64,000 nt of DNA from Spirochaetes bacterium GWE1_32_154 (lineage in GTDB: Bacteria > Spirochaetota > GWE2-31-10): contig MIAY01000001.1 of the NCBI GenBank assembly GCA_001829315.1, forward strand, positions 324,927-388,926. The letters run 5' to 3'. How positions within the stretch are numbered: position 1 is the first letter of the stretch; the number at the start of each line of letters is the position of its first letter. Under the pieces are notes generated by a model. It had not been told where the DNA came from, did no database searches, and saw nothing but the letters and a program-made list of their open reading frames with translations. Positions 1-64,000 of this stretch are shown here, in pieces. Made by a program: the position numbers and the translations under genes.

Positions 1-344
1 ATTTCTGGAATACAAATGCTCTTAAAATGACAGGATCAAATGGTGTTTTTAAAGTTAAAGTTCCTAAGTCATATATCGACCTTGCAGGTGGATGGGGTGG
101 TGTTGCTGATACATCATTTACTGTAAAAGTTGTATTTGTTAAAGATGCTCTTGTTTCTACTATTCCTGCTGCTAGTGGAGATGCTGTAATGTTTACTGAT
201 GCAGCTGTAACATATGTTTATTCTGATGCTGCACAAGATAATGGTGTTGTTACTTTAGCTGATTTAAATAAAGTTAACGCAACTGTTGTTCCTACTGGTA
301 AAGTTGCTCCTTATGATGGTGTTTCTATTAAATGCTATAAATAA
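1..344 (+). CDS. Uncharacterised protein, C-terminal part only
   Basis: The reading frame is open to the left edge (first full codon at position 3) and stops at 342-344, so only about 113 C-terminal residues are visible. The ATG at 27 is internal to the open frame and has no ribosome binding site, so I treat the gene as truncated by the window. The visible part is rich in Val, Ala, Thr and Asp, with alternating hydrophobic residues that suggest beta structure, and ends in a single Cys near the C-terminus. Codons are strongly biased to GCT, GTT and ACT, as in gap and pgk later in the window, which suggests high expression. I recognise no family; a secreted or surface beta-rich protein is a guess. 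A strong terminator follows at once. Confidence 0.6.
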   Translation, partial: FWNTNALKMTGSNGVFKVKVPKSYIDLAGGWGGVADTSFTVKVVFVKDALVSTIPAASGDAVMFTDAAVTYVYSDAAQDNGVVTLADLNKVNATVVPTGKVAPYDGVSIKCYK

Positions 345-360
345 TTTTTTATTTATTGAA

Positions 361-390
361 AAAAGTTGCAGTAAAACTGCAACTTTTTTC
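361..390 (+). terminator. Rho-independent terminator
   Basis: An 11-bp perfect stem (361-371 with 377-387), a 5-nt loop and a T-run. It lies 17 nt after the stop of the first gene. Confidence 0.9.
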
Positions 391-524
391 ATTTTCAAGC
401 AACAACTCCATTGAATTAGTTATAAATAATCCATTGGAGAGTTTTTTTTACATTTTACACTTCGTTTATTCAAATAAATTATCTATAAATAAAATCATAG
501 TTGAAAAATAATTAAATATTTCGT

Positions 525-566
525 ACTATAATATAATAATCAATATTTTGATTATTATATTATAGT
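525..566. promoter_or_regulatory. Perfect 19-bp AT-only inverted repeat before the amylase gene
   Basis: Arms 525-543 and 548-566 are exact reverse complements around the 4-nt loop TATT. A T-run follows at 566-571 and the amylase ribosome binding site starts about 8 nt further on. The position fits a leader hairpin, an attenuator-like structure or an operator. A stem with so few G/C pairs would be a weak terminator, so its role is unclear. Confidence 0.6.
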
Positions 567-587
567 TTTTTGAAAAGGAGTTTCGTT

Positions 588-2558
588 ATGGTAAAAAGAC
601 TTTTGCCTTTTATGTTATTTTTAATAATTGTATCCTGTATTCCCGAGCAACCAAAAGTTGAAGACTTATATTACAATCTTGTGGTTAAAGTAATTCCGGA
701 AGGAAGTGGTACAGTAACGCTTGATCCGAATGGAGGGAACTATAAAGAGGGTTCGAAGGTAGTATTAACTGCGGTTCCGACAGAAAATACTGAGTATTAT
801 TTTACTCAATGGGGCGGGGCAAATTCTACTGAAATTATTGACAGTACTATTACAATGAATGGAAATAAAGAAATAACTGCTAATTTTGGACTCTATTCAC
901 CAACAATACCTTCTTCAACAAATGTTAAAGTAAGCAGTTGGGATAATTCTATAGTGTATTTTGTTGTAACAGACAGATTTTATGATGGTAATACTACAAA
1001 TAATGAGCCATACGGAAGAATAAGTGATAAAACAAAAGCCGGTAATTTTTATGGCGGTGACTTGAAAGGTTTAACAACAAAAATTAACGAAGGTTATTTT
1101 ACCGGTTTAAATATTGATGCGATCTGGATTACATCTCCTGTTGAGCAAATACATGGCTGGATTACCGGTGGTGACGGTGCTTTTGAACATTATGCATATC
1201 ACGGGTATTATGCTCAGGATTTTACTAAATTAGATGCAAATATGGGTACTGAAGATGAATTAAAGACCTTTGTAGATACAGCACATTCAAAAGGCATAAA
1301 AATTGTATTTGATGTTGTTATGAATCATTCAGGGTATGCATCAATTAAAGATTTAGAAGAGTTTGGCTTGTCTTCCATTTTAAAAACCGGTTATGAAAAT
1401 GCTACAGTCTCAAACTATCATTCATTTATCGATTATGAACATAAAGACTGGATTAATTGGTGGGGACCTGATTGGATTAGAGCAGGTTTGGGCGTTGCCG
1501 GTGATTATGAAACAGGAACAGGTGATTTATTAGGTGCCTTAGTTTCTTTACCTGACTTTAAAACAGAGTCTACTAAAACAGGTATTGGTTTACCAAAATT
1601 CTATGCTCATAAATCAGATACAAATGCAAAAGAGAGTGATGGTACTACGGTACGAGAATATCTTGTGAAGTGGCATACTGATTGGGTAAAAACCTACGGC
1701 ATTGATGGTTTTAGAGTGGATACTGCGAAGCATGTTGAACTTGATTCATGGAAAGCATTAAAAGTAGCTGCAAAGAAAAGCTATGCAGATTGGAAGACCG
1801 CTAATCCTGGTAAAACTGTTGATAATGAAGACTTCTGGATGACTGGTGAAGTGTGGGGACATGGTGTTACGAAATCTGAATATTTCGAGAATGGTTTTGA
1901 TTCAATAATTAACTTCTCATATCAAACTTCTGTTGCCTCCGCAACAACGGAACCGATTAAAATTGAAGCTATTTATAAGACTTATGCTGAGAATATTAAT
2001 ACCCAAGCCGGTTTTAATGTTTTAAGTTATATTTCATCACATGATACACAACTTTTCTTTCCTACATCAATTGCGAAGGATTATGCAAAACAAAAAATAG
2101 TAGGCACGTTGTTAATGCTTACGCCGGGTGCTGTTCAAATCTATTATGGTGATGAGTATGGTAGAGATAATAGTACAGCTGCATACGGTAAAGATAAAGA
2201 TCAATTAACACGATCACAAATGTTATTTAGTACCGATGGTTCTTGGACAAATGAGAATACGCAGGTATTAAATCATTGGAAAAAGATGACGCAATTTAGA
2301 AAAAAACACAAAGCAATTGGCATGGGAAATCATGTTCAATTATCATTAACAGCACCATATCGATTTGCACGATTTAAAGATGCCGATAAAGTCGTTTGTG
2401 TAATTGGTGCAAGCAATTCTACTGTTGTAGATGTAAAAGGTATTTGGGCTAATGGTACAGAATTAACTGATTTTTATACAGGTACCAAAGCAACGGTAAC
2501 TGATAATAAAGTTACATTTACAGCCCATGCAAATGGGGTTGTTTTAATCGAGGAATAA
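588..2558 (+). CDS. GH13 alpha-amylase-family lipoprotein
   Basis: Predicted secreted glycoside hydrolase that cleaves alpha-glucans such as starch or maltodextrin. The N-terminus is a lipoprotein signal ending IVSC, with the lipidated Cys at residue 17. Residues about 30-100 form a Gly-rich repeat of the InlB-B/flg_new type, probably a spacer. The GH13 barrel follows with all four classical regions: DVVMNH (from about residue 242), GFRVDTAKH (nucleophile Asp378), GEVW (acid/base Glu421) and SSHD (Asp486). A short beta C-terminal domain ends the protein. The ATG at 588 is chosen because AAGGAG sits 7 nt before it; an in-frame TTG at 570 overlaps that site. It stands alone between two terminators, with a large inverted repeat in its leader. 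The exact substrate cannot be read from sequence. Confidence 0.92.
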   Translation: MVKRLLPFMLFLIIVSCIPEQPKVEDLYYNLVVKVIPEGSGTVTLDPNGGNYKEGSKVVLTAVPTENTEYYFTQWGGANSTEIIDSTITMNGNKEITANFGLYSPTIPSSTNVKVSSWDNSIVYFVVTDRFYDGNTTNNEPYGRISDKTKAGNFYGGDLKGLTTKINEGYFTGLNIDAIWITSPVEQIHGWITGGDGAFEHYAYHGYYAQDFTKLDANMGTEDELKTFVDTAHSKGIKIVFDVVMNHSGYASIKDLEEFGLSSILKTGYENATVSNYHSFIDYEHKDWINWWGPDWIRAGLGVAGDYETGTGDLLGALVSLPDFKTESTKTGIGLPKFYAHKSDTNAKESDGTTVREYLVKWHTDWVKTYGIDGFRVDTAKHVELDSWKALKVAAKKSYADWKTANPGKTVDNEDFWMTGEVWGHGVTKSEYFENGFDSIINFSYQTSVASATTEPIKIEAIYKTYAENINTQAGFNVLSYISSHDTQLFFPTSIAKDYAKQKIVGTLLMLTPGAVQIYYGDEYGRDNSTAAYGKDKDQLTRSQMLFSTDGSWTNENTQVLNHWKKMTQFRKKHKAIGMGNHVQLSLTAPYRFARFKDADKVVCVIGASNSTVVDVKGIWANGTELTDFYTGTKATVTDNKVTFTAHANGVVLIEE

Positions 2559-2565
2559 TCTTTTT

Positions 2566-2613
2566 AAACACTTGCTATACCTGAATCTAAATTTTGTATA
2601 GCAAGTGTTTTTC
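2566..2613 (+). terminator. Rho-independent terminator after the amylase gene
   Basis: A 15-bp perfect stem (2566-2580 with 2596-2610), a 15-nt loop and a short T-rich tail. Confidence 0.85.
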
Positions 2614-2735
2614 AATATCAATTAACCTTTTTTATCCAATATCATCCACTCAATAACTTCATAACTTATTGATAGTAAATAAATTAGATTGACGATTTAC
2701 TCAAAAAATGATATATAAAATAGTGGAGTCATACA

Positions 2736-5204
2736 ATGGGACAAACTATTTTTAGAGATATTGACAAAGAGCTACAGGATTCATACCTTAATTATGCTAT
2801 GAGTGTTATAGTAAGCAGGGCTATTCCGGATGTAAGAGACGGGCTTAAACCGGTACATAGAAGAATTTTACATTCGATGAACGAAATGGGGCTTCAGAGT
2901 AATAAGCAATACAAAAAGGCCGGAAGAATTGTCGGTGATGTACTCGGTAAGTTTCATCCACATGGTGATCAGGCTATTTATGATACACTTGTCAGAATGG
3001 CTCAGGACTTTTCATTACGATATCCTGCTGTTGACGGTCATGGTAACTTTGGTTCGATTGATGGCGACCCTCCTGCAGCTATGCGATATACAGAAGCGAA
3101 AATGTCAAAAATCGCCGATCTTATGCTTAAAGATATCAATAAAGATACTGTTGATTTTGGTCCTAATTATGATGAGTCAATGAAGGAACCTTTAGTTATA
3201 CCTTCTGCTGTTCCCTTTTTATTAATAAATGGTACTTCCGGGATTGCTGTTGGTATGTCAACAAATATACCTCCCTATAACATAACAGAAGTTGTAGAAG
3301 CAATTACAAAACAAATTGATAATCCTGAAATCGAAATAGATGATATTATTAAAATAATTAAAGGCCCTGATTTTCCTACCGGTGGTTTTATGTATGGTAG
3401 AGAAGGTGCTAAAAAAGCAATGCGTACCGGTCGAGGTGCTGTTATTATCCGGTCAAAGATGGATGTTGAAGAAATACGACCGGGAAAAGAAGCAATTATT
3501 GTCACTGAAATTCCATACATGGAAAAGAAATCAGATTTAATCATTAAAGTTGCAGAACTGGTAAAAAATGACAAGATTCAAGGTATTTCAGAAATCCGTG
3601 ATGAATCAGATAGAGATGGCTTACGAATTGTCATAGAATTGAAAAAATCGGCAGTTACCAATGTGGTAATCAATCAATTATATTCACATACAAATTTTCA
3701 AAAAAACTTTAATATAATAAATCTGGCACTTGATAAAGGTGTTCCAAAAGTATTAAATATCAAGCAAACTATTCAAGCATATATTGACTTCAGAATGGAA
3801 GTTATTTATAGAAGAACCAGGTTTGAGTTGAAAAAGGCAGAAGAAAGAGCTCATATTTTATTAGGGCTTTTAATTGCGTTAGATAATCTTGATGAAGTAA
3901 TCAGAATTATCAGACAATCAAAAGATAGAGCTGAAGCGAAACCAACACTTATGGAACGATTTGGTTTTTCTGAAATTCAAGCAAATGCAATACTTGAAAT
4001 GCGATTATACCAGTTAACCAATTTAGAGAGTTCTAAACTTAAAGAAGAATATGAAGAACTACAACGTTTAATTGCTAAATTGACTGAGATTTTATCAAGT
4101 GATGCAAATGTTTTACGAGTTGTAAAAGAAGAGCTTATTGAAGATACAAAACCATATTTAGATAATAGAAGAACAAATATTATTGAAGCTGAAATGAATA
4201 TTTTTGAAATTGAAGACCTTCTTCATGAAGAAAGTATGGTTGTAACCATGAGTCATAAAGGTTTTATAAAGAGAACACCTTCGTCAGATTTTAAATTACA
4301 GGGTAAAGGTGGAGTCGGTGTAAGTGCCGGTGCGTTAAGAGATGATGACTTTATTAAACACATGTTTGTAGCCTCAACTCATAGTTTCATGTTGTTTTTC
4401 ACTGATAAAGGTAATGTGTTCCAGTTGAAAGTTCACCAAATTCCACAGTATTCAAGAAGTGCTCGTGGTGAAATTATTAAAATGTTATTTGGCATTGCGC
4501 CTGATGAAAATATTACTGCATTATTAAATCTTTCTGATTATGAAAATAAATCATTAAGTATATTTATTGCAACCAAAAAAGGTGTAGTTAAAAAAGTTGC
4601 AATTGATGAATTCAGACGAATTAATCAAAACGGAAAACGGGCAATTACATTACGTGAAGATGACAGTGTGGTTGATGTTTTATTGACAACCGGTCATGAT
4701 GATATAATACTTGCAACTAAAAAAGGTAAAGCGTTAAAAATAGGTGAACAGGCAGTCAGAGTTATGGGAAGAGTAGCCGGCGGTGTTCGTGGTATTAAGT
4801 TAAGAGAAGGTGATCAGTTATGTGGTGTTTGTCCTGTTCGAGAAGGTGGTTTAATGATGCTGGTTACCGAAAACGGACTCGGTAAACGACTTGAGTTTGA
4901 CGCATTTACAAAACATGCACGAGGCACATCAGGTCAAATGTATTTTAGATACAGTGAAGAAAAAGGTTGTGTTGCTGCAGTATTGTCTGTAAAAGAAGAA
5001 GATGATATAATGGTAATCGCTTCAAAAGGTCAAATGATACGAATTGGCTCAGATAAGATATCCAAGCAGGGTCGAACCGCAAGCGGTATTCGATTGGTAC
5101 GAATAACGAAACCTGATTTTGTTGTAACAGCATCCGTTGTTCATAAAGTTGATGAGGACAAAACTACAGAAACAGTCGATAAAGCTGACGATAGTGGTAA
5201 TTAA
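2736..5204 (+). CDS. gyrA: DNA gyrase subunit A
   Basis: Breakage-reunion subunit of type IIA topoisomerase, which supercoils DNA together with GyrB. At 822 residues it has the full GyrA layout. The winged-helix/tower region holds AAMRYTE with the catalytic Tyr118, and a six-blade beta-pinwheel C-terminal domain runs from about residue 500. The GyrA-box is degenerate: a QGKGGVG-like stretch stands where the classical box is QRRGGKG. The quinolone-determining stretch reads HPHGDQAIYD, so Gln79 occupies the position of E. coli Ser83, while the Asp87 equivalent (Asp83) is kept. The ATG at 2736 has GTGGAG 7 nt upstream. ParC is the alternative, but the pinwheel length and N-terminus favour GyrA. 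gyrB is not in the window. Confidence 0.93.
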   Translation: MGQTIFRDIDKELQDSYLNYAMSVIVSRAIPDVRDGLKPVHRRILHSMNEMGLQSNKQYKKAGRIVGDVLGKFHPHGDQAIYDTLVRMAQDFSLRYPAVDGHGNFGSIDGDPPAAMRYTEAKMSKIADLMLKDINKDTVDFGPNYDESMKEPLVIPSAVPFLLINGTSGIAVGMSTNIPPYNITEVVEAITKQIDNPEIEIDDIIKIIKGPDFPTGGFMYGREGAKKAMRTGRGAVIIRSKMDVEEIRPGKEAIIVTEIPYMEKKSDLIIKVAELVKNDKIQGISEIRDESDRDGLRIVIELKKSAVTNVVINQLYSHTNFQKNFNIINLALDKGVPKVLNIKQTIQAYIDFRMEVIYRRTRFELKKAEERAHILLGLLIALDNLDEVIRIIRQSKDRAEAKPTLMERFGFSEIQANAILEMRLYQLTNLESSKLKEEYEELQRLIAKLTEILSSDANVLRVVKEELIEDTKPYLDNRRTNIIEAEMNIFEIEDLLHEESMVVTMSHKGFIKRTPSSDFKLQGKGGVGVSAGALRDDDFIKHMFVASTHSFMLFFTDKGNVFQLKVHQIPQYSRSARGEIIKMLFGIAPDENITALLNLSDYENKSLSIFIATKKGVVKKVAIDEFRRINQNGKRAITLREDDSVVDVLLTTGHDDIILATKKGKALKIGEQAVRVMGRVAGGVRGIKLREGDQLCGVCPVREGGLMMLVTENGLGKRLEFDAFTKHARGTSGQMYFRYSEEKGCVAAVLSVKEEDDIMVIASKGQMIRIGSDKISKQGRTASGIRLVRITKPDFVVTASVVHKVDEDKTTETVDKADDSGN

Positions 5205-5220
5205 CAGAAATTGAATGATT

Positions 5221-5250
5221 AAAAGCCGGCATTCGTGTCGGCTTTTAATA
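5221..5250 (+). terminator. Rho-independent terminator after gyrA
   Basis: AAAAGCCG pairs with CGGCTTTT around a short loop, about 16 nt after the gyrA stop, with a T-rich tail. Confidence 0.85.
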
Positions 5251-5311
5251 TTGTTATAATATATTTTTCTATTAACTTGAAAAAAATAAAATTTAACAGT
5301 ATATTAAAAAA

Positions 5312-6196
5312 ATGAAAAAAGTAAATGATACTATTTATGATAGTGCCTGGAAAGATGTTATTGAAGGTATTTTTCCGGACTTTATACTTTTTTTCTTTCC
5401 ACTTGCTTATCATGACATTGATTGGTCGAAGGGCTTTAAATTCCATAATAAAGAACTTGGTCGAATTTATAAAGATCATGAAGTTGGTAATAAAAGGGTT
5501 GATGAATTAGTTGAAGTATATTTACTTGATGGATGTTTTAAATGGTTATTTATTCATATAGAAGTTCAAGGGTATAAAGACAACGACTTTCTTGAACGAA
5601 TGTATATTTATAATTATCGTCTTTCTGATAAGTATAAAAAAGAAATTATCAGTTTTGCTGTTTTATCTGATAATAATCCTGATTATAAACCATATAAATA
5701 TGAAACAGGACGATGGGGATTTAAACATATAACAGAGTTTCCTATTGTGAAATTAACGGATTATATTAATAAACTTGATGAGTTGGAAAAATCAGAAAAT
5801 CCTATGTCGATGGTTGTTTTGTCTTCTCTTGAAAATCATAGGGTAAAAAATACAGAAGAAAAATTTAATGTGAAATTGAATTTAATTCGGAAGTTATATA
5901 AAAAAGGTTATGATAAAACTGGTATTTTGTCGGTTTTAAGGTTTATAGATTGGATAATTACACTTCCGCCTGAGTTTGAAGAGAAAATAAAAGAAGAAGT
6001 TGATAAAATGGAGGGTGAACCTATGGCATATGTTACAAGTTTTGAAAGGATAGCAGCAAAAAAAGCTGTATTGGAAACAGAAAAAAAGACTGCATTGAAA
6101 ATGCTTAAAAAAAATTATTCTCCTGAAGAAATCGCTGATTTGACTGATTTGACTCTTGAAGAAATAACAGCTTTAAAAGTTGTTGATAGAGTGTAA
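5312..6196 (+). CDS. Rpn-family PD-(D/E)XK nuclease/putative transposase
   Basis: 294 residues, matching the Rpn (recombination-promoting nuclease, formerly PDDEXK transposase_31) type seen in many copies in spirochaete and cyanobacterial genomes. The nuclease core shows KRVDELVEV and a downstream strand with IEVQG, corresponding to the D...ExQ active-site pattern. The C-terminal tail, with an ALKMLKKNYSPEEIA-type helix followed by TLEEITALK, is the usual end of this family. Biochemically, Rpn proteins are DNA endonucleases linked to RecA-independent recombination; a defence role is proposed for some. The start at ATG 5312 lacks a good ribosome binding site. No terminal repeats or target duplications flank it, so it is not a recognisable mobile element here. 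Confidence 0.85.
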   Translation: MKKVNDTIYDSAWKDVIEGIFPDFILFFFPLAYHDIDWSKGFKFHNKELGRIYKDHEVGNKRVDELVEVYLLDGCFKWLFIHIEVQGYKDNDFLERMYIYNYRLSDKYKKEIISFAVLSDNNPDYKPYKYETGRWGFKHITEFPIVKLTDYINKLDELEKSENPMSMVVLSSLENHRVKNTEEKFNVKLNLIRKLYKKGYDKTGILSVLRFIDWIITLPPEFEEKIKEEVDKMEGEPMAYVTSFERIAAKKAVLETEKKTALKMLKKNYSPEEIADLTDLTLEEITALKVVDRV

Positions 6197-6263
6197 GATT
6201 TATACTGTTGGGTGAAAAAAAATTAGAAATTAAATACAAATAGTTAATAATGTCGGGTTATAA

Positions 6264-6968
6264 ATGATAACAAAACAATTATTAGAAGAAGAATTATATG
6301 AACCAATAAAGAATTTATTTACTTCACAAGGTTATGTGGTTAAAGCTGAAGTTAAAGGCTGTGATGTAACTGCTATTAAAGATGGTGAACTGGTCATAAT
6401 TGAACTGAAAAGAGGAATGAGTATAAAATTATTATCTCAATGTGTTGATAGGCAAAAAATTGGGAATAGTGTTTATTGTGGTATATTCAGACCTAAAAAA
6501 GATAATTTAAAAGATATTAGTATTATTTTGCAAAAACTTGGTTTAGGCTTAATAGTTGTTGATGTTGTAAAAAATCACAAAAAAGCCGAAATAATTGTAG
6601 AACCGGGAATTAATAAAAAAATTACTTCTGTTTCAAGAAGAAAACATATTATAAGAGAAGCAGAATCACGAACAATTGACTGTAATTGCGGTGGGGCAAC
6701 AAGAAAAAAAATAATGACTGCTTATCGGGAATTATCTTTAAGTATTGCATGTTATTTAGAAAATAATGGACCTTCTTCACCTGCGTCAATAAAAAAAGCG
6801 GGCATTGATTCATTGAAAACAAGTTCAATATTAAATAAAAACTTTTACGGCTGGTTCTTACATGAATCGAGAGGAGTATACGGAATATCTGATAAAGGGA
6901 AAAATGCCCTTGAAAATTATACAGAATTAACTAAATTTTATAGAGAAGTATATGGTAAAAATATCTAA
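6264..6968 (+). CDS. DUF2161-like protein with PD-(D/E)XK fold
   Basis: 234 residues. The N-terminal half resembles the DUF2161 family: KGCDVTAI supplies the acidic residue and IIELKRG the E-x-K of a PD-(D/E)XK nuclease-like core. The second half (about residue 150 on) looks like a winged helix, with a Ser/Pro-rich turn and a final helix-strand pair. The DNA or RNA target is unknown. It opens a close-packed run: its end overlaps the next gene by 17 nt, and the Gfo/Idh/MocA and HAD genes follow with gaps of 8 nt or less. Functional coupling to that oxidoreductase/phosphatase pair is inferred only from this packing. Confidence 0.7.
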   Translation: MITKQLLEEELYEPIKNLFTSQGYVVKAEVKGCDVTAIKDGELVIIELKRGMSIKLLSQCVDRQKIGNSVYCGIFRPKKDNLKDISIILQKLGLGLIVVDVVKNHKKAEIIVEPGINKKITSVSRRKHIIREAESRTIDCNCGGATRKKIMTAYRELSLSIACYLENNGPSSPASIKKAGIDSLKTSSILNKNFYGWFLHESRGVYGISDKGKNALENYTELTKFYREVYGKNI

Positions 6969-7407
6969 TTGTCTTGAATGTAACCAATGTTGTAATTTTG
7001 AACCGTATGTTGGTAAAGTCTTTACTGAACAGAAATTAGCAAAGTATTTTTCATTTAATAGCAGACTTTGTAAAACATTTTTTAATAAAATTGAAGACAA
7101 ATATATCTTTGGGAGATATTGCAAGCAATATAATGCAGGGAAATGTGATTTATATCATGGTGATTTATTTCCTTTTGCCTGTGCGATATATCCGTTTATC
7201 ATAGCTTCAAAACCAAAAGGCGGGTATAAATTGGTTATTGACAGAAATTGTCCGCATTGGAGAGTTGTTGTTGATAATACTGATCAATTATTTGACGTAG
7301 TAAAAAAATATGCTATAAATGATGCGATAGATACATTCCCAGAAAAGGACTTAATTCGTATGGGTTATAAAATTATTACCATACAAGACGATATTCATAT
7401 TACATAG
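6952..7407 (+). CDS. YkgJ-type cysteine cluster protein
   Basis: 151 residues with an N-terminal CLECNQCC motif and further Cys in CKTF, YCKQY, KCDLY, FACAIYPF and NCPHW. This is the pattern of the YkgJ/UPF0153 putative zinc- or iron-chelating family. Family function is not established, though metal-dependent oxygenase or maturation roles have been suggested. There is no signal peptide, so it is cytoplasmic. It starts inside the last codons of the upstream nuclease-fold gene and ends 8 nt before the next gene, so translational coupling is likely. Confidence 0.75.
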   Translation: MVKISNCLECNQCCNFEPYVGKVFTEQKLAKYFSFNSRLCKTFFNKIEDKYIFGRYCKQYNAGKCDLYHGDLFPFACAIYPFIIASKPKGGYKLVIDRNCPHWRVVVDNTDQLFDVVKKYAINDAIDTFPEKDLIRMGYKIITIQDDIHIT

Positions 7408-7415
7408 AGAAAAAT

Positions 7416-8438
7416 ATGAGAAAATACACAGCTGCTATTGTCGGTACAGGACGAATCGGATATTCACTTCAAAAAGATAAAAAGAGAGAGCAACCGGCAT
7501 CTCATTCATCTGCATTATACACTAATAAAAATATAAGAATAATCGCTGGTGTTGATGCTGACTCTGAAAAACTCAAATTGTGGCAAGCAGAATATTATAA
7601 TGCAAAAACATACAATTCAATTGATGAAATGCTTGCAGAATGTACTCCTGATATTATTACCGTTGCAGTAAATGAATCGTCTCATCATGAGATCGCACTT
7701 AAAGCAATAAAAGCACAACCAAAATTGGTTGTATTAGAAAAACCTGTTGCATTAACAGTTGAACAAGCAAATCAAATTAAAGAATTTTCATTGTTCCATA
7801 AAGTACCTGTAATGATTAATCATGAACGCAGATTCTCAATTGATTATCAAAAGGTTAAGAAACTAATTCAGTCTGATGGTATTGGGACTGTTGAGTCTAT
7901 TTATGCATCACTATCATCATCTATGCGGATATTTAACAAGAATGATGTAGAAACCGGGAATTATAGCTTAATTCATGATGGAACTCACCTTGTTGATATT
8001 GTTCATTTTTTAACAAATACAAAGTTAAAAAATCCTTTAATTAATCGAATAGGAATAGATAATGATAAAACCGTACGGTATTTGTCATTAAGTTATGATA
8101 TTGCATCATTGATGATACATTTGGAAATATCAGGCGCAAGAAAATATTTCGGTTTTGATATTGATATTCGTGGAACAAAAGGCCGGGTATTAATAGGTAA
8201 TGGTTATTTACAATATTATACGAGACAACAATCTCCTTTTTATACTAACTTTTTCTCTTTATTAAGGGATAAATCATTAAAAAGACCCCGGAAAACCTGC
8301 TATTTCTCTAATATGATACAAAATGCAGTTGATTTTCTTGATGGTAAGCAAATATTAGAATCATCTTTAGATGATGGAATTAGCGCTTTACTCACTTTAA
8401 AAGAAATAGAATCCATATTAATTGAGAGGGGTGAATAA
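7416..8438 (+). CDS. Gfo/Idh/MocA-family NAD(P)-dependent oxidoreductase
   Basis: 340 residues. The N-terminal Rossmann domain begins with the nucleotide-binding GTGRIG, and the family's EKP motif is at residues 108-110 (LEKPVA), carrying the catalytic Lys. The C-terminal alpha/beta domain contains HDGTHLVDIVHF, matching the second conserved catalytic region. Enzymes of this family oxidise or reduce sugars, inositols and amino-sugar nucleotides; the substrate is not predictable here. Its stop overlaps the start of the HAD phosphatase gene (TAATG), so the two probably act on the same small-molecule pathway. Confidence 0.88.
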   Translation: MRKYTAAIVGTGRIGYSLQKDKKREQPASHSSALYTNKNIRIIAGVDADSEKLKLWQAEYYNAKTYNSIDEMLAECTPDIITVAVNESSHHEIALKAIKAQPKLVVLEKPVALTVEQANQIKEFSLFHKVPVMINHERRFSIDYQKVKKLIQSDGIGTVESIYASLSSSMRIFNKNDVETGNYSLIHDGTHLVDIVHFLTNTKLKNPLINRIGIDNDKTVRYLSLSYDIASLMIHLEISGARKYFGFDIDIRGTKGRVLIGNGYLQYYTRQQSPFYTNFFSLLRDKSLKRPRKTCYFSNMIQNAVDFLDGKQILESSLDDGISALLTLKEIESILIERGE

Positions 8439-9112
8439 TGAATTATTTACTTCAAACACAGGGAATTTTGTTTGATTTGGATGGTGTAATTGCTGACACA
8501 AGAGTTGTTTTAAAGGAAACATGGACAAAATGGTGTAATCGAAATGCAATTGATATTGAGAAAATAAGGGAAGTTTCACATGGTAAGCGACCGTTTGATA
8601 CTATCTCAATAGTTGCCCCGCATTTAAATACTTTAGAGCAAGTTAAAATACTTTCAGAAATAGAAAATTCGATATGTCATAGATTAACGAGACTAAATGG
8701 AATAATGGAGTTATTAAATTCTATACCGGATATTAAATGGGGAGTTTGTACATCAAGTACCAGGGAATGTGCAGTTAGCAAACTTCAGCATGCAATTGGT
8801 TATAAGCCTTATTGTTTAGTCTGTTCTGAAGATGTTGAACATGGTAAACCAAATCCCGAAGCGTATATAAAAGCTGCAGGGATTTTAAAGATAAACCCTG
8901 CCAATCTTATCGTATTTGAAGATTCAAAAGCAGGTATTGAGTCAGCAAAAACAGCCGGATGTAAAGTTATAGGTGTAAGTGCTGCTTCAAATAAATCATT
9001 ATTAATAGATGCTGATTATGTCATTCATGATTTTACCGATATTCGAGTTGTAAATATAACTGATAAAAAAGCTACAATTAATCTTCGGGGAAATAGTAAA
9101 ACTTTATTATAA
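8438..9112 (+). CDS. HAD-superfamily phosphatase, beta-phosphoglucomutase-like
   Basis: 224 residues with all HAD motifs: motif I LFDLDGVIADT (nucleophile and acid Asp), motif II CTSST, motif III Lys in GKPNPEAY, and motif IV FEDSKAGIESA. A helical cap lies between motifs I and II, as in subfamily IA (beta-phosphoglucomutase, phosphoglycolate phosphatase). The likely reaction is hydrolysis or isomerisation of a sugar phosphate. The start overlaps the stop of the Gfo/Idh/MocA gene by one base, and the gene is the last of the run, ending before a bidirectional hairpin. Confidence 0.85.
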   Translation: MNYLLQTQGILFDLDGVIADTRVVLKETWTKWCNRNAIDIEKIREVSHGKRPFDTISIVAPHLNTLEQVKILSEIENSICHRLTRLNGIMELLNSIPDIKWGVCTSSTRECAVSKLQHAIGYKPYCLVCSEDVEHGKPNPEAYIKAAGILKINPANLIVFEDSKAGIESAKTAGCKVIGVSAASNKSLLIDADYVIHDFTDIRVVNITDKKATINLRGNSKTLL

Positions 9113-9134
9113 TAATTGTCATGTAAACAGCAAA

Positions 9135-9165
9135 AAGAAAGGGCCGGAAAATCCGACCCTTTCTT
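9135..9165. terminator. Bidirectional terminator between convergent genes
   Basis: A 14-bp stem with one mismatch (9135-9148 with 9152-9165) and a 3-nt loop, A-rich on one side and T-rich on the other. It lies between the HAD gene (+) and the PPDK-like gene (-). Confidence 0.8.
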
Positions 9166-9174
9166 GGCCTTATA

Positions 9175-12072
9175 TTAATCTTCACCTATTTCTATTCGTG
9201 CAACAGCAAGTTTTGCAATTGGAATAGAATAGCTTGAACACGACACATAGTTTAAGCCGATATCTTTAAGAAATTTAAGATTTCGTGGATCTGCCCCTTG
9301 TTCACCACAAAGACCAATTTTTAAATCGGGTCTGGTCATTCGGCCTCTTTCTGTTGCAATTTGAACAAGTTCTTTAACCGGTTTAACTAAAACCTGGAAT
9401 GGGTTGACTTCAATAATATCATATTTACTATAATCAGGTAAAAATGAATTGAAATCATCTCTTGAAAGCCCAAGTGTTGTTTGAGTAAGATCGTTAGTTC
9501 CAAAAGAAAAGAATTCTGCATATTGAGCAATTTCACGAGCTGACAAGGCAGCTGCCGGTAATTCGATCATCGTTCCAACAGTATATTCAATAGATTTTGT
9601 TGCTTTCATTTCAAGTTTAACATCTTCATCAATTTGTTTAATACCTTTAATTGATTCACCTTCAATTTTTTTACCATTTTTTACAAACTTTATTTCCTGA
9701 ATGTTCATAACAATTGGTATCATAATCTCCGGTTTTACATCAATATTTTCCTGTTGTAATTTATAAGCAGCTTTAAAAATAGAAGAGATTTGCATGTGAT
9801 AAATTTCAGGGTATGAAATGGCAACTCTACAGCCTCTATGACCAAGCATCGGGTTAACTTCGGCAAAGGATTCGCATTTGCTTTCAACATCAGCTTTTTT
9901 TAATTTAGGATTTGTAATTTTTAAGTACTCAAGAAAATCATTGAGCTCGTCTTCAGTGTGAGGCAGAAATTCATGGAGTGGCGCATCAAGTAAACGAATT
10001 GTTACAGGGTATGGTGACATTGTTTTAAAAATACCATAAAAATCGGCAATTTGCATTTCTTCGAGTTTTACAAGTGATTTCTTTCTTTCTTCTTTGCTAC
10101 CTGATAATATCATTTCTCTGAATACATTTATTCGTGATTTGTCAAAAAACATATGTTCAGTTCTGCAAAGACCTATTCCTTCACCGCCAAATTTTCGTAT
10201 AAGAGCTGCATCACGTGGAGAGTCTCCATTACCAAAAACTTTAAATTTACCGGTATAGTTATTAATGATTTTTATTAAATCCAATAAACCTGATTCTTCC
10301 GGTGATGGTTCGATTAATTCGGCTCTTCCGATAATTACTTTTGGTTCACCATAATATGGAACATCAATAGTTATATAATCACCTTCTTTAACAGTTACAT
10401 CGCCATAGGTAAAAATTTTATTTTTTAATTCAATCTTAATATCAGGTAGAACTAACGAAACTTTACCATATTGTCTTGCAACAACTGAAGCATGAGCAGC
10501 ATAACCACCTTCAATTGATAAAACACCATTTGAAACTTCAATGCCTTTAACATCTTCTGCAAAAGTAGCCGCTAATACGAGTATAAAGTTTTTATCCTGC
10601 TCTTCAGCAACCGCTTTTTTATGAGCGTTCAATAAACTTTCAGTACTAAAATAAACCTTACCAATAGCAGCACCCGGTGCACCGGCGATACCACCACTTA
10701 TACTTGTCATTTTTTTTACTGAATCCATGCTGATTATTGGATGCAATATATCACTCATTTCTGATGGTTTTATTGATCGGATTATATGTTCATCCGGTAT
10801 TACTTTTTTACTCAGTAAATTCAAAAGACATTTTAATGTCGCTTGAGTAGATTTATTGCTTACGGGATTTTGTTCGATAATCCAAAGCTTACCTTTTTCA
10901 ATAGTGAATTTAATTTGCCGTATTTCTTTGAAATATACTTCAATTTGTTGAGATATTGAAATAAGCTGTTCTTTAATTTTAACGTCTATTTCATTAATGT
11001 CCAAAGAATCTTCTGATGACAAGCCGTCAAACCTGTTTTGGAAGCAATTTCCTTGTAATTTTGAATCACCGGAAATAATATTTCGTGTATAGAATTTACC
11101 GGAATAAGAATCTTTACCATAGTTTCCATAAACCATTGGTTGTATCATAATTGCAGAGTCTTCATCATCCATTTCTTCAAGGCTGATAAATGAAGATATT
11201 TTTTTTATTATAAAATCTAATTGAAAGAAAGCATCTTCAAAGAATTCTTTAGGCAGAAATTCTCTTGATAAATCAATAATATTTTTATATTCATTGATAT
11301 TTTTAGGAATATAATAAGCTACATTGTTAATGATTCGCTCTAAATGTTTTCTTGCATATTTAGGAATTTCATCTTTTGTTACTTGTTTATGTTCTAAGTA
11401 GGTTAATAAGTCACAAATTTCATTTGATTTATTAGCTGGTATATTAAAATTGAGTAAATAGACGTTTGATTTTGAATCTTTCTGATAAAATGTCTTTACT
11501 AATTTATTATCTTCTTCAACAGGGATTTTATTTAAAACTTCTTTTTCAAAATCCTCTACCGGAATTGATGCTTGAAGATTTATATTATTTATTATTTCAG
11601 ATAATTTTGTAATTTTATCATTATCTTTTGAATCAAATTTTTCTTCATATTTTAATAAAAGGGATAAAATACCTTTTATTAGAAATCGTGCATATTCATG
11701 ATAAGCAAAATGTTCTCCAACAATTTTTGTAAAACCGTCAACTGTTTTATCTGTTAACCCGACTGTATGAATTGACGGGTAGTTAACAATTTCCATTGAT
11801 GGACTGATAACAATTTTGAAAATTGCCGGGTTTACAGGATCGTTGAATTTTTTACCTGTTTCTTTTTCCGCTTTATTTGCAAATTCATTAAGTGTTTTTG
11901 TTAATGACAAACCGCTTAATTTAGAAGTTATTTTAGAATTAATAATTAATCCCGGTAAAATTGGCATATTGAGTTGTGCAAGTTCTATTGCCCTGTTACC
12001 TCTGATACCTATAATATCACTGATATCCTCTTTGGGACATTCAGTCATTGAAAAGAAATATGTATTAGCCAT
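9175..12072 (-). CDS. ppdK: Pyruvate, phosphate dikinase-like PEP-utilising protein with eroded ATP-grasp domain
   Basis: 965 residues; normal PPDK has about 875. The C-terminal PEP/pyruvate barrel is intact: GLCRTEHMFF, an Arg in TIRLLDAPLHEF, GTMIELP, FGTNDLTQ and Cys922 in GLCGEQG. The central swivelling domain keeps the phosphorylatable His527 in GGYAAHASVVAR. The N-terminal ATP-grasp domain is poorly conserved: GGKG has become GIRG (Lys to Arg24), the VSVRSGA Arg is replaced by Val88, and the NAQGEDVV-type segment is gone. It may therefore not use ATP normally, though it could still exchange phosphate between His and PEP/pyruvate. The start has GGAGG upstream, 18 nt after the preceding gene, so the two are co-transcribed. 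T. pallidum, as I recall, also has ppdK near cfpA. Confidence 0.8.
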   Translation of the reverse strand: MANTYFFSMTECPKEDISDIIGIRGNRAIELAQLNMPILPGLIINSKITSKLSGLSLTKTLNEFANKAEKETGKKFNDPVNPAIFKIVISPSMEIVNYPSIHTVGLTDKTVDGFTKIVGEHFAYHEYARFLIKGILSLLLKYEEKFDSKDNDKITKLSEIINNINLQASIPVEDFEKEVLNKIPVEEDNKLVKTFYQKDSKSNVYLLNFNIPANKSNEICDLLTYLEHKQVTKDEIPKYARKHLERIINNVAYYIPKNINEYKNIIDLSREFLPKEFFEDAFFQLDFIIKKISSFISLEEMDDEDSAIMIQPMVYGNYGKDSYSGKFYTRNIISGDSKLQGNCFQNRFDGLSSEDSLDINEIDVKIKEQLISISQQIEVYFKEIRQIKFTIEKGKLWIIEQNPVSNKSTQATLKCLLNLLSKKVIPDEHIIRSIKPSEMSDILHPIISMDSVKKMTSISGGIAGAPGAAIGKVYFSTESLLNAHKKAVAEEQDKNFILVLAATFAEDVKGIEVSNGVLSIEGGYAAHASVVARQYGKVSLVLPDIKIELKNKIFTYGDVTVKEGDYITIDVPYYGEPKVIIGRAELIEPSPEESGLLDLIKIINNYTGKFKVFGNGDSPRDAALIRKFGGEGIGLCRTEHMFFDKSRINVFREMILSGSKEERKKSLVKLEEMQIADFYGIFKTMSPYPVTIRLLDAPLHEFLPHTEDELNDFLEYLKITNPKLKKADVESKCESFAEVNPMLGHRGCRVAISYPEIYHMQISSIFKAAYKLQQENIDVKPEIMIPIVMNIQEIKFVKNGKKIEGESIKGIKQIDEDVKLEMKATKSIEYTVGTMIELPAAALSAREIAQYAEFFSFGTNDLTQTTLGLSRDDFNSFLPDYSKYDIIEVNPFQVLVKPVKELVQIATERGRMTRPDLKIGLCGEQGADPRNLKFLKDIGLNYVSCSSYSIPIAKLAVARIEIGED

Positions 12073-12090
12073 TATTGTCCTCCGTTGAAA

Positions 12091-13047
12091 TTAAAAAAGA
12101 GCCATATCCTTTGTTGGATCTCCTTTAAGGAAATCTTCAAATCTTGAACTTGCTCCCTGAGCCAGATATCTTCTTAGCTTTGAAATATCGGAAAATTCAG
12201 CTCCAAGTAGACATATATAAATGTTTGTGCCGTGTTTAACTTTTCCCCATTTAAAAAGAGTATTGATATCATGTATTTGTTCACCTTCATAGAAAATAAG
12301 GACTTTCATTTCAGTGTACTTTGCTTCATAAGAACGAATTATTCTTTTCCATGCTTCAACATTACCGTTGTGAAATAATTCATTAGTTACTGTTACACCA
12401 TACTGTGGTGACATTTTCTTTTTACCACCGGTACTTTTTGAAACAGGTGCCACTTCTTCAGCCGGTTTTAGTGTCACGGTAGCAGTTGGTTTTTCTTTAG
12501 TATGTTTTGGTGTAACCGGAACAGATTCTGTAGAAAATTTCATGTTACTATCGGTTATTTCACTATTTAATAATTTAGCAAGTTCTTGTGAGCATTTATC
12601 AGCAACTTTACTGTCAAATGGCTGATTGAAATTACCAATATATAACACGACTAATTCATTTTCTCTTAAACCATCAATACTTTGCCAGCTTTCTTCATTT
12701 TTCGGATTAATGAGAATCATGCCAAGTTGAGGATGGTAATATGCTATTGAAATATCAAAAGCAGACCAGGTTGTTACAATTTTTGAAATTATATTTAATG
12801 GTTTGGTAAAACCTTTTTTTAAATTTAACGAAGAGCAAAAATATTTGTATTTATCTACTAATAGTGCATTAACTATGGGACTGACTTGATATGGTTCTAT
12901 TTTTTTATCTTCAATTCTTGTATTGAGTATATCAGATATATTAATTTTAGATTCAAACTGTTTAATCATGCTTGTAACACCTTTAAAGTGTCTTAAAGCC
13001 ACATTAAAACCTTCTCTTTTACCTAGAAAATTTAAACTATTCTCCAT
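12091..13047 (-). CDS. Uncharacterised protein between cfpA and the PPDK-like gene
   Basis: 318 residues, cytoplasmic (no signal or membrane segment). An alpha/beta N-terminal part (about 1-175) is joined by a Lys/Pro/Thr/Val-rich linker (about 180-215) to a C-terminal domain of about 100 residues ending in an acidic tail with the sequence GDPTKDMALF. I do not recognise a family. The start has GGAGGG about 9 nt upstream. It is transcribed in the same direction as cfpA but is separated from it by a strong terminator, and lies only 18 nt before the PPDK-like gene. The T. pallidum locus between cfpA and ppdK also holds a hypothetical gene, so it may be an orthologue. Confidence 0.75.
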   Translation of the reverse strand: MENSLNFLGKREGFNVALRHFKGVTSMIKQFESKINISDILNTRIEDKKIEPYQVSPIVNALLVDKYKYFCSSLNLKKGFTKPLNIISKIVTTWSAFDISIAYYHPQLGMILINPKNEESWQSIDGLRENELVVLYIGNFNQPFDSKVADKCSQELAKLLNSEITDSNMKFSTESVPVTPKHTKEKPTATVTLKPAEEVAPVSKSTGGKKKMSPQYGVTVTNELFHNGNVEAWKRIIRSYEAKYTEMKVLIFYEGEQIHDINTLFKWGKVKHGTNIYICLLGAEFSDISKLRRYLAQGASSRFEDFLKGDPTKDMALF

Positions 13048-13097
13048 GTGGTAACTCCCTCCAACAAAACAATGTATTTATAAATTTACATGAGTAT

Positions 13098-13134
13098 AAA
13101 CACAAAAAAGCGGGCTAGCCGCTTTTTTGTGTTT
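13098..13134 (-). terminator. Strong terminator after cfpA
   Basis: A 16-bp perfect stem (13098-13113 with 13119-13134), a 5-nt loop, and A/T runs on both sides. Reading on the minus strand it lies just downstream of the cfpA stop, so cfpA is probably a separate, abundant transcript with partial read-through. Confidence 0.9.
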
Positions 13135-13148
13135 TATAATTGAATAGA

Positions 13149-15098
13149 CTAAATCTCTGTCATTCCATCATCTTCTGTACTTACATCAACAATTCCTTCT
13201 GGTGCATTACCGGATGAACTGCTTTCTTCAAGAAAATTAACTTGGTAAGCAGGAGCTTCTTCATCTTCACCCATAGAACCGAAAGATTGATTAATATCAG
13301 CTCTAACAGTTGATCTTCTTCGTGAGAATGAAGCAAATGCAGCATCTTGAAAACCTTTACTAACTCCGTGTAAAAATTCGTTAAGAACATTTGCCATAGA
13401 ATTAAGAGTGTATTTCTTTCTTTTAATTGATGTAATATCAACATCAAGTACTAAACCCGGTTGAATATGGTAAGGATTGATCATGTAATCAAACTTACTG
13501 AATTCTTTATATAAGAATTCTATTCTTTCTTCAACTGCTAGTCGTTCAACAGGATTTTGATTTTTAAAAGTTCTTTGTAATTTTTCTCTTAAAATCATAA
13601 ATCTTTTTCTTGTATCTTCTTTTTCATACAAATATGTATTGTTAAGTTTTTGAACATCTGTAGATTCAGCTTTTATAAAATTAACTTCTGTCCATTCTTT
13701 TTCAGCAATATTATAATCATTTGTATCTAAGCCAAGTTTAGCTTTTTTGCCATTGATTGTTTTTTGAAGTTTTCCGGCAAGATCGTTATAATCAATAACT
13801 TTGTTTCTTCTTTTTTGATAAAGCTCTTCAATAACATCCCATGCTCGAAGAATTTCTGATTGAATAGCCTGATATTGTTTATCATAAGCTTTTCTTTCGT
13901 TAGATAATTGTTCTTGATCGTAATATGTCAATCTAACCTGGTATCTTTCATCAGGAAGGTTTTCAGGTGTTGTATCTTCATATTCTCTAATTACAAGATC
14001 TCTTGCATTTTTCAGGTTTTCAATAAATTGGTAACCCATTTTAGATGTATCAAGAATACTCGTGATAGAATTAACAGCAGTGTTAAAACCTCTGTTTCTG
14101 ATGTTTTCAATATCAAGGATTTTCTTTAAGTTTTCTCTGATATTTAACTGATCATATTCTGCTTGAGAAATTTCTGCTCTTAAACCATCCAGTTTTTCAA
14201 GAATTGCTTTTGCAACAAATGAATATCGTGATGATTTTTCATCTTCAAGATCATCAGAAGTATAATCTCCGACTTTTTTGAATTTTTCAAATATTATTTC
14301 CGTATCGGTTAAATCTTCTTTACCTTCATCGGCTCTTGTATCTTTTAATTGTTCAATTTCTCTTTCTAATAAATCCATTATGTGTTTAGAAATTAATTCT
14401 TTTATTAAAAAGTTAATTGTAGTTTGATAATGGAAAATAGGAGATATAAGTTCAGAATCTAAAATGTTAACAGATAATTTAACGTCTGAAACGGTTTTAG
14501 GTTTGAAAATATTATCTTTAAAAGCACATTTTGAAATTGAATAAGCATTTTCTCCTCGAATAAACGCGCCAACGTCAACTTTTTGTCTTAATAAAGCATT
14601 CGTTTCATTTTCAAGATCATTCATACCTCGTTGGATATGACCTTGTAAATGACCAAACATATTGATCATTGATTTCTCAATTTCACCGGTATTAAACTTA
14701 TCCATACCACCAATTTGATCTAATAAAGCAGCAATTTCTCTTGGTGTATATCGAGCGAGAGTTTTCATTTCTTCTTTGTCAACAAAGTTTCGAACTTTTT
14801 TAACCATTTCGTCTTCACTTGTTGTCATAAATCTGTTAAACATATTTTGATAATTCTGGTTGAAGTAGTTATAAAGTTTTTCTTTTATACCACCCATTAC
14901 ATCCAATTTTTCAAGTGAAGTCTTAGGCATTTTTGTTATAACATGATTCATAACCTTATCGACTTCTTCCTTGATTACTGTATCAACCTCATTTTGTTGA
15001 TCTCTAAACTCTTGAGCAAGTGAATTTCTAGATCCTACAGCACTTGGTTTTTCAGGATGAAAAACATTCGGGCTCTTAGGTAAATCTAAATGTGCCAT
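13149..15098 (-). CDS. cfpA: Cytoplasmic filament protein CfpA
   Basis: 649 residues, predicted mostly alpha-helical and coiled coil, highly charged, with no signal peptide. The N-terminal region (AHLDLPKSP..., then the segment around [17 protein letters not shown]) is what I recognise as treponemal CfpA, the roughly 78-kDa subunit of the ribbon-like cytoplasmic filaments that run beneath the flagella and take part in cell division and structure. Two adjacent ATGs start the gene; the second (15098) is 6 nt after AAGGAG and is preferred over 15101, which is only 3 nt away. A long leader and a strong terminator flank it. This is the best taxonomic marker in the window. Confidence 0.9.
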
Positions 15099-15136
15099 CA
15101 TAAACTCCTTGTTTTAATATTGATTTTTAGGAGTAG

Positions 15137-15205
15137 ACCACACGCGTCCCCCCAAATTATTTTTTAATACAAAATAATATTGTACTTTTCTGCTTAGATT
15201 GTCAA
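15137..15205 (-). promoter_or_regulatory. Possible cfpA promoter and unusual leader
   Basis: On the minus strand TTGACA (15205-15200) is followed 15 nt later by TACAAT (15184-15179); an overlapping TATTAT gives 20 nt spacing. Neither spacing is ideal. The leader then runs about 80 nt to the start and carries a G6 tract and ACGCGTG (15138-15155), striking in such AT-rich DNA. The rest of the cfpA/15379 intergenic region is featureless A/T. Confidence 0.4.
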
Positions 15206-15378
15206 GCAGGTAACATAAAATATATTTTAAATAAAAAAATATGATAAATCAACAAAATATTTTATAAAACAAAATTTACATATTTTTATTCATTTAATTT
15301 AATTATACATTATTATAAATACAACTGATATTATTTATCGTCATTGTTATCAGTAAATAAAATAATTAGAGTAAAAAA

Positions 15379-16005
15379 ATGAATTTAATTTTTTCAAACA
15401 GTGGTTTAGTTGCTGATAATGATTTACATCTTACGAGCCGTCCAATATCTATTCATATTGGTTTTATAATTAGTGCAACTGCTGCAATGATTGATGATAA
15501 TCCGATAAAAGAGAAGATTGAAAATGAGTTGGGGAAACTTAAATTTTCTGATTCTAATAAACTTTTAACAATTGGTGAATTAATTCTTAAGAAAACAATT
15601 ATGGCAAATAAAGATAGAATTGTAGAATATTCAAAATTGGCAGGAAAATCTGATTTCTGCGGATATTCAATTGTTGATAGCAGGTTTGTTTTGACTAAAT
15701 ATGTAAAAACCGGTGTAATATTAGAAAAAACTACACCAACGATAGTGAAATTATTAAGTATTAAAAATCCGCATCCTGTACTGTATTCAAGAGATTTTAT
15801 TGGATTTTTCTTTGAAGCAAGTATAACGGGAGTTATAAATCTTATGTATACCGATAAAAGTAAAGTGAAAGCAAAAATCGCTTTTACAAAAATACCTATA
15901 CTTGCCTTTAAGTCAGAAAACTCAATTAATAACACAACATCACTTAATATAAGCAAATCCGTTATGAAAAGAATTACAGGAAAAGATTTAGACTTAATTG
16001 TATAA
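15379..16005 (+). CDS. Uncharacterised protein
   Basis: 208 residues, no clear signal peptide or membrane segment; mixed alpha/beta with a run of hydrophobic strands in the middle. No family recognised. It is divergent from cfpA across a 280-nt AT-rich gap and convergent with cheX. The ribosome binding site is weak (GAG 9 nt before the ATG). Codon choice and amino-acid composition on this strand look normal for the window. The opposite-strand open frame covering 15453-15956 is very hydrophobic and has no binding site, so I take this one as the gene. Confidence 0.6.
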   Translation: MNLIFSNSGLVADNDLHLTSRPISIHIGFIISATAAMIDDNPIKEKIENELGKLKFSDSNKLLTIGELILKKTIMANKDRIVEYSKLAGKSDFCGYSIVDSRFVLTKYVKTGVILEKTTPTIVKLLSIKNPHPVLYSRDFIGFFFEASITGVINLMYTDKSKVKAKIAFTKIPILAFKSENSINNTTSLNISKSVMKRITGKDLDLIV

Positions 16006-16016
16006 TAGACTCTTTT

Positions 16017-16481
16017 TTAAGCTTTTTCCCGTAGTGCAACATTAACTTCAACGCGACCTAATTCTGTTTCAATAGGTACTATCAGAGCTTCTATATTAAC
16101 ATCAGATATTTCCATATTATTACCGGTAAATATAGCAGGGGGCGTAACATCAAATTTATAACCCAATTCTGAAAGTTTTGTTACAGCACGACCGGTTATC
16201 ATATTGCCAAGCTCCGTAATTGTTGCTTTTGCAAGATCATCGAATTCGGTAAGTGTTTCATCATTCATTTTTGATGCTATATTGAGTGCCGTTTTTCTAT
16301 CTAAATCAAATATTACACGTCCTTCAACTTGCCCGACAAGACCCACAATAACGGCAATATCAAGAACCGGAAGAGCCTTTGATTTTAAGCTGACATTCTC
16401 TCTTCTTACCTGTAATCCCAGAACTTCCTTGAGAACATTAACCGATGACTCAACAAATGGATTAATATATTCAACTCTCAT
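16017..16481 (-). CDS. cheX: Chemotaxis protein CheX, CheY-P phosphatase
   Basis: 154 residues, the family's usual size. CheX dephosphorylates phospho-CheY in spirochaetes and other bacteria lacking CheZ. The active-site E-x-x-N appears as Glu90/Asn93 in ITELGNMITG, and a conserved Gly-rich turn (VGLVGQVEGRV) precedes it. The start at 16481 (MRVEYINPFV) is chosen because GGAG lies 5 nt upstream and because this is the family's normal N-terminus; the frame continues upstream to 16574, but that extension overlaps cheY. It starts 10 nt after the cheY stop, so the two are co-transcribed. Confidence 0.93.
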   Translation of the reverse strand: MRVEYINPFVESSVNVLKEVLGLQVRRENVSLKSKALPVLDIAVIVGLVGQVEGRVIFDLDRKTALNIASKMNDETLTEFDDLAKATITELGNMITGRAVTKLSELGYKFDVTPPAIFTGNNMEISDVNIEALIVPIETELGRVEVNVALREKA

Positions 16482-16491
16482 AGGTGCTCCA

Positions 16492-16908
16492 TTAATTTGT
16501 ATTAGATAGAACAGATTTAAGTCTTGAAAGGATTTTATCTCTATCAAGAGGTTTGACAATATAGCTTTTTGCACCCGTTAAAAGTGCTTTTTTTACAAGA
16601 TCTTCTTTACCTAGTGCACTCATCATAACTATTTTTGCATTTTTATCAAATTCGATAATTTTTTCAAGGCAGGTAATGCCGTCAACATTAGGCATAGTTA
16701 TATCTAATGTAACAAGGTCAACTTTTGGATGAAGTTCTTTATATTTATCTATTCCTTCCTGTCCATCAGCAGCAGTACCGATAACTTCAAATTTTTGTGA
16801 TTGAAGTATTTGAGAAATTTGTTTTATCATAAATACACTGTCATCAATTATTAATACTTTATAAAAAGTTCCGTCGCCTTTATCGCCCAAAGGAATTTCA
16901 TCGCCCAT
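16492..16908 (-). CDS. cheY: Chemotaxis response regulator CheY
   Basis: A single receiver domain of about 138 residues with a short N-terminal extension. The acidic pair Asp22/Asp23 (IIDDS), phospho-acceptor Asp69 (TLDITMP), the Ser/Ala switch (MMSALG) and Lys in IVKPLDR are all present. Phosphorylated by CheA, it controls flagellar motor direction; CheX, encoded directly downstream, removes the phosphate. Two in-frame ATGs exist (16920 and 16908). The second is preferred because GGAG, embedded in the upstream ATGGAG, sits 6 nt before it. Confidence 0.93.
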   Translation of the reverse strand: MGDEIPLGDKGDGTFYKVLIIDDSVFMIKQISQILQSQKFEVIGTAADGQEGIDKYKELHPKVDLVTLDITMPNVDGITCLEKIIEFDKNAKIVMMSALGKEDLVKKALLTGAKSYIVKPLDRDKILSRLKSVLSNTN

Positions 16909-17071
16909 ATTTAACTCCATAATTTAATATTCAATAATAGTATATCAGAAAAACTACTAAATGCAATAGACTTATTAAAAAAGACGCTGAAATTTTGTGT
17001 TAAGATTATGTAGTATTTTAATACAAAACGATTCATACCCTTTAGTTTTATATTTATTTAAGACGCCGCTA

Positions 17072-17102
17072 TTGACAAATTTTTCAAAAGATTATATATA
17101 AT
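17072..17102 (+). promoter_or_regulatory. Sigma70-type promoter of tRNA-Gln
   Basis: TTGACA at 17072-17077 is followed by TATATA at 17 nt spacing (17095-17100) overlapping TATAAT at 19 nt (17097-17102). The tRNA begins about 10 nt downstream. Confidence 0.75.
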
Positions 17103-17112
17103 TGTCGTTCTT

Positions 17113-17183
17113 TGTCGGATAGTGTAATGGTAGCACCATGGATTCTGATTCCATTTGTGAGGGTTCGAGCCCTTCTCCGACAG
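17113..17183 (+). tRNA. tRNA-Gln (anticodon CTG)
   Basis: A full cloverleaf can be folded: acceptor TGTCGGA (17113-17119) with TCCGACA (17176-17182), a 3-4-bp D stem, anticodon stem ATGGA/TCCAT around the loop TTCTGAT, and a T arm with the TTCGAGC loop. The weak U1-A72 pair and discriminator G73 are identity elements of tRNA-Gln and agree with the anticodon. CCA is not encoded. It has its own promoter and terminator. Confidence 0.95.
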
Positions 17184-17186
17184 AAT

Positions 17187-17214
17187 ACCGGATCAATTGA
17201 TCCGGTTTTTTTTT
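17187..17214 (+). terminator. Terminator of tRNA-Gln
   Basis: The 20-nt perfect palindrome at 17187-17206 is followed by about nine T residues, 3 nt after the tRNA. Confidence 0.92.
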
Positions 17215-17259
17215 ATTGTTATTCATCGGAAATGTTGTATAATACTTTAAGAGGTTATG

Positions 17260-17964
17260 ATGGATAATACAGATAAATTACTTGAAATGGTTTTTTCAGG
17301 CGGATATTCTCTTGAAGGTCAATTAGTCGGGCTTTCTGCTGCAATAAATATTTTATTTGCTGCTATAATCGGGTTTCTGATTATTGGTGTTTATATTCTT
17401 ACAACTGATAAAGGGAAAAAAGATTTACCACTTGTTCAGTCAATTCCTGTTCTTTCTATATTAATGTCTGTAATTATGAGAATCGATGGAAGTCGTGCCG
17501 CAATTTTTTTCGGGATATTCGGTATTCTCAGTATTGTTCGATTCCGTTCTGAGTTAACCGATCAGAAAGGCATTACATTTATACTTTTTTCCATAATAAT
17601 GGGTTTGCTTTCCGGTATGGGGAACTTCATCTTAGCCGGCGTTTCGTTTGTAATTATTTCATCAGTTATTATTATTATTCGATATTCTTTTAAATCAGGT
17701 CGTTATAAAGCGGCTAATCTTATCTTTTCAGGCGATCTTGGGCTGTCTGACATTGAAAAGATTGCTACTGAAACATTAATTCTTTTTAAAATTGATTATG
17801 AATTCACTTCCGCATCAGAAAAGATTAACAAATTAAATGATACTAAAAAAGAAGTTGAATATCTAATGCACAGTAAAAACGTACAATTAATGCTTTCTTT
17901 GTATAATGAAATGAATGTACATTTGAAAGAAAAAGGTGTAAATCTTGAATTTCGAACTAAATAA
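17260..17964 (+). CDS. DUF4956 membrane protein
   Basis: 234 residues. Four or five membrane segments fill the first 150 residues and a soluble alpha/beta tail follows. The stretch FFGIFGILSIVRFRSEL is the signature of the DUF4956 family. Members are commonly encoded beside VTC-type polyphosphate polymerases and CotH proteins, which suggests a role in a membrane-associated phosphotransfer or export system; the activity is unknown. Two ATGs are adjacent (17257 and 17260); the second is 5 nt after AAGAGG and is preferred. It ends 12 nt before the CotH gene, so the two form an operon. Confidence 0.85.
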   Translation: MDNTDKLLEMVFSGGYSLEGQLVGLSAAINILFAAIIGFLIIGVYILTTDKGKKDLPLVQSIPVLSILMSVIMRIDGSRAAIFFGIFGILSIVRFRSELTDQKGITFILFSIIMGLLSGMGNFILAGVSFVIISSVIIIIRYSFKSGRYKAANLIFSGDLGLSDIEKIATETLILFKIDYEFTSASEKINKLNDTKKEVEYLMHSKNVQLMLSLYNEMNVHLKEKGVNLEFRTK

Positions 17965-17976
17965 GTGGAGTAAATT

Positions 17977-20079
17977 ATGAAATTAAATGCATTTAAAATG
18001 TTAATTATGATGTTTTTACTGGTTTCATGTATTACAGAGGGTGATAAGGAAAATGCTCTTAAAAATCCGGATGATACAAATTTGATAAATACCGAAGATC
18101 CGAAAGTTACAGAAGAATATACAAATTTATTTAATCCTGAAAATTTGCATACAATAGAAGTTGTTTTTACGCAATCAGAATGGGACGGGGTAACTCAGGA
18201 TATGCTGGATTTTAGTGCAAAATTCAATGGTGATCTAAAAACTGGTAATTACCGGAAAGCACATATAATTTATAATGGAATAAATAGTCCGGAAGGTGCA
18301 TTTGAATTAAACGAAGTCGGTTTTAGAACACGAGGCAATACAACGAGAGTTTTACCTGAACAAAATGGTGAATTGTATAGAGCTCATTTTAAGATTAAGT
18401 TTAATGAGACTTTTGATATGGTGGAAGGAAGTGAAGATTATAAAACAAGGAAAGACAGACGCTTTTATAATTTAAGAGAATTGAATCTAAAAAAAGAAAG
18501 TGATGACACAACTTTAATCAGGGAGCAGTTTGCATATAATTTCCTCAATAAACAGGGAGTGTATGCACCAAAATCAAGCGGGGCGAAATTATATATTACA
18601 ATTAATGGTGTAAAAAAATATTTTGGAATATATACGGTTATTGAATCAGTTGATAAATCATTTCTTACCAGACGATATGGTAAAGATCGAAATGACGGTA
18701 ATTTATATAAATGTTTATGGCAAGGAGATGGACCGGCGACACTTTCATATAGTGGTATAAGTTCTCAAATTGGTGTAAAAAATTGGAGAATAAATTATCG
18801 ACCAAGTTATGACAGACAAACGAATGATGAAGTGAAAGATTACACTGATTTAATAAATTTTGCTAAGAATTTAAATGATTTATCTGGTTCTTCTTTAAAA
18901 ACATATATTGACGCACATTTTGCAGTAGACAGATTTCTTAAATGGATAGCATGTAATCAACTTCTTGGTATGCCCGATGATTATTGGGCAATGGGTAATA
19001 ATTATTTTCTCTATTTTCCCAATAATCCGACTACCGATAAAATTGAGTTTATTGCGTATGATTATGACCATGGTCTAGGTAGAGGTTGGTATGGTCCGGG
19101 TGGTAAAGATTCTACGGTTAATGCAAATATCTATACATGGATTACTGATTTGGGGCTAAATTCACCACTTTCAACAAAACTTCTTGCAATTCCTGAATAT
19201 AAAACAAAATATGAGACCTATTTAAAAGAAATGACAGATCCTGTAAGCGGTGATTTTACACTTGCGAAATATAAAGCATACTATGACAACCAAAATAAGG
19301 TATATCAGAATTATTTAACTTCACTTGATACAACTGATAAAAATCTTGTTATGCAATCTGATACGGTGCAGGAGGATTTTATAACAAACAGGGTAAAATC
19401 GGTGCGAAGTCAATTAGGGCTTAGTGTGACTGATATACCTGATGATCCTGTTACCGGTTTGAGTTCAATGACTTTTTCAGAAGGGTTTGAAACAGAAAAT
19501 AATATAGTATATGCAAAAGTCTCTATCGGCAGTAATTTTAAGATTACTGTTACTGCACCTGATGATAGTACAGAGGTCAAATTATTTATTGCTGTTACAT
19601 CAAAAGATAATCAGCAAAATACCGAAGTTAAAGAGTTAACAGATAATGCAGCTCCTTTTGAATTTACATTCAGTTATGATTACGGTTACGATTGGTGGGA
19701 TGTAAAAGCAGATGTATATACAAATACAACATTATCAGGTGCGATTAGCAAAAAAGTATATACATATAACGGGGCGGATTATAATTCTCCGGTTAAAAAT
19801 AATGATGGAAGTTATACCTTTTATTTTAAACCAAATAGTGAGTATTATGTTTTTTCAGATATTGATACTGTCTATTTACGGGGAAGTTTTAATTCCTGGG
19901 GATATTCAGATAAATTAACTTTAACAAATGGTATTTATTCTGTAACAAAAAGTGACATTACTCAGGGGCAATTATATAAGTTCTGTATTGCAGGAAATAA
20001 TGGTGATGAAAACTGGTTTCGTGATAGACTTAATAAATATATGCAAACTGATGGTGATTATAATTCAATTCTTCCGTAA
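17977..20079 (+). CDS. CotH-kinase-family lipoprotein with C-terminal CBM48-like domain
   Basis: 700 residues. A lipobox (LLVSC, Cys18) places it on the outer face of a membrane. The CotH domain spans about 40-450: RTRGNTTR, a basic/aromatic block around the NLRELNLKK segment, KYFGIYTVIESVDK, and the metal-binding Asp362/Asp364 in AYDYDHGLG. CotH proteins are atypical protein kinases, known from spore coats and invasive fungi. After a beta domain (about 485-590) the C-terminal 90 residues contain VYLRGSFNSWG, resembling the glycogen-binding CBM48/AMPK-beta fold. GGAG lies 7 nt before the start. It is coupled with the DUF4956 gene, but no VTC-domain gene accompanies them here. Confidence 0.88.
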   Translation: MKLNAFKMLIMMFLLVSCITEGDKENALKNPDDTNLINTEDPKVTEEYTNLFNPENLHTIEVVFTQSEWDGVTQDMLDFSAKFNGDLKTGNYRKAHIIYNGINSPEGAFELNEVGFRTRGNTTRVLPEQNGELYRAHFKIKFNETFDMVEGSEDYKTRKDRRFYNLRELNLKKESDDTTLIREQFAYNFLNKQGVYAPKSSGAKLYITINGVKKYFGIYTVIESVDKSFLTRRYGKDRNDGNLYKCLWQGDGPATLSYSGISSQIGVKNWRINYRPSYDRQTNDEVKDYTDLINFAKNLNDLSGSSLKTYIDAHFAVDRFLKWIACNQLLGMPDDYWAMGNNYFLYFPNNPTTDKIEFIAYDYDHGLGRGWYGPGGKDSTVNANIYTWITDLGLNSPLSTKLLAIPEYKTKYETYLKEMTDPVSGDFTLAKYKAYYDNQNKVYQNYLTSLDTTDKNLVMQSDTVQEDFITNRVKSVRSQLGLSVTDIPDDPVTGLSSMTFSEGFETENNIVYAKVSIGSNFKITVTAPDDSTEVKLFIAVTSKDNQQNTEVKELTDNAAPFEFTFSYDYGYDWWDVKADVYTNTTLSGAISKKVYTYNGADYNSPVKNNDGSYTFYFKPNSEYYVFSDIDTVYLRGSFNSWGYSDKLTLTNGIYSVTKSDITQGQLYKFCIAGNNGDENWFRDRLNKYMQTDGDYNSILP

Positions 20080-20083
20080 ATAA

Positions 20084-20116
20084 AAAAAAGCGTACATTTT
20101 TTATGTACGCTTTTTT
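20084..20116. terminator. Bidirectional terminator
   Basis: A 14-bp perfect stem (20084-20097 with 20103-20116), a T5 loop and A/T runs on both sides. It serves the convergent CotH (+) and methyltransferase (-) genes. Confidence 0.92.
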
Positions 20117-20123
20117 AATTATA

Positions 20124-21299
20124 TCATTCTACATACAATAATAAACCTTTTAGATATTCACCTTCAGGATGATAAATGTTAATCGGGTGGTCCATTCCTT
20201 GTGAGAGATGGCGAATGATACGAATATTTCTTCCCGAATCTGCTGCTGCGCCAAAAACGATCTTTTGAAAAAGATCGGGGGTTATATGTTGTGAACATGA
20301 AAACGTGAATAGTAAACCGTTTTTGCAGATTTTTTTCATTGCCTGGAGGTTAATTTCTTTGTATCCTCTGGCACCTGCTTGAATATTCTTTGCCGATTTT
20401 ACAAATGCCGGCGGATCTAAAATGATTACGTCAAAGTGATTTTCGGGCATTTCACGTAAATAGTTGAAGCAATCGGCCTTGATTACGAAGCTGTTTTTTT
20501 CTTCGCTATTTAAAAGTATGTTTTTCGTGGTCATTTCCGTTGCATCTTTTGATATGTCTACACTTACGACTTCTTTTGCATTTCCTTTTGCAGCGTAGAC
20601 GGAAAAACCGCCGGTATATGAAAATGCATTAAGTACAGATTTGTCTTTTGCAAGTTCCCGAACGAGTTGTCGATTATCTCTTTGATCGAGAAAAAAACCG
20701 GTTTTCTGACCTGAGCGAAGGTTAACATGACATTGTATGTTATTTTCTAAAACGGTTATTTCATCTGTTTCTTCACCGTAAATAAAACTAAAAGGAATTG
20801 AAACATTTTCTATATCATTTGATTCGGGGTTTTTTATACAAATACGTTTAATATCTAATTCAATGAGTGATTGTTTGATGAAGTCAATAATTAATTCAAC
20901 ACCTTTAATTAATACTTGAATAACAGCCGTATCATTATATATATCAATTATTAAGCCGGGAAAAAAATCACCTTCAGCGTGAATGAGTCTGAAACAATTT
21001 GTATTTTCAAAGTTAATTAATTTTTTTCGTAGATAATATGCGTTAGTGATTTTCTTTTTAAAATAGTTATAGTCAAATAACTCAACCGGTTTATCAGCGA
21101 AGTCAAACATCCTGCAACTGATTTGACTTTTCGGGGAGAAAAAACCATACCCTGCGATTGTATTGTCAAATGTTTGCAGTTCAACAATTTCACCATTTGT
21201 ATAATGATATTTTTCCTGTAATGCACCCGAAAATATCCAAGGATGTTTGTTCATAACAGATTTTTCTCTGCCTTTTTTAAGTTTTAGAATTTTATACAT
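20124..21299 (-). CDS. RlmI/RlmK-type class I SAM-dependent rRNA methyltransferase
   Basis: 391 residues, matching the 23S rRNA (cytosine-5) methyltransferase RlmI in length and layout: an N-terminal PUA-like domain (HPWIFSGAL), a connecting beta domain, and a Rossmann methyltransferase core with FSYTGGFSVYAA (SAM binding), an acidic VVSVDIS, and the catalytic ILDPPAFVKS and TFSCSQH. It probably modifies ribosomal RNA. The start at 21299 is preferred: it lies 2 nt after the upstream stop with AGGA before it, whereas the frame extending to 21344 overlaps the neighbour. It is the last gene of a minus-strand run containing priA. Confidence 0.88.
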   Translation of the reverse strand: MYKILKLKKGREKSVMNKHPWIFSGALQEKYHYTNGEIVELQTFDNTIAGYGFFSPKSQISCRMFDFADKPVELFDYNYFKKKITNAYYLRKKLINFENTNCFRLIHAEGDFFPGLIIDIYNDTAVIQVLIKGVELIIDFIKQSLIELDIKRICIKNPESNDIENVSIPFSFIYGEETDEITVLENNIQCHVNLRSGQKTGFFLDQRDNRQLVRELAKDKSVLNAFSYTGGFSVYAAKGNAKEVVSVDISKDATEMTTKNILLNSEEKNSFVIKADCFNYLREMPENHFDVIILDPPAFVKSAKNIQAGARGYKEINLQAMKKICKNGLLFTFSCSQHITPDLFQKIVFGAAADSGRNIRIIRHLSQGMDHPINIYHPEGEYLKGLLLYVE

Positions 21300-21301
21300 A
21301 A

Positions 21302-23299
21302 TTATTTTCCTGACATAAGATAGTCTATTATTTCTGATATCCATTGTTTATTGTCAAGGTTATTTATATCGAAATCACTAAAATTGATACCGGACATAAT
21401 ACAGATTGAACCTTTTCCAAATCTATTTATCACTGTTGAAGCAAGGTTTTTTGTTGAATATAATGTTCTGTTTTCTATTTTTGTTGTTTCATTAAAATAT
21501 ACCACGGGGAAGGTATTGTATGTTAATCCTACGGGTGATTCTCCGGCTGAGGTTACAGCCATAATTTCTAAAGGGTTTCTCAGGTAAATTTGTTTTACAG
21601 AATCGGATTTGATAATTGTTTTGTTAAATGTGTTAAAAATTGGTGTAAATTTATTGGAGAACGAATTAGTTTCATCATAGATCGGATATAAACCAACATT
21701 TTCATTGTATCGAAATTTCACGGGAGAGTACAATATTCGCAAAATACGATTAAGATACGCTATTGAAAATTTTGCTTTTTCATCATTTGATCCGCCTAAA
21801 ATGATTGATCCGCCATTATATACAAAATTATGTATGGCATAGAGCAACTTAATTTCATCATTTGCATTTTCATTTATTACCGTTGGAGATGTTATGATGA
21901 GGATATCATAATTTTTTAGATTTTCATCAAGAAAATATGAATATTCATTTGCTGCAGATACTGTATATCCTTTATTTAAAAGCATAGTATCAAGTATAGT
22001 GAGATTGCTTGTGTAAAGATTTTCATGATATTTATCAATAAGTACCCTTTTAATTTTTGATAATTTAACAGGCACATTAGTTTCGCAGGTATATTTATTA
22101 TCTATATATGTTTTAATTGTAACCGATGTGTCTGAAGTTCGATCAGTAATAATTGGTATTGTAAGGGTATTTTTTTCTCTTCCGGCAAGCGAAACGTCTT
22201 TTGTGTAGAGTAAATCATTATTATTATTTGTAAATGCTTTAACAGAAATAGAGTTTATATTGGTATGAGTAATATTTTCTATGTCAGCAAAAATATATTT
22301 TTTAATTGTTTTTTTATCTTCGAGGATGTTAAAACTGGTATTGTGAATAACTACACTTTTTGACTTGATAACCCAAATTGGTGTTGTATATGCGGTATTC
22401 CCATTTTCAAAATGAATTTTTAACATCAGGTAATTAAAATTGTTTTTTAATTCAATTGCATTTTTACTATTGAAAGTCTTTGAATTAATGTTTGAAAAAT
22501 TTCTGATAACTTTTTTATTGTTGGTAACTAATGAAACACTTCCAATATTGGTTAAAGGTGTTTTTATATTGATAGAATAATTGAATACCGTATCACTTGA
22601 TTCAATAACATCCCCAATTATTGAAGAATTCAGTTTGAAATCTATTATTGTGTTTGGTTCAAATGAAATATACGTTTTCCGGTTTAAAAGGCTGTTATAA
22701 ATTGTGTCGGGATCATTTTGTTTTGTTATCAGATTTATTCGTGCACTACTATTAATTTCCCATTCAGGTCCGAGTATTTCTGATTCTGCAGAAACACCGG
22801 CGATAAAACCCCGGTCTAAATAATTTTCATAATCATCAAGATGAGAAATTACTGCACCATTATAATTTATCTGTAGTGTGTTAAATAAAATTGAAGTAGG
22901 AATTTCTCTCATTTGTGGTGGTAAATCGTTCATTGCTTTATTTGGTGTAAAAAAATAAACAATATTTTCACTAACTTCAAAGTTGGTATCATTTGAAAAG
23001 GTTTGCATTCTCTGAAAAAGCATTGGTGGTTTTTCAGAAATCTTTTTTGATATATTTCCAATTTTTTTTGATAGTTTTTGTTCGTCTTCATTTAAATTCT
23101 GCGACTCTAAAAAAAACCAGAAATTAAGATCATTATCAATAAAAGTTTTTTCAATTGTTTCCTTACTGAAAAAGCTGTTTGCTGTATAATATTTGCTTCC
23201 GGTTGTAATGCCTGTAATAACCTGATTATTGACAAGTTTAGATTGGTCGCAACTGTAAGAAATTAAAACTAAAAATAATAGAAAAATGTATCGATTCAT
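21302..23299 (-). CDS. Lipoprotein with PHP/CehA-like C-terminal strand region and GATase-like domain
   Basis: 665 residues. The signal ends SYSC (Cys17), so this is a lipoprotein. Residues about 150-230 resemble the end of a CehA/McbA-type PHP metallo-esterase (GFIAGVSAESE, then LLNRKTYISFEPN with IIGDVI), but no complete set of metal-binding His residues is visible. The final third (about 440-665) looks like a glutamine-amidotransferase-like/DUF4350-type Rossmann domain (YDILIITSPTVI, then FVYNGGSIILGG). The function is unknown; a cell-envelope sugar or polymer sensor or hydrolase is a guess. It lies between priA (43 nt upstream) and the methyltransferase (2 nt downstream). The binding site before its ATG is weak. 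Confidence 0.65.
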   Translation of the reverse strand: MNRYIFLLFLVLISYSCDQSKLVNNQVITGITTGSKYYTANSFFSKETIEKTFIDNDLNFWFFLESQNLNEDEQKLSKKIGNISKKISEKPPMLFQRMQTFSNDTNFEVSENIVYFFTPNKAMNDLPPQMREIPTSILFNTLQINYNGAVISHLDDYENYLDRGFIAGVSAESEILGPEWEINSSARINLITKQNDPDTIYNSLLNRKTYISFEPNTIIDFKLNSSIIGDVIESSDTVFNYSINIKTPLTNIGSVSLVTNNKKVIRNFSNINSKTFNSKNAIELKNNFNYLMLKIHFENGNTAYTTPIWVIKSKSVVIHNTSFNILEDKKTIKKYIFADIENITHTNINSISVKAFTNNNNDLLYTKDVSLAGREKNTLTIPIITDRTSDTSVTIKTYIDNKYTCETNVPVKLSKIKRVLIDKYHENLYTSNLTILDTMLLNKGYTVSAANEYSYFLDENLKNYDILIITSPTVINENANDEIKLLYAIHNFVYNGGSIILGGSNDEKAKFSIAYLNRILRILYSPVKFRYNENVGLYPIYDETNSFSNKFTPIFNTFNKTIIKSDSVKQIYLRNPLEIMAVTSAGESPVGLTYNTFPVVYFNETTKIENRTLYSTKNLASTVINRFGKGSICIMSGINFSDFDINNLDNKQWISEIIDYLMSGK

Positions 23300-23342
23300 A
23301 AATAGCTAATCGTCAACTAATGAGATAAATTTGAATTTTAAT

Positions 23343-25298
23343 TTAAAATAAATCTGTAGGGTCAACATCAATCTCAAGATAGGTTGTATGTGATGGTTTG
23401 TATGATTCTAATAATTTTTTTACTAAACTTTGTACCGGATCGATTTTTTTTGATTTCAGTAACATCTGGTAACGGAAATTAAGATTTATTTTAGTTATCA
23501 TACAAGGGGTAGGGCCTAATATTTCAACGGTTTGATTTTTTTGTTTCCCTATCATATCTGAGATTCGCGATATTTCCTCTTTCACTTTTGTTTCATCACT
23601 TCCCCGGACAACAAGTCGAATCATTCGTGTAAAAGGAGGCATATTCAGCATATCACGAAATGCAATTTCATTGGTATAAAAACTTTCAAAATCCCCTTTA
23701 AGTGAAGTTGTAATAGAATAATGAGTCGGATTTATTGTTTGAATCATAACTAGGCCTTTTTCACCGGTTCGTCCGGCTCTTCCTGAAACCTGAGTGATTA
23801 AAGAAAATGCTCTTTCAGCAGCTTTAAAATCAGGTATGTTAAGGAAGATATCAGCATTGACTATCCCGACAAACTTTATTCCGGGAAAATGTAATCCTTT
23901 TGCAATCATTTGAGTTCCAATAATTATATCAATCTCGCGGTCTTCAATTTTCTTGAAAATATTTTTTAAATCTTTGCTTTTTGATATGACATCATAGTCT
24001 ATTCTAACAACCCGGGCGTGAGGAAAAATATGTTGAATTTCTTCTTCAATTTTTTGTGTGCCGGCACCAATTTTATTGAGCTTAAGACCACCGCATTCGG
24101 GACATGTATCGGGTGGTTTTATAGCATATCCGCAACGATGACAGACAAGTTTCCCGGTTGTTTTATGATATGTTAATGAAATTGAACATTTTGGACAGGT
24201 TAACGTGGTTTTACATTCATTACACTGCAAATAGTTAGAAAAACCCCTTCTATTTTGAAGTAATAGAATTTGTTCTTTATTTTGCAGTCTGTTGTTTATT
24301 TCGTTTGTAAGTTCCAATGATAAATTTTTGTTAAAAGATAAAGTGTTGGTGTCAATAACAGAAACATCGGGTAAAACAGCACCGCCAAACCGTTCGGTTA
24401 TTTCATACAGTTTAAAAAAACCTTTTTCTGCATAAAACCAGGACTCTACAGAAGGTGTCGCTGAGCCTAAAACTAATAGTGAATTATGAAGATTTGCAAG
24501 GAACATCGCCGCAGATCGTGAATGAAAACGGGGGGATTCCTCTGATTTATATGCACCTTCATGCTCTTCATCTATTATTATTAAACCAATATCATCAAGT
24601 GGGGCAAATAATGCACTTCTTGGGCCGATTGCGATAGACGCATCCCCATTGAGAAGTCTGAAATATTCACCAAGTTTAATGCTTCCGGTCAGGTTTGAAT
24701 GTAAATTTGCACATTGAGAACCGAATCTTTTTTGCATTCTTTCCATTGTCTGATAACTCAGTGCAATTTCAGGAACGAGAAAAATTACTTTTTTACCGCT
24801 TCGTATTGTCTGATCAATAAGTTGAAAATAAATTTCGGTTTTACCTGAGCCGGTTATTCCATAGATGTAAAATTTTTTTTGACCATTCGCAATGTCGTCA
24901 TTGATAGAATCATAGATTTTTTGCTGTACGGGGGATAATTGATTTGCCGGAAGAAGATTATTATCCGGTTGTGCTGCATACTTTGGTTTAATACCGCGGG
25001 GAACCATGAGAGAAAGCGCTTCACCAAGTGATGAAAAGTAATATTCTGATACCCATCGTGCAAAAGTAATCATTTTTTCAGTAAAAACGGCTTCGGTATC
25101 AACAATTTTATCAATAGGTTTGATTTTATATTTTTCGGTGAAAACGCTGTTGTTTACTATGTAACCCATTATTTTTCTGCCATTAAAATTAACAACAACC
25201 CGCTTACCGATATAGATGTTTGAATGATAGATTTCGGGTATTGAATAGGTAAAAGTGGTATTTAAACCTATTGGCAAAGCTATTTCTACAAAGTCCAT
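23343..25298 (-). CDS. priA: Primosomal protein N' (PriA helicase)
   Basis: 651 residues. PriA reloads the replisome at stalled forks and D-loops. The Walker A is GITGSGKTE, the Walker B DEEH, and motif VI SGRAGRTGEKG. The inserted zinc-binding region holds eight Cys as CNEC, CPKC, CHRC and CPEC. The N-terminal 3'-DNA-binding domain (about 1-100) is present but short compared with E. coli (732 residues). It starts 5 nt after the stop of the UDG-like gene, with a poor ribosome binding site, so translational coupling is likely. Confidence 0.95.
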   Translation of the reverse strand: MDFVEIALPIGLNTTFTYSIPEIYHSNIYIGKRVVVNFNGRKIMGYIVNNSVFTEKYKIKPIDKIVDTEAVFTEKMITFARWVSEYYFSSLGEALSLMVPRGIKPKYAAQPDNNLLPANQLSPVQQKIYDSINDDIANGQKKFYIYGITGSGKTEIYFQLIDQTIRSGKKVIFLVPEIALSYQTMERMQKRFGSQCANLHSNLTGSIKLGEYFRLLNGDASIAIGPRSALFAPLDDIGLIIIDEEHEGAYKSEESPRFHSRSAAMFLANLHNSLLVLGSATPSVESWFYAEKGFFKLYEITERFGGAVLPDVSVIDTNTLSFNKNLSLELTNEINNRLQNKEQILLLQNRRGFSNYLQCNECKTTLTCPKCSISLTYHKTTGKLVCHRCGYAIKPPDTCPECGGLKLNKIGAGTQKIEEEIQHIFPHARVVRIDYDVISKSKDLKNIFKKIEDREIDIIIGTQMIAKGLHFPGIKFVGIVNADIFLNIPDFKAAERAFSLITQVSGRAGRTGEKGLVMIQTINPTHYSITTSLKGDFESFYTNEIAFRDMLNMPPFTRMIRLVVRGSDETKVKEEISRISDMIGKQKNQTVEILGPTPCMITKINLNFRYQMLLKSKKIDPVQSLVKKLLESYKPSHTTYLEIDVDPTDLF

Positions 25299-25303
25299 GT
25301 GAT

Positions 25304-26068
25304 TTAACCGTTATCGATTATTGATTTAAACATTTTTAAATCATTCCATACAATTGTCTTAAGAGCCGGGTTTTTCAGTACCATGCCGGGGTCGAAAATC
25401 GGGAAAACCTTATATCCCCTGTAGTCAATAATTCGACCACGTTCATTCATAATATCAGCATGTGCTTTTTTTAAAGATGATAATGACAACTGACCGAGTG
25501 TTAAAATAATTTTCGGATTAACAATATCAATCTGTCTGTCAAGATAACCTCTGCATGCTTCAATGAATTCTATTTTAAGTTGATTGGTAGTCCAGTTGCA
25601 TTTTAATAAATTGGTAATAAAAATTTTCTCAGGATTTAAGCCAATTGCAGTCAGCCATTTAAAAAAGAACTCTTTTTCTTCTCCTGATAATGGATAGTTT
25701 TCTTTTTCTTCATTTGGCGTTACCGGGTTAGTCAGAATAAATATGTCAGTGTTAACAAGCCCGTTCCCGGGAATTATCTTTTTTGCTTTCTGGCTTAGAG
25801 GACATTTTTTGCATCGGGATATTTCAATTGAAAGATCAATCATTTTCATAGTTCCATTTTTGCCGGTTTGATTCGTTTGTTCTATAATCGGTTGTGTGTT
25901 ATGCTCTTGAATCGGCGGTGAAATTATCTGTTCTTCCGGTGTTGTGATTTCAATAGTATAATTTGAAAAGTCATACGAAGTATGCGGTTGATTTACGCCG
26001 GTTTTTATAAAATCGGTATATAGATTAATAACTGAATTCAATTCTTCCGCAATTTCAGATCGTTCCAT
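25304..26068 (-). CDS. Uracil-DNA-glycosylase-like FeS protein (family 4/5 fold) with altered active-site motifs
   Basis: 254 residues: a low-complexity N-terminal tail of about 75 residues, then a family 4-like UDG fold. The four FeS-cluster Cys are kept: Cys86 and Cys89 (CKKC), Cys157 and Cys172. ITNLLKC matches the conserved ITN(I/V)VKC. However motif A, normally GE(A/G)PG, reads TNPVTPNEE, and motif B, normally HPxxxLRNP, reads DPGMVLKNP (Asp226 instead of His). It may have lost or changed glycosylase activity; a true family-1 Ung is encoded at 38965-39615. Of two adjacent ATGs, 26068 is 5 nt after GGAG. It precedes priA by 5 nt. Confidence 0.78.
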   Translation of the reverse strand: MERSEIAEELNSVINLYTDFIKTGVNQPHTSYDFSNYTIEITTPEEQIISPPIQEHNTQPIIEQTNQTGKNGTMKMIDLSIEISRCKKCPLSQKAKKIIPGNGLVNTDIFILTNPVTPNEEKENYPLSGEEKEFFFKWLTAIGLNPEKIFITNLLKCNWTTNQLKIEFIEACRGYLDRQIDIVNPKIILTLGQLSLSSLKKAHADIMNERGRIIDYRGYKVFPIFDPGMVLKNPALKTIVWNDLKMFKSIIDNG

Positions 26069-26155
26069 CATTACTCCAAAGTTAAATAATTACAATTACC
26101 CTACTATATACTAATTTTCTTAAGAAATCGATATTTTGTTTTTACAGGTATTAGT

Positions 26156-27040
26156 TTATACCTCACTTCTCCATATTTGACTATTGTTAAAAAATGCTTT
26201 TTTAAGAGCAAAATACAACGATGTATCCAATTGACCTTTTTCAAGAAATGAAATGTTATCATCAATATGTTTTGTATTTGTCGTTCCAATAATTGCAGAT
26301 GTTATACCTTTGGTAAAACAGGTAAAGCGAAGTGCAACTTCTGCAGGATCGACAGATTTAAAATCAACATTCATTTTTTTCATTCTATGCCAGTACTCTT
26401 CGCAGTAATTACCATGCGGTGTTTCATTAAATCTCCATGGGGCATTTGCAACCGGTCTTTTAGCAATAAAACCTTTATTATCAGATTGAATTTTATCTAA
26501 CACCCAGGCTGATTTTTTCTGATCAAATATATTAAATGAACCCTCATAGCAGTCAAATTCGTTAATATTTAAAGCAAATTCAAGATCCTCATTATCACCG
26601 GAATATCCTATAGCTTTTATCAACCCTTTTCTTTTCATATCATCCAATGCTTTGACCACATCAAATTTTTCTAAAATCCATTGAGGGCATGTGTGAAGTA
26701 ACACGATGTCAAGATAATCTGTTTTCATTACAGACAAAGCTCTTTCCACACCTTTAATAATGCAATCATACGTCCAGTCTTCTACGCCCTCAATTCCATA
26801 ACCGACTTTTGTGCATAAAACAACATCCTTACGTCTTTTTACTGATAGAAATGTACCAATACGTTCTTCCGATAACCCGTATCCCCGTGCTGTATCAATA
26901 AAATTGATTCCCTTGTCTATTATGTAATGTAATAAATTTTCTACAGTTTTTTCATCCATTCCGTCTGAACCGATATGTCCTGCTCCATATCCGATACTTG
27001 AAATACGTATGCCTGTTTTCCCTAATTCATTGTATACCAT
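26156..27040 (-). CDS. Aldo/keto reductase
   Basis: 294 residues of (beta/alpha)8 type. The catalytic tetrad is visible: Asp in NFIDTARGYG, Tyr in the same segment, Lys in CTKVGYG and His in LLHTCP. The C-terminal IIGTTNTKHIDDN resembles the NADP(H)-binding end of the family. It reduces or oxidises an unknown carbonyl substrate. A GGGGG ribosome binding site lies about 5 nt before the ATG. It is single, with gaps of about 85 nt after it and 160 nt before it; no clear terminator is seen. Confidence 0.9.
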   Translation of the reverse strand: MVYNELGKTGIRISSIGYGAGHIGSDGMDEKTVENLLHYIIDKGINFIDTARGYGLSEERIGTFLSVKRRKDVVLCTKVGYGIEGVEDWTYDCIIKGVERALSVMKTDYLDIVLLHTCPQWILEKFDVVKALDDMKRKGLIKAIGYSGDNEDLEFALNINEFDCYEGSFNIFDQKKSAWVLDKIQSDNKGFIAKRPVANAPWRFNETPHGNYCEEYWHRMKKMNVDFKSVDPAEVALRFTCFTKGITSAIIGTTNTKHIDDNISFLEKGQLDTSLYFALKKAFFNNSQIWRSEV

Positions 27041-27200
27041 AATTCCCCCGGAGAAAATAATAGATTTTTTTGAGCCTTTTTTAAAGTTTTTTGTTATAAT
27101 GCTTTTGTAATATGCTATACAGTCAAAAAATTTATAGCTTTATACAATTCTGACTTGTCTATAAACAATAAATATATTAGAATCAGTTAAGGATTAAATA

Positions 27201-28079
27201 ATGAATGATATTACTATAATTAACGACTTTAAAACATTGGAATTGTTTTGTAAAGAAATAATTGATTCAAAAACAGATATGATTGGTTTGGATTTTGAAG
27301 GTGAATTTAATTTGCATCGATATGGAATCCATTTGTGTCTTATTCAAATAGCGTTTGATGAAAATATTTATATAATAGACCCGGTTGTCATTTCGGATTT
27401 ATCACCACTTAAAGTGATATTTGAATCGACAGCCATTGAAAAAGTGATTTATGCATGTAATATTGATGTGCGGTTACTTAAATTTACTCATGATATTCAT
27501 ATCAAAAATATATTTGATTTACGGGCAGCTGCAATTATTCTTCGTTTTGAAGAAACAGGTTTGTCATCATTAATTTACAATAACCTTGGCATATCAATGG
27601 AAAAAGATAAAAAATGTCAGAAATCCAATTGGAATAAAAGACCGCTTACGGAAGAACAAATTGAGTATGCCGGAAATGACGTTTTATATTTAATACCATT
27701 AAGGCATACTTTATTAAAACAGCTTAATGATTTTAAGATCGTTAAGCAATTCTATAATAACTGCAAACGTCTCGAAAAAGAAGTTTTCACTGAAAATGAT
27801 AATAAATATACGAGAGTTTCTAATTATTCATCTTTATCAAAAAATGAACGAATATTTCTTAAGCACTTTTATAATGCAAGAGAAGCTGCTGCAATGAAGC
27901 TGAATTTCCCTCCATTTTGGGTTCTTGGGAAAGATGAATTGGTTGTTGTTGCTAAATCTCCACCAAAAACTATAGAAGAGTGGGCTGTTGTAACAAACCT
28001 GAAAGAAAAAGGTGCTACTATTTTAGATTTATTTGTTGAAGCTACTAATAAAGCGTTGGAAGAAATTAAAAAGAAATAA
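27201..28079 (+). CDS. rnd: Ribonuclease D-like 3'-5' exonuclease
   Basis: 292 residues. The DEDDy exonuclease domain (about 1-190) has Asp and Glu in LDFEGEF, Asp in NIDVRLL and the Tyr/Asp pair in YAGNDVLYL. An HRDC-like helical domain follows (about 210-285, around LKHFYNAREAAAMK and FPPFWVLGKD). RNase D trims tRNA and other small RNA 3' ends. The gene is shorter than E. coli rnd (375), with one HRDC instead of two. Its last 14 nt overlap the 3' end of the convergent azlD gene. Confidence 0.85.
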   Translation: MNDITIINDFKTLELFCKEIIDSKTDMIGLDFEGEFNLHRYGIHLCLIQIAFDENIYIIDPVVISDLSPLKVIFESTAIEKVIYACNIDVRLLKFTHDIHIKNIFDLRAAAIILRFEETGLSSLIYNNLGISMEKDKKCQKSNWNKRPLTEEQIEYAGNDVLYLIPLRHTLLKQLNDFKIVKQFYNNCKRLEKEVFTENDNKYTRVSNYSSLSKNERIFLKHFYNAREAAAMKLNFPPFWVLGKDELVVVAKSPPKTIEEWAVVTNLKEKGATILDLFVEATNKALEEIKKK

Positions 28080-28386
28080 GAACCATATAAATAATTGTCC
28101 CGCCAAATATTGAAATTAATGGATTCTTTAACAAAATATGAATGATTACTACAAATAATGCTGACGATATATGAGGAATTCCAAAAGGTTTTGATGTAAA
28201 GTCAACAGCTGCAAAACAATAAGTAACAAGTATTACCATTACCATTGGTGGTATATATTTTTCAATAAATAAAATATATTCAGACGGTTTTTTTCTGTTA
28301 AAAATGATAAATGAAAAAGCTCTGGTTAGAAAAGTAATTATGGCGATAACAATTATTGCTATCATTACATCAGGAAGACTTTTCAT
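28066..28386 (-). CDS. azlD: AzlD-family branched-chain amino acid exporter small subunit
   Basis: 106 residues, four membrane segments, with FLTRAFSF near the N-terminus and YIPPMVMVILV, the usual features of AzlD. It works with AzlC, encoded directly upstream and overlapping by 17 nt, as a two-component exporter of branched-chain amino acids or related compounds. The 3' end overlaps the convergent RNase D gene by 14 nt, so both stop codons lie within the other gene. Confidence 0.88.
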   Translation of the reverse strand: MKSLPDVMIAIIVIAIITFLTRAFSFIIFNRKKPSEYILFIEKYIPPMVMVILVTYCFAAVDFTSKPFGIPHISSALFVVIIHILLKNPLISIFGGTIIYMVLISF

Positions 28387-29068
28387 TGGTTAATCTCCCC
28401 TTAAAAATTGTGATGCCAGCAATCGAAATAAGTATTGAAATCAGTAACATGTTTGATTTTCCTACGAGAAAAAAACTGAGTATTGCAGAAATAAATGATA
28501 TAATTAATGGAATCGCTGAGTTGCATTTTTTTATTTGTTCAATTAATAAAACTATAAATAATGCTGTTAGTGCAAAATCAAGACCTTTAAAATCATAAGG
28601 CAATAAAGAACCGATAACAGCACCAATAAGACCACCGAGAACCCAATAGAAATGATCAAGAAATGAAATGAAAAAATATAGATGTTTTGTGTTAACATCA
28701 TTTTCAACCTGTATCGTTGTTAACAACCCGTATGTTTCATCGGTAAGTGCAAATATCATGTATAATTTATAAATACCGGTATTTCTGAATTTTTCAATTA
28801 ACGACAGCCCGTAAACAATATGTCTTGAATTGACTAAAAGAGTAATCATAGCGATTTCACCGAGTCCTGCATTTGTTGCAAAAAGTGGCACAGCAACATA
28901 TTGTCCGGCTCCAGCATAAATCATAATGCTCATTATTGGAGCTAACCACCAGGGGTAACCGGCAGTAACGAGCATTAGTCCAAATGCAATACCGATTGCC
29001 ATATAGCCGAGAAAAACAGGAATTGTAATAATGAGTGCTTGTTTGAAAACGACTTTGTATTTGTTCAT
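28370..29068 (-). CDS. azlC: AzlC-family branched-chain amino acid exporter large subunit
   Basis: 232 residues with about seven membrane helices. Typical AzlC features are the AFGLMLVTAGYPWWLAP stretch, the SRHIVYGLSL motif and ALTDETYGLL. AzlC/AzlD export branched-chain amino acids or analogues. It overlaps azlD by 17 nt. It starts about 30 nt after the end of comM but, being downstream of it in the same direction, could be co-transcribed with it. Confidence 0.92.
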   Translation of the reverse strand: MNKYKVVFKQALIITIPVFLGYMAIGIAFGLMLVTAGYPWWLAPIMSIMIYAGAGQYVAVPLFATNAGLGEIAMITLLVNSRHIVYGLSLIEKFRNTGIYKLYMIFALTDETYGLLTTIQVENDVNTKHLYFFISFLDHFYWVLGGLIGAVIGSLLPYDFKGLDFALTALFIVLLIEQIKKCNSAIPLIISFISAILSFFLVGKSNMLLISILISIAGITIFKGRLTNEKSS

Positions 29069-29100
29069 TAAGAAATAAATATATCTATTTTATTCTCTTG

Positions 29101-30603
29101 TCAATTTTTTTCGAAATCAAGAAATCGTAATGCAAGTGCATCAATAATATTACAGTAATCAATTAATTCATTATTATTCAAATCGGCAATCGTTTTAGCA
29201 AGTCTTAAAATTTTATGAATTGACCTTGCTGACATTACATACTTTTCAACAGTATCTTCTAAAAATGTTTCTGCAGAACCGGTCATTTTACAATAGTACC
29301 TGATTTTTGCAGGAGTTATCATACTATTTATTTCAAAATCTTCATTATAATAACGATTTTTCTGGATTTTTCGAACTTCTTTAACTTTATCTTTTAAATC
29401 ATTAGTATTATATTTATTGGTATGTGAAAAATTAAGTTCACTATATTTTATTCTGCCTGATTTTATTTGTATATCAATTCTATCAGTTAACGGATTTTTC
29501 AATTTCCTCCGGTATCGTTTTACTTCACTTTCATTGCAACTGCACGTACCCCCGTCTGTTTCAAAATGCCCGCATGGACAAGGATTTGTTGCTGCTATTA
29601 AAAGAAAATCCGCCGGGTAGACAGAGTATCCGTTGCGTAGCGAAATATGAACTTCTTTTCTTTCTATTATTGTTCGTAATGATTGAAGAGCATCTGAATG
29701 GAACTCAAGAAATTCATCAAGGAATAATATGCCTTTATGGGATAATGAAACTTCACCGGGTAATAGTTTTGGGCCACCACCAATTATTGCCCGTGTACTT
29801 GAACTATTATGCGGAAATCGAAATGGTCGTTTATCCTGCCATTTTTTATCAGACATTTCAGATGCAATGGAATGTATCATATTCACTTCCATTAATTCCC
29901 GCTCGGTTAAATCAGGCATAATACCGGGTAAACTACTTGCACACATTGTTTTCCCTGTTCCCGGGGGACCTACGATTAATAAATGATGATGCCCGGCTGC
30001 TGAAATTATAAACGAATCAATTAAGTCATCCTGTCCTTTAATATCGGAATAATTATTTTCACCTATAATTCCTTTTTCCGATTGTTGTTGTTCTATAAAT
30101 TCGATTTTATCATTTTTGATAATATCAGAAAGGTTTTTCAGCGGAAAGATAATGCCGGAATCTACTTTAAAAAGTTCTTTGATATTTTCATACGGAACAA
30201 AGATCTTTTTATATCCTTTTAACCGCGCTTCGTTAACGAGGGGAAGAATACCGCGTATCCATTTAACATCACCACCCAGGCTTAATTCACCAAAATATGC
30301 AGAGTCTTCCGGTATGTGAAGCTGATTTTGTGATTTTAAAATCGCTACAGCAACGGCAAGATCGTAATGAGTCCCTGATTTATGAGTTTCTGCCGGTGAA
30401 AAATTGACGGTAATTCGTCGCATAGGAAATTCAAATCCACTATTTGATATTGCCGGTCTTATTCGTTCTTTAGATTCCCGGGCTTCCTGAGAAAGCATTC
30501 CGGTAAATAACATTGAGGGCAGTCCTCTTTTTACATCTGCTTCAACGACAACTTCTTCACATCTCATACCTGTTCTTGAAAACGTAATAGCTTTTCCTAA
30601 CAT
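29101..30603 (-). CDS. comM: ComM/YifB-type Mg-chelatase-like AAA+ ATPase
   Basis: 500 residues. The N-terminal Lon-protease-like domain (FTGMLSQEARESKERI, KSGTHYDLAVAVAIL) is followed by the AAA+ core with Walker A GPPGTGKT and Walker B ILFLDEFLEF. A Cys-rich insert (NPCPCGHFETDGGTCSC) precedes the sensor region, as is usual for ComM. ComM is a branch-migration helicase that aids integration during natural transformation; in most bacteria its role is less clear. The ATG at 30603 is chosen because GAGGTG lies 6 nt upstream; the frame extends to a GTG at 30612 that overlaps this site. Confidence 0.93.
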   Translation of the reverse strand: MLGKAITFSRTGMRCEEVVVEADVKRGLPSMLFTGMLSQEARESKERIRPAISNSGFEFPMRRITVNFSPAETHKSGTHYDLAVAVAILKSQNQLHIPEDSAYFGELSLGGDVKWIRGILPLVNEARLKGYKKIFVPYENIKELFKVDSGIIFPLKNLSDIIKNDKIEFIEQQQSEKGIIGENNYSDIKGQDDLIDSFIISAAGHHHLLIVGPPGTGKTMCASSLPGIMPDLTERELMEVNMIHSIASEMSDKKWQDKRPFRFPHNSSSTRAIIGGGPKLLPGEVSLSHKGILFLDEFLEFHSDALQSLRTIIERKEVHISLRNGYSVYPADFLLIAATNPCPCGHFETDGGTCSCNESEVKRYRRKLKNPLTDRIDIQIKSGRIKYSELNFSHTNKYNTNDLKDKVKEVRKIQKNRYYNEDFEINSMITPAKIRYYCKMTGSAETFLEDTVEKYVMSARSIHKILRLAKTIADLNNNELIDYCNIIDALALRFLDFEKN

Positions 30604-30734
30604 CACAAACACCTCACATGATTTTAATAACTTTGCATTTTGATTAGTAATATTGAATTTTCAAAATGCCTCACTATATTAAATAGAGAATTTGTGAAAA
30701 ATCATCGTTTTTTTTGAAAAAAAGAAGAAATTAC

Positions 30735-30756
30735 TCGAGTTTATCACTAAACTCGA
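30735..30756 (-). terminator. Possible terminator after the chemoreceptor gene
   Basis: A 9-bp stem (30735-30743 with 30748-30756) with a 4-nt loop. On the minus strand a T-rich stretch follows within 10 nt. The stem is AT-rich and rather weak. Confidence 0.55.
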
Positions 30757-30762
30757 ATAATT

Positions 30763-32217
30763 TTAATTAGATTTATGCTGATCGGTGTTTTTTGAGCCAT
30801 TAATAATTACTGAAAGATTATTAACAACATCATTTAACATTGAAACTTGTGACATTAATTCTTCGGCTGAACTTGCTGTTTCTTCTGCGGTAGCAGCATT
30901 TGATTGTACGACATTATCAAATTGTTGAATTGCCATATTGACTTGAGTGATTCCAATATCCTGTTGAGTACTTGCGACTTCGACTTCTTTTGACATATCG
31001 GTTAATTTTAAAGTGTTTGATAAGATTTCTTTAAATGTTTCTGATAGTTTTTTGGCTATTTCCATACCGGATTGAGTTTTATTTATTGACTCTTTGATTT
31101 TCTTTGCAGTTTCTTTAGCTGAATCTGAACTTCTATTAGCAAGGTTTTTTACTTCATCGGCAACAACAGCAAACCCCATACCGGCCTCTCCTGCACGTGC
31201 AGCTTCTACAGCTGCATTTAATGCCAGCATATTAGTTTGAAATGCAATATCTTCGATAATATCAATAATATCTCTGATTTCATCGGATGATGTATTAATA
31301 TCGGTTATTGATTGAAGCATTTCTTCCATTTGAGTATAACCGTTACTTGAAACGGTGGACATTTTTTGAGCCAGAATATTTGTCTCACCGGCGTTGGCTG
31401 CATTATTTTTTACCATAGACGCTAATTCTTCCATTGACGCAGTCGTTTCTTCTATTGTTGATGCCTGCTCTGTTGCGCCATTAGCAATTAATTGTGATGA
31501 ACCGGAAAGTTCTTCTGAAGCTTTAGCGATTTGTGAAGAACTACTTGAGAGATTTTGAACCATATTGATAATCGGTTTTGAAATAGAATCAGCAATAAAA
31601 AGACCAATTGTGACAAATAAAACTATTATTATCGAAATGATTATTGAAATGAATATAAATATATGAGAGATTATGAATGAACTACTTTGATTACTATTAA
31701 TTGCTGTTTCAAAAGTTATGTCCGTAAAATCATTAAGGTTATTTCGCGCCTGATTAAACTGGTCATTGTATTTGTTATTAAATAAAATAATTGCTTCTTT
31801 ATATAACCCCGAATTGATTTTCTTGATAATTTCCAGCGTTGTATCAGTTAAGATCCTGTAATCGGATTCAAATTGATTAAACCCGGCTTGCAGTTTTTCA
31901 TTACCTTTGTAAATGTCTTTAAATTTAGTATATCTTTGAGAAACCTGTTCTAAATTGGCTGTTACATCTTCTATTGCAGTTTTTATTTCTTGAGCATTTA
32001 ATGTGTTAATTGTATGTAATAAAACCGTTAGTGCAAGATTTGACTGGTATGCGTCTCTATCTGCTTCAACAAGATATTCAATGCCAAATAAACCATCCAC
32101 TTGCTTTTTGAGCCCGGTCAACATTCCGGAATAACCGATTTGTATAGCAATATTAATTAATATAACAAATACAAAAGAATAAATAATTTTAAGTTTAATA
32201 CTCAATGTTCTTTTCAT
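30763..32217 (-). CDS. Methyl-accepting chemotaxis protein
   Basis: 484 residues. TM1 is at about 8-28, a periplasmic four-helix-bundle-type sensor (4HB_MCP-like) spans about 30-175, and TM2 about 180-210. A short linker leads to the cytoplasmic signalling domain, whose tip is the conserved hairpin [20 protein letters not shown] with [14 protein letters not shown] methylation-type helix is near the C-terminus ([14 protein letters not shown]). No full HAMP domain is obvious. The ligand is unknown. The ATG at 32217 follows GGGGG; the frame extends to a TTG at 32229. CheR and CheB, which methylate and demethylate such receptors, are encoded 1.1 kb away on the other strand. Confidence 0.93.
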
Positions 32218-32280
32218 AACAACCCCCAATTATAATAATAATAATTGAGAAATTTTTATTAATCAAGCAGAGTTTAGAAA

Positions 32281-32946
32281 TTATTCCTGGTATTCAATTT
32301 CACTAATAATCAGATTGATTTTTACTCGAACCCGCCAGGCACCGCTTGTAATTGAGAACTTAGGAGATTCTCTCAGATTTAACTTTCCTGTAATTGTAAG
32401 TGGTCTTGATTTTAATGATGTTTTGGCATAGTTTAAAATTGCATTTTTCACGGCAAGCTCAAATGATTTATACCGGTTATCCCAATCCTGTGAATTCAGC
32501 AGGTCATATTCACCTTGTGATGTTAAAACTCTCGCTGTTCTATAACCCTGAATATATGACTTCTGATCAGCATATAATCGGTAAATCCCCTGAACACGAA
32601 TTGACACATTCGATATTTCATACTGTCTGAAATCAAAATTTGTATCTTTAATTGATAATTGTTTGACCGGTATGAGTTCAAAAAAATCTTTTCTTTTATT
32701 TATTGGATTATCTATCTGGTACTCAAAAGTATAACCGTAAATAATCCCGCTCATATATGCTGCAATTTCCTGAATTGCTATATTCTCTGCATCATCTTTT
32801 GTATAATTTCTCACTTCAAATTCTAAAGGATGTTGTCCGTATGGTCCTTCACCATAAATGAGAATGTAATTTTCAAAAACTTCCTGAATAGAGAAAATAG
32901 GAAACAGTATCAACAATAATAAAGAAATCAGAAAATGTTTATTCAT
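32281..32946 (-). CDS. Uncharacterised exported protein
   Basis: 221 residues with a hydrophobic signal peptide (about 1-20). A region around KDDAENIAIQEIAAYMSGI resembles the helix that begins FlgT-/LPP20-like envelope proteins, but the match is weak. The remainder is beta-rich, with a C-terminal strand pair. No family assigned. It overlaps the preceding gene by 8 nt, and lies between that gene and the chemoreceptor gene, so it may be part of the same minus-strand run. Location: periplasm or outer surface. Confidence 0.6.
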   Translation of the reverse strand: MNKHFLISLLLLILFPIFSIQEVFENYILIYGEGPYGQHPLEFEVRNYTKDDAENIAIQEIAAYMSGIIYGYTFEYQIDNPINKRKDFFELIPVKQLSIKDTNFDFRQYEISNVSIRVQGIYRLYADQKSYIQGYRTARVLTSQGEYDLLNSQDWDNRYKSFELAVKNAILNYAKTSLKSRPLTITGKLNLRESPKFSITSGAWRVRVKINLIISEIEYQE

Positions 32947-33220
32947 CTATTGTAACTTTAATGTTTTTTCCTGTGTTCCATTTGTATAAATTTGCTAAAA
33001 CCATGATTTGGTTTAAGTTAATATAATACACCTTTCCGGCATACCTTATTAACCCGCCATCAAGTTTTGAGAGTTTAAAATCATATTTGACTCTACCGAG
33101 GAATTCTGCTTTAGACCAATTATCACAATCTTTCAATTTAGGTACATGTTGCAAATGCTTTGCTTTAATTGAATTACCATCAAAATTATTAGAAAAAAAG
33201 TCAACAGGTTCTTGTGACAT
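32939..33220 (-). CDS. Small uncharacterised protein
   Basis: 93 residues, basic-to-neutral, no signal peptide. Start at 33220 (MSQEPVDF) because AGG lies about 6 nt upstream; the frame continues to 33247 without a better site. The sequence has a short central strand region (GLIRYAGKVYYINLNQI) but no known motif. It overlaps the exported-protein gene by 8 nt and is divergent from cheR across about 86 nt. Confidence 0.55.
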   Translation of the reverse strand: MSQEPVDFFSNNFDGNSIKAKHLQHVPKLKDCDNWSKAEFLGRVKYDFKLSKLDGGLIRYAGKVYYINLNQIMVLANLYKWNTGKNIKVTIDE

Positions 33221-33306
33221 AAAAATACCTTTAAAAAAGATTTGCAATTTTCACTGCATTAATATTATTATATACTATATAATAAGACATTTCAAGGAAT
33301 TAAATA

Positions 33307-34113
33307 TTGGAACAATTAAGTGAAATTCAATTTAAAAAATTTCGTGATTTAATTTATGATGCATCCGGTATGCATTTTAGCGAAATTAATCGTCCTATTC
33401 TTGAAAGTCGCCTGAAAGAACGACTACGAAAAGCAAATCTTGAGTCAGTAGACGATTATTATACATTGATTACAAAAAGTGATGAAGAGTTAAAAATTCT
33501 GCTTGATGCAGTAACAACGAATCTTACAAGTTTTTTTAGAAATAAAGTTCATTTCACTGGTTTTGAAAATGGTGTTATTGAGGACTTGAAAAAAGTTAAA
33601 AAAGATAAAACAATACGTCTCTGGAGTGCCGGGTGTTCAACCGGTGAAGAACCATATTCACTTGCAATGGTTTTAAAAGATAAATTACCCGATTGGAAAA
33701 TCGAAATTGTAGCCTCTGATATTAGTTTCAATGTATTGATGAAAGCAAGAGAAGGCTATTATCCAAAAGCAAGAGTTGTAGGGATACCTCCTGAATATTT
33801 AAAACGATTTATGACGGAAGTTGGTGACGGGTATTCAATTAAAGATGAAATAAAAAATATTATTACTTTCGATTATCATAATTTAAAAAATGAACCAAGT
33901 TTTAAAAAATTTGATATTGTTTTTTGCCGGAATGTAATAATTTATTTTGATGCAAAAGCACAGGAAGATGTTATAAATGGTTTTTATAATTCTATGACAA
34001 ATCATTCATATTTATTTATTGGTCATTCAGAATCATTATTTGGTATGAAAACTAAATTTATTTTTACGAAATTTGATGAAACCTGCTTGTATATGAAAAA
34101 GGAAGGGGTATAA
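33307..34113 (+). CDS. cheR: Chemotaxis protein methyltransferase CheR
   Basis: 268 residues. The N-terminal helical domain (CheR_N: FRDLIYDASGMHFSEI...) and the SAM-binding Rossmann domain with WSAGCSTGEEPYSLA are present, followed by the typical FCRNVIIYFD. It methylates Glu residues of chemoreceptors. The start is a TTG at 33307, with AAGGA about 9 nt upstream; the next ATG would remove the conserved first helix, so TTG is preferred. CheB follows after 2 nt. Confidence 0.95.
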   Translation: MEQLSEIQFKKFRDLIYDASGMHFSEINRPILESRLKERLRKANLESVDDYYTLITKSDEELKILLDAVTTNLTSFFRNKVHFTGFENGVIEDLKKVKKDKTIRLWSAGCSTGEEPYSLAMVLKDKLPDWKIEIVASDISFNVLMKAREGYYPKARVVGIPPEYLKRFMTEVGDGYSIKDEIKNIITFDYHNLKNEPSFKKFDIVFCRNVIIYFDAKAQEDVINGFYNSMTNHSYLFIGHSESLFGMKTKFIFTKFDETCLYMKKEGV

Positions 34114-34115
34114 AA

Positions 34116-35222
34116 GTGCCTGAAAAAATCAAAGTTATGATTATCGATGACTCTGCCCTGATTCGTAATTTAGTTACTAAAATGCTTAGTGATAATAATT
34201 CAATTGAAGTCGTGGGAACCGCATTAAACGGTAAGTTCGGCTTGGCAAAACTAAATAGATTATGTCCAAACATTATAATTCTTGATCTTGAAATGCCCGA
34301 AATGAACGGCATTGAGTTCTTAAAAGAAAGAAAAAAATTAGGCATAACTACTCCGGTTATTATTCTGTCTTCAATCGCTAAAAAAGGTGCCCAAATCACT
34401 TTAGAAGCACTATCTCTTGGAGCTTCCGAATTTATTCTAAAACCTTCTGAACAAGGAACCAATATTCAGGATACTCGCGATACACTTATTGAAATAATCT
34501 CAGGGCTTGCATCTCCGGGTTCATATACAAAAATAATTAAAGAAGAAATCGTAACTCATTCGCATATTAATGAAATGCCACGGTACCAAGCTCCACCGAT
34601 ACATGCAGTAGGGAATTTAGCAGAAATAAAAAGAATTCCCGATATTCACGTTGTTTCCATAGGGATATCAACCGGTGGTCCCAATGCGTTGCGTGATATA
34701 CTTCCTGTTTTTCCTGAAGACTTTCCGGTACCTATAGTAATTGTTCAGCACATGCCGGCAGGTTTTACTTTTGAGTTTGCAAACAGTTTAAACAAAATTT
34801 GCAATCTCAATGTTAAAGAAGCTGCTGATAATGATATTGTCACTGCCGGCAGAATTCTTATTGCTCCCGGTGGTAAGCATATCAGGTTTGAAAAAAGATC
34901 ATTAGCAACAGTTATACGAATTGATGATTCTTTACCGGTAAATGGTCATAAACCATCGTGCGATGTTTTATTTGAATCAACAGCAACAGTGTATGGTTCA
35001 AATTCACTGGGTTGCATCATGACCGGTATGGGTAAAGACGGAGCAGAAAAAATCGGGGACATACTAAAAGCCGGCGGGATCACAATAGGTCAGGATCAGG
35101 AGTCTTCTGTCGTTTACGGAATGCCCCATGTTGCATTTAAAAACGGTAATTTACAAATAGTTAAACCGCTTCATAGTATTGCCGAAACAATAATTAATGT
35201 AGTTGTACATAAAAAAATATAG
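34116..35222 (+). CDS. cheB: Chemotaxis response regulator protein-glutamate methylesterase CheB
   Basis: 368 residues. Receiver domain with Asp57 (ILDLEMPEMNG), then a linker and the methylesterase domain with catalytic Ser185 (SIGISTGG), His212 (VQHMPAG) and Asp308 (GMGKDGAE). Phosphorylated by CheA, it removes methyl groups from chemoreceptors and thereby counters CheR, encoded directly before it. The start is a GTG 2 nt after the cheR stop with GGAAGGGG upstream. After the stop, the sequence around 35223-35255 can form only a weak bulged hairpin before the convergent gene. Confidence 0.95.
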   Translation: MPEKIKVMIIDDSALIRNLVTKMLSDNNSIEVVGTALNGKFGLAKLNRLCPNIIILDLEMPEMNGIEFLKERKKLGITTPVIILSSIAKKGAQITLEALSLGASEFILKPSEQGTNIQDTRDTLIEIISGLASPGSYTKIIKEEIVTHSHINEMPRYQAPPIHAVGNLAEIKRIPDIHVVSIGISTGGPNALRDILPVFPEDFPVPIVIVQHMPAGFTFEFANSLNKICNLNVKEAADNDIVTAGRILIAPGGKHIRFEKRSLATVIRIDDSLPVNGHKPSCDVLFESTATVYGSNSLGCIMTGMGKDGAEKIGDILKAGGITIGQDQESSVVYGMPHVAFKNGNLQIVKPLHSIAETIINVVVHKKI

Positions 35223-35244
35223 AGAAGAGACTATATGATCAAAA

Positions 35245-36840
35245 CTAGTCTTCTTTTTTAGGTTCAACAGGCATTAATGGTTTTTCTATTACATATCTTT
35301 TAAGCAATGCAACCATATTTGATAACTTTTTATATATAGTTATCATATCTGCGTTAAATTCTCCTGTAAAATCCCATTTAATTTTGTGAAAATTGATTAT
35401 CAATTTTGGAATTTTAGTATTGTAATCTTCGATAAGTAATTTAATACTTTTTCCTAAATCAACGGTCATATTTATACATTCAATTATTATGCTTTGTGCT
35501 TCTCCATCCACTGATACTATTGTTCTTCGTACAGCAGTTTGTGCATTTTTATCATGTTTTAAGACACCGGAATATTTTTTTAAATCTTTTCCGAGAGTAC
35601 CTTCGTCAGAACATTTTTCATCAAATTCAATGACTCTTGCCGACATTTTATTAATATTATCAAGAAGTTGAGTATATTTCGATGTTAATCCATTTGATTC
35701 CCAGGTTCCTTTAATGATTAATAAATCAATTCTTGGTTTAATTTCACCTTTACAAATATCGAGCATAAAAGCTTTTATATAATTAAGCGGTTCAACATAC
35801 TTTAAACCTCCGCCAATACCTTTACTTAATAAAAATTCATTAATTCGTGCAGAATAATTTTTCATTCTTACAATGATGGTGGTGTTAAAAACTTCGAGAA
35901 GAAGTTTATTCACTTTATTTTTATTAATATCACGTATACACTCTTCAATTGTTTCACGAACCTCAGTTTGAAATGTCATGATGTAATCCTGAACAATTTT
36001 CTCTTTGGATGCGAAATTTTTTGGTTTGAAATAAGGGTCTTTTGTAATAACTTTTATCATTTTTGTAAGATATTCATCTCTTTTTATTGTTCTTAATTGA
36101 TGAATAATTTTTTTCAGTATATCACTCAGAGAGTTGTCGGATGAAATCTGGTGTAAATATGTTAAAACATTATCAAAATCTTCATTAAAGTTTATGCTTG
36201 TTAAATAGTCATTGATTGCAGTTATATCATCAGCAATATATTTACCGTCAAGAACTTCAAATGAAGGTTTATAATCAAAATTAACTTCGGTTATATTTGA
36301 ATCAAATTTATGAATTACAAAATACCAGTCGTAACTTATTAAATAAGAAAGATTAACAATCTGATTATATGTTTCATTAATTTTATTGACCATTTTAGTA
36401 TCAAAAGAATGAACAAATTGTTTTAATGTATCTTTTACTTCCTGAATCGATTTATTTGGGTCGGCAGAACTAATTATAAATACTTTTAATTTTTCTTTGC
36501 TAAGTTTATCTTTTACTTCACGCTCTTTATTGGTAACAAATGAATCAAATAAAAACTCTTTTATTGATTTTGAATGAGTTTTAACATCAAAATACCGTGC
36601 AATACTTTGTGAATTTCTAAAAATTTCATAGATTGCCTCAGAAAATGCAGGTAATACGGTATCTTTTTTATAATTATAGAATTTCTTTTTACTTTGTTGA
36701 AGCTCTTTGCCTATTTCTTTTAACTTACGAGATCGAATTCTATCTTCACTTTTTAAACCGGTAAACACTTCAATTATTTTATCGATAAATGTTTCCTGAA
36801 TATCAGTTGTTTCATTCGATTTTTTATTTTTATCATCCAT
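35245..36840 (-). CDS. Uncharacterised alpha-helical protein, spirochaete type
   Basis: 531 residues, no signal peptide or membrane segment, rich in Lys, Ile and Asp, and predicted mostly helical with several long amphipathic stretches. The overall length and layout remind me of the spirochaete-restricted DUF5312 family, whose function is unknown; I cannot confirm this by alignment. AGGGAG lies about 10 nt before the ATG. It is separated from uvrB by about 117 nt of A/T and reads in the same direction. Confidence 0.65.
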   Translation of the reverse strand: MDDKNKKSNETTDIQETFIDKIIEVFTGLKSEDRIRSRKLKEIGKELQQSKKKFYNYKKDTVLPAFSEAIYEIFRNSQSIARYFDVKTHSKSIKEFLFDSFVTNKEREVKDKLSKEKLKVFIISSADPNKSIQEVKDTLKQFVHSFDTKMVNKINETYNQIVNLSYLISYDWYFVIHKFDSNITEVNFDYKPSFEVLDGKYIADDITAINDYLTSINFNEDFDNVLTYLHQISSDNSLSDILKKIIHQLRTIKRDEYLTKMIKVITKDPYFKPKNFASKEKIVQDYIMTFQTEVRETIEECIRDINKNKVNKLLLEVFNTTIIVRMKNYSARINEFLLSKGIGGGLKYVEPLNYIKAFMLDICKGEIKPRIDLLIIKGTWESNGLTSKYTQLLDNINKMSARVIEFDEKCSDEGTLGKDLKKYSGVLKHDKNAQTAVRRTIVSVDGEAQSIIIECINMTVDLGKSIKLLIEDYNTKIPKLIINFHKIKWDFTGEFNADMITIYKKLSNMVALLKRYVIEKPLMPVEPKKED

Positions 36841-36957
36841 TATGTATTAACTCCCTAAGCAAAAAAAGAGCGTCTTAAGAATGCTTTATGTAAAAAAGCT
36901 TTCTTTATATATATCTTATAATTATAATTAAAAATCAATAAGCAGTTGATTTTTTTT

Positions 36958-38946
36958 CTAATTCCATTCTTTTTTTCTATTATTTATTTCATCGCGCAAT
37001 AATGCTGCTTTTTCAAATTCTAAATTCTTAGCACTTTCAAACATGAGTGTTTCAATATGTTTTATGTATTTTTTTCTTGATGTTTCATCAAGAAAATTAA
37101 ACCGGCGTTGAATGTCGCTCAATTCTTCTTTTTCTTCTTCAATTTCAAGATGCTTTTGACGTACTAAAATATCTTCGACTTTTTTTATTATTGTCTTAGG
37201 TGTTATATTGTTTTTTTCATTATATTCAATTTGTTTGTTTCTTCGTCGTCGTGTTTCTTCAATTGCATCGCGCATTGCATCAGAATATTTATCGGCATAC
37301 ATTATAACTCTACCGTCAATATTTCTTGCTGCACGGCCAATTGTTTGTATCAATGCTGTTGCAGATCGGAGAAAACCGATTTTATCAGCATCCATAATGG
37401 CAACTAATGAAACTTCCGGCATATCAAGACCTTCCCGTAGCAGATTTATACCGACAAGAACATCAAAATCGCCCATACGAAGCCCTTTTATTATTTCAAC
37501 ACGTTCAAAGGTTTCAATTTCAGAATGAAGATATTTCACTTTTATTTCACGACCGGCAAGATATTCCGTTAGATCTTCAGACATTTTTTTGGTGAGTGTT
37601 GTAATTAATACCCGCTGATTTTTTGCGATTACAAGATTAATTTCATGAATTAAATCATCAATTTGTCCTTCGGTAGGACGCACTTCAATTTCTGGGTCAA
37701 CCAAACCTGTCGGACGGATAATTTGTTCAATAGTGTCTTTTGATGAATTTCTTTCATAGTCTCTCGGTGTTGCGGTTACAAAAACGACTTGATTAATCAT
37801 TCCTTCAAATTCACTATAGAATAACGGCCTGTTATCAAGTGCAGAAGGAAGCCTGAATCCATATTCAACAAGTGACGTTTTTCTTGCCCGGTCACCATTA
37901 TACATACCGCCAATTTGCGGAACAGTAACATGAGATTCATCTATGAACATTAAAAAATCTTTCGGGAAAAAGTCAATAAGTGTTGATGGCCGTTCGCCTT
38001 CTTTTCTGTTTGCAAAGTATCGTGAGTAGTTTTCAACACCTTTGCAATATCCGATTTCAAGAAGCATATCAATATCGTATTCTGTTTTTGAACGTAATCG
38101 TCTTGCTTCAAGTTCACGACCGATACCTGTTAAGTAACCAACCCGTTCTTCCATTTCGGCTTTTATAAGGGGAACTGTTTGATTTAAAACTTCTTTTGTC
38201 GTTACAAAATGTTTTGCCGGGAAAATAGTAATATTCTCAACGGTTTCGATTGCCTTATTATTGACTATATCAATTCTTTGCAGTTTTTCGATTTCATCAC
38301 CCCACATTGAAATACGAATACCGGTTTTTGTATATGCCGGAAAAATATCTACTGTATCACCACGAACTCTAAAATTAGATCGTTCAAATGCAGAATCATC
38401 ACGGCTATATTGAATATTAACTAAATCTTTAAGTAACTGTTCCCTTTGGATATGCTGACCGGTTTTTAACCGGATACTAAGGTTTTTATAATCATCCGGG
38501 TTACCCAAACCGTAAATGCACGAAACAGTTGCTATAATAATAACATCTTCTCTATCCATCAACGCACTTGTCGCATTAAGACGCATCATATCGATTTCTT
38601 CATTTATACTGGAATCTTTTTCGATATACAAATCTTTTGAAGCAACATACGCTTCAGGCTGATAGTAGTCATAATAACTTACAAAATATTTGACTGCATT
38701 GTCAGGGAAAAAATCTTTGAATTCACGATATAATTGGGCAGCGAGTGTTTTATTATGTGAAACAATAAGTGTTGGTTTTTGTATACGTTCGATAACTTTA
38801 GCCATTGTGAATGTTTTACCCGACCCGGTAACCCCAAGTAATGTCTGATATTTCATATCATTGTTGAGGTTATTGACAATTCGTTCTATTGCCTGAGGCT
38901 GATCGCCGGCAGGTTCATATTCAGATACAATTTTAAATGGTTTCAT
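36958..38946 (-). CDS. uvrB: Excinuclease ABC subunit UvrB
   Basis: 662 residues. Damage-loading subunit of nucleotide excision repair. Walker A is GVTGSGKTFT, the damage-probing beta-hairpin carries YDYYQPEAYV, the DEAD-like motif is DESHVTVPQ, and motif VI is QTIGRAARN. The C-terminal UVR domain that contacts UvrC is present (NLEFEKAALLRDEI). The ATG at 38946 is preferred over the upstream in-frame GTG at 38952 because GGGG lies about 5 nt before it. It follows ung by 18 nt, so HD phosphohydrolase, ung and uvrB form one repair-related operon. Confidence 0.97.
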   Translation of the reverse strand: MKPFKIVSEYEPAGDQPQAIERIVNNLNNDMKYQTLLGVTGSGKTFTMAKVIERIQKPTLIVSHNKTLAAQLYREFKDFFPDNAVKYFVSYYDYYQPEAYVASKDLYIEKDSSINEEIDMMRLNATSALMDREDVIIIATVSCIYGLGNPDDYKNLSIRLKTGQHIQREQLLKDLVNIQYSRDDSAFERSNFRVRGDTVDIFPAYTKTGIRISMWGDEIEKLQRIDIVNNKAIETVENITIFPAKHFVTTKEVLNQTVPLIKAEMEERVGYLTGIGRELEARRLRSKTEYDIDMLLEIGYCKGVENYSRYFANRKEGERPSTLIDFFPKDFLMFIDESHVTVPQIGGMYNGDRARKTSLVEYGFRLPSALDNRPLFYSEFEGMINQVVFVTATPRDYERNSSKDTIEQIIRPTGLVDPEIEVRPTEGQIDDLIHEINLVIAKNQRVLITTLTKKMSEDLTEYLAGREIKVKYLHSEIETFERVEIIKGLRMGDFDVLVGINLLREGLDMPEVSLVAIMDADKIGFLRSATALIQTIGRAARNIDGRVIMYADKYSDAMRDAIEETRRRRNKQIEYNEKNNITPKTIIKKVEDILVRQKHLEIEEEKEELSDIQRRFNFLDETSRKKYIKHIETLMFESAKNLEFEKAALLRDEINNRKKEWN

Positions 38947-38964
38947 ATACACCCCGTTTTGACA

Positions 38965-39615
38965 TTAGAAAGTTATTTCTTTTTTGCCTGATTCCAAAAG
39001 TATTAGATTCGTTTTTGAAAAATGTTTACATCCAAAAAAACCATTATATGCTGAAAGTGGTGAAGGATGTGCTGCTTTTAAAATATAATGTTTGCCGGAG
39101 TCGATTAATGACTCCTTCGATTGTGCGTGTTTCCCCCAGAGCAAAAAAATAACACCTGTTTTCTCACGGGATATCTGTTTAATTACTTCGTCGGTGAAAA
39201 TTTCCCATCCTTTATTTTTGTGTGAAAGAGGCTTTCCGGCTTGAACGGTTAATGTCGTATTAAGCAGAAACACACCTTGTTTTGCCCATCTTTCCAGATT
39301 ACCGCTTTGTGGTCTTTGTATGTTTATATCAGTTTGTATCTCTTTAAAAATGTTAACCAGTGACGGCGGTTGAGGCACACCTTCAGGAACTGAAAAGCAT
39401 AAACCGTGAGCCTGATTTTCGCCATGATACGGATCCTGCCCGAGAATAACTACTTTGAGTTCATCAAATGGAGTTAACTCAAATGCCTGGAATACATTAT
39501 TTTCAGGAGGGTACACTGTTGCTATTTTTCGTTCTTCTGTGAGAAACGATTGTAATGATTTAAAATAAGGTTTGTTGAATTCATCGTTTAATAGTTTTTT
39601 CCAGTCTTGAGTCAT
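38965..39615 (-). CDS. ung: Uracil-DNA glycosylase (family 1)
   Basis: 216 residues. Removes uracil from DNA. Motif GQDPYHG carries the catalytic Asp61, the uracil-binding LLNTTLTVQAG segment follows, and HPSPLSAY holds His183 and the minor-groove loop. It starts within the stop of the HD-protein gene (4-nt overlap), and uvrB lies 18 nt downstream. Confidence 0.96.
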   Translation of the reverse strand: MTQDWKKLLNDEFNKPYFKSLQSFLTEERKIATVYPPENNVFQAFELTPFDELKVVILGQDPYHGENQAHGLCFSVPEGVPQPPSLVNIFKEIQTDINIQRPQSGNLERWAKQGVFLLNTTLTVQAGKPLSHKNKGWEIFTDEVIKQISREKTGVIFLLWGKHAQSKESLIDSGKHYILKAAHPSPLSAYNGFFGCKHFSKTNLILLESGKKEITF

Positions 39616-40202
39616 TTATTTTCCTGTTGTATATCTATAGTGCGAAATGCATCATCAATTTCTTTTTTTATATAATCCCACAACGCTTTTGAACCGTCAC
39701 CGATTTTCTCATTCATGTTGATAACTTTTTCATGGTTGGTTAAACCCGATTTCCATGTTTTGCAATCGTGATCAATATTTTGCATAACCGGTTGTAATCG
39801 GTCAATTGCATTTGAAAATCGTGCTTCCGGTGTGCTTCGTTCTTCAAATTCAAGCCAGAGATTTAAAAATTCTTTACTCTGATCGTCAGGTAACATACCG
39901 AATATTCTTTCTGCTGCTTTGTGTTCATTTTCACAATCAAACGAAGTTTTATCATAAACGTACACATCCCCTGCATCAATTTCAACTATGTCGTGGATTA
40001 AAAGCATTTTGATAACTTTGAGAATATCAATTTTCACATTTGAATATTCACTTAAAATTAAAGCCATCATAGAAATATGCCAGGAATGTTCCGCATCATT
40101 CTCATAATTTTCATCAGAGAAATGCTGGGATTTTCTTATAATACTCTTGATTTTGTCTATTTCTTTAATAAATAATAATTGTTGTAATAATCTTTCGTGC
40201 AT
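39612..40202 (-). CDS. HD-domain phosphohydrolase (HDDC2/YfbR-like nucleotidase type)
   Basis: 196 residues. The HD metal-binding set is visible: His39 in DAEHSWH, His70/Asp71 in LLIHDIVE, and a later Asp in NAIDRLQPV. This is the HD_3 subgroup, whose members are 5'-deoxynucleotidases hydrolysing dNMPs. The position before ung and uvrB, with a 4-nt overlap to ung, fits a nucleotide-pool cleaning role, as dUMP and other dNMPs are relevant to uracil load. That link is inference. Confidence 0.82.
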   Translation of the reverse strand: MHERLLQQLLFIKEIDKIKSIIRKSQHFSDENYENDAEHSWHISMMALILSEYSNVKIDILKVIKMLLIHDIVEIDAGDVYVYDKTSFDCENEHKAAERIFGMLPDDQSKEFLNLWLEFEERSTPEARFSNAIDRLQPVMQNIDHDCKTWKSGLTNHEKVINMNEKIGDGSKALWDYIKKEIDDAFRTIDIQQENK

Positions 40203-40354
40203 GGCATTTCCTTTTTATCATAGTACATCTTTTTCATTAAACTTTCAACCTTTGCATTCTTGCAACGAAGTTTTGTTTAAGAATAATATAAAATATATCA
40301 ATTTATTTTTCTATGTTTTTCACTTTTTCTCCTTTAATATAAATGGAGGATAAT

Positions 40355-40858
40355 ATGTACAATACTCACAGATTTCACTTTAAAATTGATTCTTTTTTGT
40401 TAGAAGAGATTGATAAATATTGCGTAAAGATGAACATTACCAGTCGTGAAGGAGCAATTAACTGGATTTTTGAAACGATGCTACCTTTTATTAATGATGA
40501 AATAAAAAATCCTTATATCATAGGAATGTGTGATGTGGCAGTTTCAGTTTCTGAAGATATTACGATAAAAATACGAGATTATAATTTTGATGTTATTCGT
40601 TTTTTAAGACTTAGATTTCATTCATTTAGTTTTGCTTCTATTTTAAGGTATATATTAAGAGTTTTTCTTGTTTTGAAAAACAGTGTTATTTTATGTTTGC
40701 TTAAGGAGAGTATAGAACGTAACAAGGATGTTGTATTTAGTTCTACAGAATTTCAGACACATATGGTACCGAGTAAAAAACAAAATAACTGTATTTTACA
40801 CTTAGATTCATACTATCAACTCATAGATATGACTATTTTTTACAAACCTCCTGAATAA
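40355..40858 (+). CDS. Uncharacterised protein with two ribbon-helix-helix-like segments
   Basis: 167 residues. Two segments look like ribbon-helix-helix units: strand 6-12 (RFHFKID) with helices about 14-26 and 30-43, and strand 69-75 (ITIKIRD) with helices about 78-86 and 92-106. Classical CopG/MetJ/Arc-type repressors have one unit and dimerise; two in one chain would form a single-chain pseudo-dimer. The C-terminal 55 residues are unassigned. The start is ATG 40355, 5 nt after GGAGG; the ATG at 40343 overlaps that site. No toxin-like partner lies beside it, and the target is unknown. Confidence 0.6.
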   Translation: MYNTHRFHFKIDSFLLEEIDKYCVKMNITSREGAINWIFETMLPFINDEIKNPYIIGMCDVAVSVSEDITIKIRDYNFDVIRFLRLRFHSFSFASILRYILRVFLVLKNSVILCLLKESIERNKDVVFSSTEFQTHMVPSKKQNNCILHLDSYYQLIDMTIFYKPPE

Positions 40859-41140
40859 GTAATATTCAATTACTCATAAATTCATTAGAAAATAGAAGAA
40901 CGCATTTTTTTTCTAAAAATGTAATAACATTCTATCACTTACCATATATTTATTTTCTTAAAAAATAGTACCATCGAAATTAGTGTCATTATTCTAAAAT
41001 TTCATTAAAGTAATACCAATATTAAACCAAAGGCTTTAATTAAAGAATTTTCTAAAAATAGCTGATAACACTTTAATGATACTTTAAAGATTAACCACAA
41101 CTATTCCGATACTTTTAAAAAACGCATTGGAGGATTTACA

Positions 41141-41629
41141 ATGGACAGAAAAGACTTTCTGATTAAAACTCTTGAACTTAGAAAACATCCCGAGGGTGGT
41201 TATTATAAAGAAACATATCGATCAGATGATATACTGTCAACTCCTCCCGCGCGATTTAATAATGACCAGCGAAATATATCAACGGCAATATATTATTTGC
41301 TCGGTAGAAATGAACAGTCAAAATTTCATCGTATAAAATCTGATGAAATCTGGCATCACTATGAAGGTGACCCGATTATTTTGTATATTATGGATACTGA
41401 AGGGTTAAGAATAACAAAACTTGGCAGAGTCGGTAATGGTATGGTGCCTCAAGTTGTTATTAAACATGGTTGCTGGTTTGCCGCAGAAACAACAGGAACC
41501 GCGGGTTATGCTTTTGTGGGCTGTACTGTTGCTCCGGGTTTTGACTTTGCAGACTTTGAAATAGGTGAAGAAATAAAACTATTACAAGAAAACCCCGAAT
41601 TTGCCGCAATTATTAAACGATTTTCGTAA
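41141..41629 (+). CDS. DUF985-family cupin protein
   Basis: 162 residues. The cupin barrel of the DUF985 (YML079-like) family begins with LRKHPEGGYYKETYRS, with SKFHRIKSDEIWHHYEGDP as the metal-site-like motif and GAxGYAFVGCTVAPGFDFADFE near the end. Members may bind sugars or nucleotides, but no activity is settled. A clear GGAGG binding site is 7 nt before the ATG. The 280-nt gap upstream is A/T with no obvious signal. Confidence 0.88.
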   Translation: MDRKDFLIKTLELRKHPEGGYYKETYRSDDILSTPPARFNNDQRNISTAIYYLLGRNEQSKFHRIKSDEIWHHYEGDPIILYIMDTEGLRITKLGRVGNGMVPQVVIKHGCWFAAETTGTAGYAFVGCTVAPGFDFADFEIGEEIKLLQENPEFAAIIKRFS

Positions 41630-41634
41630 TAGCA

Positions 41635-42159
41635 TTACTCAACAAATAATTCGTCAGAAAACATCGTTTTGTCTATATCAGTGATATTATACGGTTTTGG
41701 AATAAATGCTCTTTTCCCGATACCGATTATGCACTCAACAGAATAATTTTCAGGTATTTTAAGAAGTTTTTTTGTATATTCATCTGCTGATATATCGTCT
41801 GTATGAAACCTGTTTCTAATTTGTACCCAACAGGCACCGATTTTTTTTTCTTCGCAGAGATTTAAAATGTTCGAAGCGACAATCGAACAGTCTTCTATCC
41901 AGACATCTGTTTTTTCAGGAACACCGATTATCACAACAGCGAGTTTTGCGCCTTGTAATAATTCGGCTCCTTTTTTAGCCTTAGAAAGATCACCTAACAT
42001 TGTTGAGTTTTTTACAAAAATTATTTTATACCCTCGAATTCCACGGGAAGATGGTGAGAAATAACAGCAGATACGAAGATCATCCATAAATGATTCTTCG
42101 ATATCTTCACAGGTAAATTTTCTCATGCTTCTTCTCGAAAGAATAAGTTCTTTAAACAT
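41635..42159 (-). CDS. Nitroreductase-family FMN oxidoreductase
   Basis: 174 residues. An FMN-binding nitroreductase fold: the N-terminal LILSRRSMRKF holds the Arg-Ser/Arg that contact FMN phosphate, and the ending CIIGIGKRAFIPKPY is the usual C-terminal FMN loop. Substrate unknown; flavin-dependent reduction of nitro or quinone compounds is typical of the family. The start at 42159 has GAGGG 7 nt upstream; the frame continues to 42207 into the neighbour. It follows the MetF-like gene by about 16 nt. Confidence 0.85.
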   Translation of the reverse strand: MFKELILSRRSMRKFTCEDIEESFMDDLRICCYFSPSSRGIRGYKIIFVKNSTMLGDLSKAKKGAELLQGAKLAVVIIGVPEKTDVWIEDCSIVASNILNLCEEKKIGACWVQIRNRFHTDDISADEYTKKLLKIPENYSVECIIGIGKRAFIPKPYNITDIDKTMFSDELFVE

Positions 42160-42175
42160 TGTGTAACCCTCTTTA

Positions 42176-43078
42176 TTATCTTTTAAGCATAGCAGATGCA
42201 GTTTCAATCATATAAATCGATGCATCGATTTCTTCTTTTTTTATTGATACACTTTCAATATTGATTCCATAAGGTATATTTTTTTCTTTACAGAATTTGA
42301 TAATTTCAGCGATGTTTTTCAGGTTTTCTTCAATTGATTTTTCAAGAATATTTGCTGAATTATACAACTCATTTTCAAGCCATTTTGGAATACTTATCCC
42401 AAGCCATTTCATGAAATTGAGCGTGTTGACACTTCCGCACGGAGTGAATGTAAAAACCTGTCTTTGTATTGCAATAGAATTATTTATGCAGAAGTAATAA
42501 TAGTCTGACAGATAGTTTTTTGTTAATTCGATGTTGTAAACACATTGAGAAATAAAAAATGATGCGCCCTGATTTGATTTATTGATAACTCTTTCATGTT
42601 CATTATTTTTAACCTGATGACGTTCAGGAATCATAATTGCACCAAAAGTAATTTCGGGTTTTTCGACAGCAATAATTTTGTAGGCATCATCAAGAGACAT
42701 TTGGGGTTTTAATTTTGTGGATGGAGAACCGACAAAAACATAGTTGTTATTGAGAATTCCCGGTGAATTAAGCCATTTTTTAAATTCACCGGCATCCTGA
42801 TTTGATACCGGTTTATAAATTATTTTATCACACGATAATGAATTAAGATACAAATTCACATAACTGAATGCGTCAATTGTTGCAATATAAGGAAACGGAC
42901 GTTTTTCATTGTTTCTAAGACTCTCATCCTGTACATCATACACAATTAAACCATCGATCGGTAGTTTTTTAATACGATCAATCCGTTTAGCGTTTATTTC
43001 CTGTAATTTGTTTTCATCAATATCTTTACGTGGTGGAGTTATTCCATATAATAAAAGCGGTTTGTTGTTGTTTTTCAA
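42176..43078 (-). CDS. MetF-like methylenetetrahydrofolate reductase-family protein
   Basis: About 300 residues of (beta/alpha)8 type. The start YGITPPRKD resembles the E-x-TPPR of MTHFR, though Glu is replaced by Gly. A later GSVNTLNFMKWLGI and PKWLENEL agree with the family's C-terminal region. The MTHFR family reduces methylene-THF with FAD; because the conserved Glu is altered, activity is uncertain. I place the start at TTG 43078, 6 nt after AAGGAG, not at ATG 43117, which lacks a binding site and lies about 1 nt from a TATAAT box (43123-43118), so it would fall before the transcript start. The neighbouring nitroreductase is probably co-transcribed. Confidence 0.55.
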   Translation of the reverse strand: MKNNNKPLLLYGITPPRKDIDENKLQEINAKRIDRIKKLPIDGLIVYDVQDESLRNNEKRPFPYIATIDAFSYVNLYLNSLSCDKIIYKPVSNQDAGEFKKWLNSPGILNNNYVFVGSPSTKLKPQMSLDDAYKIIAVEKPEITFGAIMIPERHQVKNNEHERVINKSNQGASFFISQCVYNIELTKNYLSDYYYFCINNSIAIQRQVFTFTPCGSVNTLNFMKWLGISIPKWLENELYNSANILEKSIEENLKNIAEIIKFCKEKNIPYGINIESVSIKKEEIDASIYMIETASAMLKR

Positions 43079-43156
43079 TTGTTTCTCCTTGAGATTATTC
43101 ATTGTCAATAGATGCATATTATACTATAGTAACACAAAAAATCATATGGGGGAATA

Positions 43157-44305
43157 ATGAAATTTATACATACCTCTGATTTACACATCGGACGATTATT
43201 AAACACAACATCATTTCTTGATGACCAGAAATATATACTGGACTTGATACTGAGTATAATTCATACGAAGCAGCCGGATGTTGTTTTAATATCCGGTGAT
43301 ATTTATGATCGCAGTGTTCCATCAGCTCAGGCTGTTGTGCTTTTTAATGATTTTATAACTGAAATAATTATTAAAGAGAAAATAAAGGTTGTAATCATAC
43401 CGGGAAATCACGATTCTAATGACCGGTTGTCGTTTGGCAGTGAGATTTTAAAATCAAACGGATTGCATATTTTTACAAAACTTGAAGAAATATATAACCC
43501 TGTTCAAATCGAAGATCAATATGGTATTGTCAACATTTACGGCATTCCTTTTTTTCAACCTGTATTTATTAAATCGTTTTTGGATGATGATCCTGAGATT
43601 AAAAATTATAATAGTGCATATAAAAAGTTGTTTGATACGATTATTCTACCTGAGAATTCAAGAAATATTGTTTTGACACACGCCTTTATCAGCGGATGCA
43701 CAATGATTGATGATGATGAGATGCCTTTATCAATCGGCGGTCAGGAAGATGTGGATTCTGAAGTTTTCGCTCAATTTAATTATACAGCACTGGGACATCT
43801 TCATAAACATCAAAAACCTTCTGAGAAAGTTGTATATTCCGGTTCTCCGTTAAAATACTCATTTAATGAAGTCAATCATAAAAAATGTCTTATAGCAGGT
43901 GAAATCGATGGGGCGGGGCGGGTGACTATTGAATCCTGCGAATTAGCTCCTCAAAAGGAAATGCGAGTAATTGAAGGTGCATTCAGTGAAATCTTAAAAA
44001 ATGCTGAGAATGATTCACAAAAAGATGATTATATAAAAGTAAAACTAACTGATGAAGGTTCAGTTTTTGATCCGGCTAACAGACTTCGCACCTATTATCC
44101 CAATCTGATTGCTCTTGAATTTTCGCGATTTAACATCACAACGAATAATGTCTTAAAAGGTATTACAAAAGAAATGAAACAGTTAGGAACCGTTGAAAAG
44201 TTCTGTATGTTTTATCTGGATGTAATCGGTAAGGAAATTTCTGAAGAATATAAAACAGCTTTTTCCGGTGTATACAACGAATTTATCGGGAGCGAAAACA
44301 AATGA
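43157..44305 (+). CDS. sbcD: Exonuclease SbcCD, nuclease subunit SbcD
   Basis: 382 residues. Mre11-type metallophosphoesterase: HTSDLHIGR, SGDIYDR, IPGNHDS and ALGHLHKHQ hold the metal ligands. With SbcC it resects ends and cuts hairpins, acting on DNA structures during repair. GGGGG lies just before the ATG. Its last bases overlap the start of sbcC (4 nt), the usual arrangement. Confidence 0.96.
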   Translation: MKFIHTSDLHIGRLLNTTSFLDDQKYILDLILSIIHTKQPDVVLISGDIYDRSVPSAQAVVLFNDFITEIIIKEKIKVVIIPGNHDSNDRLSFGSEILKSNGLHIFTKLEEIYNPVQIEDQYGIVNIYGIPFFQPVFIKSFLDDDPEIKNYNSAYKKLFDTIILPENSRNIVLTHAFISGCTMIDDDEMPLSIGGQEDVDSEVFAQFNYTALGHLHKHQKPSEKVVYSGSPLKYSFNEVNHKKCLIAGEIDGAGRVTIESCELAPQKEMRVIEGAFSEILKNAENDSQKDDYIKVKLTDEGSVFDPANRLRTYYPNLIALEFSRFNITTNNVLKGITKEMKQLGTVEKFCMFYLDVIGKEISEEYKTAFSGVYNEFIGSENK

Positions 44306-47300
44306 AACCAATAGTTTTACAAATGACCGCATTTGGTCCGTATGCAAAAACAGAAACAATTGACTTTGAAACCGGCTTGAAAGACCGGAAAATGTTTTTA
44401 ATACACGGCGCAACCGGAGCAGGGAAAACATCAATATTAGATGGTATTTGCTATGCTTTATATGGAGTTTTAAGTGTAAAATCACGAGCATTAACATCTA
44501 TAAGAAGTGATTTTTCTACCATTGAAACGATAACGAGTGTTGAATTTACTTTCGAGATTCGTACAAAGCGCTATAAAATTGTGCGTAAACCGAAACAAGT
44601 GAAGATAAAAGTAAATGGAAAAGGCGAAACGACCATGGAGCAGGATGTTACGCTGTATGAAATTATACAAAACGAAGAAAAACCTATTGCAGATGGTGTG
44701 CGACCGGTTAATGATGCAATAATCGAAATTATTGGTTTTAATGCCGATCAATTTCGACAGGTTATTATTTTACCGCAGGGTGAATTCAGAAAAGTTCTTG
44801 AAGCATCAACGAAGGAGCGTAATGAAATACTGGCAGATTTATTTGAAACCGCTATTTTCGATAGATTTGAAAAATTTTTTCTTGATAAAAGTAAATCGGT
44901 TGGAAATGATGTAAAAGTAATTGAACAATCAATTAATGAAAAACTTACATCGCAATCAGTTACAAATACGAGTGAACTTCAAAAACTGATTGATGACAAT
45001 ACAGTTTTATTAACCACACTTGATAGTGAATTGAAACAAAATAATGAAATACTATCGCTAAAAAAAGAAAACCTCAAAATCATTGAAGAGAATAATAAAT
45101 TAGTTTCTGAATTAGAGATTGCAGAAAGAGAATATAAAACTCTTTTTAGTAAATCTGACTATTTTAACGATTTGAAAAAATCGTATGATTCGGGTCAAAA
45201 AGTAAAGTCGTTATTGCCCTACGAAGAACAATTAATTTCCCAAAAAAATGAATTACGGGAACTGACTCAATCTATTGATATGTGTAGAACAGATTTAAAC
45301 AGTAAAAAAGAAAAATTATCTGAAATTCAAGCACAATTGTCTGTTGAAAATGCGAAGAAAAACGATATTGAACAAATGAAAATCAGGCTGGAAAAAATCA
45401 AGTCACTCATCCAAAAAGAAGATGAACAAACTATATTAATAAAACAAAACGATGGTTTGATTAAAGAATTAAAAGAGCTTGAGGCATCGTTACAGACGAA
45501 AAATCGCGGTATTGATGATTGTAAAGTTGCCATTGAAAATCTTTCAAAAAAAACAAGTGAACTTGATAAAGAAACATTGGTTTCAAATCTTAATCGTCTT
45601 TCAACCCGGCACAAGGAAATAAAATCAAATATTGAATATCTGCATCAATCTTTAGAAATACAAGACAATATCAAAAAAGCCGGCGTGTTTTTAGAAGCGG
45701 AAAAGAAAAAAGAAAAAGACAGTTTATTACAAATTGAACTTTTAGAAATTAAATTAGCCGAAAAAAATGCTGAACTTTTTAAACAAAGTGCGTTTCATCT
45801 TGCAGAACATTTAGAAAATGGTCAGCCGTGCCCTGTTTGCGGTGCGAAAGAACATCCTGCTGTGGCAAAAGCTTTTGAGGTGAATAATGTTGAGGTTGAT
45901 ATAAAAAAAATCACGGTGAATATTAGTGAAGCGAAAAAAATCCTTGAAAGTACCAGAGTTAAAATAATGGAGAAATCAGGAGTAATTGAATCGTACAAAG
46001 GAACCTTGTCACACGTTAATGCTCTATTATCAAAGGAGTCAGATATAAACAGTCTTGAATCAGAAGCAATTACCATTGCCCGTGAGATTGAGGAAACAAA
46101 TAGAAAAATTGAGGATTCCAATAAAAACACGGCGTTATTAGAAAGTCGTAAATCTGATGAAGAACGATTAAAAGGTGAAAAAGAGACACTTATTGAAAAA
46201 AACAATAAGGTTAAGATTGAGTTAAAAGGATTGGAAAGTAAACTGTATGAAATTTCAAAAAACTTTGCTGATGCTGATATACAAGGAAAATCTCCCCATA
46301 AAGAAGCCGGTTTTATTGAAAACAGTATTACCGTTTTTGAAGAGAAATTAAAAAAACTTTTCGACAGTGAGAAAAAATATTTAGCTGAACAATCAGTATT
46401 GTCGGGTCAGTTTGAAGCGTTAACTAAGAATCATGCTGAAAAAGAAAAGAAAAACATCGCTGATAAAGAAGAGTTTGTTAATCGGTACACAAAATTGGGG
46501 TTTACAAGCGACCATGATTATTGGAGTAAAAAAATTGATGAGAAAACACTTATTGAATATGAAAAACAAATTAATAACTTTAACGAACAGTTGCTACTGA
46601 AAGAAAGTCAATTCAGTATTCTACACAAACAATCAGGCGGGAAGACGATTATTGATTCTACACAATTAATTAATGACATAAATTCAATACAAACGGGAAT
46701 TTCCGAAAAACTTCAAGAAAAAGGTTCAATCAGTAAAACAGTTGAATACCAGAAGAAAGAATTTCAATCAATTTCAAATCTTCAGTTGAATTATGAAAGA
46801 GTTAATAAAGATTGGGAAATAATCGATAGTCTTTCAAAAATAATAAGCGGAAAATCCGGGAAAGTGCCATTCAAATCATACCTTTTAATTACAATATTAG
46901 ATGAGGTTCTTGTTACATCGAATGAAAGATTGAAAATTATGAGTAAAGGCAGATATGTTTTTGTAAGAGAAGACAGTAATGATGGTAAAGGGTATCGTGG
47001 CCTGGATATTGCAATTTTTGATAGCGAAACAGGTAAAAACAGATCGGTTTCAACGCTATCCGGTGGAGAAGGTTTTATAGCCTCTTTATCACTTGCAATG
47101 GGTCTTGCCGATTGCATTCAAAGTTATTGCGGAAGCAGAGAAATGGATACTATTTTCATAGACGAAGGTTTTGGTTCTTTAGACCCGCAATCGCTTGATA
47201 AAGCAATAAAAACACTTAATGAGATTAATGCACAAGGGCGATTAGTTGGTATCATTTCACATGTTGAAGAACTTAAAACACGATTTAACGACTGTCGGCT

Positions 47301-47352
47301 TGAAGTTATGAAAACTAATAATGGAAGTAAAGCAGAATTCTTTGTTTTTTAG
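44302..47352 (+). CDS. sbcC: Exonuclease SbcCD, ATPase subunit SbcC
   Basis: 1016 residues. Rad50-type SMC-like ATPase: Walker A GATGAGKTSILDG, long coiled-coil arms on either side of the zinc hook CPVC (Cys510/Cys513), the signature LSGGEGF and Walker B DTIFIDEGFGSLD. With SbcD it processes double-strand breaks and hairpins. The ATG overlaps the sbcD stop by 4 nt. No terminator is visible after it; the next gene starts about 76 nt downstream. Confidence 0.96.
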   Translation: MKPIVLQMTAFGPYAKTETIDFETGLKDRKMFLIHGATGAGKTSILDGICYALYGVLSVKSRALTSIRSDFSTIETITSVEFTFEIRTKRYKIVRKPKQVKIKVNGKGETTMEQDVTLYEIIQNEEKPIADGVRPVNDAIIEIIGFNADQFRQVIILPQGEFRKVLEASTKERNEILADLFETAIFDRFEKFFLDKSKSVGNDVKVIEQSINEKLTSQSVTNTSELQKLIDDNTVLLTTLDSELKQNNEILSLKKENLKIIEENNKLVSELEIAEREYKTLFSKSDYFNDLKKSYDSGQKVKSLLPYEEQLISQKNELRELTQSIDMCRTDLNSKKEKLSEIQAQLSVENAKKNDIEQMKIRLEKIKSLIQKEDEQTILIKQNDGLIKELKELEASLQTKNRGIDDCKVAIENLSKKTSELDKETLVSNLNRLSTRHKEIKSNIEYLHQSLEIQDNIKKAGVFLEAEKKKEKDSLLQIELLEIKLAEKNAELFKQSAFHLAEHLENGQPCPVCGAKEHPAVAKAFEVNNVEVDIKKITVNISEAKKILESTRVKIMEKSGVIESYKGTLSHVNALLSKESDINSLESEAITIAREIEETNRKIEDSNKNTALLESRKSDEERLKGEKETLIEKNNKVKIELKGLESKLYEISKNFADADIQGKSPHKEAGFIENSITVFEEKLKKLFDSEKKYLAEQSVLSGQFEALTKNHAEKEKKNIADKEEFVNRYTKLGFTSDHDYWSKKIDEKTLIEYEKQINNFNEQLLLKESQFSILHKQSGGKTIIDSTQLINDINSIQTGISEKLQEKGSISKTVEYQKKEFQSISNLQLNYERVNKDWEIIDSLSKIISGKSGKVPFKSYLLITILDEVLVTSNERLKIMSKGRYVFVREDSNDGKGYRGLDIAIFDSETGKNRSVSTLSGGEGFIASLSLAMGLADCIQSYCGSREMDTIFIDEGFGSLDPQSLDKAIKTLNEINAQGRLVGIISHVEELKTRFNDCRLEVMKTNNGSKAEFFVF

Positions 47353-47428
47353 ATTGTATTTTTAAGTGTCGGAGCTTATACTACATGATAGTATCGTTGT
47401 AATACTCGATGAAATCCGGGGGTGGTAT

Positions 47429-48232
47429 ATGAAAACAATGTATGTATTGTTAGTACTTCTGTCAATTTTTCCATTTTTTTCAAATGAAAAAAAACCGGTA
47501 ATTGTTTTGTCTCAGGAACAAAAAATTAAACATGAATTAGAGTCCGTTGTTTTTCTTCAGAAAGCCGGCATGCTACGTCCGCAGGATCATTCTTTTTATT
47601 TCAGGACCGATGATGAGTGGACAGGTTTTTCAACAATTTTTCTGGGATATAGATATGGTGTTAATGAATATTTCAATATTGCTTTTGAAGGTGGTGCAGG
47701 GCTTCCTCAGGTGTATTTAGCGAATTTATTATTGCATTTTAAAATTTTTGAAAGTAAAAACAGATATTTTTTTCTCGGCACACGAATTAGAATGGGATAT
47801 AAATATCAGGATGCTGACCCGGTTATGTTTGTCAAAAATGATAATAATGATATGGGATATATGGGGCTTGGAAAAGATTATCTTACAATTGAAGACAGGC
47901 ATAGTTTTTATTTTGCAACCGATCTTACCGCTGCTGTACGATTTGGAAAATATAGAGATCATTCATTTTATTATACTATTTACCCTAAAGTTGATTTTAA
48001 TTTGCAGAAACCGGAGGTCTGGGTTCTATTTGCTCCGATTATGTTTGGTTATGAAGCAAGGTTCGGGCGATATATGGAATGGACATTTGCTGTTGAAGCT
48101 GGTTATTCTTTTCCTTTACCGTGGGGTTCAATTCCCGATGGGAAATGGATAAACTTTCCGTCACTTGCTAATGTAAGTTTAAATTATAGATTCGGGGATA
48201 CATTTTATTATAATACCATAATTGAAAAATGA
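47429..48232 (+). CDS. Exported, outer-membrane beta-barrel-like protein
   Basis: 267 residues, signal peptide at about 1-18. The mature part has alternating aromatic/glycine strands (YRYGVNEYFNIAFEGGAG, LGTRIRMGYKY) and ends in an aromatic strand, suggesting an outer-membrane beta-barrel. No family assigned. The start at 47429 follows GGGGGTGG; the frame extends upstream to 47366 but the extra residues have no signal-like character. It may be co-transcribed with sbcC. Confidence 0.65.
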   Translation: MKTMYVLLVLLSIFPFFSNEKKPVIVLSQEQKIKHELESVVFLQKAGMLRPQDHSFYFRTDDEWTGFSTIFLGYRYGVNEYFNIAFEGGAGLPQVYLANLLLHFKIFESKNRYFFLGTRIRMGYKYQDADPVMFVKNDNNDMGYMGLGKDYLTIEDRHSFYFATDLTAAVRFGKYRDHSFYYTIYPKVDFNLQKPEVWVLFAPIMFGYEARFGRYMEWTFAVEAGYSFPLPWGSIPDGKWINFPSLANVSLNYRFGDTFYYNTIIEK

Positions 48233-48261
48233 TAGATGAGATATCTTCTTTCAAATAGAAA

Positions 48262-48840
48262 TTATGTATTCTTCTCACTATCACCTTTAAAAATTTCATT
48301 GACATCAAGTTTATAATCCCCGCCGAAAATAGACGGTTCAAGATAATTATCAGTAATATCATCCTCATTAAAATACATTTTAAAAGTGTTTTGTGTAAAG
48401 TTATGAACATCAATCACTTGATTGTGAGGATCAACTATCCAATATTCTTTTACACCTGATGATTTATAAAGTGCATATTTATCATTTTTATCTTTTTTTG
48501 CAGTCGATGGTGATAAAATCTCAACAATCAGATCGGGAGCACCGGAAATATGTTTATCTTTGATTTTAGTCTTATCACATACTACTATAATATCAGGTTT
48601 TACTACATCTCCTTCAGATAAAACCACATCAAGTTCAAAGAAAACCCTGCACGGTTTATTTTTCAGGTACTGATAAAGTTCTCCATGTATAACGCTGCTT
48701 AAGCCCTGATGAGTAGTACCCGGGGAAGGTGCCATATTATACGCAACTCCTCCAATTATCTCCCAGTCTTCGCTGTCCTTCCATTGAATATAATCATTGT
48801 ATGTAAATTTACCATCTTCTTTTAGTTTTTTGAGCCCCAT
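48262..48840 (-). CDS. Uma2-family PD-(D/E)XK protein
   Basis: 192 residues. The Uma2 (DUF820) fold: FTYNDYIQW start, then GDVVKPDIIVV (Asp) and PDLIVEILSPST (Glu), the active-site pattern, and the typical end KEYWIVDPHNQVIDVH. Uma2 proteins are putative restriction-like endonucleases, common in many copies in cyanobacteria and spirochaetes, and of unknown physiological role. The start is ATG 48840, 5 nt after GGAGG; the upstream ATGs (48855 and 48852) overlap that site. Confidence 0.85.
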   Translation of the reverse strand: MGLKKLKEDGKFTYNDYIQWKDSEDWEIIGGVAYNMAPSPGTTHQGLSSVIHGELYQYLKNKPCRVFFELDVVLSEGDVVKPDIIVVCDKTKIKDKHISGAPDLIVEILSPSTAKKDKNDKYALYKSSGVKEYWIVDPHNQVIDVHNFTQNTFKMYFNEDDITDNYLEPSIFGGDYKLDVNEIFKGDSEKNT

Positions 48841-49074
48841 ATTGTCCTCCATCATTTACTTTAATTATATTATATCAGATATGAATTTTATTATCAACTA
48901 AGCTCATTGCAAAAAATACTTTTTTTATCCCTGATTTTTTGCAAAAAGCTCTTGTATTAAAAAAAATCATGTCCATATATTTTGAAAATAGTAAAACAAG
49001 AAAACGGCTTTCTCAGGTTTCATTAAAAAAGTTGAAAGCCCGTTATAATATAAATTTTAATTTTTTTCAAATAA
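48841..49074. other. Divergent intergenic region, upstream part
   Basis: AT-rich DNA between the divergent Uma2 and hcp genes. It holds an imperfect inverted repeat, AACGGCTTTC at 49002-49011 with GAAAGCCCGTT at 49034-49044 (one bulge). I see no gene or other signal. Confidence 0.5.
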
Positions 49075-49112
49075 TGTAACATATGTTACGGTTTATATAC
49101 TATAATTATACT
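49075..49112 (+). promoter_or_regulatory. CRP/FNR-type palindrome (HcpR-like) and promoter of hcp
   Basis: A perfect palindrome GTAACATATGTTAC at 49076-49089, followed by TATAAT at 49101-49106, overlapped by a possible TATACT (49107-49112), and then a GGAG binding site before the ATG at 49156. As I recall, the HcpR regulator (CRP/FNR family) binds GTAAC-N4-GTTAC before hcp in clostridia, Bacteroidetes and Treponema denticola. Position relative to the start of transcription is uncertain. Confidence 0.7.
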
Positions 49113-49155
49113 ATTGTATGAATAAAGAAAATATCAATTTAAACAGGAGAAAATT

Positions 49156-50802
49156 ATGAGCATGTTTTGTTACCAATGTCAGGAAACAGCAGCCGGTAAA
49201 GGTTGCACTAAAAGAGGTGTTTGCGGTAAAGAAGATACAACAGCAAACTTACAGGATTTAACAATTTTTACATTAAAAGGGTTATCATATTATTCAACAT
49301 TATTACGAAAAAACAAATTAAAACCTGAAACTGATATTGCACCCCTTGTTATAAATGGCTTATTCATGACAATCACCAATGCAAACTTCGATAATAACGC
49401 TTTTTATGAAATAATTAAAAAAGCGTATGCAGCAAAAAAAACACTTGAATCACAAGCAAAAAAAGCTAATATTCTTCCGGCTACAATACCTGATGCAGCA
49501 ACATGGTCTTCTGCTATTGAATCTGAATTAGTAGAAAAATCAACATCGGTTGGTGTACTTTCAATACCTGATGAAGATAAATGTTCTTTAATAGAAATGA
49601 TTGTTTATGGTTTAAAAGGTATGGCAGCTTACGCTGAACATGCATTCAATCTTGGATTTAGAGATGAAACAGTATTTGAATTTATCGAAGATACCCTTGC
49701 TTACTTATTGGATGAAAACCTTACTGTTGATTCACTTGTGGCTAAGACTCTTGAAACCGGTAAATTCGGTGTTGCAGCAATGGCACTTCTTGATAAGGCC
49801 AACACGACATCGTATGGTAACCCGGAAATCACAAAAGTTAATATTGGCGTACGAAATAATCCCGGAATTCTTATATCAGGTCATGACTTAAAAGACATGG
49901 ATACGTTGTTAAAACAAACCGAAGGAACCGGCGTTGATGTTTATACCCATAGTGAAATGTTACCTGCAAATTATTATCCTGCATTTAAGAAATACAAAAA
50001 CTTTGTTGGTAACTATGGAAATGCATGGTGGAAACAACTTGAAGAGTTTGAAACATTTAACGGACCTGTTATTTTCACATCAAATTGTATTGTACCGCCA
50101 AAAGAAACATCCACATTCAAAGACAGAATATACACAACCAATGCAGCAGGATATCCCGGTTTTAAATACATAAAAACCAATGAAAAAGGCGAAAAAGATT
50201 TCTCGGAAGTCATCGCTCTTGCAAAAAAATGTAAAGCACCTGTAGAAATCGAAAAAGGTGAAATTGTCGGCGGTTTTGCTCATAACCAGGTAATCGCACT
50301 TGCCGATAAAGTAGTCGGTGCAGTTAAAGACGGATCGATTAAAAAATTCGTAGTAATGGCTGGATGTGACGGCAGGATGAAATCCCGTTCATATTATACT
50401 GAATTTGCTGAAAAATTACCAAAAGACACAGTTATTTTAACTGCCGGTTGTGCAAAATACAGGTACAATAAATTAAATCTTGGTGATATCGGCGGAATTC
50501 CTCGTGTTCTTGATGCGGGGCAATGTAACGATTCGTATTCTCTGGCAGTTATTGCTTTGAAACTGAAAGAGGTTTTCGGTCTTGATGACATAAACAAACT
50601 TCCGATTGTTTACAATATTGCATGGTACGAACAAAAAGCTGTTATCGTATTACTTGCGTTACTATTCTTGGGTGTAAAAAACATTCATTTAGGACCGACA
50701 CTACCTGGTTTTCTATCAGCGAATGTTGCAAAAGTTCTTATCGAAAATTTTGGAATCGGTGGTATAACAACTGCTGATGAAGATATAAAAGCATTTATTT
50801 AA
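49156..50802 (+). CDS. hcp: Hybrid cluster protein (hydroxylamine/NO reductase)
   Basis: 548 residues. N-terminal Cys5, Cys8, Cys17 and Cys23 (C-x2-C-x8-C-x5-C) bind a [4Fe-4S] cluster; this spacing and the length are those of the strict-anaerobe class. The C-terminal part carries the hybrid-cluster ligands ([29 protein letters not shown] and an Asp/Cys-rich GQCND). Hcp reduces NO or hydroxylamine in nitrosative stress. The start has AGGAGA 7 nt upstream. A palindrome in the promoter fits HcpR control. A terminator ends the transcript. Confidence 0.96.
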
Positions 50803-50813
50803 TTGTATGTTGT

Positions 50814-50841
50814 GGCCGGAAGTTTTTGCTTCCGGCTTTTT
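50814..50841 (+). terminator. Rho-independent terminator after hcp
   Basis: An 8-bp GC-rich stem (50815-50822 with 50829-50836), a 6-nt loop and a T-run, about 12 nt after the hcp stop. It overlaps the 3' end of the convergent gene. Confidence 0.9.
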
Positions 50842-52195
50842 ATTGTATATCGATATAGGTATGATAAAACTTTTCAATTTCACTTGATACTTTGTATAAC
50901 GATATTCGACCATTGTCGGTTAATTCATTCCAGGCAATTCGTTCCTTAAACATAATATACCACTCGACCCCGCCATACAGACTTCCGGCACAAAAAGTTA
51001 CAATCGTTTGAATCGTAACAAACTCATTTGAAACATCAAACCCCGTGATTATTACAATACCATACGTTACGAAGCCGATCACAATCGACCATAAAAGTCC
51101 CGATCCAAAAAGTGCTGTGATAAAACCTGAATACAAATAGCGGTCAAAAAAACTATCCCGCAGTTCATACGAACGGGCAAATTTTAATAACTTCATCATT
51201 CGTACATAATCCATTCCGCTTGATAAAACATCTTTATTACTCAATGCTTCAAGTTTTTCATACACTGACAATAATTTATAGAGTGTATCAATTTCAGGAA
51301 TAGCATTAATATCTACTGTATATTTTTCAAGTTTTTCAATCAGCCACTGTATCGCTTCTTTGTTAATTGCATCATTTGATACAAAATCATCAATCATACA
51401 TTTTAAATAATCAGTTTTATCAAACCAGAAAAATGTATCAAGTAACGTATTAAGTTCACCCCATTTTTCTTTTGAAAATAATTCAAAATAGCGGGTTTTC
51501 ACTTTTGCAAAGTACATTTCAACAGCTTTCTGAGATGCCGATGAATAAACGTGCTGATCAAAATTGGCGCAATAATTAAGTATTCCGTTTATCTCATTTT
51601 CATTATCCAATAACTCAACTAAATCACTGTAATACGTAGAAAACGGGTCAATTGTTATTATTTCGTTTATTAATTTAGATTTCTCAAGTTTTGTTTTTAC
51701 TCGAATAAATTTTTTATATAATTGTAATGCTGTTTTTTTTCTTCTATTATATACATTTGAATTAAGCGGATTATATCCATTATCCTGTAGATATAAAAAT
51801 ATTTCATTGTAGATTTTTGTGAAGCATGTATCAATTAAATTAAATACTTTCAAGGCCTTTTTAGTATCAAGCATTTCCTTACCATCTTCAATCATCACAG
51901 CGTATTCTTTGTAACCGGAAAGTTTTGAAATAAGAAAAGGTACGACATCTGTGGTATCTGTAATTATTTCAAACGATTCTAATTTATTAACTGCCTGCTT
52001 TATAAAGGATGAGAAAATCATAATTATATTTTTCTGGAAATCTTCATTCGTTGTGATTTTTTTATTTGAATTATGAAAATGCATCACTGATATTTTTTTT
52101 AAATCATTAAAATCAACATTGAATAAATGATAGTGTAATAAATCATCATCACACTGTAATGTTATTGCATACTTTTTTATTTCTAATTGTATCAT
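50840..52195 (-). CDS. Uncharacterised protein with two membrane segments
   Basis: 451 residues. A long soluble alpha-helical part (about 1-360) with many Lys/Asn/Asp precedes two hydrophobic helices (about 365-385 and 395-415) and a short C-terminal helix. The topology suggests a cytoplasmic domain anchored by a hairpin. No family recognised. Divergent from the XRE gene across about 74 nt; convergent with hcp. Confidence 0.6.
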   Translation of the reverse strand: MIQLEIKKYAITLQCDDDLLHYHLFNVDFNDLKKISVMHFHNSNKKITTNEDFQKNIIMIFSSFIKQAVNKLESFEIITDTTDVVPFLISKLSGYKEYAVMIEDGKEMLDTKKALKVFNLIDTCFTKIYNEIFLYLQDNGYNPLNSNVYNRRKKTALQLYKKFIRVKTKLEKSKLINEIITIDPFSTYYSDLVELLDNENEINGILNYCANFDQHVYSSASQKAVEMYFAKVKTRYFELFSKEKWGELNTLLDTFFWFDKTDYLKCMIDDFVSNDAINKEAIQWLIEKLEKYTVDINAIPEIDTLYKLLSVYEKLEALSNKDVLSSGMDYVRMMKLLKFARSYELRDSFFDRYLYSGFITALFGSGLLWSIVIGFVTYGIVIITGFDVSNEFVTIQTIVTFCAGSLYGGVEWYIMFKERIAWNELTDNGRISLYKVSSEIEKFYHTYIDIQ

Positions 52196-52269
52196 GAGAA
52201 TCCTTGTCTTTTATAATACACCGTTTTTTTTCGGTGTCAATATTTTTTATAAACAATTATTATTTTTGA

Positions 52270-52584
52270 ATGAAAGATTTCCATATTGATAGCATCAAAC
52301 TTGCTGAATACATAAAATCCAAGCGGATTGAACTTAATCTTACACAAGAAGAACTATCCGAGAAATCAGGCATTGACTACAAACATATTCAAAATTTTGA
52401 AAGTTATCGACGGAGAAATGACCCTAAATATTCCACATTATGGAAACTTGCAGAAGCACTCAACATTGATATATTAGAACTTATCATACAAATGAACAAA
52501 CAGCAATATCCGGAAGAAGATGTTTCAAAAATAAATTTTCTTGTCAGTGAAAGTCGTAAGAAAAAAAACTTTAATTCGTATTGA
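52270..52584 (+). CDS. XRE-family HTH transcriptional regulator
   Basis: 104 residues. The helix-turn-helix (about 10-70) shows LTQEELSEKSGIDYKHIQNFE, the Cro/C1 recognition pattern, followed by SYRRRNDPKYSTLWKLAEALNI. The C-terminal 25 residues are basic with a Lys run. Weak binding site. It precedes the DUF4384/CHASE2 pair by about 45 nt and could control it, but no operator is evident. Confidence 0.85.
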   Translation: MKDFHIDSIKLAEYIKSKRIELNLTQEELSEKSGIDYKHIQNFESYRRRNDPKYSTLWKLAEALNIDILELIIQMNKQQYPEEDVSKINFLVSESRKKKNFNSY

Positions 52585-52630
52585 ATAATAAATAAATATA
52601 CATTAAAATAATTTTGATCCGGAGGTTTTT

Positions 52631-53290
52631 ATGTCTTTACGGAAAATTGTTTTTTGTATTTCTTTTTCACTTTCAGTTTTTAATTTTTTTTCTCAGGATA
52701 TTTCCAGCACAATACAATTCAAATGGGGCGTTTTAACATTAGATAAAAAAACGAATAAAACCGTTGGTCTTAATTTCAGTAAGCCGGTACAATTATCCGA
52801 AGGTGATGATATTAGAATTTATCTTGAACCGGTTAAAAATGCTTTTATTTACCTTTATTTACTTGATTCAAATAATGACTTAATGCTTTTATTTCCCGAA
52901 AATTTTACTCAATTTTCTAAAAATTATAGCAACAAACCATATTATATACCGGATGCTGAAAGCTGGTTTACCATTGATGAAAACAGCGGAACTGAGGAGT
53001 TTTATTTAATTGCCTCGAAAGTAAGACAACCCGAACTTGAGAGTCTGACCGGTAAACTTCAAAAGGAATCTGAAAAATCAACACCTAATAGTAACAAAAT
53101 TAATGAATTAAAAAAAAGTATTATTGATGAATTAGCACGATTGCGAAAAGAAAACAGTACAAATGTTGCCGTTGCTGAAAAACCGGTTTCAACTGCCGGA
53201 ACAACACGATCAATCGGTGAAGTCACCACCAATGCAACAGAAGTATTAACGGAGAATTTTTATGCAAAAACACTTAGACTGGAGCATTAA
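52631..53290 (+). CDS. Exported DUF4384-like protein
   Basis: 219 residues. Signal peptide about 1-22. Residues about 45-120 resemble DUF4384 (SEGDDIRIYLEPVKNAFIYLYLLDS, then DLMLLFPENF), a domain found beside FecR, CHASE2 and caspase-like proteins in bacterial signalling gene sets. A Lys/Glu coiled coil follows, then a Thr/Ala/Val-rich tail. GGAGG 7 nt before the ATG. The next gene starts 29 nt before this stop, so the two are probably coupled. Confidence 0.78.
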   Translation: MSLRKIVFCISFSLSVFNFFSQDISSTIQFKWGVLTLDKKTNKTVGLNFSKPVQLSEGDDIRIYLEPVKNAFIYLYLLDSNNDLMLLFPENFTQFSKNYSNKPYYIPDAESWFTIDENSGTEEFYLIASKVRQPELESLTGKLQKESEKSTPNSNKINELKKSIIDELARLRKENSTNVAVAEKPVSTAGTTRSIGEVTTNATEVLTENFYAKTLRLEH

Positions 53291-55475
53291 AAATTCAATT
53301 AGAATAGTTTTAATAACTTTAGTTGCTTTTTTTCTTATGACTTTATTGAATATGATTTTTCCTGTTTTTTTTCAATTCTGGGATAACAGAATTAATGATC
53401 AAATATATAATTTCAAACAAACCATAAAAGGGAATAGCACAATTAATCCCTATATAATTCACCTTGATCTTAATGACACTTCAATCAGTAAAAACACAAT
53501 TTCTATGTTTGACCGTTCAGTTTATGCAGATTCTATTGCTATTTTACACAGATTAAAAGCAAAAAGCATTGTACTTGATATTAATTATCAGGAAAAATTT
53601 GATGCAGATATTGATGGCAAACTTGCTCAAAGCGGTAAAAATCATGGGAAAACATATTTTCCTGTAATCCCTCAATCGGTTGAATTTTCCGGAACAAATA
53701 AAATTGCACCGCTGGATCCTGAACTTGAAAAAATTATCGATGAACAATTAGCCTTATGGCAACCGGTGGTTAAACGGGAAGGGAATCCCATCGTTTCTCA
53801 TAGAATAATAACTAATTTCCCTGAACTTCAAAAAGCCTCACACGGTATTGTTCATATTGCCGTTGAATCCGACAATGACGGCATTTACAGACGCATCCCG
53901 TTATTAATTCAATACAAAAACAAGTACATTCCATTTATAGAACTCAAAGTAATTTGCGATTACCTCAAAGTAAAAGACAGTGATGTTGAAGTATATTTTG
54001 GACAATACATTATACTAAAAAACGCTACTTTTCAGTTCGGTATTAAAAAAGACATTAAAATACCGATTGATTTAAAAGGCCGGATGATTATACATTATGC
54101 GGGAAGATGGGCTGATTCTTTTGCTCATTATTCAATTGAAACCATTCTCGAATTAAAGAATGATACTCAAAAATTAGAAGAACTCAAAGATGAATTTAAG
54201 GATAGTATTGTCATTATTTCAGACATCACAACACGGGGTAAAGATTACGGTAACATTCCAATCGAAAATAAATTTCCTCTCCCGGGAATACATTCCAATT
54301 TTTTAAATTCCGTTCTCCAGATGGAATTTATTAAAAAGTTCAGCGTATTTGAAAAAGTTATATTAAATCTAAGTATCATTTTAATTCTAAGTTTTTTTGG
54401 TATACGATATAAAACTATTAAATTTTCAATTTTCGCAACAACCTTCTTTATCCTCTTCCAGTTTTTCAATAGTGCACTATTTGTTTTTTTTAATCGACAA
54501 CCAGATATTCTGGTTTCAAACATTTCGTTTCTTTTAAGTGCTTTTTCAATTATTATTTATCGGTATATAATAGAAGAAAGAAGTAATTTACAGTATATAA
54601 TTTCACTTCATGCTGCAGCATCGAAGTTTGTACCGACAGAATTTTTGCAATTTCTCAATAAACTAAATATTCTCGAAGTAAAACTTGGCGATCAGATCCA
54701 AACGGAAATGACCGTTTTATTTTCAGATATCAGATCATTTACCAATATATCAGAAATTATGTTACCTGCGGAAAACTTTAATTTTCTTAACAGTTATCTG
54801 AGTAAAATGGGGCCGGTTATTAGAGAAAATGGCGGTTTTATTGATAAGTATATCGGGGATGCAATTATGGCATTATTTCCGGATGATCCAGGAAATTGTG
54901 TACAAGCAGCTATTGATTTACGATTAAAATTAACTGAATTTAATACTGAAAGAAGAATAAAGGGTGAAATCGAAATTGATACCGGAATTGGCATTCATAC
55001 CGGTAATTTAATGCTCGGGATAATCGGGGAAGATAAACGATACGAAGGAACCGTTATTGCAGATGCAGTCAATCTCGCCTCAAGGTTAGAAGGTCTTACC
55101 AAATATTACGGAGCCGGTATAATAATAAGCGAAGTAGTTTACAAAAGATTAAAAGATCCTTCTTTATATGCTATACGAATTCTTGATTATGTTTTAGTCA
55201 AGGGTAAAAAAGAATCAATTGCAATTTATGAGGTTATCGATAATTCTCCTGACAGGTGTACTGTATTAAAAGTTGAAACAAAACTTCTTTTTGAAAAAGC
55301 ATTTTATTTGTATACAAACAAAAAATTCTCAGAAGCATTAGAAATTTATAACGAAATCAATCAACTAAATCCTGATGATAAAGCGACAATCATTTTCATT
55401 GAAAGATGTAAACATCATATACAATCAGGTGTTGATGATAACTGGATTGGCATTGCGGTTCATCTTGAAAAATAA
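53262..55475 (+). CDS. CHASE2-domain adenylate/guanylate cyclase (class III)
   Basis: 737 residues. One N-terminal membrane helix (about 12-34), a periplasmic CHASE2 sensor (about 35-350), three membrane helices (about 365-435), then a class III cyclase domain (about 470-660) with LFSDIRSFTN (Asp489), a second metal Asp in YIGDAIMALFP and TVIADAVNLASRLE. A TPR-like helical pair (about 690-735) closes the protein. It makes cAMP or cGMP in response to an envelope signal. The ATG has GGAG 8 nt upstream and overlaps the DUF4384 gene by 29 nt. Confidence 0.9.
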   Translation: MQKHLDWSIKNSIRIVLITLVAFFLMTLLNMIFPVFFQFWDNRINDQIYNFKQTIKGNSTINPYIIHLDLNDTSISKNTISMFDRSVYADSIAILHRLKAKSIVLDINYQEKFDADIDGKLAQSGKNHGKTYFPVIPQSVEFSGTNKIAPLDPELEKIIDEQLALWQPVVKREGNPIVSHRIITNFPELQKASHGIVHIAVESDNDGIYRRIPLLIQYKNKYIPFIELKVICDYLKVKDSDVEVYFGQYIILKNATFQFGIKKDIKIPIDLKGRMIIHYAGRWADSFAHYSIETILELKNDTQKLEELKDEFKDSIVIISDITTRGKDYGNIPIENKFPLPGIHSNFLNSVLQMEFIKKFSVFEKVILNLSIILILSFFGIRYKTIKFSIFATTFFILFQFFNSALFVFFNRQPDILVSNISFLLSAFSIIIYRYIIEERSNLQYIISLHAAASKFVPTEFLQFLNKLNILEVKLGDQIQTEMTVLFSDIRSFTNISEIMLPAENFNFLNSYLSKMGPVIRENGGFIDKYIGDAIMALFPDDPGNCVQAAIDLRLKLTEFNTERRIKGEIEIDTGIGIHTGNLMLGIIGEDKRYEGTVIADAVNLASRLEGLTKYYGAGIIISEVVYKRLKDPSLYAIRILDYVLVKGKKESIAIYEVIDNSPDRCTVLKVETKLLFEKAFYLYTNKKFSEALEIYNEINQLNPDDKATIIFIERCKHHIQSGVDDNWIGIAVHLEK

Positions 55476-55619
55476 ATAATCATTTCCGAAGTTGAAATCT
55501 GTATCAATTTTTAAAAAGAGAAAACAGATGAGCCTCAGATTTTTTTATTTTCTAATTGAAAAAATAAATAATATATGTAATAAATTGTTCATTATATTTA
55601 ATACCGGGAGAATTTGAGA

Positions 55620-56615
55620 ATGTTTAGAAAAATTATATTAGTCGGACTTTTTTGTTTTACGTTGTCTTTTATCAATGCTCAAGACACATCTTCTGACATT
55701 GCACTTGTTGACACAACAACTGACAATACTGCCTCTACTGAAGTAGAAAATACAACAACATCTAAAGAGATTACAGCTGTTGGCGGTTCTATTTTTAATA
55801 ATGGCTCTATTGATTATGTTTCTGCTAAAGTTTCTTTTTCAATTGAGGCATCTGATGATTTATCAGGTATCGAGGCGTTACATTACAATGTTGACGGTTC
55901 TTTATTCGATCTTTACACTGAACCATTATTTATAAAAGAAGAAGGTTTACATACAATTAATTATAAGATGGAAGATAAAGTAGGTAATATTTCATCTGTA
56001 TATAAATACGACTTTATTACAGATACAACTGCTCCTCAAGTAAAACTTGCTTCTGATGCTGTTGTTATAAAAAAAGGTGTAACGCAATATATTGGTAAAG
56101 GTTCAAAGTTTTATATTACAGCGTATGACGCTTTATCAGGTGTTCAATCAATCAATTATGCAGTAGATTCTACAGAAAACAAAGAATATGTTTCTGCAAT
56201 TGAATTAGCTTCAGAAAAAGGTCTTCATGTTTTAGCAATTTCTGCTACAGACAATGTAGGAAATACTTCAGTTGCTGCTGAATATTCTTACTTCCTTGAT
56301 ATAGACGCTCCAGTTGTTACAATTGCTTCTGCTAAAGAGCCGATTGACATCAACGGTGAACTGGTAATAGCAGGTTCTACATCAATCATTATTACAGCAA
56401 TCGATGCTGATACCGGTGTTAAAGCAGTATATTATTCAGTTGATGATTCTGATTTTATGCCATACAATGGTGAATTTAAACTTTCATCAGGAAAACATAC
56501 AATCAAAGCAAAAGCAATTGATCTCGTTGGTAACACAGGTGAAGAAATCACTCTTAATGTAACAGTTGATACTGTTATGCCTCAAGGTAAAGTAATGCTT
56601 ACTGAAAATAAATAA
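55620..56615 (+). CDS. Exported OmpL47-type beta-repeat protein
   Basis: 331 residues. Signal peptide about 1-22, then a Thr/Ser/Glu-rich region and three tandem copies (about 75-80 residues each) of an Ig-like repeat: DDLSGIEALHYNVDG...GLHTINYKMEDKVGNIS and its two relatives. OmpL47 repeats occur in surface-exposed proteins of Leptospira and other spirochaetes. GGGAG is 9 nt before the ATG; an in-frame TTG at 55614 has a shorter spacing and is rejected. Codon use is like gap, suggesting high expression. Followed by a strong terminator. Confidence 0.82.
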   Translation: MFRKIILVGLFCFTLSFINAQDTSSDIALVDTTTDNTASTEVENTTTSKEITAVGGSIFNNGSIDYVSAKVSFSIEASDDLSGIEALHYNVDGSLFDLYTEPLFIKEEGLHTINYKMEDKVGNISSVYKYDFITDTTAPQVKLASDAVVIKKGVTQYIGKGSKFYITAYDALSGVQSINYAVDSTENKEYVSAIELASEKGLHVLAISATDNVGNTSVAAEYSYFLDIDAPVVTIASAKEPIDINGELVIAGSTSIIITAIDADTGVKAVYYSVDDSDFMPYNGEFKLSSGKHTIKAKAIDLVGNTGEEITLNVTVDTVMPQGKVMLTENK

Positions 56616-56627
56616 TTTTTTACTTTT

Positions 56628-56668
56628 AAAAAGGCTGTTTCATGTATTGTGAAACAGCCTTTTTTGGT
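56628..56668 (+). terminator. Rho-independent terminator
   Basis: A 15-bp perfect stem (56628-56642 with 56650-56664), a 7-nt loop and a T-run, just after the OmpL47-repeat gene. Confidence 0.92.
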
Positions 56669-56781
56669 TTATTGTTAAGATTATTTACTTTGTTATTGTT
56701 ATCTATTTCACATAATAATAGATATTTATTGTTATAATATGTAAAAATGACATATAATTTAATCTCAAAATAAGAAAAATG

Positions 56782-56810
56782 TTGACATTATTAACCATAT
56801 CTATTATATT
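56782..56810 (+). promoter_or_regulatory. Sigma70-type promoter of gap
   Basis: TTGACA at 56782-56787, 17-nt spacer, TATATT at 56805-56810. It lies about 57 nt before the gap start codon. Confidence 0.75.
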
Positions 56811-56858
56811 TTAGCAGTTTTAAAGATGTTTTAGTGAATAAATTAGTTTAAATGATAG

Positions 56859-57929
<1,071 letters not shown>

Positions 57930-57943
57930 TTAAAAATTTCCGC

Positions 57944-57980
57944 AAAACGGAGAATTCAACTTAGAATTCTCCGTTTTTTT
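57944..57980 (+). terminator. Terminator between gap and pgk
   Basis: A 14-bp perfect stem (57944-57957 with 57964-57977), a 6-nt loop and a T-run, so gap and pgk are probably only partly co-transcribed. Confidence 0.88.
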
Positions 57981-58007
57981 TAAATACGACTATTTAAGGA
58001 GTTAATA

Positions 58008-59276
58008 ATGGCTATAAGTAAGAAAACTATTAAAGATATTGATATAAAAGGTAAAAGAATTATAATGAGAGTTGATTTCAATGTTCCTATTAAGAACGGA
58101 GTTATTAACGATGACACTAGAATTCAAGCTGCATTACCATCTATAAAATACATACTGGATAATGGTGCACAATCATTAGTTTTAATGTCACATCTTGGTG
58201 ATCCTAAGAAAGATGCTGTTAAGGCTAAAGAAAAAGCAGGTGCTGCCTGGGATGAAGCTAAATATATGGAAGGTCAACACAAAATGGCTCCTATTGCTGC
58301 TCACCTTGGTAAACTTATCGGTAAAACAATCAATGTTGCTCCTGATTGCATGAGTGATGCTACTAAAAAGATGGTTGATTCTTTAGGTGCAGGAGAAATC
58401 CTTCTACTTGAGAACACAAGATTTCATAAAGAAGAAACTGCTAAAGAAGATGCTGATAGAGACGTAATGGCTAAAGTTCTTGCAACGTATGGCGATATTT
58501 TTGTAAATGACGCTTTCGGTACTGCTCATAGAGACCACGCATCAACTGCATCAATTTGCAAGTTTATGAAAGGTGCTTGTGTTGCCGGTTTCCTTATGGA
58601 AAAAGAACTTGAATTTCTTGAAGAAAAGATTGTTAAAAATCCTGCACATCCATTTGTTGCAATTGTCGGAGGAGCGAAAGTTTCTTCAAAGATTACAGTT
58701 ATTGAATCATTAATGGAAAAAGTTGATTCAATTATAATTGGTGGCGGTATGGCTTTTACTTTCTTTAAAGCTATGGGAATGGAAGTTGGTAAATCTTTGT
58801 GTGAAGATGATCAGATTGAAACAGCAAAAAAAACAATGGCTGCTGCTAAAGCTAAGGGTGTTAAATTCCTTCTTCAAACAGATGTTGTTGCCGCTGATTC
58901 GTTTTCAAATGACGCAAAAACTATCGTAACTGTTGCAATGAAAGATATGCCTAAAGACTTAATGGGTCTTGATATAGGACCTGAAACAACAAAAACATTT
59001 AATGATGAACTTTCTAAAGCTAAAACAATTTTCTGGAATGGACCCGTTGGCGTTTTTGAAATGGAAAAATATGCAAAAGGTACATTATCAATTGCTCATA
59101 CACTTGCAAATTTAAAAGATTGTATTACGGTAATTGGTGGTGGAGATTCTGTTTCTGCTGTTAATAAAGCCGGAGTTGCTGAAAAAATGACTCATATCTC
59201 AACAGGTGGCGGTGCATCTTTAGAACTTGTTGAAGGTAAAGTATTACCTGGTGTTGCTGCACTTAATAATAAATAG
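58008..59276 (+). CDS. pgk: Phosphoglycerate kinase
   Basis: 422 residues; typical PGK has about 395. RVDFNVPI starts the N-terminal domain, an insert of about 25 residues rich in Lys/Ala follows LGDPK, and the nucleotide site GGAKVSSKI, GGGMAFTFFKA and the closing GGGDSVSAV are intact. It transfers phosphate from 1,3-BPG to ADP. AAGGAG lies 7 nt before the ATG. serC follows after about 63 nt without a strong terminator. Confidence 0.97.
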   Translation: MAISKKTIKDIDIKGKRIIMRVDFNVPIKNGVINDDTRIQAALPSIKYILDNGAQSLVLMSHLGDPKKDAVKAKEKAGAAWDEAKYMEGQHKMAPIAAHLGKLIGKTINVAPDCMSDATKKMVDSLGAGEILLLENTRFHKEETAKEDADRDVMAKVLATYGDIFVNDAFGTAHRDHASTASICKFMKGACVAGFLMEKELEFLEEKIVKNPAHPFVAIVGGAKVSSKITVIESLMEKVDSIIIGGGMAFTFFKAMGMEVGKSLCEDDQIETAKKTMAAAKAKGVKFLLQTDVVAADSFSNDAKTIVTVAMKDMPKDLMGLDIGPETTKTFNDELSKAKTIFWNGPVGVFEMEKYAKGTLSIAHTLANLKDCITVIGGGDSVSAVNKAGVAEKMTHISTGGGASLELVEGKVLPGVAALNNK

Positions 59277-59339
59277 TTTTTAGTTTATACAAGGGCAGAT
59301 CAATTATGGTCTGCCTAATTTAAAAATAAGGAATTCATT

Positions 59340-60428
59340 ATGGATAGAGTATTTAATTTTAATCCGGGTCCTTCAACCCTTCCTGTTTCTGTTTTAGAAG
59401 AAGCTGCTAAAGACCTTGTTAATTACAAGGGCAGTGGAATGTCAATTATGGAACATTCTCACCGTGGTAAAGAATATGAAGCTGCTCATAACGAAGCGAT
59501 ATCTTTAATCAAAGAACTTTATAAAGTTCCTGAAAATTTTGATGTACTTTTCCTTCAAGGCGGAGCTTCTTTACAATTTGCCATGATTCCTATGTGTTTA
59601 TTAAGGGACGGTAAAAAAGCTCTTTATGTTAATACCGGTACATGGTCACAAAAAGCTATAAAAGAAGCGAAAATACTTGGTAAGAAATTTGACATTATTG
59701 CAACTTCAGAACCGGATAATTTCAACAATATTCCGGCAATTCCTGCAATCAAGAATGACGGCGAAATAGACTATGTTTATATCACTTCCAATAACACAAT
59801 ATTTGGTACTGAATTTCATAAATTACCTGAAACTAATGGAATACCATTAATTATTGATGCATCATCTGATATTTTCTCTGCTCCAATTGATTGGAAAAAT
59901 ATCGGAGTTTTATTTGCCGGTGCTCAAAAAAATGCAGGACCTTCAGGGGTTGCTGTTGTGATTATCAGAAAAGATCTTTATGATAGAGAACCAGCTAATG
60001 TTCCAAGTATGTTACGATATACAACTCATGCAAAAGAAAATTCACTCTATAATACACCGCCTACATTCAGTATTTATGTAATCGGCCTTGTTATGAAGTG
60101 GATCAAGTCTCTTGGCGGAATTGATGCTATGTATACAATCAATAAAGAAAAAGCCAAAATGGTATATGATGCAATTGATAATTCAAACGGTTTTTACAAA
60201 GGTCATGCCGTTAAAGAATCAAGATCATTAATGAACATTACATTTACGCTTCCAAAACCAGAACTTGATGATAAATTTGTTTCTGAAGCAAAAGCACTTG
60301 GTTTATATGGCTTAAAAGGTCATAGATCAGTTGGTGGTATGAGAGCTTCAACATATAACGCAATGCCTGTTGAAGGTTGTAAAGTTCTTTCTGAATTTAT
60401 GAAGAAATTTGCAGCTGATAATAAATAA
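59340..60428 (+). CDS. serC: Phosphoserine aminotransferase
   Basis: 362 residues. PLP-dependent class V aminotransferase: NFNPGPSTLP start, GGASLQFA phosphate-binding region, and PLP Lys197 in FAGAQKNAGPSG. It makes phosphoserine from 3-phosphohydroxypyruvate. Being next to pgk it lies at the branch from 3-phosphoglycerate; serA and serB are not in the window. AAGGA is about 8 nt before the ATG. Followed by a strong terminator. Confidence 0.95.
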   Translation: MDRVFNFNPGPSTLPVSVLEEAAKDLVNYKGSGMSIMEHSHRGKEYEAAHNEAISLIKELYKVPENFDVLFLQGGASLQFAMIPMCLLRDGKKALYVNTGTWSQKAIKEAKILGKKFDIIATSEPDNFNNIPAIPAIKNDGEIDYVYITSNNTIFGTEFHKLPETNGIPLIIDASSDIFSAPIDWKNIGVLFAGAQKNAGPSGVAVVIIRKDLYDREPANVPSMLRYTTHAKENSLYNTPPTFSIYVIGLVMKWIKSLGGIDAMYTINKEKAKMVYDAIDNSNGFYKGHAVKESRSLMNITFTLPKPELDDKFVSEAKALGLYGLKGHRSVGGMRASTYNAMPVEGCKVLSEFMKKFAADNK

Positions 60429-60438
60429 TAATTGATTT

Positions 60439-60465
60439 AAAAGGAGGCAAACAGCCTCCTTTTTG
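60439..60465 (+). terminator. Rho-independent terminator after serC
   Basis: A 10-bp perfect stem (60439-60448 with 60454-60463), a 5-nt loop and a T-run. Confidence 0.9.
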
Positions 60466-60547
60466 ATTGCTTAGCAAAGCTGTCAAACCCGCCCTGTCGA
60501 AAGAAACTAAATGCGTTTATATTAACGGGCTCCACTTTACTCGATTA

Positions 60548-61057
60548 TTAATAATAATTTACCGGATAATCATAAAAGTCTTCATCACCTTTTTTTCCGC
60601 CCATTTTTATACCAGGCTCAACAAACACATATATAAGTGAATTTTTTGATGAAGATACTTCTTCTAATGTCGCTTTAATTGTTCTAATTTCATAACGATA
60701 GTTAGCTTTGAAATAAATGATTGAAGATGTATCTGTATACGAAATATCTCCCGATCCTTCTTTTTTTTCAGCAATATATATTTTATCTGCTTTACTACAA
60801 GTTAATTCACAGGAAATTCCGTTATTAAACCAATAATCAACACTTTGTCCAGGTACGGTCGTTGATAAATTTGTAACACCACTTAAAGTAATAACAATTG
60901 AATCATTAGTTGAATTAGAAGATGTAATTATTCCTTTATCGGTATCTACAGCGCACGAAACTGATAGAATTAATAGTATTACGCTTGTGAGACTCATGCA
61001 AAAATTTGAGATTAAAAGATTATTTTTGCATGAAACTTTTGTAAAAAGTAATTTCAT
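60548..61057 (-). CDS. Small uncharacterised lipoprotein, paralogue of its neighbour
   Basis: 169 residues. Long N-terminal region with lipobox LSVSC (Cys35). The mature part is beta-rich. It shares a pattern with the upstream small lipoprotein: an SVDYWF- or YDYW-containing segment, a central Lys/Thr/Asp part and a C-terminal PGI-x2-G then YP-x-N. Start at 61057 because GGGGG lies just upstream; the later Met21 has no site. It is the last gene of the S41 peptidase cluster; function unknown, likely envelope-located. Confidence 0.65.
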   Translation of the reverse strand: MKLLFTKVSCKNNLLISNFCMSLTSVILLILSVSCAVDTDKGIITSSNSTNDSIVITLSGVTNLSTTVPGQSVDYWFNNGISCELTCSKADKIYIAEKKEGSGDISYTDTSSIIYFKANYRYEIRTIKATLEEVSSSKNSLIYVFVEPGIKMGGKKGDEDFYDYPVNYY

Positions 61058-61072
61058 TATTTCCCCCTATAA

Positions 61073-61495
61073 TTAATTTGCAGGATAGTGATAATCTGTA
61101 TTTTTTCCGGGAGAAATTCCCGGACGAACATCAACCAAAACTCCATTATCATCATTAATTAAATCAATATGATATTCATAATGAAGCATAAAAATACAAT
61201 CCGGGTTATCTTTTTGTATAACAATTGCACTTTTTGATGCATTATCTTCAATAAGTTTACCAGCTGTAACATTATCAATATTGTCTGCTGTAATTTTTCC
61301 GGTAATAATTGAACTAATCCAGTAATCATAAACACCGGATGCACTTAATGAAGCAAAAACATAATTGTCACCTATTTTAAAGTTAGTTATATCCTTACCT
61401 GTTAAATTATAAATTTTTATTAACGAAGTATTATTATCAGGAACACAGGAGAACAAAAACATCACAAAAATAATTAAACAAATTTTAATTTTCAT
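61073..61495 (-). CDS. Small uncharacterised lipoprotein, paralogue of its neighbour
   Basis: 140 residues. Signal peptide with FLFSC lipobox (Cys17). The mature part carries a YDYW segment and ends in VRPGISPG...YHYPAN, paralleling the downstream lipoprotein. Start at 61495 (AAGGA 7 nt upstream); the frame continues to 61522 into the upstream gene. It lies 13 nt after the S41 peptidase stop, so all are in one transcript. Confidence 0.65.
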   Translation of the reverse strand: MKIKICLIIFVMFLFSCVPDNNTSLIKIYNLTGKDITNFKIGDNYVFASLSASGVYDYWISSIITGKITADNIDNVTAGKLIEDNASKSAIVIQKDNPDCIFMLHYEYHIDLINDDNGVLVDVRPGISPGKNTDYHYPAN

Positions 61496-61508
61496 AACCA
61501 ATTCCTTT

Positions 61509-62921
61509 TTAGTACATACCAATTGTTCTGTTAAATCCGCTTAATGGAACAGGCATTACTGATTGTGATTTTGTAGTTGATATAGTAGACGGTTTGTTTG
61601 TATATTCTCCAACTTTTATATAATTAATTATTTCTTCTAAACAAGGCTCGTTAACATCACCTAATTGATAGTCCATGTTATCAGCGACTTCCGAATTAAC
61701 ATTAAAACCATCATAAAAATCACCATAACCTTCCGAATTATAGCCTCTAAACATAATAGGATAAAAAACATAGTTCTCATACGTAAAGCCCATCATTCCA
61801 ACACATTTTCCGTGAGTCGTTGTACCGACTAATTGAACATCAATATAAGGTTTTAAAGAATTTATTAATGATTCACTTGCCGATGCTGTTCCGCCTGTTG
61901 TTATAAAAAATACTCTTTTTATACCAATGGGTGTAATTTCTGAATCAAAATAATCTGTAAATGTCCCATATTTAGGCATTAATGACGTTAAATAATAATC
62001 GGACTTATAAAAGTAATAATTAAAACTGGAATTAAACAAAGCTGATGCCAAAATAGATGTAGTCCTGCCATTCGTGTATGATTTTTGGAAGATCTCACCT
62101 TCTTTATTATAAATAAGACTTGCTAAATGCCTTGAAACATCAACAACTCCGCCACCATTATATCGTAAGTCAATTACTAAATCAGTAATACCGGAAAATG
62201 TTCTAAATACCGTATCTAAATCATTATATCTATACGTGTTCAATTCGTTATCTTGATTGTATGGTTCTTGAGCAAAAGCGAATTCAGTATATGCAAAATA
62301 CCCTATCCTCCTGTCGTCTGAGGTGATAATTTTATCTGAAAAAACACGCTGAGAATTAAATTTTTCTTTATTCAAAACTACGGTATTTTCAGTCCCACTT
62401 ATATCTTTATAAATTAATGAGATTTTACTTTTTCCATTAAATGCTTTTTCTAAATTACTCATACATTCATCGTAGTCGGCAATACCTGATAACATAATAC
62501 CATCAATTGATAAAACAGTATCACCTCTTTTAATACCAGCATCAGTTGAAGGAGAACCTGCATTTACATATCCAATTCTTATATTCCATACATTATTTTC
62601 TTTAACTGATAATAAATAAAGCCCAAAACCATATTTTTCATTATACTCTAAATCAAGGCTATTATCTATTTTATACATATAACTCCACTTATCTCTTTCC
62701 TTGTAAAGTAGAGCATCGTATAATTCCTCAGGAGTAGTGTAATCCGCATAATTTACGTCAGGGATTTTATCATTCCATAAATAAACATCTTTCATTGTTT
62801 CATAAATAAATTCATTTATCCCGGGATGAGTATCCTTAAATTTTACTTCAGGTGAACACTGAAATAAAAATGGTAAAACGATTGCTAATAATATTGATTT
62901 TGTTATAATATTTTTTTTCAC
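61509..62921 (-). CDS. S41-family (C-terminal-processing-like) peptidase lipoprotein
   Basis: 470 residues. Signal with lipobox FLFQC (Cys22). A PDZ-like region (about 85-180, with SPSTDAGIKRGDTVLSIDG) precedes the S41 catalytic core with IDLRYNGGG and GGTASASES, Ser347 being the predicted nucleophile. Such proteases cut periplasmic or surface proteins, often at their C-termini. The start is a GTG at 62921, with AAGGA 6 nt upstream; the frame extends to 62969 into the preceding gene. It lies 13 nt after the Ig-like repeat protein and before two small lipoproteins. Confidence 0.85.
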   Translation of the reverse strand: MKKNIITKSILLAIVLPFLFQCSPEVKFKDTHPGINEFIYETMKDVYLWNDKIPDVNYADYTTPEELYDALLYKERDKWSYMYKIDNSLDLEYNEKYGFGLYLLSVKENNVWNIRIGYVNAGSPSTDAGIKRGDTVLSIDGIMLSGIADYDECMSNLEKAFNGKSKISLIYKDISGTENTVVLNKEKFNSQRVFSDKIITSDDRRIGYFAYTEFAFAQEPYNQDNELNTYRYNDLDTVFRTFSGITDLVIDLRYNGGGVVDVSRHLASLIYNKEGEIFQKSYTNGRTTSILASALFNSSFNYYFYKSDYYLTSLMPKYGTFTDYFDSEITPIGIKRVFFITTGGTASASESLINSLKPYIDVQLVGTTTHGKCVGMMGFTYENYVFYPIMFRGYNSEGYGDFYDGFNVNSEVADNMDYQLGDVNEPCLEEIINYIKVGEYTNKPSTISTTKSQSVMPVPLSGFNRTIGMY

Positions 62922-62934
62922 TTTAATTCCTTGT

Positions 62935-64000
62935 TTAATTCTCCGAGATTTTAACCGCGTATGTTCCATAACTCCATCCCTCTACAAGAATAGTTATAAT
63001 TTCATCTGCTATAGGATTTATAACCGGTGAAGAAGTAAAGCCTGAATCCCGGTTTTCAAAATATGTTGAGGTTTTATCAGCGTGAAATAAAGAAACCCTG
63101 ACATCGGCTGTTTTATTTCCATCACCACTATATTTATCATTCCATTGAATGGTATAGCTTTTGCCTGAGCTTACTTGAAACTTAAAAGAAGCTATAATGT
63201 CGTCACTAAAAGTTCCATCATACCAGGTATTATTTACAAGTAACACACTGTCAACTACTGTTATATTACACTCTGCATATTTAGTTGAATTCTGAACTGA
63301 GGTGGCTTTAATTTTTACATTTCCTAATTTTTTTGGTGTTACCAAACCGCTTGACGATACTGTTGCTATTGATTCATCAGTACTTGTCCATGTGACTGTT
63401 TGAAGAGTTTCTTTAGGAAGTACCGATGAAGTAAGCTGTACGGTTTTTACCATATTTATCCTGGCAGTTCCCTGCAAAACAACAGAGTCGGCAGGAATTA
63501 ATTCAGGACATTCATATCTTAATGCAAAAGTTCCTTTGTAATAATAAATATTTTCTGGTGCGACTTTTATATATATTGTTTCATTTTCTGTAGGCGTTAT
63601 CGTTGGTGCAGTTATATAGTTATCCCTCTTATTAAAATAATAGGTGTATTTATCTTTATGATAAGTACTCACTGAAATATCACAAGTTTTAGTTTTATCT
63701 TCTGTATCATAATCATTCCAGCGGATTCTATATGTTTTCCCGGCTATACCATCAAATTTAAACCACATATCAGAATTATCATCGCGAGTCATATCTTTCC
63801 ATGTATTATGAGTCAGCTGATATGCATCTAAGATTGTTAAAGAACATTCTGCATATTTAGTTGAATCCTGAACGGAGGTTGCTTTAATAGTTACATTCCC
63901 TACTGTTTTTGGTGTTACCAAACCGCTTGATGATACAGTTGCTATTGATTCATCAGCACTCGTCCATATGACTGTCTGGAGAGTTTCTTTAGGAAGTACC
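62935..64000 (-). CDS. Repetitive surface protein with BIG2-like Ig domains, partial
   Basis: The frame is open to the right edge, so the N-terminus lies beyond the window. About 354 residues are visible: at least two copies of a 192-residue unit, each a BIG2-type Ig-like domain (TWTSTDESIATVSSSGLVTPK...) followed by a beta domain beginning NTW with an IRWND/IQWND strand and ending in a Tyr/Gly strand. The DNA copies are near-identical in the Ig part. BIG2 domains are common in bacterial adhesins. The gene probably encodes a large secreted or surface protein and is followed 13 nt later by the S41 peptidase. Confidence 0.8.
   Translation of the reverse strand, partial: VLPKETLQTVIWTSADESIATVSSSGLVTPKTVGNVTIKATSVQDSTKYAECSLTILDAYQLTHNTWKDMTRDDNSDMWFKFDGIAGKTYRIRWNDYDTEDKTKTCDISVSTYHKDKYTYYFNKRDNYITAPTITPTENETIYIKVAPENIYYYKGTFALRYECPELIPADSVVLQGTARINMVKTVQLTSSVLPKETLQTVTWTSTDESIATVSSSGLVTPKKLGNVKIKATSVQNSTKYAECNITVVDSVLLVNNTWYDGTFSDDIIASFKFQVSSGKSYTIQWNDKYSGDGNKTADVRVSLFHADKTSTYFENRDSGFTSSPVINPIADEIITILVEGWSYGTYAVKISEN
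63272..64000. repeat. Direct repeat with 576-bp period in the Ig-like surface gene
   Basis: 63272-63424 and 63848-64000 match closely over 153 nt, differing at scattered positions. The 576-nt period equals 192 codons. The second copy runs into the window edge, so more copies may follow. Confidence 0.85.

Follow-up and report, generated by a model that had tools for sequence, protein, structure and literature searches.

The window, the whole 64,000-nucleotide stretch of the Spirochaetes bacterium GWE1_32_154 genome that was analysed, encodes a DUF4956 membrane protein and, directly behind it, a CotH-family kinase lipoprotein whose C-terminal tail is, judged by profile and predicted fold, a genuine CBM48-type domain. 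We give about even chances to the reading in which the two genes form a VTC-less operon of a pel-type cassette, the lipoprotein kinase docking on a glycan and the DUF4956 protein sensing or gating it from inside.

Both genes lie on the + strand, DUF4956 at 17257-17964 (235 aa) and CotH at 17977-20079 (700 aa), and are separated by 12 nt. The first-pass annotation had described a DUF4956 membrane gene 12 nt before a CotH lipoprotein gene, and both reading frames and their spacing were recovered here; the position 17260 from which it counted is the second ATG of a frame beginning at 17257. Upstream, a tRNA-Gln (CTG) gene found by ARAGORN (17112..17184, + strand) lies outside the unit, and the terminator-like hairpin that follows it (17187..17206, + strand, pattern only) marks the upstream boundary of the pair. 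Another such hairpin, with A and T runs on both sides, closes the pair at 20084..20116; it was listed on the - strand and reads from its sequence as a two-way terminator. Overall, four terminator-like hairpins were found as compared to 1.3 expected from shuffles. A sigma-70-like match, TTGTTA-16-TATAAT (17216..17243, + strand), lies 13 nt upstream of the start codon of DUF4956. This match is weak, because promoter matches as a whole showed no excess (21 versus 19.6 in shuffles). The layout suggests that DUF4956 and CotH make up a small operon and share a transcript. Elsewhere in the window, the proteins encoded at 12091-13047 (318 aa), 13149-15101 (650 aa) and 21302-23299 (665 aa) had no Pfam match at E<=0.01; the N-terminus of the 665-aa protein is a signal-peptide-like stretch ending SYSC.

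The CotH protein starts with a signal peptide and a lipobox, LLVSC, with Cys18 (17977..18030, + strand; sequence pattern, hydrophobic segment at residues 1-19), a pattern that supports its earlier description as a lipoprotein. The lipobox pattern is common to 25 of the 36 long CotH proteins found in our sample of 149 genomes of the phylum Spirochaetota (long meaning 450 aa or more; divergent proteins recognized by Pfam only and not by our own profile, for example L102_8 and L089_2, fall outside this set). Residues 117-474 (18325..19398, + strand) match the CotH kinase family PF08757 with 151.1 bits (cut-off 23.8) and B. cereus CotH, 5jd9, at E 2.8e-15. In alignment A2, RGN 119-121, K172, E183, D334, D362 and D364 were invariant in 17/17 CotH proteins. 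According to the accessible text of PMC7821199, the activity of B. subtilis CotH requires D228 and D251. D362 falls at the position of D251 via the 5jd9 alignment, a mapping deduced from the 23-residue spacing in 5jd9; the D228 counterpart, D334 or D335, was placed by eye only, the alignment being shifted there by two or three residues. The family match and the conserved Asp residues agree with the claim that the domain belongs to a kinase family, and the protein is presumably active in phosphotransfer.

With the Bacillus spore-coat kinase (5jd9), the window's protein has in common the kinase domain and the conserved Asp residues. It is however a lipoprotein with extra C-terminal domains, encoded in a genome without Spo0A, and no CotB/CotG-like substrate was recognized near the pair by composition, no window protein standing out in Ser plus Lys+Arg. 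To our knowledge, CotH kinases outside spores have no established substrate, and among open-licence papers we found none on a CotH kinase in spirochetes. The phosphorylated target could conservatively be taken to be an envelope protein or, more boldly, the glycan itself. Between the kinase domain and the tail, residues 486-612 (19432..19812, + strand) form a linker or beta-rich region, modelled for the most part with pLDDT < 50. Pfam gave no match for residues 519-598, and the assignment of a known fold to residues 486-612 was dropped, model confidence being too low.

The tail itself, a CBM48/AMPK-beta-like domain, covers residues 613-700 (19813..20076, + strand). As a single sequence it is borderline, because its CBM_48 score straddles the Pfam cut-off of 22.4 bits, with 19.6 for the whole protein and 23.0, just above, for the last 102 residues alone; phmmer of the lone tail against the PDB reached AMPK beta-1 at E 0.29. 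Using a profile of 15 homologous tails (alignment A1), the AMPK beta-1 CBM (1z0n) was found in the PDB at E 1.5e-8, followed by alpha-amylase and branching enzymes. A predicted model of residues 486-700 was confident for the tail only, blocks of ten residues having pLDDT values of 70-95 from residue 606 on. With this model, the 29 Foldseek matches at E<=0.001 were branching enzymes and one GH13 amylase. VIA aligned it to the CBM48 of E. coli GlgB (4lpc, residues 118-221) with Z 13.3 over 96 residues (rmsd 2.6), and to feruloyl-esterase CBM48 domains, one of them solved with xylobiose, with Z about 11. In the AMPK beta-1 CBM, as reported in the accessible part of PMC6274970, W100G and K126Q abolish glycogen binding and W133L weakens it; in the profile alignment, W641, K668 and W680 of the window's protein take, by spacing, the positions of W100, K126 and W133. 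Profile, predicted fold and AMPK-type residues together confirm that the last 90 or so residues of CotH resemble CBM48, as had been claimed, and the structure prediction returned a CBM48 fold and not an unrelated beta fold.

The tail may bind sugar, and recruitment of the kinase to a polysaccharide is plausible. The ligand cannot be named as glycogen, because a lipoprotein lies outside the cytoplasm and because the feruloyl-esterase CBM48 match is nearly as good. The tail shares its predicted fold with the AMPK-beta CBM and GlgB CBM48, and the glycogen-binding residues described for AMPK, but it is fused behind an exported CotH kinase, in an extracytoplasmic setting where glycogen is not expected. 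The tail could also have kept the CBM48 fold as a structural or protein-binding domain, in an envelope protein kinase that does not dock on sugar. We hold this possible, though on the unlikely side. Points in its favour are the replacement, in a third of the tails, of two of the three positions tested by mutation in AMPK (K668 and W680 are each found in 10/15, and N696 in 7/15), and the LTD, fn3, LRR or unassigned domains that other CotH proteins bear in place of CBM48, as does a 661-aa paralogue whose tail has no Pfam match. The window's protein nevertheless retains W641, K668 and W680, and W641 is present in 14 of the 15 tails.

The upstream protein, encoded at 17257..17964 on the + strand, matches DUF4956 (PF16316) with 41.2 bits (cut-off 30.6); its Pfam match to MgtC is weak, at 18 bits. 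The N-terminal helices are at residues 19-144, and the G-RFR-G columns are invariant in alignment A4. By predicted secondary structure, residues 150-235 (17704..17961, + strand) make up a C-terminal beta-alpha-beta-beta-alpha-beta domain of the ferredoxin-like (ACT/PII-like) type. The predicted model (mean pLDDT 71.0) fits a helical membrane part followed by this ACT/PII-like domain. Foldseek with the model gave nothing at E<=0.001; the listed VIA rows, which cover the C-terminal domain, had Z up to 9.9, to MzrA, PII-like SbtB and aspartate-kinase ACT domains. A tree built from 32 DUF4956 proteins places the window's protein in a fully supported group of nine Spirochaetota rows, 0 of which are VTC-linked, and the VTC label requires 3 changes on this tree versus 9.9 in shuffles. 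L117, whose sequence is partly masked, was for that reason omitted from A4 and from the tree; L112 is truncated where its contig ends.

Chemotaxis genes were seen next to DUF4956 in several places. In four f33 genomes (L095:3606-5631, L096:10430-12465, L100:7334-9350 and L101:8058-10067), DUF4956 is the last of a three-gene run whose partners encode 163-164 aa and 273-280 aa; CheD and CheR were identified in the L095 run and assigned by size and order in the other three. In G001 (L107), DUF4956 is followed by a methyl-accepting chemotaxis protein gene, and a CheY/CheX pair lies just upstream of the window's pair on the opposite strand. A connection between DUF4956 and chemotaxis is possible.

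The system with which the pair is best compared is the accessory set of Gram-positive pel loci, which are gene clusters for a biofilm polysaccharide. The accessible parts of PMC7112168 and PMC12345266 describe cotH-VTC-DUF4956(-DUF4832) accessory genes in streptococcal and clostridial pelDEADAFG loci. In S. intermedius, strains deleted for either the DUF4956/MgtC-type gene SIR_1592 or the CotH gene SIR_1594 aggregated less and had altered Pel levels, and the VTC-type SIR_1593 is not listed among the genes affecting aggregation or Pel in the accessible text of PMC12345266. The same text gives SIR_1592 four transmembrane segments and an ACT domain and presents SIR_1594 as a CotH-FN3 protein. Measured against that description, the window encodes the same DUF4956-type membrane protein, with four transmembrane segments and an ACT-like domain, and a secreted CotH with an extra C-terminal domain. 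It differs in that its genome has neither VTC nor PelG, and in that the CotH tail is CBM48-like where SIR_1594 has FN3. By analogy with this set, DUF4956 and CotH may be the functional core, to which VTC would be an optional addition.

The genome of the window (4.03 Mb, 43 contigs, 97.58% complete) contains one DUF4956 gene and three CotH genes, two of which lie in tandem on contig 29, the third being that of the window. Its single Ppk1 gene is on another contig than the DUF4956-CotH pair. A profile search of the whole genome for VTC (PF09359) gave 0 matches, so that no VTC gene was found outside the window either. Loss of VTC to an assembly gap is unlikely, because of the completeness of the genome and because the pair lies inside a 650-kb contig. 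The first-pass annotation had singled out the pair for its missing VTC partner. The absence stands, both nearby and genome-wide, but it is ordinary, since 17 of the 24 DUF4956 loci of the phylum have no VTC within 10 kb and the window's nine-row DUF4956 clade has no VTC-linked member. PelG (PF16933) had 0 matches in the genome, and a link to pel in this organism was therefore rejected. As for the host, which had been taken as non-sporulating, the genome has no Spo0A C-terminal domain and therefore no sign of Firmicute-type sporulation. The tandem CotH genes lie at L005:10265-12250 and 12266-13693; the 661-aa paralogue shares 46% identity with the window's CotH across residues 47-483 but has a different tail.

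Across the 149 genomes, DUF4956 was found in 22 and CotH in 22, with both in 19; six genomes had just one of the two, three having DUF4956 but no CotH and three the reverse (Fisher p 4.6e-18, a descriptive value that ignores kinship). Taking 10 kb as the neighbourhood, the 24 DUF4956 loci have CotH in 15 cases, VTC in seven and both in six. VTC itself scored over its cut-off in 8/149 genomes, in seven of them within 10 kb of DUF4956. Thus VTC is nearly always with DUF4956, whereas DUF4956 is usually without VTC. In the window's order (nine genomes), seven have DUF4956, and CotH is beside or near it in three (G000, G015 and, with VTC, G046); the CotH of the G015 pair has no tail. G027 and G053, of the same family as the window, keep both genes apart, with CotH on other contigs and DUF4956 ending a gene run; a YbbR-like and a TPR protein are encoded in the run of G027. 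Conservation of the pair in spirochaetes is thus only partial, the two genes co-occurring in these two genomes without being adjacent.

Separate DUF4956 and CotH loci are also seen in G001, of the same order, and in G038, whose DUF4956 is cut by a contig end. Together with the six genomes having one gene only and with the f33 DUF4956 genes behind CheR-CheD genes, they would fit a reading in which the proximity of DUF4956 and CotH in this genome reflects no common function, the pair being a leftover of an old cassette or a coincidence. We consider this unlikely, as 19 of the 25 genomes having either gene have both, 15 of the 24 DUF4956 loci have CotH at close range, and deleting either of the two homologues in Streptococcus has an effect on Pel-dependent aggregation in the account accessible in PMC12345266. 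The least probable reading of all is a polyphosphate module with Ppk1 in place of VTC, DUF4956 handling polyphosphate or phosphate at the membrane and CotH targeting an outer phosphate-rich molecule; the Ppk1 gene of the genome, the proximity of VTC to DUF4956 in 7/8 VTC genomes and the weak MgtC match would favour it, but Ppk1 is on another contig and the aggregation effects in S. intermedius are told, in the accessible text of PMC12345266, for SIR_1592 and SIR_1594 and not for the VTC-type SIR_1593.

The VTC-DUF4956-CotH trio occurs in G129 (L090:4092-9160), where CotH carries LRR and LTD domains. PelG is absent from this single-contig genome, and the trio is hence not confined to pel loci. 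This contrasts with PMC12345266, whose accessible text states that the authors' analyses failed to find the arrangement outside Pel.

CBM48-like tails were detected on 16 of the 36 long CotH proteins; since the tail profile was grown from the window's own tail, more remote CBM48 domains may have escaped it. Among genomes having DUF4956 and CotH, a tail is present in 10/12 without VTC versus 1/7 with VTC (Fisher p 0.006, again descriptive and ignoring kinship). Spirochaetota CotH kinases without VTC thus appear often to carry a sugar-binding-type tail. The 76 named CotH proteins, mostly from other phyla, gave one AMPK1_CBM match, at the N-terminal side. A quick CotH tree with long branches was made from 64 rows chosen among sampled and named CotH proteins, A5 excluding nine named loci whose records apparently duplicate those of sampled genomes. 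In this tree, the window's protein clusters with the CotH of G001, which bears the tail, and at a deeper level with Bacillota CotH proteins linked to DUF4956 (L111, L112, L115, L118), some with VTC, a grouping that would place the window's kinase in the cassette lineage. The tail requires five changes on the tree, four of them forced by well-supported branches. It was therefore gained or lost several times and is not essential to the pair. An apparent VTC-CotH fusion (L121) was dropped because its reading frame crosses a stretch reading N. In f33 genomes, CotH genes were also observed three to four in tandem, the majority of them encoding CBM48-like tails (L082:7057-14686, L095:5832-11758, L096:4445-10243 and L101:10319-18119).

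To return to the VTC-less operon, the set would be a branch, devoid of VTC, of the VTC-DUF4956-CotH module of Gram-positive pel loci. The DUF4956 protein would sit in the inner membrane, with its ACT/PII-like ferredoxin-fold domain probably in the cytoplasm. The exported CotH lipoprotein kinase would dock through its CBM48 tail on an alpha-glucan-like or xylan-like glycan, either of the envelope or extracellular, and would phosphorylate proteins, or possibly the glycan itself, at that site. DUF4956 would probably sense or gate CotH activity from inside. Both the substrate and the cooperation of the two proteins are inferred. W641, K668 and D362 would be targets for point mutants.

Sugar phosphorylation is known from animal secretory pathways, where it is carried out by POMK and Fam20B. 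A bolder version, which we regard as a long shot, would make the Spirochaetota CotH-CBM48 proteins extracytoplasmic glycan kinases, the tail keeping the enzyme at a surface polysaccharide, the CotH domain phosphorylating the sugar and DUF4956 gating the reaction from the cytoplasm. If true, it would explain why DUF4956-CotH genes accompany Gram-positive exopolysaccharide loci. Overall, the repeated gain or retention of a sugar-binding-type tail within a single phylum suggests that glycans are the site or the substrate on which CotH kinases act, and that sugars anchor some of the kinases of bacterial surfaces.
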